Assembly (NCBI GenBank): GCA_040753135.1
Contig: JBFMGR010000008.1
Span: forward strand, 1-39,307
Length of the DNA: 39,307 nt
Direction: 5' to 3'
From: Patescibacteria group bacterium
Lineage (GTDB): Bacteria > Patescibacteriota > Minisyncoccia > UBA6257 > Brennerbacteraceae
Positions 1 through 39,307 of the stretch are shown piece by piece. Position 1 is the stretch's first letter; every line of letters starts with the position of its first letter. The notes under the pieces were generated by a model, which saw only the letters and a list, made by a program, of their open reading frames with translations, was not told the DNA's origin and ran no database searches. The position numbers and the translations under genes were made by a program.

Positions 1-71
1 CTGTCCGATCGGACAGATAGTAGACAAATCGGGTGTTAACAAGCAAAAAGATGGGAGTTAGAGTTAAACTA
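1..71. other. Window edge, no gene recognised
   Basis: No coding region is supported here. The first 16 bases form a perfect palindrome (CTGTCCGATCGGACAG) cut by the window edge, so its context is unknown. The rest is AT-rich and lies downstream of the small-RNA-like unit on the minus strand. Confidence 0.5.
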
Positions 72-152
72 ATTAAAATGGAAAACTCCGCAAAAGCGGA
101 GTTCTCCAGTGCCTTCGGGTTCCGGGCCGAAGCCTTTCGCCTGAAGACACTG
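72..152 (-). ncRNA. Putative small structured RNA of unknown family
   Basis: No ORF is present, but the minus strand reads promoter, compact fold, terminator. A 10-bp helix pairs 143-152 with 107-116 (one G-U pair), closing an inner GGC-UUCG-GCC tetraloop hairpin. This is followed at once by a 12-bp hairpin (80-107) and the T-rich stretch ATTTTAATT. A predicted start near 148 gives a transcript of about 75-80 nt; a start there would shorten the outer helix to about 6 bp. The conserved loop of SRP RNA (GGAAGG..AGCAG) is absent, and I could not match tmRNA, RNase P RNA or 6S RNA. Function unknown. Confidence 0.5.
80..107 (-). terminator. Terminator-like hairpin of the small RNA unit
   Basis: On the minus strand GGAGAACTCCGC, TTTT, GCGGAGTTTTCC makes a 12-bp stem (one G-U pair) with a 4-nt loop, followed by ATTTTAATT. 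The U tract is interrupted, so termination strength is uncertain. Confidence 0.55.
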
Positions 153-154
153 TT

Positions 155-182
155 AGTATAGCAGAGAATTTTAGTTTATCAA
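155..182 (-). promoter_or_regulatory. Sigma70-type promoter, extended -10
   Basis: The minus strand shows TTGATA (177-182), a 16-nt spacer and TATACT (155-160), preceded by TGC so that an extended -10 (TGnTATACT) is formed. It lies between the smc stop codon (192) and the structured small-RNA region, pointing into the latter. Confidence 0.6.
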
Positions 183-191
183 GCCAGCTTG

Positions 192-2381
192 TTATTTGCC
201 ATTATTTGCCTCTCCAGCCAGCTGTTCCACTTCAGTAAACTTTAAAGAAAATATTTTAGAGATGCCGTCAGCCATAGTCACGCCATACAAAACATCAGCC
301 GTTTCCATTACTGCCCGATTATGGGTAATTAAAATAAACTGGGTTTTTTCTTCGGCTATTTCTTTTAACAGCCGGGCTAATTTTTGAGAATTGGCTTCAT
401 CCAAAGCCGCGTCAATCTCATCTAAAACCAAAAATGGCGGATGAGCATAGTTAATTACCGCAAAAAGAAAGGCAATCGCGGTCAAAGACCTTTCTCCGCC
501 AGAAAGCATTTCCAAAGAATTGATTTTTTTTCTTGGCAAGCTAACCTGAATCTCAATGCCAAAATCAATCATTTGGGTTTCCGGGTCAATGGTTTTTTCA
601 ATCTTTAAAGCGCCTCGGCCGCCTTCAAAAATAATGCCAAAATACTGGTGGAACTCTTTATCAATCGCTTTCAGGGCCGCCTCAAACCCTGAACCGATCT
701 TTTCTTCCAGAGAGATTGATAATTTTTCCAAATCTGCCAAAGCCGTTTCCAGATCTTTTTTCTGACCAGAAAGAAACCCGTAACGCTCCGCAGCCGATTG
801 ATACTCTTGAACTACTTCTGAATCGGTTTCACCAATCAAAAAAAGTTCTTGCCTTAATTTAAAGATGCTTTTCTCTGTTCCTGCCAATTGCTTTTCCCTT
901 TCTCCATCCCAAGCTAAAGCTTTTTTCTCGCTGATTAAAACTTGATTCTCAACCAAAAATTTATCCCAATCCAAGCCTGTTTCAGCTAATTGCTTTTTTA
1001 AGTCTTCTTGGCGCAATTTTGCTTTTTCTTGTTCAAGTTTCAACCGAATCAGCTGGTCTTCCATCTGGTTCAGGGCAGTTCTTTTTTCCCGTAGGGTTGA
1101 AAACAAGGTCTGGAATTCCTGGTTTTTTTCTGATTCTTTTGTTCTTAACCCTTGAAGCTGGCTTGTCAAATCTTGAATAGTTTTTTCAATTTTTTCTAAA
1201 GAGCTTGATAGCCGCTGTTTTTCCTGTTCTAAAACGGATTTTTTACTACCTGTCTCTTGAGCTTTTTGCTTGTTTTCTTGAGTTAAAAAAGCTTTAAGGT
1301 CATTAAGCAAAGCTTGAATCTTATGCTTGATTAAATCCAGGCCAGATTCAGCCAAAGAATCTTCTAAAACCCTTAGTACCTGCTCAAATTTATTTTTTGC
1401 TTCAGCTAAACCAAAATTAAGCTCTGCTCGAGGCAGATTGGCCAAAAAATCGAGCTGGCCCTCAACTTTGCCAAGAGTTCTCAAAATCTCGGTTTTTTGC
1501 TTTTGCTCTTGGCTTAAATTCCTTTCAATTTCAGCTTGTTTGGCGGCTAATTCCGGGTCTTGTCTCTGGAACTGGGTAAAAGTTTGCTCTTTTTCACTAA
1601 TCTCTTTTTTCAGCGCCAAAACTTTTGCTTCAGCTTCTTGGTCAAATCCATCCTTGCCCTTAATCAATAAATCAAGCTGGCAGATTTTTTCAACGAAATA
1701 AGACCTTTCTAGTTCTGTTAATTGGTTTTGCTTTTCCTGCCTTGATTGCCAACGGTTAACCTGGCGCTTTAAGAAACGGAGATTAGGTTCAATCTCTTTG
1801 AGGATTACCTCGGTTTGGGCTAAATTGTTCCTTGTCTCTTTAATCTTTCTTTCTGCTTCTTGCTTTTTCAAACGAATCTCTTTTAAACCAATCATTTCTT
1901 CAATTATCTCTCGGCGTTCTAAAGAATTAGCCCTTAAAAAAACATCGCCAGCCCCTTGATTAACAATACCCATACCCTTAACTCCGAGCCGGGCAGAAGC
2001 CAGGGCCTGAATCAAATCTTTTAAGCGAATCTGTTTTTTATTCAAAAAATACTCGGAATTGCCGTCCCGATAGACTTTTCTTTTGATCTCAATCTGATCA
2101 AAATCAAAATTAAAATCCTTGTTTTTATTATCAAAAACAAGATTAACCCAAGCTAAAGAGCCGGCTGGCCGACCAGCAGCGCCGTTAAAAATCACTTCTT
2201 GGGATGAGCTGGCGCGGATATTTTTTATGCTTTGTTCGCCAAAAACCCAGCGGATCGCATCAACAATATTTGATTTGCCCGAGCCATTAGGCCCAACCAC
2301 AGCCGAGATTCCCGAAGGAAACTCTAAAACAGTCTTGTCAGGAAAAGATTTAAAGCCTTGAATTTCTAAATTTTTCAGCAT
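192..2381 (-). CDS. smc: Short SMC-like chromosome segregation ATPase
   Basis: ABC-type ATPase of the SMC family, expected to fold and segregate DNA in the cytoplasm. Residues 30-37 are the Walker A motif (GPNGSGKS). The C-terminal head carries the signature LSGGERS and Walker B FLVLDEIDAALDE at about residues 630-675. Between the heads there is mostly charged coiled-coil sequence. The protein is only 729 aa against roughly 1,150-1,200 for usual bacterial SMC, and I see neither the Gly-rich hinge domain nor a CxxC zinc hook in the middle. It is the last gene of the rpmF-nusB-rnc-smc run, and rnc-smc adjacency is classical. Rad50/SbcC-like identity is less likely, because the N-terminus (LEIQGFKSFPDKT) is SMC-type. 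Confidence 0.88.
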   Translation of the reverse strand: MLKNLEIQGFKSFPDKTVLEFPSGISAVVGPNGSGKSNIVDAIRWVFGEQSIKNIRASSSQEVIFNGAAGRPAGSLAWVNLVFDNKNKDFNFDFDQIEIKRKVYRDGNSEYFLNKKQIRLKDLIQALASARLGVKGMGIVNQGAGDVFLRANSLERREIIEEMIGLKEIRLKKQEAERKIKETRNNLAQTEVILKEIEPNLRFLKRQVNRWQSRQEKQNQLTELERSYFVEKICQLDLLIKGKDGFDQEAEAKVLALKKEISEKEQTFTQFQRQDPELAAKQAEIERNLSQEQKQKTEILRTLGKVEGQLDFLANLPRAELNFGLAEAKNKFEQVLRVLEDSLAESGLDLIKHKIQALLNDLKAFLTQENKQKAQETGSKKSVLEQEKQRLSSSLEKIEKTIQDLTSQLQGLRTKESEKNQEFQTLFSTLREKRTALNQMEDQLIRLKLEQEKAKLRQEDLKKQLAETGLDWDKFLVENQVLISEKKALAWDGEREKQLAGTEKSIFKLRQELFLIGETDSEVVQEYQSAAERYGFLSGQKKDLETALADLEKLSISLEEKIGSGFEAALKAIDKEFHQYFGIIFEGGRGALKIEKTIDPETQMIDFGIEIQVSLPRKKINSLEMLSGGERSLTAIAFLFAVINYAHPPFLVLDEIDAALDEANSQKLARLLKEIAEEKTQFILITHNRAVMETADVLYGVTMADGISKIFSLKFTEVEQLAGEANNGK

Positions 2382-2430
2382 TTTATCCCTATCTCTTTAG
2401 CCCTTAATTCAAAATCTTAAAACAAAAGAA

Positions 2431-2466
2431 TTTTCCGCCCGTGGCGGATCCGCCTCTGGCGGAAAA
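2431..2466. repeat. Twin-hairpin palindromic repeat, copy A
   Basis: TTTTCCGCC at 2431-2439 pairs with GGCGGAAAA at 2458-2466. The core GGCGGATCCGCC is itself palindromic, so the element can fold as one long hairpin or two small ones (CCGCC-cgt-GGCGG and CCGCC-tct-GGCGG). Related copies occur at 4301-4328 and 26034-26061. Confidence 0.75.
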
Positions 2467-2627
2467 ACCTTGGATTTCAAGAGCTTTTAACATATCAACG
2501 AATAACGAATCAATATGAACCTGCGAATAAACGAATTAAAATTTCGTCCCCGGGAATCGCAACTGCCATAAATTCTATAAGTGTTATTCGTATATTCGCT
2601 TATTTGTACAAATTCGTTATTCGCTGG

Positions 2628-3314
2628 CTAGGCCCAATTCTTTATCTCCAACGCCTTTTCCGCGGCTTTTGTTTCTGCTTCTTGTTTTGATTTGCCTTCA
2701 GCTTCAGCCACTTTTTCGCTGTTCAAAAAGGCGCCCACCAAAAAGTTTTTGTCATGGTCAGGCCCCCATTCCCGCAAAACTTGATACGAAGGCGTTAGGC
2801 CCAATCTGGCTTGAGCCTCTTCTTGGAACTGGCTCTTGGCGTCTTTATAAAGCCCGAGCTTGATAATCTCCGGCAATTTAAACAAAAGCGATCTTTTGAT
2901 AAAATCCTGAGCCAGCTCAAAACCAGAATCCAGATAGATTGCCCCAATTACCGCTTCAAAAGTATTGCCCAAAATCTCCTGCCTGGCTTTGCCAGTCTCT
3001 TTGGCTTCGCCCTTAGACAGAAGCAAAAAGTCATTGATCTCTAGATTAGTGGCGGCTTGAGCTAAACTGTCGGCATTAACCAGAGCGGCCCGAAAAGCAG
3101 TCAAATCGCCCTCGCCGTTTTGATAATTTTGAAACAGATATTCGGTTGCTGCCAATTCCAAAACCGCATCCCCCAAATATTCCAATCGTTCATTATGCGG
3201 ATGCGGCCAAGACGAATTTTCATTCAGATAAGACCGGTGAGTTAAAGCTTCTTTTAAATAATCAATGTTTTTAAATTGATAACCGAGATTTTTTTCCAAT
3301 TTAGAAAAATCCAT
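2628..3314 (-). CDS. rnc: Ribonuclease III
   Basis: Endoribonuclease that cleaves double-stranded RNA (rRNA precursors and structured mRNAs). The N-terminal RNase III domain contains the signature NERLEYLGDAVLELA, with the catalytic Glu/Asp cluster, at about residues 41-55. The second acidic site lies in NTFEAVIGAIYLDSG near residue 120. A C-terminal double-stranded RNA-binding domain follows from about residue 160 (DAKSQFQEEAQARLG... to the KQEAETKAAEKAL helix). The 228-aa length is normal. The ATG at 3312-3314 fits the usual family start. It sits between nusB and smc on the same strand and is probably co-transcribed with them. Confidence 0.96.
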   Translation of the reverse strand: MDFSKLEKNLGYQFKNIDYLKEALTHRSYLNENSSWPHPHNERLEYLGDAVLELAATEYLFQNYQNGEGDLTAFRAALVNADSLAQAATNLEINDFLLLSKGEAKETGKARQEILGNTFEAVIGAIYLDSGFELAQDFIKRSLLFKLPEIIKLGLYKDAKSQFQEEAQARLGLTPSYQVLREWGPDHDKNFLVGAFLNSEKVAEAEGKSKQEAETKAAEKALEIKNWA

Positions 3315-3454
3315 TTCTAACTAAATCCCAAATCCTAATTTCTAATTTCTAAACAAATCCTAATTTCAAATATTTAAACTTTTGATTTAATAATTTGTTT
3401 AAAATCCAGAAATTATAGTTTAGGAACTTATTTTTAATTTTCGACCATTAGTTG

Positions 3455-3895
3455 TTAGTTGAATAGCCCTTCGACTTGACCCTCGCGGAAAACTGTCCCC
3501 AAAACACCGTTAATAAACTTCCCTGAAGAATCGCCGCCAAACTCTTTAGCCAACTCAATCGCTTCATTAATCGCCACTTTGGGAGGGACTTGAGTTTTAT
3601 CTCCCCATAAAAGCTCATAAAGCCCAAGCCGCAAAACATTCCGGTCAACTAAGTTTATCTTCTCTAATGGCCATTCAGTCGCTACCCGAGAGATAACCTC
3701 ATCCAGCTGTTTCTTTTGTTTTAAAACCCCTTGAAACAACTCTGAAGAAAACTCCGGCTCTTTTAATTCTTGGCCTGATTCCTGAATGTTCTTTTCCAGC
3801 CAATCAGCTGCTTTGGCATTTTCCAACTGATTGTTAAAATCCAGCTCATAAAGAGTTTGTAAAACTATTTGCCTGGAACTGTGCCGAGAACCCAT
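3455..3895 (-). CDS. nusB: Transcription antitermination factor NusB
   Basis: All-helical RNA-binding protein that joins NusE (S10) on boxA RNA in rRNA antitermination complexes. The N-terminus [20 protein letters not shown] matches the family opening, and the C-terminal [24 protein letters not shown] is the typical NusB signature. I chose the ATG at 3893-3895 (146 aa). An in-frame TTG at 3917-3919 would add eight residues, but the family normally starts close to the Arg-rich helix. No clear ribosome binding site is visible for either start. It is followed by rnc on the same strand. Confidence 0.93.
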
Positions 3896-3923
3896 AGCTT
3901 GAAAATTTACAATTCCCAATTTC

Positions 3924-3953
3924 TCTGGCTTCGCCAGATCTCGCGAAGCGAGA
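3924..3953. repeat. Two adjacent 3-nt-loop hairpins
   Basis: TCTGGC-ttc-GCCAGA (3924-3938) is followed directly by TCTCGC-gaa-GCGAGA (3939-3953), just upstream of nusB. Two neighbouring 6-bp stems with 3-nt loops is the same layout as the CCGCC-type repeats at 2431, 4301 and 26034, although the sequence differs. Confidence 0.7.
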
Positions 3954-4036
3954 CAATTATCAATTAATCTTAAATAAACTTTGGAATATCAAACATTGAT
4001 AATTTATTGAAAATTGAGATTCAGAAATTAAAAATT

Positions 4037-4279
4037 TTACTTCGGTTCGGTTTCTTTCAGAACTTTTTCCCGTCTTTTTCTCTCTTTTTTGTCCAGTTTT
4101 TTCAAGACATCAATCTCCTCTTTGCCCTTGAAAAAACCGCATTCCAAACAAACCCGATGGGGTAATTTCAATGTCTTACATTTCTCGCAAGGAACCAAAT
4201 TCGGTTTTTTTAAAGCAAAATGCGCTCGGCCCATATTCCGCCTTCTTTTTGTGTGTTTTCTTGTCGGTGTACCGCCCAT
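4037..4279 (-). CDS. rpmF: 50S ribosomal protein L32
   Basis: Small basic large-subunit protein. The N-terminus MGGTPTRKHTKRRRNMGRAH is the L32 pattern (compare AVPKRKTSKSRRDMRRAH). A zinc ribbon is formed by CEKC at about residues 36-39 and CLEC at about 49-52, so this is a Cys-containing (zinc-binding) form. The tail is Lys/Glu-rich and somewhat longer than in most bacteria (80 aa). It is the first gene of the rpmF-nusB-rnc-smc series; rpmF and rnc are neighbours in many bacteria. Confidence 0.95.
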   Translation of the reverse strand: MGGTPTRKHTKRRRNMGRAHFALKKPNLVPCEKCKTLKLPHRVCLECGFFKGKEEIDVLKKLDKKERKRREKVLKETEPK

Positions 4280-4300
4280 ATCAGTTAAATCCTAATTTCT

Positions 4301-4328
4301 CCGCCAGCGGCGGATCCGCCTTTGGCGG
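4301..4328. repeat. Twin-hairpin palindromic repeat, copy B
   Basis: CCGCC-agc-GGCGG ATCCGCC-ttt-GGCGG, upstream of rpmF. It has the same architecture and nearly the same stem sequence as the copies at 2431-2466 and 26034-26061. Confidence 0.75.
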
Positions 4329-4497
4329 ACAATTTCTAATTCCCAAATTTAAGCTAATTTAGCACAAAATGTGCTAAAAAACAATAATTATCTGCGCCAA
4401 GACAGATATTCAATATCTAATTTCTAAAACTCATCGTTAAGTTATACAACCAAGGGATAAAATCAAAAAACGAATTGCCAATATATTGGGTTGGGTA

Positions 4498-4806
4498 TCA
4501 ATTATCCAACTGTTTATACTTCTGTTCTGCCACATCTATGAAACTTAATATATCTTTGCCCCACTGGGTTTTGAAAAAGCCTTTCGGCTCTTTTTTTAAA
4601 AATCTTTTCAGCTTTTTTATATACTGATAGCTTTTTCTTATATCATTCCTGCGCCAATAAAAATTAGCTAAGTTATAAGTCGTGCTGGAGTCTGGGCCAT
4701 TTTCTTGCTCACCCCTTAAAAGCCAGTATTCGGCTCGCTTATAATTGCCTATGGCTTTATAACACAAGCCAACAGCTTGGACTCTTGCCTGAACAATTAT
4801 GCCCAT
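4498..4806 (-). CDS. Small TPR-like hypothetical protein, possibly a gene remnant
   Basis: The 102-aa product looks helical and contains TPR-like spacing (AVGLCYKAIGNYKRAEYWLL, then TTYNLANFYWRRNDIRKSYQYIK). No enzyme motif is seen. The frame stays open for about 20 codons above the ATG (4804-4806) before a TAA inside the 44-bp palindrome at 4861-4904, so the gene may be the 3' end of a longer TPR protein cut by that palindrome. It lies at the downstream end of the pilus cluster, but nothing ties it to pili. Whether it is expressed is uncertain. Confidence 0.45.
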   Translation of the reverse strand: MGIIVQARVQAVGLCYKAIGNYKRAEYWLLRGEQENGPDSSTTYNLANFYWRRNDIRKSYQYIKKLKRFLKKEPKGFFKTQWGKDILSFIDVAEQKYKQLDN

Positions 4807-4860
4807 TGGCTGATTAATTGGTTTATTGTCTAACCGGGGATTGTTATTTCTTCTGTTTTT

Positions 4861-4904
4861 TATTTCTATTTAAATTCCGCGATCGCGGAATTTAAATAGA
4901 AATA
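4861..4904. repeat. 44-bp perfect palindrome
   Basis: The two 22-bp arms (4861-4882 and 4883-4904) are exact reverse complements with no spacer, centred on GCGATCGC. It could extrude as a cruciform or, if transcribed, form a very stable hairpin. It separates the pilin-like gene at 4946 from the TPR-like ORF and supplies the stop codon that closes that ORF upstream. Confidence 0.85.
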
Positions 4905-4945
4905 GCTAGAAGAATAATGAAAAATCGTCAAGCAGAAAATAACCG

Positions 4946-5350
4946 CTACCAGCTGGTGTTGGTTTCAATTGAGCGCTTGATTTTATAAGCTTGGCCAGAA
5001 GCAGGTGAAGTACCAATGCTTTTCAGCTTAACTGCTTGACCAGGTGTTGTTGGCGAAATCAATTGAATATCTTTTCGGCGGCAACAAAGCGTATTATTAG
5101 TTAATTCGGGCCGGGGCTCTGACGGATCTTTTAATAGAACATAAAACTGCCATTCCACCCCGGCATCAGCAGCATAAAAAGCTTTAACGGAATCGAGAAC
5201 CGCGCCCAAACGCCTTAATTCTTTGGTAATACTTAAACTAATTGCCGCGCCAGTAACAAAAATTCCGGTAATTGCCAGAATAACAATTAGCATAATCTGC
5301 CCGGGAGCAGATTTTCGGCAGAGTTGTTTAATTTTCCGTTTCTTAAGCAT
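4946..5350 (-). CDS. Prepilin-like protein (PilX-type minor pilin)
   Basis: Membrane-anchored type IV pilus component by leader and position. The leader MLKKRKIKQLCRKSAPG ends in Gly, followed by QIMLIVILAITGIFVTGAAISLS, a hydrophobic helix. Next comes the FYAADAGVEWQFY motif typical of PilX-like pilins. The usual Phe at +1 is replaced by Gln and the Glu at +5 is missing, as in PilX-like proteins of this group. Start codon and leader lie inside the 143-bp repeat at 5301-5443. A relic leader starts upstream at 5492 (MKQFSNETMKQCKS...) and would join the same body in frame if the repeat were removed. It is the last gene of the pilin series. Confidence 0.7.
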   Translation of the reverse strand: MLKKRKIKQLCRKSAPGQIMLIVILAITGIFVTGAAISLSITKELRRLGAVLDSVKAFYAADAGVEWQFYVLLKDPSEPRPELTNNTLCCRRKDIQLISPTTPGQAVKLKSIGTSPASGQAYKIKRSIETNTSW

Positions 5351-5443
5351 AGATATTTAATAATTGTTATAAGTTTTATTTATTTCATCTAAGAAAATAT
5401 CATTGAACAATCTCAAGGAAAATGCCGAAAATTCACTACCGGA
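5301..5443 (-). mobile_element. MITE-like element, copy 1, donating a prepilin leader
   Basis: A 143-bp element identical to 6046-6188. Its termini are imperfect inverted repeats: CCGGGAGCAGATTTTCGGCA at the left, and CCGGTAGTGAATTTTCGGCA read inward from the right (16 of 20 positions equal). The flanking direct repeats are TCTGC at 5296-5300 and 5444-5448, consistent with a 5-bp target-site duplication. It has no transposase, so it would need one in trans. Read on the minus strand it carries an AT-rich leader, an ATG and 17 codons ending at the Pro-Gly before the prepilin cleavage site. The orientation given is that of the reading frame. Confidence 0.75.
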
Positions 5444-5492
5444 TCTGCACGGATTTACATTGTTTCATTGTCTCATTGCTAAATTGCTTCAT
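5444..5492 (-). pseudogene. Relic prepilin leader upstream of copy 1
   Basis: The minus strand reads MKQFSNETMKQCKSVQIR then TAG, the stop being created by the 143-bp element. The first six residues equal the leader of the pilin at 6370-6879. If the element plus one TCTGC copy is removed, the frame runs straight into QIMLIVILAITG of the gene at 4946-5350. The leader is built of degenerate 8-bp units (CATTGTTT, CATTGTCT, CATTGCTA, AATTGCTT on the plus strand). Confidence 0.6.
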
Positions 5493-5576
5493 CGTTTTAC
5501 TAGTATACTGCTTTATCGTTTTTGTAAATTTTTTAGATTTATTGAAAATTGCAAATTGAGAATTGAGAATTTATTC

Positions 5577-6095
5577 TTAGATTCCCGCTCGTCTCTGAGT
5601 AATCGTTGTCTGCAAATAAAACGAACTGTCTTGGAGATTAATTTCCGGTTTGACCTGAAAAAGCAAAGTTACGCTTGGCTGGCAATTAGGCCGTTGCCAG
5701 CAACCAGCAACGTCAAACCTGGTAATTTCCAAACTCTCTGAAGTGATTGGCAAAACTTCGGTGCCTTCACGCCGAAACATTTTCCCCTGATCTAAAAAAT
5801 ACTCGACTCCCTGGCCGTCCTTATTAAGAAAGGAGAGGGTCTTAGTTTGGGGATTAAAATTAAGATTGCTTCCCTCTTTAATCTCCCGGGTCATTGTTTC
5901 CAAAATAAACCGAAGATTGGCTTGAGAATCTAAACTATTAAAAATGTAACGATGGCTTCGGAAAACGCTTATTAAAGTGCCGGTGACTACTCCAATCAAG
6001 AGGCCAAAAATAGTAAAGGAGATTAGAACCTCGGCTAAGGTAAACCCGGGAGCAGATTTTCGGCAGAGTTGTTTAATTTTCCGTTTCTTAAGCAT
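5577..6095 (-). CDS. Prepilin-like protein (PilV/GspI-J type)
   Basis: Minor pilin or pseudopilin, inserted in the inner membrane and processed by PilD. The leader MLKKRKIKQLCRKSAPG is followed by FTLAEVLISFTIFGLLIGVVTGTLISV, a canonical G/FTLxE site with Glu at +5 and a hydrophobic helix. The C-terminal part (QANLRFILETMTREIKEGSNL...) resembles PilW/GspJ-type minor pilins. The length of 172 aa is ordinary. The start codon and leader come from the 143-bp element at 6046-6188 and are identical to those of the next gene down. An upstream relic leader is out of frame with the body. Confidence 0.82.
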   Translation of the reverse strand: MLKKRKIKQLCRKSAPGFTLAEVLISFTIFGLLIGVVTGTLISVFRSHRYIFNSLDSQANLRFILETMTREIKEGSNLNFNPQTKTLSFLNKDGQGVEYFLDQGKMFRREGTEVLPITSESLEITRFDVAGCWQRPNCQPSVTLLFQVKPEINLQDSSFYLQTTITQRRAGI

Positions 6096-6188
6096 AGATA
6101 TTTAATAATTGTTATAAGTTTTATTTATTTCATCTAAGAAAATATCATTGAACAATCTCAAGGAAAATGCCGAAAATTCACTACCGGA
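6046..6188 (-). mobile_element. MITE-like element, copy 2, donating a prepilin leader
   Basis: Base-for-base identical to 5301-5443, with the same imperfect inverted termini. Here the flanking direct repeats are TAAAC (6041-6045 and 6189-6193), different from those of copy 1. That argues for independent insertion rather than a segmental duplication. The insertion point relative to the pilin gene is the same: right at the codon before the cleavage site, in the same frame and orientation. Confidence 0.75.
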
Positions 6189-6192
6189 TAAA

Positions 6193-6238
6193 CTCGGCTC
6201 GGCTTTTGTCCAATTCCCAATTCCCAATCAATCTTCAT
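6193..6238 (-). pseudogene. Relic, out-of-frame prepilin leader upstream of copy 2
   Basis: The minus strand opens MKIDWELGIGQKPSR, resembling the live leader MNKNWKLGIGNWKF of the pilin at 8489-8959 and also built of AATTGGG-like 7-bp units. If the element and one TAAAC copy are removed, the leader is one base out of frame with FTLAEV of the downstream pilin. This may reflect repeat-number change before the insertion or later decay. Confidence 0.45.
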
Positions 6239-6369
6239 TTAATAATTTTCAATTTACGTTTAATTCTTATTACTTTTATAAGTTTAAAGTTTAATAAACA
6301 CACATCTTTAGATCTTTCTTTTTTAGATAATGTTATTGTTTACCATTAACGATTATCGGTTGGCGAAGA

Positions 6370-6879
6370 TTACTCTGCTGGAACGCCAAACCAATCATAT
6401 AAGTGATCTTCAACCAAAACAGAAAATTGGTTGTCTTTTGTCCGCCAAACCACTTCAGATAAAACCCTCAAATGAGTTGAATCAATTCTCTGAAGCGTAA
6501 TTGTCCGAGTAAAATTAGACGACTCCCCAGAAGAATATTGATAGCCCCGGACAAAATTAAACTTTAACGGCTCGCCTGAAGCACGAGTGAAAGAACCGAG
6601 ATAATCAACTTGATAACTGCCATTAGTAAGCTGGTAATTAAATCTTTGCCCCTTAAGCCAGTTCTCGGTCCGTTTTTTTATTACTAACTCAACCCCCTCT
6701 TGAGCCAAAAAAGAAGCGGTCAAATTATTGCGGATATAAGAAAGGGCATAAATACCATAATTAACCAAAGCAAAAATGCTGCCAAAAACCATCATAATCA
6801 GGGTGGCCGCAATCATTAACTCAATTAGAGTAAAACCTTTTTTACATCGCCCCATTGCCCCATTGCTAAATTGCTTCAT
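6370..6879 (-). CDS. Prepilin-like protein (minor pilin)
   Basis: The leader MKQFSNGAMGRCKKG is followed by FTLIELMIAATLIMMVFGSIFALVNYG, a standard G/FTLIE processing site and transmembrane helix; the soluble part follows from about residue 45. FLAQEGVELVIKKRTENWL resembles PilV/GspI-type minor pilins. The product is exported by the pilus machinery and cleaved and methylated by PilD. The ATG at 6877-6879 is supported by the leader. The leader codons lie in degenerate 8-bp repeats (CATTGCCC-type, 6845-6868). It lies between the pilin at 6936 and the two element-borne pilins. Confidence 0.82.
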   Translation of the reverse strand: MKQFSNGAMGRCKKGFTLIELMIAATLIMMVFGSIFALVNYGIYALSYIRNNLTASFLAQEGVELVIKKRTENWLKGQRFNYQLTNGSYQVDYLGSFTRASGEPLKFNFVRGYQYSSGESSNFTRTITLQRIDSTHLRVLSEVVWRTKDNQFSVLVEDHLYDWFGVPAE

Positions 6880-6935
6880 TGTTTTATCTGTTATTAGTTG
6901 CCTGTTATTAATTGCAAAATGTTTTCCGGCGATAG

Positions 6936-7511
6936 TTAATTTATCTGGCTAATCTGGCCGGCCCGATTAATAATAATGTTTTTGAATGCCGTTTCTTCAC
7001 TGCCCCGCAAAACCAGTTTAATTATCATTGATTCGGCCGCGGGGAAAAAGATGCTTCTCGGGTAAGGCGGAATAAAAATCACCGGATTAGAACTAGTCTC
7101 TGAAATTCTAATTAAAGAGGGTAAAGCAATTTGCTCTAATTCGATTAAACTATAATCACCAGAGCTAACCCTAGAGCAATCGCTATTAAAAACGGCAAAA
7201 ATAAAATACTTATCCCCGGTTTCCTGGTTAAAGCCAATCCCATAACCGCAAGGAACCTGTCCCTGATAATCAGGGTTCGGTCCATTATATTCTTGGCTTA
7301 AATAGGCTAAATCCTGAACCCGCCTGATGTCAAGAATAAACTTGTCGGCAAACTGGAGCAGCTGGTTTTGGTTATTAGCCGTCCGGTTAAAAGTGATTAA
7401 CATTGAGGTAAACATCGTCGCAATAGCCAAAATCACCAGCATCTCAATTATTGTCTGCCCCCTTTTGGCAAATGGCAAATGGCAAATGGCAAATAGTTGT
7501 TTTTTAAACAT
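6936..7511 (-). CDS. Prepilin-like protein with repeat-coded leader
   Basis: The ATG at 7509-7511 gives the leader MFKKQLFAICHLPFAKRG, then QTIIEMLVILAIATMFTSMLITF (Glu at +5, hydrophobic helix), followed by a soluble domain with FADKFILDIRRVQDLAYLSQEY, as in GspH/FimT-like pilins. An upstream in-frame start at 7566-7568 would overlap pilD and put the leader internally, so I reject it. The start lies directly behind the pilD stop (7513). Much of the leader is encoded by four exact 7-bp tandem units (7467-7494). Because 7 is not a multiple of 3, a change of one unit would shift the frame. Confidence 0.82.
   Translation of the reverse strand: MFKKQLFAICHLPFAKRGQTIIEMLVILAIATMFTSMLITFNRTANNQNQLLQFADKFILDIRRVQDLAYLSQEYNGPNPDYQGQVPCGYGIGFNQETGDKYFIFAVFNSDCSRVSSGDYSLIELEQIALPSLIRISETSSNPVIFIPPYPRSIFFPAAESMIIKLVLRGSEETAFKNIIINRAGQISQIN
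7467..7494. repeat. Four perfect 7-bp tandem repeats in a pilin leader
   Basis: GGCAAAT repeated four times on the plus strand, inside the prepilin leader of the gene at 6936-7511. It resembles the loose GGCAAAT-type words in the spacer at 8405-8430. Confidence 0.9.
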
Positions 7512-7512
7512 T

Positions 7513-8409
7513 CTAAAAGAATAAATTGGGGAAAAGATTAAAGTAAACTGAAAGTATTTTAGCACCAAACAAAAACATTGTCATTGCGCCCAAAGCTAAA
7601 AACGGGCCAAAAGGAATAATATCTTTAAAAGTTTTTCTTTTTAAGCCAATTAAAATCAGGCTCACCAAAGTACCAAAAACAAAAGATAAGATTAAAACCC
7701 ATAAAATGTCCGGCCAACCGAAAATCAAACCCAAACCCAAAACCAGCCAGAGATCGCCTAAACCCATGGCTCGGCCCCGAGAAAACAGATAGGCCAAACC
7801 AATAGTCGCCGACCCCAAAGCAACTGCCGGCAAAAGCCGAGTCAACCAGCTGTCTTGACCAAAAAGATAAAAATAATTTTCCGAGAAATAAACTCCGGTT
7901 TTAAAAAAGAACGATTTTTGAAAAAAATAAAAAATATTAATTCCTATACCCAAAATAATTAAAAAATCCAGCAAAAAGCTCGGGATCAGATAGTATTTAA
8001 AATCAAAAATGGCAATCGCTATTAAAACAAAAATAACTAGCCACCAAAAAATTAAATAAGCAAAAAACCAATTCCCCAAAACCAGTTTTAAACCGGAAAA
8101 ATTAACTAATCGCCAATAAACTAAAGTAAAACCAATCCCGGTTATCAGCTCAACCAAAGGATATTGCCAAGAAAGCTTGGCCTGACAAGAGCGACATCTG
8201 CCTTGCTGGACCAAGAAACTTAAAATCGGGATTAATTCATACCACTGAAGAGTTTTTTGGCAAGAAAAACAATAAGACCGGCCTTTGATTATTTTTAGAA
8301 GATTAAACACCTGATCCTGCCTCTGGGGATTTAAACGAAAGACTAAAACATTGATAAAACTGCCAACCGCTAAACCAACTAAGAAACTAAACCACATAGT
8401 TTTTGGCAA
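7513..8409 (-). CDS. pilD: Prepilin peptidase / N-methyltransferase PilD
   Basis: Polytopic membrane aspartic peptidase that removes prepilin leaders and methylates the new N-terminus. The N-terminal domain has the FLVGLAVGSFINVLVFRL helix and two CxxC pairs, CFSC at about residues 47-50 and CRSC at about 73-76, a zinc-binding loop. The catalytic Asp residues are in IFDFKYYLIPS and GLGDLWLVLGLGLIFG. Several further hydrophobic helices make up the 298 residues. MWFSF at residue 5 (8397) is an alternative start. It lies between the pilin at 8489 and the next prepilin gene, which starts 2 bp downstream. Confidence 0.95.
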   Translation of the reverse strand: MPKTMWFSFLVGLAVGSFINVLVFRLNPQRQDQVFNLLKIIKGRSYCFSCQKTLQWYELIPILSFLVQQGRCRSCQAKLSWQYPLVELITGIGFTLVYWRLVNFSGLKLVLGNWFFAYLIFWWLVIFVLIAIAIFDFKYYLIPSFLLDFLIILGIGINIFYFFQKSFFFKTGVYFSENYFYLFGQDSWLTRLLPAVALGSATIGLAYLFSRGRAMGLGDLWLVLGLGLIFGWPDILWVLILSFVFGTLVSLILIGLKRKTFKDIIPFGPFLALGAMTMFLFGAKILSVYFNLFPNLFF

Positions 8410-8488
8410 ATGACGAATGGCAAATAGTTAAAACCTAAAAACTAATAAAAATTTACCATTTGCCATAAGCTATTTGCTATCTGCCAAT

Positions 8489-8959
8489 TTACAGTTCAAT
8501 GCAATAACCAGGATCGTCGCAACCAAGTCCATAAACTGTGCCATCAACATCATCGCGCAAAGCCGAGCTGTCCCCGCTTTCCAAGGTTGCTTTTAAAACA
8601 TAATGTAAGCCATTGCCGCTGGAACGATATTCATACTGATAAGATGAACGGTTCAGAGGATCTCGGGGCAGCCTTTTAACTCCAATATCAGCACTGACTA
8701 ATTCAGTTTCCAAACTAATCCAGTCAGTCTGGCCAGGATAAGTGTTTTCCTTATTAAAATAAATCTCCAGAGCATTTTGAGTATTTCGCAGATCAGCAAT
8801 CCTCCGAGTGTCTCGGCCCTGAGCCCGAACTCCGCTCAAGCCAACCAGAACCATTGCGCTCAAAAGCCCGATCACGGTAATGACCACAAGAAGCTCGATC
8901 AGGGTGAAACCTTTAATAAATTTCCAATTTCCAATTCCCAATTTCCAATTTTTATTCAT
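8489..8959 (-). CDS. Major-type pilin (PilA/GspG-like)
   Basis: The leader MNKNWKLGIGNWKFIKG is followed by FTLIELLVVITVIGLLSAMVLVGLSGVRAQGRDTRR, the classic pilin N-terminus with Glu at +5. The soluble part (RNTQNALEIYFNKENTYP, then GNGLHYVLKATLESGD) is typical of GspG/PilA-like major pilins of CPR bacteria. Two Cys residues near the C-terminus (GLGCDDPGYC) could form a D-region disulfide. It is first in the pilin series directly after pilC and thus the best candidate for the main pilus subunit. The leader contains four 7-bp tandem units (8923-8950). Confidence 0.88.
   Translation of the reverse strand: MNKNWKLGIGNWKFIKGFTLIELLVVITVIGLLSAMVLVGLSGVRAQGRDTRRIADLRNTQNALEIYFNKENTYPGQTDWISLETELVSADIGVKRLPRDPLNRSSYQYEYRSSGNGLHYVLKATLESGDSSALRDDVDGTVYGLGCDDPGYCIEL
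8923..8950. repeat. Four 7-bp tandem repeats in the main pilin leader
   Basis: Units TCCAATT, TCCAATT, CCCAATT, TCCAATT on the plus strand (one mismatch), encoding most of NWKLGIGNWKF in the leader of the pilin at 8489-8959. Confidence 0.85.
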
Positions 8960-9063
8960 ACTTTAATTAGTATACTATAAATATTTGTAAATTCGTAGGT
9001 TTTAATGCTCGAATCTATACATTTATCAACTTCATTAACATCATTCAAATATTCTATTGTCTG

Positions 9064-9162
9064 TCTGCGTTCCTATTTCATTAAGACTATTTTTCGGGTG
9101 TGCCTATTCGCTAAAACTATTCGCATTCGTGTGTGCCTATTCCGTTAAGGCTATCCGCATAC
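9064..9162. repeat. About three degenerate 32-bp tandem repeat copies behind pilC
   Basis: Three degenerate units begin near 9064, 9099 and 9131, with the pattern GTGTGCCTATTCC-GTTAAGG-CTATCCGCATAC. The last ends directly at the pilC stop codon (9163-9165). A related single copy abuts the pheS stop at 34682-34719. The rest of the spacer 8960-9063 shows nothing recognisable. Confidence 0.6.
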
Positions 9163-10380
9163 TTAGAACTGCTGGGCAATCTGGTAAATCGGCAAAATTA
9201 CCGCAGCAATTAATCCGCCAACCAAAACCCCTAGTAAAACAATCAAAACCGGCTGAATTATCTCGGTTAAGCTATTAACCAAAGCTTCAACTTCTCGAGT
9301 ATAAAACTTAGAAACTTTGGCTAAAAGTTCTTCTAATTTTCCGGTTTTCTCGCCCACCGCCACCATCTGGGAAACCAGGGGCGGGAAATATTCCGGATAC
9401 TGGAGCAATAAATCAGAAATATTCGCTCCCTGCCTGACTCCCTGGGCAATTTCATCAATTGCCTCCTGATAATAAATACTGCCGACCACATCAGCGGAAA
9501 TCTCTAATGATTGAGCCACCGGAATATTGCCTTTTAATAAAACGCCAAAAGTCTCGGCAAACCGGCTGACAAAAACTTTTTTAAGAAAACCTCCTAAAAC
9601 CGGAGTGTTCAATAACAAAGTACTTAAAAGAAGTTGGCCTTCTTCTGAACTGAAATATTTAAGAAACAAAAACAAGCCGCCGAAAAAGAAGCCCGCGGCC
9701 AAAAGATAGTATTTTTGCAGAAAAGTGCCGGTAGCAAAAAGAATCCGGGTCATCAAGGGCAATTGATCAAGAGTCAAGCCGCTCTCTAAAATTACTCCGC
9801 CCAATTGGGGAATAACCACGACAATCATAATGCCAATAACCACTGCAAACAGAACAATCAAGAAAATCGGATAGATCATCGCATTCCTAATTTTGGTCTG
9901 AATCACAGACTGGGAATCATAGTAATCAGCCAGATAGTTTAATGCTGAATCTAATCGGCCAGTTAATTCTGCAGCTTTAATCATATTGATATAAAAAGAA
10001 GAAAAAATTCTGCTATGCTTTGATAAAGCATCAGAAAGCGGCATGCCCGCCTCAATGTCAGAATAAACATCAAAAATCGCTTCGCGCAGGGCCGGATGGG
10101 TAGTTTGATTATAAACGGTCTGCAAAGACTCGGTGATTGAAACCTGGGCTTCAAACAAAGTGGCAAGCTGGCGGGTAAAAACCGCGACTTCTTTTAAACT
10201 GACTTTTTGGAAACTGGCAGCCAAACTCAAATACCAAGGATCTTCGCGTCTTCTTTCTATCTTAAGAATAACCAAGTTCGCTTTTTGAAGAAGATCAATT
10301 GCCGCCTCTTCAGAAAAAACCTCAATTAAGCCAGACTGGATCTCGCCTTTGTCATTTTTTGCACTGTAAGAAAATTTCAT
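9163..10380 (-). CDS. pilC: Type IV pilus inner membrane platform protein PilC
   Basis: Polytopic membrane protein that couples the PilB/PilT motors to pilin assembly. The short N-terminal part (MKFSYSAKNDKGEIQSGLIE) is followed by two type II secretion F-type repeats: the first around residues 60-190 (VFTRQLATLFEAQVSITESL), the second from about residue 265 (FAETFGVLLKGNIPVAQSLEI). Hydrophobic segments include IYPIFLIVLFAVVIGIMIVVVIP and a C-terminal VLIVLLGVLVGGLIAAVILPIY. The length of 405 aa is normal. Its ATG overlaps the stop codon of the upstream GIY-YIG gene (ATGA). Confidence 0.95.
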   Translation of the reverse strand: MKFSYSAKNDKGEIQSGLIEVFSEEAAIDLLQKANLVILKIERRREDPWYLSLAASFQKVSLKEVAVFTRQLATLFEAQVSITESLQTVYNQTTHPALREAIFDVYSDIEAGMPLSDALSKHSRIFSSFYINMIKAAELTGRLDSALNYLADYYDSQSVIQTKIRNAMIYPIFLIVLFAVVIGIMIVVVIPQLGGVILESGLTLDQLPLMTRILFATGTFLQKYYLLAAGFFFGGLFLFLKYFSSEEGQLLLSTLLLNTPVLGGFLKKVFVSRFAETFGVLLKGNIPVAQSLEISADVVGSIYYQEAIDEIAQGVRQGANISDLLLQYPEYFPPLVSQMVAVGEKTGKLEELLAKVSKFYTREVEALVNSLTEIIQPVLIVLLGVLVGGLIAAVILPIYQIAQQF

Positions 10381-10634
10381 CCCGTTAGAGACAGGAAACG
10401 CTTTAATCTGTTCTTCAGATAGCGCTTGCCCATGCCTGATTTTAAATATTTTTCTCTCGACCTGGCATCAGTAATATTTAATGAAGCCTCGTAATAAATT
10501 AACTCAAATGGACCGCGGCCTTTAGTCCAACCAACAATCTCTTTGTTATGTTCATTACAGCGTTTCCGTAGATCATCGGTGAACCCAGTATACCAGAGAT
10601 TAGTCTTTTTACTCTTATTTATTATACCGAACAA
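10377..10634 (-). CDS. Solo GIY-YIG domain protein
   Basis: An 85-aa protein of the small stand-alone GIY-YIG (YhbQ/UPF0213-like) family. The body is typical: LWYTGFTDDLRKRCNEHN, RGPFELIYYEASLN, then SREKYLKSGMGKRYLKNRLK. The usual YVYVL strand that carries the first motif half is replaced by FGII, so the GIY part is degenerate while YTG is kept. The best start is TTG at 10632-10634; no ATG is available at the N-terminus. It lies between pilT and pilC and overlaps the pilC start by 4 bp, so it is translationally linked to the pilus genes. A role in pili is not implied; such genes are mobile-looking and scattered in CPR genomes. Confidence 0.75.
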   Translation of the reverse strand: MFGIINKSKKTNLWYTGFTDDLRKRCNEHNKEIVGWTKGRGPFELIYYEASLNITDARSREKYLKSGMGKRYLKNRLKRFLSLTG

Positions 10635-10651
10635 ATTAAAATAAAAAAGAA

Positions 10652-11749
10652 CTATCTGTTGGTTAACAGCTCGTCTCCGCCGACTAAAAGATTTTTCAAT
10701 TCAGTCGGGCTAAGTGAATACAAAAACGCATTTTCCTGGGTAATCTCTCTCTTTCTGACTAAATTAGCCAATGACCGATTCAAAGAGATCATGCCGTCTT
10801 CTAGAGAAGTTTCAATCACTAAATCTATTTGATAAACTTTATCTTCACGAATCAGGTTGCGGACCGCGGCATTAGCAAACATTATCTCTGTTGCTGGAAT
10901 CCGGCCGCCTTCAATTCTGGGAATCAGTCTCTGGGATAGAACCCCAACCAAAGTTGAAGCCAGCTGGGAGCGAATCTGGCCCTGCTGACCCGAAGGAAAA
11001 CTGTCAATAATTCGGTCAATGGTTTGAGAAACATTGTTAGTGTGCAGAGTGGAAAAAACTAAGTGCCCGGTTTCTGCAGCAGTTAAAGCAATGGCAATGC
11101 TTTCCGGATCGCGCATCTCTCCGAGCATAATCACGTCTGGATCTTGACGCAAAACTGAACGCAAACCCCGATTAAAAGACTTAGTGTCAACGCCAACCTC
11201 GCGCTGGTCAATCAAAGACCGATCCGGCTGGAACAGATACTCGATTGGGTCCTCAATGGTAATAATGTGGCCAAAGCGCTTGTGATTAATCTCGTCAATC
11301 ATTGCCGCCAGAGTCGTTGACTTACCGTGGCCGGCCGGACCAACAACTAAGAAAAAACCCTGGGACAACTTGGTAAACTCGTGCAAAATCTGAGGCAGAT
11401 TCAGCTCTTCAATCCCCCGAATCTCCATTGGAATTAAACGAATCGCAATCGCAATCATTCCTTTCTGGTAATAAACATTGCACCGGCAGCGAATCTTTTC
11501 TTCGTGAGTAAAGCCAAAATCAAACTCTTTTTCCTGGTTAAATCTTTCTTCCTGCTCCGGCGTCAGCAACGCCTTAACAAATCCGGTTAAATCTTCCGCA
11601 ATCAGAATCGGCTCTTTGGCTAACTGAAGCAAGTTGCCGTCAATTCTTAAAGTCGGCTTTTTCGCCACGCCCAGATGCAGATCCGAAGCTCCTTGAGCTT
11701 GAGCTAACTCTAAGTATTGACCTAATTTTACTTTGTAATCTTGAGCCAT
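10652..11749 (-). CDS. pilT: Type IV pilus retraction ATPase PilT
   Basis: Cytoplasmic hexameric ATPase that drives pilus disassembly (twitching, DNA uptake). The N-terminal PAS-like part includes QGASDLHLGVAKKPTLRIDG. Walker A is GPAGHGKST at about residues 137-145, followed by the Asp box (IITIEDPIEYLF), Walker B (VIMLGEMRDPE) and the His box (GHLVFSTLHTNN). The PilT signature region (AAETGHLV) is present. The length of 365 aa is usual. It is transcribed after pilB and before the GIY-YIG gene and pilC. Confidence 0.95.
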   Translation of the reverse strand: MAQDYKVKLGQYLELAQAQGASDLHLGVAKKPTLRIDGNLLQLAKEPILIAEDLTGFVKALLTPEQEERFNQEKEFDFGFTHEEKIRCRCNVYYQKGMIAIAIRLIPMEIRGIEELNLPQILHEFTKLSQGFFLVVGPAGHGKSTTLAAMIDEINHKRFGHIITIEDPIEYLFQPDRSLIDQREVGVDTKSFNRGLRSVLRQDPDVIMLGEMRDPESIAIALTAAETGHLVFSTLHTNNVSQTIDRIIDSFPSGQQGQIRSQLASTLVGVLSQRLIPRIEGGRIPATEIMFANAAVRNLIREDKVYQIDLVIETSLEDGMISLNRSLANLVRKREITQENAFLYSLSPTELKNLLVGGDELLTNR

Positions 11750-11794
11750 TTTTAATTTGAATAATGAATAATGAATTACGAATTATAGATTAAG

Positions 11795-13549
11795 CTAAAT
11801 CGTTTCTCGGAGAACTTCAGATAAATGAACTTTGCCTTCCAACAAATGCAGCACCGCTTCCTGGCGCAGAGTAACCATTTGCTGAACTTTTGCTTCTTCA
11901 AACAAAGACTCTTCTTTGCCTTGGGACAAAATAATTCTTTCCGCTGATTGAGTCATCTGAAAAATTTCAAAAATGCCAATTCGGCCAAGGGTTCGTTTAT
12001 TCTTGCAAGTTTGGCAATCGGAGTCGCCATAATCAAAAATTTGATAAGGTTTTTTGTAATTCAGCTGTTTTCTCAAATCCTGAGGCAGTCCCGCTAAACT
12101 CTGGTCAATCATTTTTTCTATTTCCGGCGGGGCTGAAATTGGTTTTTTGCAATCAGGGCAAAGCTGGCGCAAAAGACGCTGGGCAATCACAATATTAATT
12201 GTTGCCGGAATTAAAAACTTCTGGACGCCGAGATCTAAAAGCCGGGGAATGGCTGAAATTGCATTGTTGGTATGCAGGGTTGATAAAACCAAGTGCCCGG
12301 TTAAGGCGGCATGGGTTGCCAGTTCGGCTGTTTCAGTATCCCGAACCTCGCCAACCATAATCACATTCGGATCCTGCCTTAAGATGCTCCTTAAGCCAAA
12401 AGCAAAAGTGTAGCCAATCTCCGGAATTACTTGGGATTGATTAACCCCATTGATAAAATACTCAACCGGATCTTCTAACGTAACCAAATTAACTGAATCT
12501 TGGTTTAAAATCTGAAGGCAAGCATAAAGCGTGGTGGTTTTTCCTGAGCCGGTCGGACCGGTAACCAAAATCATCCCAAAAGGCTTTTGAAGGTTTTTCT
12601 TAACAATCTCCAGATTCCAGTTGGAAAAACCCAAGTCTTCTAAATTTTGCAATCCGGATTCAGGATCCAAAATCCTGATGGCGGCTTTTTCGCCGCCAGA
12701 AGTTGGGAAAGTAGAAACGCGAAAATCAATCTGTCGGCCGCTGACAAAACTGCTGAACCGACCGTCTTGAGGCACTCTGGTTTCATCAATCTTCATCTCG
12801 GCCATAATCTTAATCCGGGTTAAAACCGGCTGCTGAACTGCTTCGGGCAAGAACAAAACCGAACCCAAGTCGCCGCCGATCCGATAACGAACCCGAAATC
12901 GGTTTTTTTCCGGCTCTAAATGAATATCAGAAGCTTTTTGGCTAACCGCATTCTTCAAGATATCAGAAACTAATTTAATTACCGGCGCCTCCTCAAACCC
13001 TTCAGTGATTTTTTCATCAAGATTAATTAATTTTCTCTGCCCGCCAAAACTCCGGGAAATTCCTTCAGCTTGTTTTTTTAAAACCGCTAAGGAGCCGGCT
13101 ACTTCTTCGCCAAAACTGGTATAGCCCTGTCTTAATCGGGTAAAATCTTTGTTGCTGATCAAAAAAATCTTTAGATCAAGGCCCAAACCTTTGGCAATAA
13201 ACTTAAGCGCTTGCTGGGCTTCAGAGTTTTCCGGATGAACCATGCCAACAAAAAGAGCTTTGCCGTCTTTTTGAAAAGCTAACATCTGGTAATGACGCGA
13301 AGACTCATAGGGGATTAAAAGCAAAACCTCCCGAGGAACCGTTTCATCATCAACAAAATTTTTCACTGGTAAACCAAAAATCTGGCTCTTAAGATCCAAG
13401 AGTTCTTGTTCGGCAACAAGGCTTTGTTCAATAATAAGGTCTTCCAGATTAACGCCTCGGGTATTGGCTTCTTTTTGTAAAATCTGAATTTGAGCTTGAG
13501 TCAGCAACCCTTTCTCAACTAAATTAGCAGCTAAATCTAATTTGGGCAT
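11795..13549 (-). CDS. pilB: Type IV pilus extension ATPase PilB/GspE
   Basis: Cytoplasmic ATPase powering pilin polymerisation. The N-terminal T2SSE_N domain (residues ~1-150, LVEKGLLTQAQIQILQKEA...) precedes the motor core: KASDIHLEPEKNRFRVRYRIGG, Walker A GPTGSGKTTT at about residue 335, the Asp box (VTLEDPVEYF), Walker B (IMVGEVRDTETAE) and GHLVLSTLHTNNA. The zinc motif is CPDC followed by CQTC near residues 465 and 515, as in PilB/GspE and not PilT. It has 584 aa. It lies between the PilP-like gene (8 bp upstream) and pilT. Confidence 0.96.
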   Translation of the reverse strand: MPKLDLAANLVEKGLLTQAQIQILQKEANTRGVNLEDLIIEQSLVAEQELLDLKSQIFGLPVKNFVDDETVPREVLLLIPYESSRHYQMLAFQKDGKALFVGMVHPENSEAQQALKFIAKGLGLDLKIFLISNKDFTRLRQGYTSFGEEVAGSLAVLKKQAEGISRSFGGQRKLINLDEKITEGFEEAPVIKLVSDILKNAVSQKASDIHLEPEKNRFRVRYRIGGDLGSVLFLPEAVQQPVLTRIKIMAEMKIDETRVPQDGRFSSFVSGRQIDFRVSTFPTSGGEKAAIRILDPESGLQNLEDLGFSNWNLEIVKKNLQKPFGMILVTGPTGSGKTTTLYACLQILNQDSVNLVTLEDPVEYFINGVNQSQVIPEIGYTFAFGLRSILRQDPNVIMVGEVRDTETAELATHAALTGHLVLSTLHTNNAISAIPRLLDLGVQKFLIPATINIVIAQRLLRQLCPDCKKPISAPPEIEKMIDQSLAGLPQDLRKQLNYKKPYQIFDYGDSDCQTCKNKRTLGRIGIFEIFQMTQSAERIILSQGKEESLFEEAKVQQMVTLRQEAVLHLLEGKVHLSEVLRETI

Positions 13550-13557
13550 TTTAAAAA

Positions 13558-13986
13558 TTAAAGAAATGGATTAGGTTTTCCCAGTGGCGGAATTTCCAAA
13601 GGCAAAGGCGATTGTTCTTTTAATCGGCTGAAAACCGGATTGTTAACAATGCTATCGATGTCCAGATCCACTTCCTGTAAACGAATCAAGCCAGACTCTT
13701 TGGGAAAAATTTTATTAAAGATCAAAGAGGCTGGTCCGGTATCGGGTTTGGAAAAAATGAAATAAGCCAGCAAGAAAACAAAGATCGCAATTATAAATAA
13801 AATTACCGACAAAATTGAAGCTCGGGGTGATTTAAGATCAACTGACCTGAGTTTAAAACCTCGGGATGAGGATTTGGCTTGAGGCTGGGCTGGAATCGGG
13901 CGAGGGCTAACCGGCGAAGAAGGCTGGGCAACCGGCGGCCGAGGTGATTGGGGCTGATTAGAAATTTGTGGTGTTTGGGGTTCCAT
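13558..13986 (-). CDS. PilP-like pilus assembly protein (Pro-rich, one TM helix)
   Basis: The 142-aa protein has a Pro/Ser/Gln-rich N-terminal tail (residues 1-45), one transmembrane helix (ILSVILFIIAIFVFLLAYFIF, about 58-78) and a short outside part ending in PPLGKPNPFL. The PNPF ending and the position directly after pilO point to a PilP-type alignment-complex component, but sequence similarity to proteobacterial PilP is too weak to be sure. An N-in/C-out topology is likely. It is co-transcribed with pilMNO and pilB; the gap to pilB is 8 bp. Confidence 0.6.
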   Translation of the reverse strand: MEPQTPQISNQPQSPRPPVAQPSSPVSPRPIPAQPQAKSSSRGFKLRSVDLKSPRASILSVILFIIAIFVFLLAYFIFSKPDTGPASLIFNKIFPKESGLIRLQEVDLDIDSIVNNPVFSRLKEQSPLPLEIPPLGKPNPFL

Positions 13987-14005
13987 AAATAAAACTTAAT
14001 AAAAA

Positions 14006-14632
14006 CTAAGGTAAAGTAAATTGAGGTTTTTTAATTGAATAAGCTTCTAAATTAAGCTTGAAATTAAAAGTGGTCGCCTCGTCAAACTCACCGGTTTTTT
14101 TAACCGGGATAATTTCCAGATTTCTCACTTCAATTAATCTCAATTCGGTCTCAACGCCTTGGAGAAACTTTTTCATTCCTAAATAATTGCCCGCGCCGTC
14201 AAGAGTAATCGCTATTGGATAAGGCCCGGTTTCTTGTCCTGTCCCCGGAGCAGAAAATTCGCGCAGTTCAGAATTTTCAACCCGATCTGACTCCAAAACA
14301 GTAAAAGAAATATGGCTAAAGCCAACCTCATTTTCCTGGGCAATTGCCTCAAGGCTAACCAAAAGTTCAGGAATTTTTAAAGATGTTGGCAAAGCTTTTC
14401 CAACTAAACTAACTTGCTGGTCTAAGTTGTCAAACATCGCCAGTTGCTCTCTAAATTTTTGGATTAACTGATTAAGCCGCTTAACTACTGCTTGGCGTTC
14501 GGCCAGCTGAATTCTGATTTCACCAACGCTTTTCCATTGATTTACATCCAAGTGAAACAGTATATAAGCGCCGGCAAAGACAATCAAAATTCCCAAAATA
14601 AAAGAAATAAAAATTTGAAAAGAGTTTCTCAT
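14006..14632 (-). CDS. pilO: Type IV pilus alignment protein PilO
   Basis: Bitopic inner-membrane protein of the PilMNO alignment complex. The N-terminal helix is FQIFISFILGILIVFAGAYILFHL (residues 4-27), then a coiled coil (LAERQAVVKRLNQLIQKFREQLAMFDNL) and a ferredoxin-like periplasmic-side domain (IPELLVSLEAIAQENEVGFSHI, GAGNYLGMKKFLQGVETELRLIEV). This order is the PilO pattern, at 208 aa. Its ATG shares a base with the pilN stop (TAATG), indicating translational coupling. Confidence 0.85.
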   Translation of the reverse strand: MRNSFQIFISFILGILIVFAGAYILFHLDVNQWKSVGEIRIQLAERQAVVKRLNQLIQKFREQLAMFDNLDQQVSLVGKALPTSLKIPELLVSLEAIAQENEVGFSHISFTVLESDRVENSELREFSAPGTGQETGPYPIAITLDGAGNYLGMKKFLQGVETELRLIEVRNLEIIPVKKTGEFDEATTFNFKLNLEAYSIKKPQFTLP

Positions 14633-15183
14633 TATTTAATCAAAATTAAACTTTTACTAAAAGAGAGCTCCAGTTTAAAATTGAAGCTGTCGCCAACGTT
14701 GTTGATATCTCGCAGAACCACATCATTAATCTCCGGGTGCTGGGAAAAAGCCGCGGACTGAATGCTAATCTCTCTAAGATCGGGAGAGACTCCTTCTAAA
14801 TAAAGAACATTATTTCTGGTGTCTAATTTCAAAGACCGAAAAGAAATATTCGGGTTCGTGTTGTTTTCCAAAAAATCAAATGCTGAAGAGACAAAATAAT
14901 GTCCGGGCAAGAGTTTTTTCAAACCGCGGATCTGGGCATCTAAAGTAATCACTTTTTCAACTTCTTCCAGAGAAATCGAGGCAACCATATCTTGAATTTC
15001 CCGATCTAAAGACTTTATCTGGCTCTGGGCGACTTTAGCATAACCGGAAAGAAAAAGATAAAAAGCCAAAGCGACCAGCAGAAAAGCCAAGCTGCCAAAA
15101 ATAAAGCTCTTGGGAACACCCAAATTTGATGAGGGTAAGCGTTTAGTTTTTGAAACTGAAGAAAAAGTTTTTGGCGCTTCCAT
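14632..15183 (-). CDS. pilN: Type IV pilus alignment protein PilN
   Basis: Bitopic membrane partner of PilM and PilO. A cytoplasmic N-terminal tail (about 26 aa) is followed by one helix (SFIFGSLAFLLVALAFYLFLSGYA), a coiled coil and a ferredoxin-like domain (HYFVSSAFDFLENNTNPNISFRSLKLD, then LYLEGVSPDLREISIQSAAF). The tail lacks an obvious match to the INLLP PilM-binding motif of proteobacterial PilN, which is common in divergent lineages. It is placed between pilM and pilO; assignment rests on topology, fold pattern and gene order. Confidence 0.78.
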   Translation of the reverse strand: MEAPKTFSSVSKTKRLPSSNLGVPKSFIFGSLAFLLVALAFYLFLSGYAKVAQSQIKSLDREIQDMVASISLEEVEKVITLDAQIRGLKKLLPGHYFVSSAFDFLENNTNPNISFRSLKLDTRNNVLYLEGVSPDLREISIQSAAFSQHPEINDVVLRDINNVGDSFNFKLELSFSKSLILIK

Positions 15184-15323
15184 ATAACTATAAAATTATA
15201 ACAGGCTCAATTTAATTATAATCCAAAAAGCAAAATAAAAATAGTTCAAGCCAACAGATTTATTTTTTAAAAACAGCTTATTGCCTTTTATTTATATTAA
15301 ACAATCTTGAAGAAATGTCAAAG
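15184..15323. other. AT-rich spacer between pilM and pilN
   Basis: 140 bp of A/T-rich sequence with no ORF, no clear hairpin followed by T, and no convincing promoter. pilM and pilNO may therefore still be on one transcript. Confidence 0.4.
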
Positions 15324-16424
15324 TCATTTCAGCACTTTTAGGCCCGCGCCTACCGCTGGAGAAAATTGGGCTTTAATCTCTTTTAAAACCGGCTCCAGAT
15401 CCGGAGCATAACTAACCCGGGCAAACGGATTGCCTAATTCAACTGGCATGCCAAGCTCTTTTTGAAAATAATCTTTAATCCCAGGAGGCAAAGCTCCGCC
15501 GCCGCAAAGAATTGCTTTTTTAACTTCTCGTCTGGTTTTATCAGTATAGCGGGAACTAAGTTTTTTAATCTCGCTAATAATAAAATCCAACAACGGAGTT
15601 AAAAGCCCGGGCAGATACTGCTGTTCAGCGGTAATTAAGATGCCGTAATTCTTTTTTATCTCTTCTGCTTTAATTGGAGAGATATTCATCCCTCGGGCTA
15701 TGGCCAGAGTTAAATCATTGCCCGCCATATCAATATCATGGGTTAAGCGGACATCTTTTTCATCAACCATAGAGATGCTGGTGGCTCGGGAACCAATATC
15801 AATTATTGCTGTTGTTGTCGAGTCATTACCAATCAAGGCTCGAGCAGTAGAAACAGATTCCAGCTCTAAAGCTTTCAAGCGCAGCCCGGCTAATTCCGCA
15901 ATCCGATAATATTTATTGACTACATCTTGGGAAACCGCAATTAAAAGCACCTGGGCTCGGCCGGATAAAGAACTGGGCAAGGGATTCAAAACCTGCCAAT
16001 CCAAGACCACCTCGCTTAAAGGAATCGGAACGTACTGTCGGGCCTCGTAAGGAATTACCTGATTAAACTCTTTTTCAGACACATTGGGCAGATCCATCAC
16101 TGTCACAAAAGAAGAAAATGCCGGTAAAGAAAAAACTGCCTCTTTTACTGTCGGCCCCATTTTAACCAAAAGCTCTTTTAAAAGCGAGGCAGTCATCTCG
16201 TCAACAATTTTCAAGCCGCTGGTTTGAATCGCCGCGTTTTCCCTTTCCAGGTGGCCGAAATTCTCCAAAATCCCATAATTCTTAAGAGAAAGAACGCTGT
16301 CGCTTTTGTTCAGCTCAACCACCTTAATTGTAGTTGTGCCGATATCAATGCCAAGAACTGATGAATAGGGAATTAAGTAGCCTTTTAATTTTTCCCAGAT
16401 AGATTTAAAATTTATTGATAGCAT
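15324..16424 (-). CDS. pilM: Type IV pilus assembly protein PilM
   Basis: Actin-like cytoplasmic ATP-binding protein that anchors PilN. Phosphate-1 motif: VLGIDIGTTTIKVVEL (residues ~23-38). Other actin-fold motifs are TTAIIDIGSRATSISMV (phosphate-2, about 200-216) and KAILCGGGALPPGIKDYF (adenosine loop, about 308-325). VKEAVFSLPAFSSFVTVMDLPN is diagnostic for PilM. It has 366 aa. It is the first gene of the pilus locus, divergent from comFC with only 39 bp between. A TATAAT lies 5 bp before the ATG, which suggests a leaderless mRNA. Confidence 0.95.
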   Translation of the reverse strand: MLSINFKSIWEKLKGYLIPYSSVLGIDIGTTTIKVVELNKSDSVLSLKNYGILENFGHLERENAAIQTSGLKIVDEMTASLLKELLVKMGPTVKEAVFSLPAFSSFVTVMDLPNVSEKEFNQVIPYEARQYVPIPLSEVVLDWQVLNPLPSSLSGRAQVLLIAVSQDVVNKYYRIAELAGLRLKALELESVSTARALIGNDSTTTAIIDIGSRATSISMVDEKDVRLTHDIDMAGNDLTLAIARGMNISPIKAEEIKKNYGILITAEQQYLPGLLTPLLDFIISEIKKLSSRYTDKTRREVKKAILCGGGALPPGIKDYFQKELGMPVELGNPFARVSYAPDLEPVLKEIKAQFSPAVGAGLKVLK

Positions 16425-16429
16425 ATCTT

Positions 16430-16458
16430 ATTATAACGAATCTTTACTAATTTTAAAG
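16430..16458 (-). promoter_or_regulatory. Putative leaderless promoter of the pilus operon
   Basis: The minus strand has TATAAT (16430-16435) so close to the pilM ATG (16422-16424) that the +1 would fall at or next to the start codon. The -35 region (CTTTAA) is weak. Confidence 0.4.
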
Positions 16459-16463
16459 TTCTG

Positions 16464-17171
16464 ATGCTGGAATTTTTCTTCCCCAGTCAATGCTTTAACT
16501 GCGGCATTGCCAAAAATCGACAGACTAATCCGATCGGATTTTTCTGTTTTGCTTGTCAAGGCAAAATCAAGATTAACCGCTGGCTGTTTTGTCCTGTTTG
16601 CAACAAAAAAATTCCCCTTGGCCGGCAGTCTTGCCCAAGCCACTCCTCCCCCTTAACTTGCTTGGGGATAATGGGCTTTTATGCTGATCCGATTTTAAAG
16701 CAAGCAATCTGGAAATACAAATATGAGTTTATTGAAGAACTGGGTTTGCCTTTGGCTAACCTGCTTTTTGAATATTTCCAGCAGAGTTTTGCCCCAAAAC
16801 TTAAGCCGGGCAAAAAAACCTGGCTGATTAGTTTTATCCCCTTAGCTAAAAAACGGGAGCGGTGGCGCGGTTTTAATCAGGCAGAGTTCTTAGCGGGAAA
16901 TTTAAGCCAAAAAACCGGATTGGATTTAAAGAAAACTTTGGTTAGAGCCAAATTCAAAAAGCCGCAGATGAGGCTAAAAAATAAAGCTGAAAGATTGGCC
17001 AACATCCAAAATTGTTTTCGCATAATTAATCCGGAAGCAATTAAAAACAAGAACATTATTTTAGTTGATGACATCTCTGCTTCTGGAGCTACCTTGCAGG
17101 AAGCGGCTAAGATTCTTAAACAAGGCAAAGCGAAAAGAGTTTTCGGGTTGGTCTTGGCAAGAAACAGCTAA
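16464..17171 (+). CDS. comFC: ComFC-like phosphoribosyltransferase-fold protein
   Basis: Competence-associated ComF family protein, linked to internalisation or processing of transforming DNA. The N-terminal zinc-finger part has CFNCG, CFAC and CPVC pairs (residues ~10-50). The C-terminal phosphoribosyltransferase domain includes FIPLAKKRERWRGFNQAEFLA and the PRPP-binding loop IILVDDISASGATLQEAAKIL at about residues 197-217. The length of 235 aa is usual. It is divergent from pilM: a DNA-uptake-linked gene next to a complete pilus locus makes natural transformation plausible (inference). Confidence 0.92.
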   Translation: MLEFFFPSQCFNCGIAKNRQTNPIGFFCFACQGKIKINRWLFCPVCNKKIPLGRQSCPSHSSPLTCLGIMGFYADPILKQAIWKYKYEFIEELGLPLANLLFEYFQQSFAPKLKPGKKTWLISFIPLAKKRERWRGFNQAEFLAGNLSQKTGLDLKKTLVRAKFKKPQMRLKNKAERLANIQNCFRIINPEAIKNKNIILVDDISASGATLQEAAKILKQGKAKRVFGLVLARNS

Positions 17172-17195
17172 TTCCTGTATGATTAAATAAGAGCT

Positions 17196-18488
17196 ATGTC
17201 AAGAAAAACAGCTTATTTAATTATTGACTCTTTTTCTTTTTGGTTGAGCTTTGCGGTTTTAGCTTTGTGGCGCTGGCAGATTTATCCCGGCAGCGAGCTT
17301 TTTGCAAAACATCTTTTGCCTTTTTTGCTTATTTTTGTTCTAACCATCTTTATTTTTTATTCAATGGGGCTTTATGAAAACTTAAGCAATAGCGATTGGC
17401 TGGTTTCAGGATCTATTGGCTTAATGGTTTCGTTTCTAACGGCGACAGCATTTTTTTACTTTTACTCCCGATTTAACCCAATGATTACCCCTCGAGGCAG
17501 CTTGGTCTTGTTTTGGCTAATCTTCTGCTTTTTCAGCTTCAACCTTAGGGCTTTGGTTGAATCTTTAGTTTACAAAAAGACCAAACAAATAATCGGCTTG
17601 ATTAAAAATCCTAAAAACAGTTTAATAATTAACAGCCTAAACCAAGCCAGCCAGCTTTACCAGTTCTCAATTTTAGAGATCCCTGAAACATTTTTAGAAA
17701 ACCAAAATTCTTTGGAAGAGATGACCAAAAACCAGAGTATTAAAACTATTATTGGTTTTTCTGAAGCTCTTAGTTTAAGCCAGTTAAAATCTTTGAGCAA
17801 TCTTAATCTGGAATTTTACAGCTTGGGAGCATTCTTTGAACAAAAACTAAAAAAATTAAATTTAGAGATAGCGGAAAAAACTTGGCTCTTGAGCTCAATT
17901 AGAAAACAGCCGCTGATTAGAGAAATAACAGAAAGAGGATTGGCTTTGGCTCTAATCCTAATTGCCTTGCCTGTCTGGCTGGCAATTATTTTGCTGGGGA
18001 AAGTTTTTTCGCCCGGGCCGATTTTTTTTAAACAAAAACGAATCGGCAAAAACGGAAAAATTTTCCAGCTTTATAAATTCAGAACTATGGTTAAGGATGC
18101 CGAAAAAGCCGGGGCCCAATGGGCAAAAACAGATGATCCGAGAATCACTTCCTGGGGCAAGATTATCCGCCAAACTCATCTGGACGAACTGCCACAATTA
18201 ATCAACATTTTCAAAGGCGAAATGAGCTTTATCGGTCCTCGGCCGGAAAGACCTGAATTTGTCAAAGAATTAGAAGAAAAAATCCAGTTTTATTCTTTAA
18301 GGCATTTAATCAAACCCGGCTTGACCGGTTGGGCCCAGATTAATTATCCTTATGGCGCCTCAATTGAAGATGCCAAAAATAAGCTTGAGTTTGATCTGTT
18401 TTATCTGAAAAACCGGTCCTTATTCTTGGACCTTAAAATCTTGATTAAAACTTTCAGGTTTTTGTTTATTAATCTGTCTCGGGCTTGA
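17196..18488 (+). CDS. Polyprenyl-phosphate sugar-1-phosphate transferase
   Basis: Membrane enzyme that starts a surface glycan by moving sugar-1-phosphate from a nucleotide sugar to undecaprenyl phosphate. The N-terminal part has four or five hydrophobic helices (residues ~1-125), then a divergent central domain. The C-terminal bacterial sugar transferase domain starts with the helix GLALALILIALPVWLAIILLGK (about 248-270), then GPIFFKQKRIGKNGKIFQLYKFRTM, LDELPQLINIFKGEMSFIGPRPERPEF and KPGLTGWAQINYPYG. This is the WcaJ/WbaP-like layout; the sugar cannot be predicted. Its last 69 bp overlap the convergent gene at 18420. Confidence 0.92.
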   Translation: MSRKTAYLIIDSFSFWLSFAVLALWRWQIYPGSELFAKHLLPFLLIFVLTIFIFYSMGLYENLSNSDWLVSGSIGLMVSFLTATAFFYFYSRFNPMITPRGSLVLFWLIFCFFSFNLRALVESLVYKKTKQIIGLIKNPKNSLIINSLNQASQLYQFSILEIPETFLENQNSLEEMTKNQSIKTIIGFSEALSLSQLKSLSNLNLEFYSLGAFFEQKLKKLNLEIAEKTWLLSSIRKQPLIREITERGLALALILIALPVWLAIILLGKVFSPGPIFFKQKRIGKNGKIFQLYKFRTMVKDAEKAGAQWAKTDDPRITSWGKIIRQTHLDELPQLINIFKGEMSFIGPRPERPEFVKELEEKIQFYSLRHLIKPGLTGWAQINYPYGASIEDAKNKLEFDLFYLKNRSLFLDLKILIKTFRFLFINLSRA

Positions 18489-19529
18489 GCCAAAAAAAGA
18501 TTTAACATTATCTTGGACAAAAAGCCAACCGGCAATTAAAATCACAACCAACTGGCGCAGACGCAAAAGCAAAACCAAGCTTAAAGCAGTAGAGTCGCTG
18601 ATTCCCAAAGAAGCGCCGGCAAGAAAAGCGCCGACTTCGCCAAAGCCAATCCCGCCAAAAACCGGCACGCTGTTAAAAAAGTTAATGGCCAAATAAAACA
18701 TCGCCACCATTAAAAAATCTGACCAGACTCCAAGAAAAAGCAAGACCAGCCAGATCTGGGCTAGCTCCCAAACAAATCCCAGAATTGAAACCAGAAAACT
18801 TTTAACTAAATAAGTTTTTGACTCTTTAAGGAAAAACGAAATGCCATAATCAAAAAGCTTGATGTCTTCAAGCGTTTTTTCATCGGTATAGCAAACCACT
18901 GGGTTAACTGAACAAATTTTTTTAACGATCATTTCAGAAAACCAACCGCGCTGGAAAAATTTTCTCAAGAGCAAAATTAAAAAAGCAATAAACAAAACCA
19001 TACCCGAACCAAAGATAAGCAAAGAGTGGTGCTGAAAACCAACAAGAGCAACATAAGCAAGCAGGCCGGCGCCAAAGAAGATATTGACAAACAAAACCGC
19101 GAAATAATCAAAAAACACCGAAGCAAAAGCGGCCGGAGTGGAAACTTCGGTTTTTTTTAATCTAATGGCTTTATAAGTTTCTCCGGAAACCTCAAAAGAC
19201 GGGAAAATCAAAGAGATTGCCGCGGACCGAAAAACTAAACCAAGCAAATTTGCCAAAGACTTTTTGTAGCCATAACCGCGTAAAATCAGCTGCCAGCGCC
19301 AAGCCGCTAATCCCAAAACTAAAAAAACAAAGCCGAAAATTGCCGCCAGATTAAGCCAAAAAACCGAACTGATAGCTTTAATTATCTGATTAAAATCAGC
19401 GTACCAAAAAAGCAGGATAAAAAGAGACAAACCTAAAACTGCCAGCAAAACAAAAACAATCCGGTTAAAAACCCGACTGGAAAACCAGGCTTGGATTTTC
19501 TTAATCAACAAAAATATTTTCCTTAACAT
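18420..19529 (-). CDS. Flippase-like integral membrane protein (UPF0104/LPG synthase TM family)
   Basis: The 369-aa polytopic protein has about eight hydrophobic segments, beginning RIVFVLLAVLGLSLFILLFWYA. Family hallmarks are ISLIFPSFEVSGETYKAIRLKK and FFNSVPVFGGIGFGEVGAFLAGASLG. Relatives include the membrane domain of lysylphosphatidylglycerol synthase and AglD-like proteins; the soluble transferase domain of MprF is absent. A role in lipid-linked sugar or lipid handling is plausible given the adjacent sugar transferase and glycosidase. It overlaps the glycosidase-like gene by 29 bp upstream and the sugar transferase by 69 bp tail to tail. Confidence 0.75.
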   Translation of the reverse strand: MLRKIFLLIKKIQAWFSSRVFNRIVFVLLAVLGLSLFILLFWYADFNQIIKAISSVFWLNLAAIFGFVFLVLGLAAWRWQLILRGYGYKKSLANLLGLVFRSAAISLIFPSFEVSGETYKAIRLKKTEVSTPAAFASVFFDYFAVLFVNIFFGAGLLAYVALVGFQHHSLLIFGSGMVLFIAFLILLLRKFFQRGWFSEMIVKKICSVNPVVCYTDEKTLEDIKLFDYGISFFLKESKTYLVKSFLVSILGFVWELAQIWLVLLFLGVWSDFLMVAMFYLAINFFNSVPVFGGIGFGEVGAFLAGASLGISDSTALSLVLLLRLRQLVVILIAGWLFVQDNVKSFFGSSPRQINKQKPESFNQDFKVQE

Positions 19530-20499
19530 AATCTAAAAATTCCGGCTGAGAATTCTGCTTAAGCCAATACCACCATTCGATCCCCCAAAAATAAATTCGT
19601 TTAATCCGGGTTTTCCGAGCATACTCAAGATAATCAACAAATCGGTTAAAATCAAGCTCGGCAAACTGGTCTTCCGAAGACGTCTCGACTATCGGTTTAT
19701 CCAGCCACGGCTCAAGCTGAAACTCTGTTACCATTATATCTTTTTTGAAAAATAAATTAAAAGCTTTGGCTTTGGTTTGGTAAAAAAGCGGCGGCAAAGG
19801 ATAGTCTAAGCCAATCCGGGTAAACGGCAAAGAAACAAAAAACCGACGATAAACTGAAAAACCGACAATATCTCCGTAAATAAAGGACCTTAACCAGCTG
19901 TCTAATTCCCCGCTTGAAGTTACCACGATTGGTTTTGATGAAATTGATTTAATCGCGGCTAATTCTTTTTTGTAAAAATCTTTATCATAAGCCGGACATT
20001 TCCCATAAGCTAAAAACGGCTCATTCTCCACCTGCCAAAACTCTAAGGCGGACGAGTCTTTATACCTTGCCCCAATCAAAGAGATTAATTCTAAAATTTG
20101 TTCCTGCTGATTTTGACGACTTAACCCCGCAGCCCAATCAGGATAATGGCATTCAGGCCAGCGAGGCACTTTTTCTCCTAAAATTAAAGTAATCTTTGCC
20201 TGCCTTCTTTCTGTTTCCTGAATCTGGAAATCAAGTTCGGAAAAATCATACTCGTCTTTTTGCTTCTCAATCCTGTCCCAGTAAGCAATAACTCTTAAAT
20301 ATTTTGGCTTCAAATCATCTAAAATTTCTAAATAAAGCTGATTCGGCTCAAAACCAAACTCCTCTGCTTGCTTATAAGAATAAACAATTCCCGGTTCAAG
20401 AATCACTGGCTGGGAATAGTAAAAGCCGAGAAAAAAACTCGGCAAACCAAACACCAGCCACATCAAAACCGAAACAATGCCGCTGAAAAACTCGATCAT
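19501..20499 (-). CDS. Glycoside hydrolase-like (beta/alpha)8 protein
   Basis: 332 aa with an N-terminal membrane anchor (VSVLMWLVFGLPSFFLGFYY, residues ~10-29), so it probably faces outside the membrane. The catalytic part resembles clan GH-A: LKPKYLRVIAYWDRIEKQKDEYDFSELD, the acid/base candidate in LEFWQVENEPF (Asn-Glu pair) and the nucleophile candidate in KDIMVTEFQLEPW. The exact family (GH5, GH39, GH42-like) cannot be fixed by eye. The downstream flippase-like gene overlaps by 29 bp, so the two are translated together; a shared role in surface glycan handling is inference. Confidence 0.7.
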   Translation of the reverse strand: MIEFFSGIVSVLMWLVFGLPSFFLGFYYSQPVILEPGIVYSYKQAEEFGFEPNQLYLEILDDLKPKYLRVIAYWDRIEKQKDEYDFSELDFQIQETERRQAKITLILGEKVPRWPECHYPDWAAGLSRQNQQEQILELISLIGARYKDSSALEFWQVENEPFLAYGKCPAYDKDFYKKELAAIKSISSKPIVVTSSGELDSWLRSFIYGDIVGFSVYRRFFVSLPFTRIGLDYPLPPLFYQTKAKAFNLFFKKDIMVTEFQLEPWLDKPIVETSSEDQFAELDFNRFVDYLEYARKTRIKRIYFWGIEWWYWLKQNSQPEFLDYVKENIFVD

Positions 20500-20570
20500 T
20501 GAAGATATTATACCACCTATTAAAATAGATTTTAAAATCTAATAAAGTCTCACTTCCTTAATTAAGAAAA

Positions 20571-20607
20571 CTAAAATCTCTCCGGTTTTAAACAGGAGAG
20601 ATTTTAG
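20571..20607 (-). terminator. Rho-independent terminator of the surface protein gene
   Basis: A perfect 13-bp stem (CTAAAATCTCTCC 20571-20583 with GGAGAGATTTTAG 20595-20607) and an 11-nt loop. On the minus strand it is followed by TTTTC, 20 bp behind the stop codon at 20628. Confidence 0.75.
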
Positions 20608-20627
20608 GGATTAACTGCCAGCCCGGC

Positions 20628-22316
20628 TTAATTAGCTTGTTCTCTGGCCAGCATAATTTTCTTTTTCCAGTAAACCCGTCTGCCCAGCTGAAATCCAGAA
20701 AGCGACAAGGCGCCGGCAATTCCAGTAATCAAAGCAGTGATTGCGCTGACATCAGCGCCGGTATCAACTGCTGCGGCACCCAAAACCTGGCCTTGCTTGA
20801 CCACCCAAACATTGGCAGTGTCAGAAACCTGGGAGGCGTTATTGCCAGAACCATAACCAGTATTAACTAACTGGGTCAAGCTCTGGGTGAAAAAAGCATT
20901 TGGTTCCAGTCTGGCCCGAAACTTAACTGTTTTAGTCTGGTTGGGTAAAAGATTGCCCAAATAAATCCCAGCTGAGGAAATAATTCCGTCTGGCGCCGCC
21001 ACTCCATCTATGGTGGTGCTACCAGAAATATAAACTAAACCCGCGGGCAAACTGTCGCGCAGATAAACATTCTCAGCCGAGCTGGCGCCATAAGCAGTAA
21101 TTGCCAGAGAAAATTCCACTTCCCGGCCCGGAATCATATAAAGGTTTTCATAATAATTAATTGAAGTGGTAATTGCCGGATCTCGGGCCAATTTACTGAT
21201 AGACAAAGTTACTGGCACAGATTCTTGAATCACATAAGCAGTCACCGAATCAGACGCTGAACCATAACTATTTGAGCAAGTAATTGTATAAACATAGGTA
21301 CCGACGCCAACATTATTTCTTGACTCTGAACCAGACAAACCCTTTGAACCAAACCAGGCATTGCCAGCAGAACAAATATTAGCATTAGTGCTGGTCCAGG
21401 ATAAAGTGTAATAAGCCGGAGCGGTCAAAGTAATCGCGCCATCCTGACCGTTAATCTTTAAATCAACAGTCGGATAAACGATCTGGGAGCTAACATTAAC
21501 AGTTACCGAATCAGTAGCAGAACCAACTGAATTGGAGCAAGTAATCGTGTAAGTATAACTGCCTTGAGAAACATTATTTCTTGACTCTGAACCGTTAATT
21601 GCTTTTGAACCAGACCAAGAGCCAGAAGCAGAACAAGTTTCAGCATTGGCGCTGGTCCAAGACAAAGTATAATCAGCTGGAGCGGTTAAGCTAACCGGAC
21701 CATCAGAACCGTTAGCTTTAATATCAACTGTTGGAGGCTGAATTGATGGAGGAACATAAGAAAAAGCAATGAAAAAATCATTAAAATCTAAATCTCCGGA
21801 CCATTCAGGAGAATCGCCCCAACACTGCCAAGAAATCACTGGTTCGCCTTCTAGGTTATTATTCACCCAGTTTACTTGATTGGAAACATCTATAATCGCA
21901 TAATAACCGCCATTGCCATTAGGCAAACCGCTGCCGCATCGATTACCAGACTTGAGATCGTCCCAACCAACTACTGGACCGTCAACATCTTCAATATAAA
22001 TCCCAACTTGATCGCCTTGATAAACATCTAAACCAGTATCAATAATCTTTTTGTCTCCAGAAAGAGAAAGGGTTTTGATGTTAACCCCGTCTCGGGTTAA
22101 TTTAATGGTTGTGCCAAATCCTGCGCCATAAGTGCTATAAAACAAACGCAGTTCTCCGGCTTTGGGCATTGGGCCAAAAGCCGAGCCATTGGCATGATAG
22201 GAATAACCTAGAGCAGATAGCGGAACAACCAATAAACCCAGCACAATCCCAGAGAGAACAAACAAGCTGATTTTAGAGTTGAAAAGCTGTTTGATTTTTT
22301 GATAAATTTTTTTCAT
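20628..22316 (-). CDS. Secreted surface protein with two Ig-like repeats and a DUF11-like domain
   Basis: The signal peptide or anchor is ISLFVLSGIVLGLLVVPLSALGYS (residues ~16-39). Residues ~40-190 form an N-terminal domain of unknown type. Two tandem repeats of about 85 aa follow, each with LTAPAxYTLSWTS, ETCSA/NICSA and a shared GSESRNNV and YTITCSNS; each repeat has a Cys pair that may form a disulfide. A DUF11-like stretch (AITAYGASSAENVYLRDSLPAGLVYISG) is typical of cell-surface adhesion stalks. The C-terminus has a hydrophobic helix then basic residues (GRRVYWKKK), a membrane anchor. It has its own promoter and terminator. Function unknown, possibly attachment to a host cell. Confidence 0.8.
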   Translation of the reverse strand: MKKIYQKIKQLFNSKISLFVLSGIVLGLLVVPLSALGYSYHANGSAFGPMPKAGELRLFYSTYGAGFGTTIKLTRDGVNIKTLSLSGDKKIIDTGLDVYQGDQVGIYIEDVDGPVVGWDDLKSGNRCGSGLPNGNGGYYAIIDVSNQVNWVNNNLEGEPVISWQCWGDSPEWSGDLDFNDFFIAFSYVPPSIQPPTVDIKANGSDGPVSLTAPADYTLSWTSANAETCSASGSWSGSKAINGSESRNNVSQGSYTYTITCSNSVGSATDSVTVNVSSQIVYPTVDLKINGQDGAITLTAPAYYTLSWTSTNANICSAGNAWFGSKGLSGSESRNNVGVGTYVYTITCSNSYGSASDSVTAYVIQESVPVTLSISKLARDPAITTSINYYENLYMIPGREVEFSLAITAYGASSAENVYLRDSLPAGLVYISGSTTIDGVAAPDGIISSAGIYLGNLLPNQTKTVKFRARLEPNAFFTQSLTQLVNTGYGSGNNASQVSDTANVWVVKQGQVLGAAAVDTGADVSAITALITGIAGALSLSGFQLGRRVYWKKKIMLAREQAN

Positions 22317-22338
22317 TTTTATAAGTCAATAATAACTT

Positions 22339-22367
22339 ATTATACCATATTTTAACTACCCGGTCAA
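22339..22367 (-). promoter_or_regulatory. Promoter of the surface protein gene
   Basis: The minus strand reads TTGACC (22362-22367), a 17-bp spacer, TATAAT (22339-22344). The predicted start near 22332 leaves a short leader of about 16 nt before the ATG at 22316, with no Shine-Dalgarno sequence. Confidence 0.65.
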
Positions 22368-22400
22368 GAAGGTATAGGGGGCTTAAATTCTCGTTCCGGA

Positions 22401-22533
22401 GAATCGGAAAAACCGATAAGCAGTTATCGGTTTTTCCACCTATCGCCGATGCAACCTTTGGTTACATAACGGCGATTTCCTCGCCTACGCTCGGAATCGG
22501 AAAAACCGATAAGCAGTTATCGGTTTTTCCACC
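22401..22533. repeat. Duplicated 40-bp hairpin unit around a third stem-loop
   Basis: The 40-bp unit at 22401-22440 is repeated exactly at 22494-22533. Each contains a perfect 14-bp stem (GGAAAAACCGATAA / TTATCGGTTTTTCC) with the loop GCAG. Between them ATCGCCG (22442-22448) pairs with CGGCGAT (22470-22476). The right copy overlaps the end of the exported-protein gene and encodes its last residues and stop codon. The unit may act as terminator; the duplication is unexplained. Confidence 0.7.
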
Positions 22534-23044
22534 AACTGGTTTGCATCCAATAAACATTAGCTCCATGAGGAGGATAATTTTGGGCGCTGCCATCAAACGG
22601 TACATACCGACCAACGTCTTTTTGAGCATTATAGTACCAGTTTCCCCAATTATCTTTGCCCATAATTTCTTGCTTGGCATAAGCATTGGCCTTTTCGCTC
22701 AAAGTATTAACCCGATTTCTAATCTCTTCCATCCGTTCAGCCCCATGACCAAGAAAATTATTGATTTTAGCTAATTCCTGACAACGTTCTTTATTTTGCT
22801 TGAAATCAGATTCTTTATTGCAAAGGGCTTTTTCCTGGTTCTGATAAGCTCTTTTAGTTTGGAAATATTCTGCTTTCCACTGTAGCCTCAACTCCCTTTC
22901 TCTTTGTTTATTCAATTTCTCCGCCCTTTTTAAAGCAATTGCCTCTTCAACTGTTTTTCCGCCCTTTTTGGCCTCGACAGAAAACGGCACCAAGCTAAAA
23001 GCTGTCAAGATAAAAAAAGCGATTAAAATCTGTTTAGTTTTCAT
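22517..23044 (-). CDS. Small exported protein of unknown function
   Basis: The ATG at 23042-23044 opens a signal peptide, MKTKQILIAFFILTAFSLVPFSVEA; the longer upstream ATG (23080) would bury it, so I chose the inner start (175 aa). The mature part is very charged and helical (EEAIALKRAEKLNKQRERELRLQWKAEYFQ), with two Cys that could pair, then a Trp/Tyr-rich tail (DNWGNWYYNAQKDVGRYVPFDG, YWMQTSWWKNR). No known domain is recognised. Its last codons lie in the 40-bp hairpin repeat. Confidence 0.6.
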   Translation of the reverse strand: MKTKQILIAFFILTAFSLVPFSVEAKKGGKTVEEAIALKRAEKLNKQRERELRLQWKAEYFQTKRAYQNQEKALCNKESDFKQNKERCQELAKINNFLGHGAERMEEIRNRVNTLSEKANAYAKQEIMGKDNWGNWYYNAQKDVGRYVPFDGSAQNYPPHGANVYWMQTSWWKNR

Positions 23045-23216
23045 AAGGTCTTTATAATTTAATTTCTTTAATAATAGCATAAAAACATTCCTGCGTCAAT
23101 AGAGGTGGCGCAGTTTTACTCCAAGCTAAAGTTTTAAATGATAATTCCTTTTATAAATGACTAATCACTTGCCTGCTGATGGCTTGTCCTGTTTAGCAAT
23201 GACTTCATTTCCTAAC

Positions 23217-23303
23217 TGGCGGAGGGTACAGGACTCGAACCTGTAAGGGCTTTCGCCCACGGCTTTTCGAGAGCCGCGCAATTGCCAATTCTGCCAACCC
23301 TCC
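23217..23303 (-). tRNA. tRNA-Ser (CGA)
   Basis: An 87-nt type II tRNA. Acceptor GGAGGGT pairs with ACCCTCC, the discriminator is G and CCA is encoded. The anticodon stem CGGCT/AGCCG holds the loop CTCGAAA (anticodon CGA, plus-strand 23267-23269). A long variable arm (GGGCGAAAGCCC) and the T arm ACAGG-TTCGAGT-CCTGT agree with tRNA-Ser. Confidence 0.95.
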
Positions 23304-23308
23304 AAAGT

Positions 23309-24163
23309 TTAACTTAATTTTAATTCTGTTCTTATTCTACCAATTTCTTTTTCAACTTGCTCGGGAATATAAATCGGTCTTAAATGCTGGCTGGGAAAAT
23401 TAAACTCTGTTTTTGAAAAAACAATTCCTTGGGCTGGCTGACGCAGATAAGAGTCCAAAACTTTAGTTTTAACCTTGAAAACGCAGGACTTAAAATGCTT
23501 AACCGGATAAAACGGGTCAGCTAAAATTACCTTGTTATCCTCTTTGCCAAAAACAGAGACAACATGAGTGCCAGCGTCAAAATCCTGATATTGGCCGTCA
23601 AGCAAAACTTTAGGCCCTGACCCGGAATAATCAACTCCCTTATTTTCAAACAACTGCTCTAAAGTAAAGCGATTATTAACTGATAAAATAATCCCTGCTT
23701 TTTTATTGCCCATTTGTTCAAACAGCCATTCAACTGAAGGAAAATCAACCAAAGCTTGCCCTTTTAAATCAAAAAGTTTTAAAAAAGCAATCGCCGCATG
23801 ATAATAAGCTTCGCTGGTTTTAGTAATCACTCGCCAGCCCTGATCATAAGGCGCTGACTGGTTAGTTTTGCCTTCAAAATGGAACGGCAGCATCAGTTGG
23901 TAAAAATCAGCCACTTTAAACTGGGTTTTTTCATTATCATTGCCAAAAACCCTTTTCTCCAAAACAAAGTTAATGCCCGTTGCTAAAGCGCTGGCCAAGC
24001 AAAGCTTAGCTCCAAGAGAATGGCCAGAAGCGGCTTTTAAAATATTCAGGGAATCCGGGCGCGGCACGGAAAAAAACTCGTCCAAAACCTGATGAGTTGA
24101 TTCAGCTGACTGTAGCTGACTGATACAAAAATTTTCCAAGCTTTCTTCTAGGGCTAAATCCAT
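23309..24163 (-). CDS. Hypothetical protein, possibly papain/C39-like fold
   Basis: 284 aa with no signal peptide. A Cys in a small-residue helix (SGHSLGAKLCLASALATGINF, residues ~47-67) and a later HVVSVFG...VILADPFYPVKHF block (about residues 199-223) recall the Cys and His-Asp elements of C39-like peptidases, where a His strand and an Asp-Pro follow the Cys helix. The flanking motifs are not a clean match, so this is only a suggestion; an inactive or unrelated fold is possible. It starts just after the tRNA-Ala region and ends 6 bp from tRNA-Ser, with no operon partner. Confidence 0.45.
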   Translation of the reverse strand: MDLALEESLENFCISQLQSAESTHQVLDEFFSVPRPDSLNILKAASGHSLGAKLCLASALATGINFVLEKRVFGNDNEKTQFKVADFYQLMLPFHFEGKTNQSAPYDQGWRVITKTSEAYYHAAIAFLKLFDLKGQALVDFPSVEWLFEQMGNKKAGIILSVNNRFTLEQLFENKGVDYSGSGPKVLLDGQYQDFDAGTHVVSVFGKEDNKVILADPFYPVKHFKSCVFKVKTKVLDSYLRQPAQGIVFSKTEFNFPSQHLRPIYIPEQVEKEIGRIRTELKLS

Positions 24164-24255
24164 CTGACAATTTTATTTTTTCTAAGCTTTGATTGTCCTT
24201 CTGTTTTAACAGCTCATTATCACACTAAGCCCCGAGCGAGGCGACTAATTCAATG

Positions 24256-24329
24256 TGGTGGACCTACGGGGAGTCGAACCCCGGACTCATCCATGCCATG
24301 GATGCGTGTTACCACTATACCATAGGCCC
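24256..24329 (-). tRNA. tRNA-Ala (GGC)
   Basis: A 74-nt tRNA. Acceptor GGGCCTA/TAGGTCC contains the G3-U70 pair that identifies tRNA-Ala. The anticodon stem CATCC/GGATG has the loop ATGGCAT (anticodon GGC). The T arm is CGGGG-TTCGACT-CCCCG, with CCA encoded. Its 5' 15 bases overlap the last codons of the ORF at 24315-25001. Confidence 0.95.
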
Positions 24330-25001
24330 GTTGCCAAGAAATTCTTGGTCAATCACCTGAATGCCTGCCATTATATCATTGTAAACTTCAGCTGAAAAGT
24401 ACTCTGTTTTACAAGTGCCTTTGTAGTTGTTTTTTCTTGAAGAGATATTTTTTGTTCTCGGATCTTTTTGGGTTTTGTAAAACTGGGTTTTGGGAATTTT
24501 AGTCAGCCGGCCCCAAAACAGCTCCAGCTTTTTCGCGCTTTGGTCAGCCCGGCAAAAAATTGTCACCCTAAATTTGGTTTTGTCTATCTGATAAGACTGG
24601 TTTAAGAGCTTTAAAAATAAACTAATTATCTTCGGATTAGAACTGCTTAACATCAAGGAGCTGCGCCGGCTCAAACTGCCTTGGGAAAAATAAAGAACTA
24701 TCAAAGCCAGCTTAGCAACCTGATTGTTTCTTAACAGAGCTTTGGAGAATAAGTTGTTTCTAAAAAGCGAGTTTAGATATTCCTGGCGCCTTTTTTTATT
24801 TGCCTCAAGCGCGGCCAACCGGTTCTGGCTGGCAATCTGCTTGATTTTCCGATAATATTCCTTGGGCAAAGCAATGCCTTGGCACCAATAAGATAAAGTG
24901 CTTTTAGGGATTTCTTTTTTGAGTATCTGGCAGATCTCGGTATAAGTTTTGCCTTGGCGCCGCAGCTTAACCACCTGCTTTTTTAGTTCAGCTTGGACCA
25001 T
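24315..25001 (-). CDS. HTH protein with LAGLIDADG-like C-terminal domain
   Basis: The N-terminal resolvase/HTH-like helices (LRRQGKTYTEICQILKKEIPKSTLSYWC, residues ~13-40) are followed by a basic linker. The C-terminal half recalls a CPR-enriched homing-endonuclease-fold family: LALIVLYFSQGSLSRRSSLMLSSSNPKIISLFLKLL, then FWGRLTKIPKTQFYKT. In the relatives I recall, the first motif reads LYxGEGS, but here it is LYFSQGS, losing the acidic residue, so nuclease activity is doubtful. The stop codon lies within the tRNA-Ala gene transcribed in the same direction (15-bp overlap). Assignment is by pattern memory only. Confidence 0.55.
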   Translation of the reverse strand: MVQAELKKQVVKLRRQGKTYTEICQILKKEIPKSTLSYWCQGIALPKEYYRKIKQIASQNRLAALEANKKRRQEYLNSLFRNNLFSKALLRNNQVAKLALIVLYFSQGSLSRRSSLMLSSSNPKIISLFLKLLNQSYQIDKTKFRVTIFCRADQSAKKLELFWGRLTKIPKTQFYKTQKDPRTKNISSRKNNYKGTCKTEYFSAEVYNDIMAGIQVIDQEFLGNGPMV

Positions 25002-25074
25002 TTAATTTTATTGTAATCTTGAAGTTGTCAATGTTCAAGTTGTCAGTTCAGTTAAAAAATAAGCGGTTTTAAGC

Positions 25075-25080
25075 TATAAT
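25075..25080 (+). promoter_or_regulatory. -10 box of tRNA-Arg
   Basis: TATAAT ends 8 bp before the mature tRNA 5' end at 25088. The -35 region (TTAAAA at 25052-25057) is weak. Confidence 0.5.
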
Positions 25081-25087
25081 AAACTTG

Positions 25088-25159
25088 CCCCCCGTAGTTT
25101 AATGGATAAAACAGGTCCGTCCTAAGGACAAGCTGGGAGTTCGATTCTTCCCGGGGGGA
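25088..25159 (+). tRNA. tRNA-Arg (CCT)
   Basis: A 72-nt tRNA. Acceptor CCCCCCG pairs with CGGGGGG and A is the discriminator. U8-A9 is followed by a D arm with AATGGATA, the anticodon loop is GTCCTAA (anticodon CCT) and the T arm is GGGAG-TTCGATT-CTTCC. CCA is not encoded (CTA follows). It is the only tRNA on the plus strand here. Confidence 0.92.
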
Positions 25160-25305
25160 CTATGTTAATTAAATCTCCAATTCCCAATTTCTAATTTCCA
25201 AATAAATTCAAAATTACTGAAATTCAAAAAATATTTTTAAATTTTAGATTCTAAATTAATCTTGGGGCAGTAAAAAACGGCTCTGCGAGCCGCCTGAATT
25301 TTATT

Positions 25306-25965
25306 CTACCGCTTTAAAAGTTTTTTCGCTTTGGGATGTTTTGAGACAATTTTAAAAATATTCTCTGAAACTTTTTCCGGTTTTTGTTCACCATCAACAA
25401 TATAAATATGTTTGGGAAATTTTTTTGCCAGCCATTGATAAGTCTGCCAAACTTGCTTTTTTTGCTTTTCTTTTTCAAAAAGCTGGAGCTCAAATCTTTC
25501 TTGGCTGATTCTTTTAAAACATTCCTTGGGAGAAACTTTTAACAAAATCGTAATATCCGGCAGAAAACAATATCGGTGCAGGCCTAACAGCCAATTTTTG
25601 TCAACATTAATAGAACCAAAGGCAACTGTTGACCATAAATACCGGTCAGAGATTAAAATGCTGCTATTTTTTAAGATTGGCGCAATTTCTCTGTCTAAAT
25701 GATGTATCCGGTCAGCAACAAAAAGCAACTGAAGGCCTGCTGGAGACAATTGGTGAATCCCGGTTAGCGCTCCTCTGATTAAGCCGCCAATAATATTATC
25801 AGTTGGTTCTTTAGTGATAAAAACTTTTTTAACGGATTTTTTAAACAGCTCTCTTAGCAAATTAGCTTGGGTGGTTGCTCCGGAACCATCTAAACCCTCG
25901 ATGTCAATAAACAACCCGGGATAGGGGTTGGACTTTAAAAGAATCTCTGCTTTTTTCTTTGCCAT
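25306..25965 (-). CDS. tmk: Thymidylate kinase-like protein
   Basis: P-loop nucleoside monophosphate kinase, expected to phosphorylate dTMP. The N-terminal FIDIEGLDGSGATTQANLL is the P-loop (about residues 19-37), EPTD follows at about 54, and the TMP-kinase signature SDRYLWSTVAF lies near 106-116. The P-loop Lys (GSGKTT in most members) is Ala here, which should weaken ATP binding unless another residue stands in. The C-terminal third is Lys-rich. It has 219 aa. It stands alone between tRNA-Arg and rplK on the minus strand. Confidence 0.82.
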   Translation of the reverse strand: MAKKKAEILLKSNPYPGLFIDIEGLDGSGATTQANLLRELFKKSVKKVFITKEPTDNIIGGLIRGALTGIHQLSPAGLQLLFVADRIHHLDREIAPILKNSSILISDRYLWSTVAFGSINVDKNWLLGLHRYCFLPDITILLKVSPKECFKRISQERFELQLFEKEKQKKQVWQTYQWLAKKFPKHIYIVDGEQKPEKVSENIFKIVSKHPKAKKLLKR

Positions 25966-26033
25966 TTTGCCTCAATTGCTTCAATTATTCGATAGAACAG
26001 CCTGTCAAATGACCGGGTTAATTTTTGAGATTT

Positions 26034-26061
26034 TCCGCCAGAGGCGGATTCGCCTTTGGCG
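26034..26061. repeat. Twin-hairpin palindromic repeat, copy C
   Basis: CCGCC-aga-GGCGG ATTCGCC-ttt-GGCGA, in the spacer between tmk and rplK. It is the same architecture as 2431-2466 and 4301-4328, with one compensated change (ATCCGCC...GGCGG to ATTCGCC...GGCGA), which fits selection for pairing. Confidence 0.75.
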
Positions 26062-26073
26062 AAGATTTTTGAT

Positions 26074-26496
26074 TTAATCTATAATCTCAATTCCCATGCT
26101 TCTGGCAGTGCCGGCAATGATTTTTTTTGCTTGGTCCAGATCTCTGGCATTCAAGTCTTCCATTTTTTTCTCGGCAATTTCGGCCAACTGCTTTTGGCTG
26201 ATTTTGCCAACTTTTTTCTTGTTCGGCACGCCCGAACCCTTTTCCGCGCCAACTGCTTTTCTTAACAGATCCGAAGCCGGCGGAGTTTTCATAATAAAAT
26301 CAAAGCTCCGGTCTTCATAGATTGTAATCACCACCGGGACAATCTCATTGCCACGATCTTGGGTGGCGGCATTGAATTTATTGACAAAATCGCCAATATT
26401 AACCCCGTGCTGGCCCAGAGCCGGACCCAAAGGCGGCGCCGGCGTCGCTTTGCCGGCCGGAATCTGAAGTTTAAGTTTTGTTTTAACCTGCTTCAT
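26074..26496 (-). CDS. rplK: 50S ribosomal protein L11
   Basis: Large-subunit stalk-base protein that binds the GTPase-associated region of 23S rRNA. The N-terminal domain ([36 protein letters not shown]) and C-terminal RNA-binding domain ([19 protein letters not shown], then [22 protein letters not shown]) are both intact at 140 aa. The usual order secE-nusG-rplK is kept, but an IVS-like gene separates it from nusG. No rplA follows; tmk lies downstream. Confidence 0.97.
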
Positions 26497-26525
26497 AGAT
26501 TTATTCAGTGATTAGTTATCTGTAA

Positions 26526-26894
26526 TCAGTTATCTGTTTTCGATAAATACTTTATATAACCATAAATTCTTTTCATCAGCACAGTATACTGTTCGACTAT
26601 TATAGCAATTTCTTCTTTCTTGACAAAGCCCTTTTCCCAACAGCAACTCAAATTTCCTTTTGTTTCTTCGGCTTCAGCTATGGCAATATTTCTAAGGATA
26701 TGTGTTTTATTTTTTATGCTCCGCTTTGAGTATGCTTCAGCTATATTATTAGCGACTGCCGATGACGATCTTCTCAGTTGATCAACGCTTCTATATTTTT
26801 CATCTTTGGGAAATCCTTGTGTTATTTTATAAACTTCTATTTCTAGATTCTTTGCTAATTGATAAATCTCTAAATTTTCTAATCCTATAGGCAT
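26526..26894 (-). CDS. Four-helix-bundle protein of the 23S rRNA IVS family
   Basis: About 122 aa, starting at the ATG 26892-26894 (an upstream in-frame GTG is less likely). The pattern LEIYQLAKNLEIEVYKITQGFPKDEKY, LRRSSSAVANNIAEAY, and a C-terminal MKRIYGYIKYL is that of the S23/IVP family, named from intervening sequences in 23S rRNA genes. It probably forms a pentamer of four-helix bundles; its biochemical role is unknown. Here it sits inside the nusG-rplK operon, not in an rRNA gene, flanked by simple ACTGATT-type repeats. Confidence 0.85.
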   Translation of the reverse strand: MPIGLENLEIYQLAKNLEIEVYKITQGFPKDEKYRSVDQLRRSSSAVANNIAEAYSKRSIKNKTHILRNIAIAEAEETKGNLSCCWEKGFVKKEEIAIIVEQYTVLMKRIYGYIKYLSKTDN

Positions 26895-26903
26895 TATTAC
26901 CAC

Positions 26904-26969
26904 TTACTGATCACTGATCACTAATTACTAATTACTGATTACTGATTACTGATTACTAATTACTAATCA
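26904..26969. repeat. Tandem 7-8-bp simple repeats upstream of the IVS-like gene
   Basis: A run of ACTGATC, ACTAATT, ACTGATT-type units between nusG and the IVS-like gene. Related words (TGATTAGTTATC, TAATCAGTTATC) lie on the other side of that gene at 26508-26537. Units are contiguous without unique spacers, so this is not CRISPR. Confidence 0.7.
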
Positions 26970-27512
26970 CAGCTTCTTAATTTGTAAAAAATCCAGCTCG
27001 ACCGGAGTTTCCCGGCCAAACATAGAGACCATCACCTTAACCTTGCCTTTTTCTTTATCTACCTCGCTTAATTTGCCTTCTTGGTCTTTAAACGGGCCAT
27101 CAACAACCCTGACTAGGTCTCCGGGTTCGGCATCCATAACAAACTCTGGTTCGCCGGCTTCAATCTGCTTCAAGATATTGTCCATCTCGGCTTTATCAAC
27201 CGGGATCGGGGTAATGCCCGAACCAACAAAGCCGGTTACCTGGGGCGTGTTTCTAACCACATACCAAGAATCGTCGGTGACAATCATTTCCACAAACACA
27301 TAGCCGGGGTAAAGCTTTTCCTCAACAATGTTTTTTTTGCCCGCCTTGATTTTGACCTTTTCAACCTTTGGCACCAAAACATTAAAAATCTTGTCCCCCA
27401 TATTAAAAGAAGCGATTCTCTGCTCCAGGTTTCTGGCCACGGCGTCTTCATAGCCGGAATAGGTATGAATCACATACCAGTTTTTTTCTTGGGGAAGCTG
27501 CTGTTTCGCCAT
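26967..27512 (-). CDS. nusG: Transcription termination/antitermination factor NusG
   Basis: RNA polymerase-binding factor. The NGN domain starts NWYVIHTYSGYEDAVARNLEQRI and includes KLYPGYVFVEM and VRNTPQVTGFVG. The KOW domain follows at residues ~128-180 (PGDLVRVVDGPFKDQEGKLSEVDKEKGKVKVMVSMFGRETPVELDFLQIKKL). It is full length (181 aa). It lies downstream of secE as in nearly all bacteria. Confidence 0.97.
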   Translation of the reverse strand: MAKQQLPQEKNWYVIHTYSGYEDAVARNLEQRIASFNMGDKIFNVLVPKVEKVKIKAGKKNIVEEKLYPGYVFVEMIVTDDSWYVVRNTPQVTGFVGSGITPIPVDKAEMDNILKQIEAGEPEFVMDAEPGDLVRVVDGPFKDQEGKLSEVDKEKGKVKVMVSMFGRETPVELDFLQIKKL

Positions 27513-27628
27513 AATGACTACTAATTTACTAATCTATACAAATATACTAATTCCTATTGACTGATAAAAATTTCTGATTCGTATATTCGTTTATTTGCGA
27601 GGATTCGTTATTCGTTGAGTTGGTTAAC

Positions 27629-27823
27629 TTATCTTATAATAATCTGTTCAACTAATTGAAGGAAGCCGAAATCAAACAAGCCAAGAAAAGCGGCAACAAT
27701 TCCGGAAAAGATAATAATAATAATCACATACCTGATAGTTTCTTGCTTGGTTGGCCAGGAAACTTTTTTAATCTCGGTTCTGGTTTCCTGAAGATAATTT
27801 TTAATTGAGTGAAAAAATCTCAT
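27629..27823 (-). CDS. secE: Preprotein translocase subunit SecE
   Basis: A 64-aa single-span form. The amphipathic helix with TRTEIKKVSWPTKQETIRYV (the conserved KVxWP motif) precedes one transmembrane helix (IIIIIFSGIVAAFLGLFDFGFLQLV). It clamps SecY in the membrane. First gene of secE-nusG-(IVS-like)-rplK. Confidence 0.95.
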   Translation of the reverse strand: MRFFHSIKNYLQETRTEIKKVSWPTKQETIRYVIIIIIFSGIVAAFLGLFDFGFLQLVEQIIIR

Positions 27824-27900
27824 ATTCTTTTAATTATAATCATTATTTCCCAAAATTTGTATATTTGTAATTATTCGTACTTTCGTAATCTTGGGGTTTA

Positions 27901-27920
27901 TAAAAAGGCCTCACGGCCTT
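27901..27920 (-). terminator. Small hairpin with T run upstream of secE
   Basis: AAGGCC (27905-27910) pairs with GGCCTT (27915-27920). On the minus strand the stem is followed by TTTTTAT, so it can end transcripts arriving from the ppa side before secE. Confidence 0.5.
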
Positions 27921-27966
27921 ATTAAAAATATACCAAAAATCTAACTATTGTCAAATGATACTTTAA

Positions 27967-28140
27967 CCAAAAAGGGGTGACCAACTAAAAATTCCAGAAA
28001 ATGCCAAGATCTGGGAAGAATCCCCAAACCCCAAGGAGACTAAGCAACTCTACTTAGGTAGAACCACCGGGGTCATAAAAGTTAAGGATCTTGGCAGAAT
28101 AGGGTGGAATCACGTTATCGAAGTTACTGTGGACCTATAA
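27967..28140 (+). CDS. Small ORF without a canonical start codon
   Basis: An open frame on the plus strand between a TAA (27964-27966) and its own TAA (28138-28140). From codon 27985 it would read (M)KIPENAKIWEESPNPKETKQ, ending in GWNHVIEVTVDL, about 51 aa of ordinary soluble composition. AAGGGG (27972-27977) lies 7 nt before the CTA at 27985, the expected place for a start codon, and a strong terminator follows 2 bp after the stop. No ATG, GTG or TTG is in frame; ATT (27991-27993) is the only near-cognate codon close by. It is either a non-canonical start or a gene dead by start-codon loss. No family recognised. Confidence 0.45.
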   Translation, partial: PKRGDQLKIPENAKIWEESPNPKETKQLYLGRTTGVIKVKDLGRIGWNHVIEVTVDL

Positions 28141-28142
28141 CC

Positions 28143-28171
28143 AAAACCCCTGACATTAAGTCAGGGGTTTT
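28143..28171. terminator. Strong, probably bidirectional terminator
   Basis: AAAACCCCTGAC (28143-28154), loop ATTAA, GTCAGGGGTTTT (28160-28171): a perfect 12-bp stem ending in T on both strands. It sits between the small plus-strand ORF and the end of ppa (28198), so it can serve both. Confidence 0.8.
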
Positions 28172-28197
28172 ATTCATAATTCATAATTCCTTATTCC

Positions 28198-28743
28198 CTA
28201 TTTAATCTTATGGTTTTCCTGATACCTTTTCATTGAGGCCAAAATCTCTTTTTGGGCTGAATCAGAGTTTTCCCAATCCTTAACCTCAACTTTTTTGCCT
28301 TGAAGCTCTTTGTAAACTTTAAAGTAGTGCTTAATCTCTTCCAATAAATGGGGGTTGAGCTCCTTCACTTCGTTCAAAGTTCTGATTTTTTGCCAGCGAG
28401 GATTATGTTCTTGAACAGCTAAAACTTTGTGGTCCCAACGTCCCGAATCAATCATATTTAACAAGCCAATCGGCCGGGCTTCAACCAAACAGCCGGGCAC
28501 AACCGGTTCACTGCCCAAAACCAAAATATCCAAAGGATCGCCGTCTTGAGATAAAGTCTGGGGGATAAAACCATAATCAATCGGGCAGAAAACCGAAGAA
28601 TACAAAGCCCGGTCTAAACGCAGCACCCCGAGCTTTTTATCCAGCTCATACTTGTTATTGCTGCCGCGAGGAATCTCAATCAAAGCATTAACTATTTCGG
28701 GCGCTTTTTCTCCAGCAGTGATTTTTTCAAAATCCTGAAACAT
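28198..28743 (-). CDS. ppa: Inorganic pyrophosphatase (soluble, family I)
   Basis: Hydrolyses pyrophosphate and so pulls biosynthetic reactions forward. Motifs: ALIEIPRGSNNKYELDK (substrate-binding Glu, Lys, Glu), CPIDYGFIPQT, the metal-binding DGDPLDILV (about residues 66-74), MIDSGRWDHKVLAV (Asp, Asp and Lys kept, though the usual DE is DS) and HYFKVYKELQGK (Tyr-Lys pair). 181 aa, normal length. It follows gyrB by 98 bp on the same strand. Confidence 0.95.
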   Translation of the reverse strand: MFQDFEKITAGEKAPEIVNALIEIPRGSNNKYELDKKLGVLRLDRALYSSVFCPIDYGFIPQTLSQDGDPLDILVLGSEPVVPGCLVEARPIGLLNMIDSGRWDHKVLAVQEHNPRWQKIRTLNEVKELNPHLLEEIKHYFKVYKELQGKKVEVKDWENSDSAQKEILASMKRYQENHKIK

Positions 28744-28841
28744 GTTAAAAATTTATATTGGCTGGTTATAATATCAAAGATGTTTTTCAAAATCAATCTC
28801 TGATCAGTTGTTTGTTATTAGTTAGTGATTGTCAGCCAACA

Positions 28842-34642
<5,801 letters not shown>

Positions 34643-34681
34643 AATAGATGATTAAAGAGTTTTAATTTATAAAGAATTTCT

Positions 34682-34719
34682 CATTCGGATGCGCCTATTT
34701 GTTAAGGCCATTCGGATAC
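34682..34719. repeat. Dispersed repeat abutting the pheS stop codon
   Basis: The plus strand has GGATGCGCCTATTTGTTAAGG-CCATTCGGATAC, a relative of the units at 9064-9162. As behind pilC, it begins at the base after the stop codon. GCCT/AGGC can pair as a small hairpin. Confidence 0.6.
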
Positions 34720-35745
34720 TCAAAATTGGTTTAAAAATCTCAGGTCTGCGGAGTGCATCAGCCGAATGTCATTAATTCCATATCTCATCATTGCCAATCG
34801 GTCCAGACCAATATTAATATAAAAACCCTGCCATTTATCCGGATCAATCTTGCCGGCGCGCAAAACATTCGGATGGGGCAAGCCGCCAGGCATCATCTCT
34901 ACCCAACCGTCCCATTTACAAACTGAACAGCCTTTGCCTTTACAATTAAGGCATTTCATATCAATCTCAAAGCCGGGCTCAACAAACGGGAAAAAACCCG
35001 GCCGCATTCTTATCTCAACCTGCTTGCCAAAAACCCGCTCTAAAATCGTTTCCACCAGAATCTTGCCGCCGGCTAAAGAAATATCTTGATTTACAATCAG
35101 GGCTTCGTACTGGTAAAAACAGCGCTCGTGCCCGGCATCAGTGGCTTCGTTTCGAAAAGCCCGGCCCGGATAAACAAACCGAAACGGCGGTCGGTGAGTT
35201 TGCATATACCGAACGCTTAAACCGGTTAAATGCGGCCTTAAACAGAGTTTTTTCAATCCCTTTTCCTGAATTGCCTGTTTTAGCCAATAAGTATCCATTG
35301 ATTCTCGGGCCGGATGATCAGGGGGAAAATTCATATAGTCAAACTCATAACCTTCGCTGGAAATCTCCGGGCCCTGATAAATCTCAAAGCCTAAAAACTT
35401 AAACGCGTCATTAAGTTCATTTTTTACTTGAGTAACCGGATGGAGCCTGCCAATTTCCGGTTTGATTCCGGGCAAACTAAGATCAAACTGAAGTTTTGAG
35501 CTTAATCCTTGGTTAAAGACAAGTGATTTCTCTAAATATTGTCTTTCCAGCTCTTTTTTTAACTGATTTGCTTTTGGCCCCAAAATCTTTCTCTGTTTTA
35601 AGGGTCTGTTAGCCAAACTTCGCAAAAACAAAGATAACTCGGATTTTCTGCTTAAAAATTTAACCTTCCAAGACTGCAAACTATTTTGGTCTTTGATTTT
35701 ATCCAGCTCTCTTTCTGCTTGCTTTTTAAGGTTGTCTAAGTTCAT
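34720..35745 (-). CDS. pheS: Phenylalanyl-tRNA synthetase alpha subunit
   Basis: Catalytic subunit. The N-terminal coiled coil (LKKQAERELDKI..., residues 1-85) binds tRNA. Class II motifs: motif 1 region HPVTQVKNELNDAFKFLGFEIYQGPEISSEGYEFDYMNFPPDHPARESMDTYW, motif 2 FVYPGRAFRNEATDAGHERCFYQYEAL, and motif 3 GFYINIGLDRLAMMRYGINDIRLMHSADLRFLNQF. A zinc-type CxxC...CxxC loop (CLNCKGKGCSVC) is inserted before motif 3, as in a number of bacterial PheS. 341 aa. It is preceded by the attenuator at 35817-35947 and followed by pheT after 77 bp. Confidence 0.96.
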   Translation of the reverse strand: MNLDNLKKQAERELDKIKDQNSLQSWKVKFLSRKSELSLFLRSLANRPLKQRKILGPKANQLKKELERQYLEKSLVFNQGLSSKLQFDLSLPGIKPEIGRLHPVTQVKNELNDAFKFLGFEIYQGPEISSEGYEFDYMNFPPDHPARESMDTYWLKQAIQEKGLKKLCLRPHLTGLSVRYMQTHRPPFRFVYPGRAFRNEATDAGHERCFYQYEALIVNQDISLAGGKILVETILERVFGKQVEIRMRPGFFPFVEPGFEIDMKCLNCKGKGCSVCKWDGWVEMMPGGLPHPNVLRAGKIDPDKWQGFYINIGLDRLAMMRYGINDIRLMHSADLRFLNQF

Positions 35746-35816
35746 TATTAAGTTTCTTAAAATTGCTTATTTATTTTGCAGCTCCTGATTCTTATTTTAA
35801 CATTAAAACAGCAATT

Positions 35817-35844
35817 AAAAAAGCGCCTGAACAGGCGCTTTTTT
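35817..35844 (-). terminator. Attenuator terminator of pheST
   Basis: On the minus strand AAAAAAGCGCCTG, loop TT, CAGGCGCTTTTTT: a 13-bp stem with GC core and six T. It lies 72 bp before the pheS ATG. Its left arm and loop (CGCCTGTTC, 35829-35837) can instead pair with GAACAGGCG (35856-35864), which is mutually exclusive with the terminator. Confidence 0.88.
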
Positions 35845-35855
35845 AAAAATAAACT

Positions 35856-35872
35856 CGCCTGTTCAATAACAG
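35856..35872 (-). promoter_or_regulatory. Pause hairpin (1:2) and antiterminator arm
   Basis: CTGTT (minus strand, 35872-35868) pairs with AACAG (35863-35859) around the loop ATTG, forming hairpin 1:2, which contains the leader stop codon. Segment 35856-35864 (GAACAGGCG) is region 2 and can form a perfect 9-bp helix with the terminator arm at 35829-35837. A ribosome stalled at Phe codon 10 (35878-35880) would cover region 1 and leave region 2 free. Confidence 0.75.
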
Positions 35873-35907
35873 TTTGAAAAATTAAAGCTAAAGAAAAATA
35901 AGCTCAT
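35863..35907 (-). CDS. Phe-rich attenuation leader peptide (pheST leader)
   Basis: ATG at 35905-35907 to TGA at 35863-35865 encodes MSLFFFSFNFSNCY, 14 aa with Phe at 4, 5, 6, 8 and 10. It begins only about six bases after the predicted transcription start and ends inside hairpin 1:2. Its position between a consensus promoter and a terminator/antiterminator pair upstream of a phenylalanyl-tRNA synthetase operon matches a ribosome-mediated attenuator, as known for E. coli pheM-pheST (leader [14 protein letters not shown]). No strong Shine-Dalgarno is seen, which fits near-leaderless initiation. It should sense charged tRNA-Phe: stalling favours read-through into pheST-gyrB. Confidence 0.85.
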   Translation of the reverse strand: MSLFFFSFNFSNCY

Positions 35908-35919
35908 CTTATTAATTTA

Positions 35920-35947
35920 ATTATAAAGCCAGACTAAAAATTGTCAA
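35920..35947 (-). promoter_or_regulatory. Consensus promoter of the pheST operon
   Basis: The minus strand has TTGACA (35942-35947), a 16-bp spacer and TATAAT (35920-35925), both boxes perfect consensus. The +1 is expected near 35913, six bases before the leader-peptide ATG. Confidence 0.85.
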
Positions 35948-35948
35948 C

Positions 35949-36129
35949 TCGGATTGTATTGGATTTGTCGAAGAGTTATGGAGACGGGATTTGACTATAG
36001 ATAATTCGCCTGGCGGCGAATTATCGCGGTTCGGCCTCACGACGTTCGCCTTACTGCGCCAACTCGCGCTTCGCCCCGGCTTCTAAAGCCTAACAAAACA
36101 AATAAATTTGCTTTGTCACTTTTAAGATG
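35949..36129. other. Spacer with GC-rich stretch and a 10-bp hairpin
   Basis: No convincing gene. ATAATTCGCC (36001-36010) pairs with GGCGAATTAT (36015-36024) around TGGC. It is followed by a GC-rich stretch (36025-36090) unlike its AT-rich neighbours. On the minus strand this lies just behind the tRNA-Met, so the hairpin may mark the tRNA transcript's end, though no T run follows. A long minus-strand open frame across this region runs through the tRNA and is not credible. Confidence 0.5.
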
Positions 36130-36201
36130 TTGCGGGGGCAGGATTTGAACCTGCAATCTCCTGGTTATGAGCCAGGCGAGATACCATTTCTCTACCCCGC
36201 T
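36130..36201 (-). tRNA. tRNA-Met (CAT), probably initiator
   Basis: A 72-nt tRNA with loop CTCATAA (anticodon CAT). With U8-A9 fixed, the acceptor is AGCGGGG against CCCCGCA, leaving an A1-A72 mismatch; an unpaired 1-72 position is the mark of bacterial initiators (usually C1-A72). GGTATCTCG and TTCAAATCCTGCCCCCGCAA also resemble initiators. The anticodon stem is CCTGG/CCAGG, with two of the three usual G-C pairs. CCA is not encoded. Confidence 0.78.
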
Positions 36202-36209
36202 GTTTGAAA

Positions 36210-36238
36210 AGTATATAAAAAATAATCCAAAAGAGCAA
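36210..36238 (-). promoter_or_regulatory. Promoter of tRNA-Met
   Basis: TTGCTC (36233-36238), a 17-bp spacer and TATACT (36210-36215) on the minus strand, with the -10 ending 9 bp before the mature tRNA 5' end. Confidence 0.55.
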
Positions 36239-36310
36239 GCCCCGTAAAAACGGGGCCGAATTTTTATTCGGCAGGCCCCGGCAACGAAAAAAGAACGTCC
36301 AAGGGCCTGC
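36239..36310 (-). other. Three consecutive stem-loops behind the lamin-tail gene
   Basis: GCCCCGT/ACGGGGC (36239-36256), GCCGAAT/ATTCGGC (36255-36272) and GCAGGCCC/GGGCCTGC (36271-36278 with 36303-36310) share end bases, so neighbouring stems compete. It lies between the end of the lamin-tail gene (36354) and the tRNA-Met promoter. Possibly a 3' UTR terminator structure; no RNA family recognised. Confidence 0.4.
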
Positions 36311-36353
36311 TTACAAGGAGGAATAAACAAGTATAATACAAAATAAAAACACC

Positions 36354-37787
36354 TTAAAGATTGTCAATCTCAACCGCAATAACTCCATCTTTTTCAAGCG
36401 CCACCCCTTTAGTCAACTTGCCGGTGGTAGTAAAAATTTTAAAGCCCAGGTTGGTTAATTCATCTATTTTTTCTTGATACCCGGAATTAACCCAGTAAAA
36501 ATATGTTTGAGCCGAAATAATTCCGTTTTCCCCTTCTCTTGACCAAGACTTAATTGGACTGGAGCTGATGCCGTTAGCGGTTTTATTAAAAAGCTTGTAT
36601 GGTTTCAGGTCCAGCTCTGCCGAGTTGGGATTATACATCTTAACAAAATCAGCATCGGCATTGCCCTCTAAACCAAACTGGACTTCAATTATCTGAACCG
36701 ACATTAACTCTGTTGGCGCCGGAGAAGGAGTTGGGGCGATAGACAAAATGGGCGTTGGACTCGGCAATGGCGAGGGCGACAAGATTGGCATTGGGCTTGG
36801 AGACAGAATTAAAGACGGGCTAGGCAAAATGCTCGGGGAAGGAACTAAAATCGGACTTGGATTCATTGCCGCAGGAGAAGAAGAGGGATGAACAGAGTAG
36901 ATATTGGGCTGAATAAAGCCGTTGTTTTGAAAAGAATTTTGCGGAGTTGGAAAAGAAACAGAAAAATCGTTTTGATTATTATTGGTGTCTGTTTCAGAGA
37001 TTCGACTAACGCTTAAATCCTTCCCTGGTGCCAAACAGCTGATTGACTCATAATCAAACGCTTGGCCGCAACCCAGTAAATCCACCAGCCGCGCTTCTGA
37101 ATCAAACAAGTAAATCGCATTATTTTCTGCCAAAGAATAGCCAGCGCTAGACCAAACTAAATCAGCGCTCAACCCGGCCGCAACATCAGGATGAGAGATT
37201 AGAAAATATCCTCGACTCGGAATCGCTCCGGAAAATTTTTGAGAAAAAACCAAAACCGAATCTGCGCCGGATTCGGTTCTTTTTCTTAATTCCCAGCCAG
37301 TTAAATCAACAGAAAAATCATTCGGATTATAAAGCTCAACAAATTCATACTTAGAATTGTCTTTGCGACCAAACAGAACTTCAGAGATTAAAACCTTAAC
37401 AAAAGGCGCTTGAGTTTTTTCTTCTGGATCAGCTGGTTCAAAAGAATATGGCGCCAAGCTCGGCAGGACCAAGATTGAATCTGATGAAGCCGGCTGATTC
37501 TGATTGAAAACAATATCTGAATTAGCTTGGCTATCAACTTGAGGCAGAATTTTGGCTAAAAGGCCTTGAGACCGGACTGGGCTGGAATTAGCTTCATTCA
37601 CAGGATTGGCAACAGCGGTTTCTGAAGGTAAAGTTTTTTCAAGTTTAACCGGCGAATTTAACAACTCTCTAAAATTCGGGCTAAAAACAACCAAGCTAAC
37701 AAAACTTAAAACCATTAAAGCTCCGGCAACAACAAAAGTGATATTGCCAAATCCAAAAAGGTGTTTGCCGATGAATAATTGCTTCAT
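36354..37787 (-). CDS. Anchored surface protein with two lamin-tail-like domains
   Basis: The ATG at 37785-37787 (477 aa) is preferred over an in-frame TTG four codons upstream. One N-terminal membrane helix (NITFVVAGALMVLSFVSLVVF, residues ~15-35) is followed by a low-complexity stretch. The first lamin-tail domain is about residues 125-260 (VLISEVLFGRKDNSKYEFVELYNPNDFSVDLTGWELRK). A long Pro/Ser linker with repeated PSPxxxLSPSP follows (about 295-360), then a second, more divergent lamin-tail-like domain (MSVQIIEVQFGLEGNADADFVKMYNPNSAELDL). Probably faces outside the cell; a wall- or surface-binding role is only suggested by such domains in other bacteria. Confidence 0.82.
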   Translation of the reverse strand: MKQLFIGKHLFGFGNITFVVAGALMVLSFVSLVVFSPNFRELLNSPVKLEKTLPSETAVANPVNEANSSPVRSQGLLAKILPQVDSQANSDIVFNQNQPASSDSILVLPSLAPYSFEPADPEEKTQAPFVKVLISEVLFGRKDNSKYEFVELYNPNDFSVDLTGWELRKRTESGADSVLVFSQKFSGAIPSRGYFLISHPDVAAGLSADLVWSSAGYSLAENNAIYLFDSEARLVDLLGCGQAFDYESISCLAPGKDLSVSRISETDTNNNQNDFSVSFPTPQNSFQNNGFIQPNIYSVHPSSSPAAMNPSPILVPSPSILPSPSLILSPSPMPILSPSPLPSPTPILSIAPTPSPAPTELMSVQIIEVQFGLEGNADADFVKMYNPNSAELDLKPYKLFNKTANGISSSPIKSWSREGENGIISAQTYFYWVNSGYQEKIDELTNLGFKIFTTTGKLTKGVALEKDGVIAVEIDNL

Positions 37788-37895
37788 GCAAATAAACAAA
37801 TGCGCGGATTATCTCTATAAAATCTATAGAAACTCATAATAATTTATTGCCGTTCGTTTATTCGTAAATTCGCAATAAGTTCGTTATTCACCGCT

Positions 37896-39307
37896 TCAGA
37901 TTACAAAATTGATTATTTTGTCTTTGACAAAGATTGTTTTTTTGATTTTTCTTTTGTCAAGCCATTTAGCCGCCTTGTCCGAAGCTAAAGCTTTTTTGAT
38001 TACTTCAGCTTGAGTTGAACTTGCCGGCACGGTCAGGGTGTCGCGGAGCTTGCCGTTAACCTGAACCGCATAAACTATTTTTTCTGCTTTAACCAAATCC
38101 CGGCTGTATTTGGGCCAAGCCTGCAGCTCTATTCTGACTCGAGAAAACTTAGACCAAACTTCAGAGCTTAGGTACGGAGCAAACGGATACAAAAGCAAAA
38201 TAAAAGTTTTTAGATAAGTCTCGGTTGATTTTTTAGAGAGCTCGTTTTTGTTGCTTGTTAAAGAATTCAAAAACTCCATCAAGCCGGCAATTGCGGTGTT
38301 GAACTGCATTGCCTCTATGTCTTCGGTCACCTTTTTGATTGTTTGATGCAACAGCTGTTTAACTGATTTTTCAGTTTTTTTGTTTATTGCTTTGGCTGAT
38401 TTGTTTTGTTGCCGCTTGCTCATCTCTTCAGCTAACAGCCAAACCCGGCTTAAAAACCGATAAACTCCGATGATGCCGTTAGTATCCCAGGGCTTAGGCA
38501 TCTCTAACGGGCCCATAAACATCTCGTACATTCTCAAAGAATCAGCACCGTACTTTTCTATTACTTCATCAGGATTAACTACATTGCCTCTTGATTTAGA
38601 CATTTTTTCATTGTCAGGGCCAAGAATTAAACCCTGATTCAGCAATTTGACAAACGGCTCTTTATTTGGCACTAAACCTAAATCATATAAAAACTTATGC
38701 CAAAACCGGGCATAGATTAAATGCCTGGCTGCATGTTCAATCCCGCCAACATAAAAATCAACTCCGCCGCTTTTTTGATGAGCAACCGGGTTAAACCAAT
38801 ACTTTAAGATTTTCCAGTCCCAAAATTTTTTCGCGTTTTTAGCTTTTAAGTTAAGCTGTTTTTTACCCAAGGCAAAAGCCAAATAATACCAGCATGACCC
38901 AGCCCAACCGGGCATAGTATTAGTTTCTCTGTTCGCCGAACCGCCGCACTTCGGACATTTAGTTTGAACCCAAGAATCAATATTGGCCAAAGGCGACTCA
39001 CCGGTGCCGGTTGGCTCATAATATTTCACTTCAGGCAAAGTCAGAGGCAAGTCTTTTTCAGATAACGCCACCCAGCCTGGGTTCATAATTTCTCCTTTTG
39101 AAAATCCTTTATTCTTTATTCTTAATTCTTTATTCTTAATTCTTGCCGCACAGTGTTCGCAGAATACAAGCGGTATCGGCTCCCCCCAATATCTTTGCCG
39201 GTCAAAAACCCAATCTTCTAATTTATAATAAACCGCTTTTTTTGCGCCAATAAAATTAGCAATCTTGGCCGAAGCTTTTTCCGCGGAAACTCGATCAAAC
39301 GGTCCGG
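37896..39307 (-). CDS. leuS: Leucyl-tRNA synthetase, 3' part
   Basis: The gene enters from beyond the right edge and is open to 39307; an internal ATG at 39084-39086 is not the start. Visible order: end of the editing/insert region (VYYKLEDWVFDRQRYWGEPIPLVFCEHC), zinc-type CPKCG, the catalytic core with GGIEHAARHLIYARFWHKFLYDLG and the class I motif KMSKSRGNVVNPDEVIEKYGAD, then the anticodon-binding helical domain and C-terminal KIVYAVQVNGKLRDTLTVPAS. After CEHC lies a Lys/Asn-rich stretch (ARIKNKELRIKNKG) encoded by tandem AATTAAGAATAAAG-like repeats. The HIGH motif is outside the window. Confidence 0.95.
   Translation of the reverse strand, partial: GPFDRVSAEKASAKIANFIGAKKAVYYKLEDWVFDRQRYWGEPIPLVFCEHCAARIKNKELRIKNKGFSKGEIMNPGWVALSEKDLPLTLPEVKYYEPTGTGESPLANIDSWVQTKCPKCGGSANRETNTMPGWAGSCWYYLAFALGKKQLNLKAKNAKKFWDWKILKYWFNPVAHQKSGGVDFYVGGIEHAARHLIYARFWHKFLYDLGLVPNKEPFVKLLNQGLILGPDNEKMSKSRGNVVNPDEVIEKYGADSLRMYEMFMGPLEMPKPWDTNGIIGVYRFLSRVWLLAEEMSKRQQNKSAKAINKKTEKSVKQLLHQTIKKVTEDIEAMQFNTAIAGLMEFLNSLTSNKNELSKKSTETYLKTFILLLYPFAPYLSSEVWSKFSRVRIELQAWPKYSRDLVKAEKIVYAVQVNGKLRDTLTVPASSTQAEVIKKALASDKAAKWLDKRKIKKTIFVKDKIINFVI

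Follow-up and report, generated by a model that had tools for sequence, protein, structure and literature searches.

Bacterial MITEs are short, carry no transposase gene, end in inverted termini (TIRs), are flanked by target-site duplications and lie mostly in intergenic regions (PMC10969869). In Yersinia, an RU-2/YPAL MITE forms part of the predicted secretion signal of the pestis protein YPO1552 (Delihas 2007, PMC2759123; PMC2229807), and Rickettsia palindromic elements (RPEs) are inserted in frame in many genes (PMC10969869, PMC2229807). These precedents mean that coding sequence derived from mobile elements, and even a secretion signal of this origin, is already known. Here, two copies of a MITE-like element encode the start codon and leader of two adjacent pilin genes in a Patescibacteria group bacterium. 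The elements are like the described bacterial MITEs (PMC10969869) in size, TIRs, duplications, mostly intergenic location and diverged genomic copies, but no parent insertion sequence was identified for them and their in-frame copies are concentrated at the prepilin cleavage site. As with YPO1552, a MITE lies within a predicted secretion signal, and relatives have unrelated signal sequences; however, the Yersinia case concerns a Sec-type signal peptide in a single gene, encoded by a hydrophobic element ORF, whereas here it is a type IV prepilin leader, in several genes and two genera, with a cut site that would be rebuilt by the geometry of insertion. The RPEs are likewise palindromic, about 100-150 bp long and in frame in protein genes; they are set apart by lying inside many unrelated proteins and being retained in the product, whereas elements of the present type lie in a leader that is expected to be cut off, their other copies being intergenic.

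The window, by which we mean the whole stretch of DNA analysed (39,307 nucleotides), contains a type IV pilus cluster on the minus strand, comprising two T2SSE ATPases, T2SSF, a prepilin, the prepilin peptidase and then four more pilin genes, the last two of which (5577-6095 and 4946-5350) start inside two identical segments. The other prepilins of the window (8489-8959, 6936-7568 and 6370-6879) have leaders that look built of short tandem repeats, such as NWKLGIGNWK (7-base units), ICHLPFAK (TGGCAAA units, of which the window holds 24 where about 5 are expected) and KQFSNGAMG (8-base units); repeat-like leaders also occur at other prepilins of the same genome (L164) and in the contig L024. 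A perfect 44-bp palindrome without a loop (TATTTCTATTTAAATTCCGCGATCGCGGAATTTAAATAGAAATA, 4861-4904) stands just downstream of the cluster's last pilin gene (minus strand), and farther away the window carries a DNA gyrase B gene with an in-frame intein (28842-32492, minus strand; Pfam Intein_splicing at 79 bits, with a weak LAGLIDADG match). The features of the two genes and their elements are as follows.

4946-5350, minus strand: gene 1, pilin-like protein with mature start QIMLIVILAITG, no Glu5 and no confident Pfam hit, adjoining gene 2 in relatives too
5577-6095, minus strand: gene 2, prepilin with N-methylation motif (PF07963) and mature start FTLAEVLISFTIFG
7513-8409, minus strand: prepilin peptidase (PilD) of the same cluster (PF06750, PF01478), the presumed cutter of these leaders
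5301-5442, minus strand: 142-bp core of element copy 1, at the cleavage site of gene 1, recognised by its identity with copy 2, its TIRs and the family elsewhere
6046-6187, minus strand: 142-bp core of element copy 2, at the cleavage site of gene 2, recognised by its identity with copy 1, its TIRs and the family elsewhere
5301-5320, plus strand: pilin-proximal TIR of copy 1, which read on the minus strand encodes CRKSAP and the GG of Gly(-1)
5423-5442, minus strand: distal TIR of copy 1
6046-6065, plus strand: pilin-proximal TIR of copy 2
6168-6187, minus strand: distal TIR of copy 2
5295-5300, no strand: left target-site duplication of copy 1, ATCTGC, matching the right one at 6/6 bases
5443-5448, no strand: right target-site duplication of copy 1, ATCTGC, matching the left one at 6/6 bases
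6040-6045, no strand: left target-site duplication of copy 2, GTAAAC (on the minus strand GTTTAC, the Gly-Phe-Thr codons)
6188-6193, no strand: right target-site duplication of copy 2, ATAAAC, matching at 5/6 bases, that is, TAAAC
5300-5350, minus strand: leader-coding stretch of gene 1 (MLKKRKIKQLCRKSAPG), with the ATG within the element and the last Gly-codon base from the duplication
6045-6095, minus strand: leader-coding stretch of gene 2 (MLKKRKIKQLCRKSAPG), on the same basis of in-frame reading and junction analysis

Gene 2 and its neighbours match the type IV prepilin motif (PF07963, N_methyl; for gene 2, 25.8 bits against a cut-off of 21.2, with FTLAE) and keep Gly(-1), here with a leader encoded by a mobile element. 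Gene 1 has no PF07963 hit and starts QIMLI, without Glu5; yet its Gly/Gln junction (the slash marking the cleavage site) and its position beside gene 2 are conserved in relatives, and we therefore call it pilin-like. Each copy supplies the ATG and MLKKRKIKQLCRKSAP in frame, and the resulting leader, MLKKRKIKQLCRKSAPG, precedes the mature starts FTLAEV (gene 2) and QIMLIV (gene 1). The element provides a start codon and a leader, as the preliminary description had proposed, to genes that are unrelated to each other, and the leader ends in frame at the glycine; the last base of the Gly codon belongs to the repeat and not to the element, the Gly(-1) codon being composed in both copies of GG from the element and the first base of the direct repeat. 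Translation would begin at the element's ATG and the leader would be cut by PilD; no obvious ribosome-binding site is seen in the sequence for this start codon.

The copies lie 745 bp apart in the same orientation and are 100% identical over 145 nt (5300-5444 versus 6045-6189, the core plus one shared base on each side), an identity beyond chance, and they are the only close copies of the 142-bp segment in the 622,592-bp genome (a draft in 18 contigs). Their TIRs (CCGGGAGCAGATTTTCGGCA and TGCCGAAAATTCACTACCGG) are 20 nt long and 80% complementary. Two identical segments with imperfect inverted termini of about 20 bp had been recognised from the start, although with a length of 143 bp; the segment is real but its core is 142 bp, and the difference comes from a single A that may be counted with either the element or the repeat. 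The flanking direct repeats, described there as 5 bp long and different between the copies, are real and do differ (5-6 bp; ATCTGC/ATCTGC versus GTAAAC/ATAAAC). Taken alone, the inverted ends of the window copies are weak (P value of about 0.07 for the de novo inverted-repeat score, in a test of 45 prepilin junctions from six genomes and L024 where strong scores came only from hairpins of the genome G002), and the TIR evidence therefore rests on family members elsewhere.

End sequences close to CCCGNAGTRRATTTTYRGCA (at most 3 mismatches) recur elsewhere in the same genome in facing pairs 67-303 bp apart. Four examples from the end-pattern search are listed here.

C1, 63921-64068: family element in the same genome
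C5, 880-1017: family element in the same genome
C10, 8752-8890: family element in the same genome
C4, 25627-25762: family element in the same genome

Because matching end pairs are found in the family elsewhere, the TIRs of the window copies can be taken as true ends. The same ends are present in three other genera of the same bacterial family (G001, G002 and G005) and, within the class, in two additional families (G383 and G412), whereas few of the remaining genomes in the search have them; in the distant family represented by G383, two elements stand back to back with a common flank, GGTTGACC (L190, on contig C6, 1416-1547). Pattern searches found about 10 elements in the source genome and about 30 overall, which are minimum numbers. 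At 64-166 bp (303 bp in one case), the elements have no room for a transposase gene, and those elsewhere in the source genome are strongly diverged from the window pair. Perfect 5-bp direct repeats flank 16 of the 27 paired elements, both window copies among them, whereas 1.5 were expected by permutation (right flanks shuffled among elements; 0 of 20,000 shuffles reached 16). The target duplication is 5-6 bp long and the flank consensus across paired elements is GTNNAC. Short, without a transposase gene, bounded by TIRs and target-site duplications and dispersed in multiple copies, the elements are, by the anatomy read from their sequence, a MITE-like family, and the mobile-element reading of the preliminary description is supported by the duplications and by the diverged copies that this genome and related genera contain. 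The whole segment, compared with 100 relatives, gave only chance-like matches of 15-50 bases.

The copies outside pilin genes that the preliminary description suggested looking for are nearly all intergenic, as are nearly all of the approximately 31 mapped elements of this first family. A few extend 6-7 bases into the start or end of a gene (for example, a histidyl-tRNA synthetase-like gene in C5), two further elements in G002 fall in short open frames that may or may not be genes, and only the four in prepilin leaders are clear in-frame coding insertions. Insertion was presumably mediated by a transposase. We take the element ends to resemble those of IS1380; however, the IS1380-type transposase domain PF13701 (DDE_Tnp_1_4) was absent from all 101 genomes searched, while control genomes matched, and an IS1380 transposase as mobiliser, or an IS1380-family derivative, was rejected. 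PF01609 (DDE_Tnp_1) had no hit in the six genomes of the source family, and the four loci found elsewhere lack such ends, so this enzyme was also discarded. A TIR scan of IMG/VR returned two matches, both rejected as single ends inside the same viral gene. A full-length transposon with the same termini, which had been proposed as a check, did not turn up in these searches.

We conclude that the window copies are very probably non-autonomous, dispersed members of this MITE-like family that inserted at the cleavage sites of two unrelated pilin genes that were already adjacent. In this scheme the element would land at the prepilin-peptidase cleavage site, where the DNA GG-G TTT AC (Gly/Phe-Thr) matches GTNNAC; its GG end and the first duplicated base (G) would rebuild Gly(-1) and leave the mature protein unchanged; the ATG and a basic 16-residue stretch that it brings would replace the former leader, and that leader would stay upstream as an untranslated relic. 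Insertions would be tolerated at such sites since whatever precedes the cleavage point is removed.

Typical prepilin Gly/Phe-Thr codons are GGN TTY ACN. The hexamer from the last Gly-codon base is then NTTYAC, which fits all four fixed bases of GTNNAC when Gly is GGG, and 28 of the 45 prepilin junctions fit at least three of the four. The target of copy 2, GTTTAC, is a textbook fit, whereas that of copy 1, ATCTGC (GCAGAT on the minus strand), fits poorly. The element stops at the second position of the Gly(-1) codon, both in the window copies and in the G002 cases, and its terminal GG is completed to a Gly codon by the G that opens the duplicated target. Prepilin cleavage sites may thus be a natural safe harbour for these elements, an idea to which we give a little less than an even chance: the codons would match the target, the GG end would rebuild Gly and the added peptide would be removed by the prepilin peptidase, for which reasons insertions would be silent in the mature pilus and would recur, with pilus leaders repeatedly rewritten by mobile DNA.

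In G002, which belongs to another genus, elements of the first family likewise occupy the leaders of two adjacent prepilins (L094, 2393-3127 and 3129-3851), in the same orientation and frame. One of these is orthologous to gene 2, and the translated element ends are CRKSTTG and SRKSTTG, compared with CRKSAPG in the window. G002 also carries a second family, whose members are hairpins of 36-42 bp (CCAGCACCACTTTTGC...GCAAAAGTGGTGCTGG) with flanks of the same type. They are placed immediately at Gly(-1) in 5 of the 8 PF07963 prepilins of that genome (one of the five degraded) and occur at about ten further places, most of them intergenic; the five other genomes of the group lack this family. The two families together occupy five of the eight prepilin leaders, in the same register, and upstream of several of these genes relic short leaders can be read that still end in Gly-Phe, as in MEHQKTKYG/FT before QHHFYSAKSKSGAG/FTLLE. 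The probability that 5 of 14 insertions would fall at eight prepilin sites is near 1e-4 by a hand calculation that scales the 16 GTTTAC/GTAAAC sites of the 39.3-kb window to an estimate of about 200 in a genome of 500 kb; this excess shrinks, and may vanish, if most coding sites are lethal, and positive selection is therefore not needed to account for it. At least five element copies, partly nested, lie within 1.3 kb of the G002 pilin locus (L094, on contig C25, 2913-4161), with leaders of about 100 residues.

An alternative is that positive selection retains the elements as portable leader and 5'-region cassettes that give their genes a shared leader or expression control. Both copies do provide an ATG, a basic leader and an upstream region, both window members of the subfamily are in prepilins, and the element transcript folds better than its shuffles (z of -3.39). 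However, inverted ends by themselves predict good folding, which says nothing on function; a promoter scan gave nothing promoter-like within the element and no more matches than shuffled sequence did, and an Rfam search of it had no match. Most family members are intergenic, which indicates that a leader role arises only when an element happens to land in frame on a prepilin site. Target preference, which had been named as a possible guide and is borne out by the GTNNAC consensus, predicts the same pattern when joined with tolerance of leader changes, and is enough to explain it without a selected cassette. We therefore consider that the selected function put forward in the preliminary description is unsupported and, as an account of these copies, unlikely.

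It is also conceivable that only one insertion occurred and was then carried into the other gene by gene conversion or local segmental duplication. The complete identity over 145 nt, in a genome whose other copies are strongly diverged, and the shared orientation of copies only 745 bp apart would fit such a history. Yet each copy has its own matching flanking repeats, which copying into an unoccupied gene could not create, and insertion at the same register is found in another genus as well; we regard a single insertion as quite improbable. Conversion between two copies already inserted could explain their identity, the alternative being two recent insertions. An assembly artefact, through repeat collapse or a chimeric join in a metagenome contig, might be suspected in a draft of 18 contigs, where the repeat is near short-read length, but a chimeric join between the copies would have left mismatched duplications instead of the matching ones seen at each copy, and the pattern recurs in an independent genome; we reject this explanation as highly implausible. 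Least credible is that one pilin gene was duplicated in tandem and that both genes inherited the 142 bp from their common ancestor. This would place the same repeat at the same point of adjacent genes, but we reject it because the mature parts show no relationship in their starting sequence or family match and because the two genes are also neighbours, with leaders unrelated to these, in L023, L024, G001, G002 and G004, contrary to what the preliminary description had named as its refutation.

The gene pair is thus older than the elements. Traces of what preceded them can be read upstream of each copy.

5448-5492, minus strand: relic of the earlier gene 1 leader (MKQFSNETMKQCKSV), resembling the leader now in use at the prepilin 6370-6879
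6193-6228, minus strand: relic of the earlier gene 2 leader (IGNWELDKSRAE), which can be aligned with GIGNWKLRKTRPG, the live leader of the orthologue in L024

The relic MKQFSNETMKQCKS upstream of copy 1 closely resembles MKQFSNGAMGRCKK, the live leader of that neighbouring prepilin. The alignment of IGNWELDKSRAE with GIGNWKLRKTRPG reaches the junction and scores 40, compared with a maximum of 31 in 500 shuffles, although the L024 leader is a heptamer repeat and shuffling loses such periodicity. It had been claimed that removing copy 1 joins MKQFSNETMKQCKS in frame to the pilin body, and it does, but the codon before the cleavage site is then GTG (Val) and not Gly; in gene 2 the old -1 codon is GAG (Glu). 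The lack of Gly at the old cleavage position in the relics would need a later mutation in each gene, or genes that were already defective, and we favour decay after insertion over insertions that repaired damaged sites. Of the empty sites proposed as a check, one was found, in the L024 relative; it is diverged and aligned to low-complexity sequence, and not a clean site with a single target. The L024 contig is filed under Woesebacteria (GW2011_GWB1_39_12) and holds orthologues of the pilin pair, that of gene 2 at 67% identity, and it may be misbinned or misnamed.

Among open-licence papers, we found nothing relevant on MITEs in Patescibacteria or at prepilins, nor any account of prepilin cleavage sites being entered recurrently or of Gly(-1) regenerated by a target duplication; the prepilin-site rule appears to be new. 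In this case the sequence itself indicates why one class of coding site accepts insertions, through a target preference, a Gly-restoring end and a product that is cleaved. This provides a concrete rule that is testable across Patescibacteria, namely a GTNNAC target, a GG end and the same codon phase, and it may explain some of the differences in prepilin leaders seen among related genomes.
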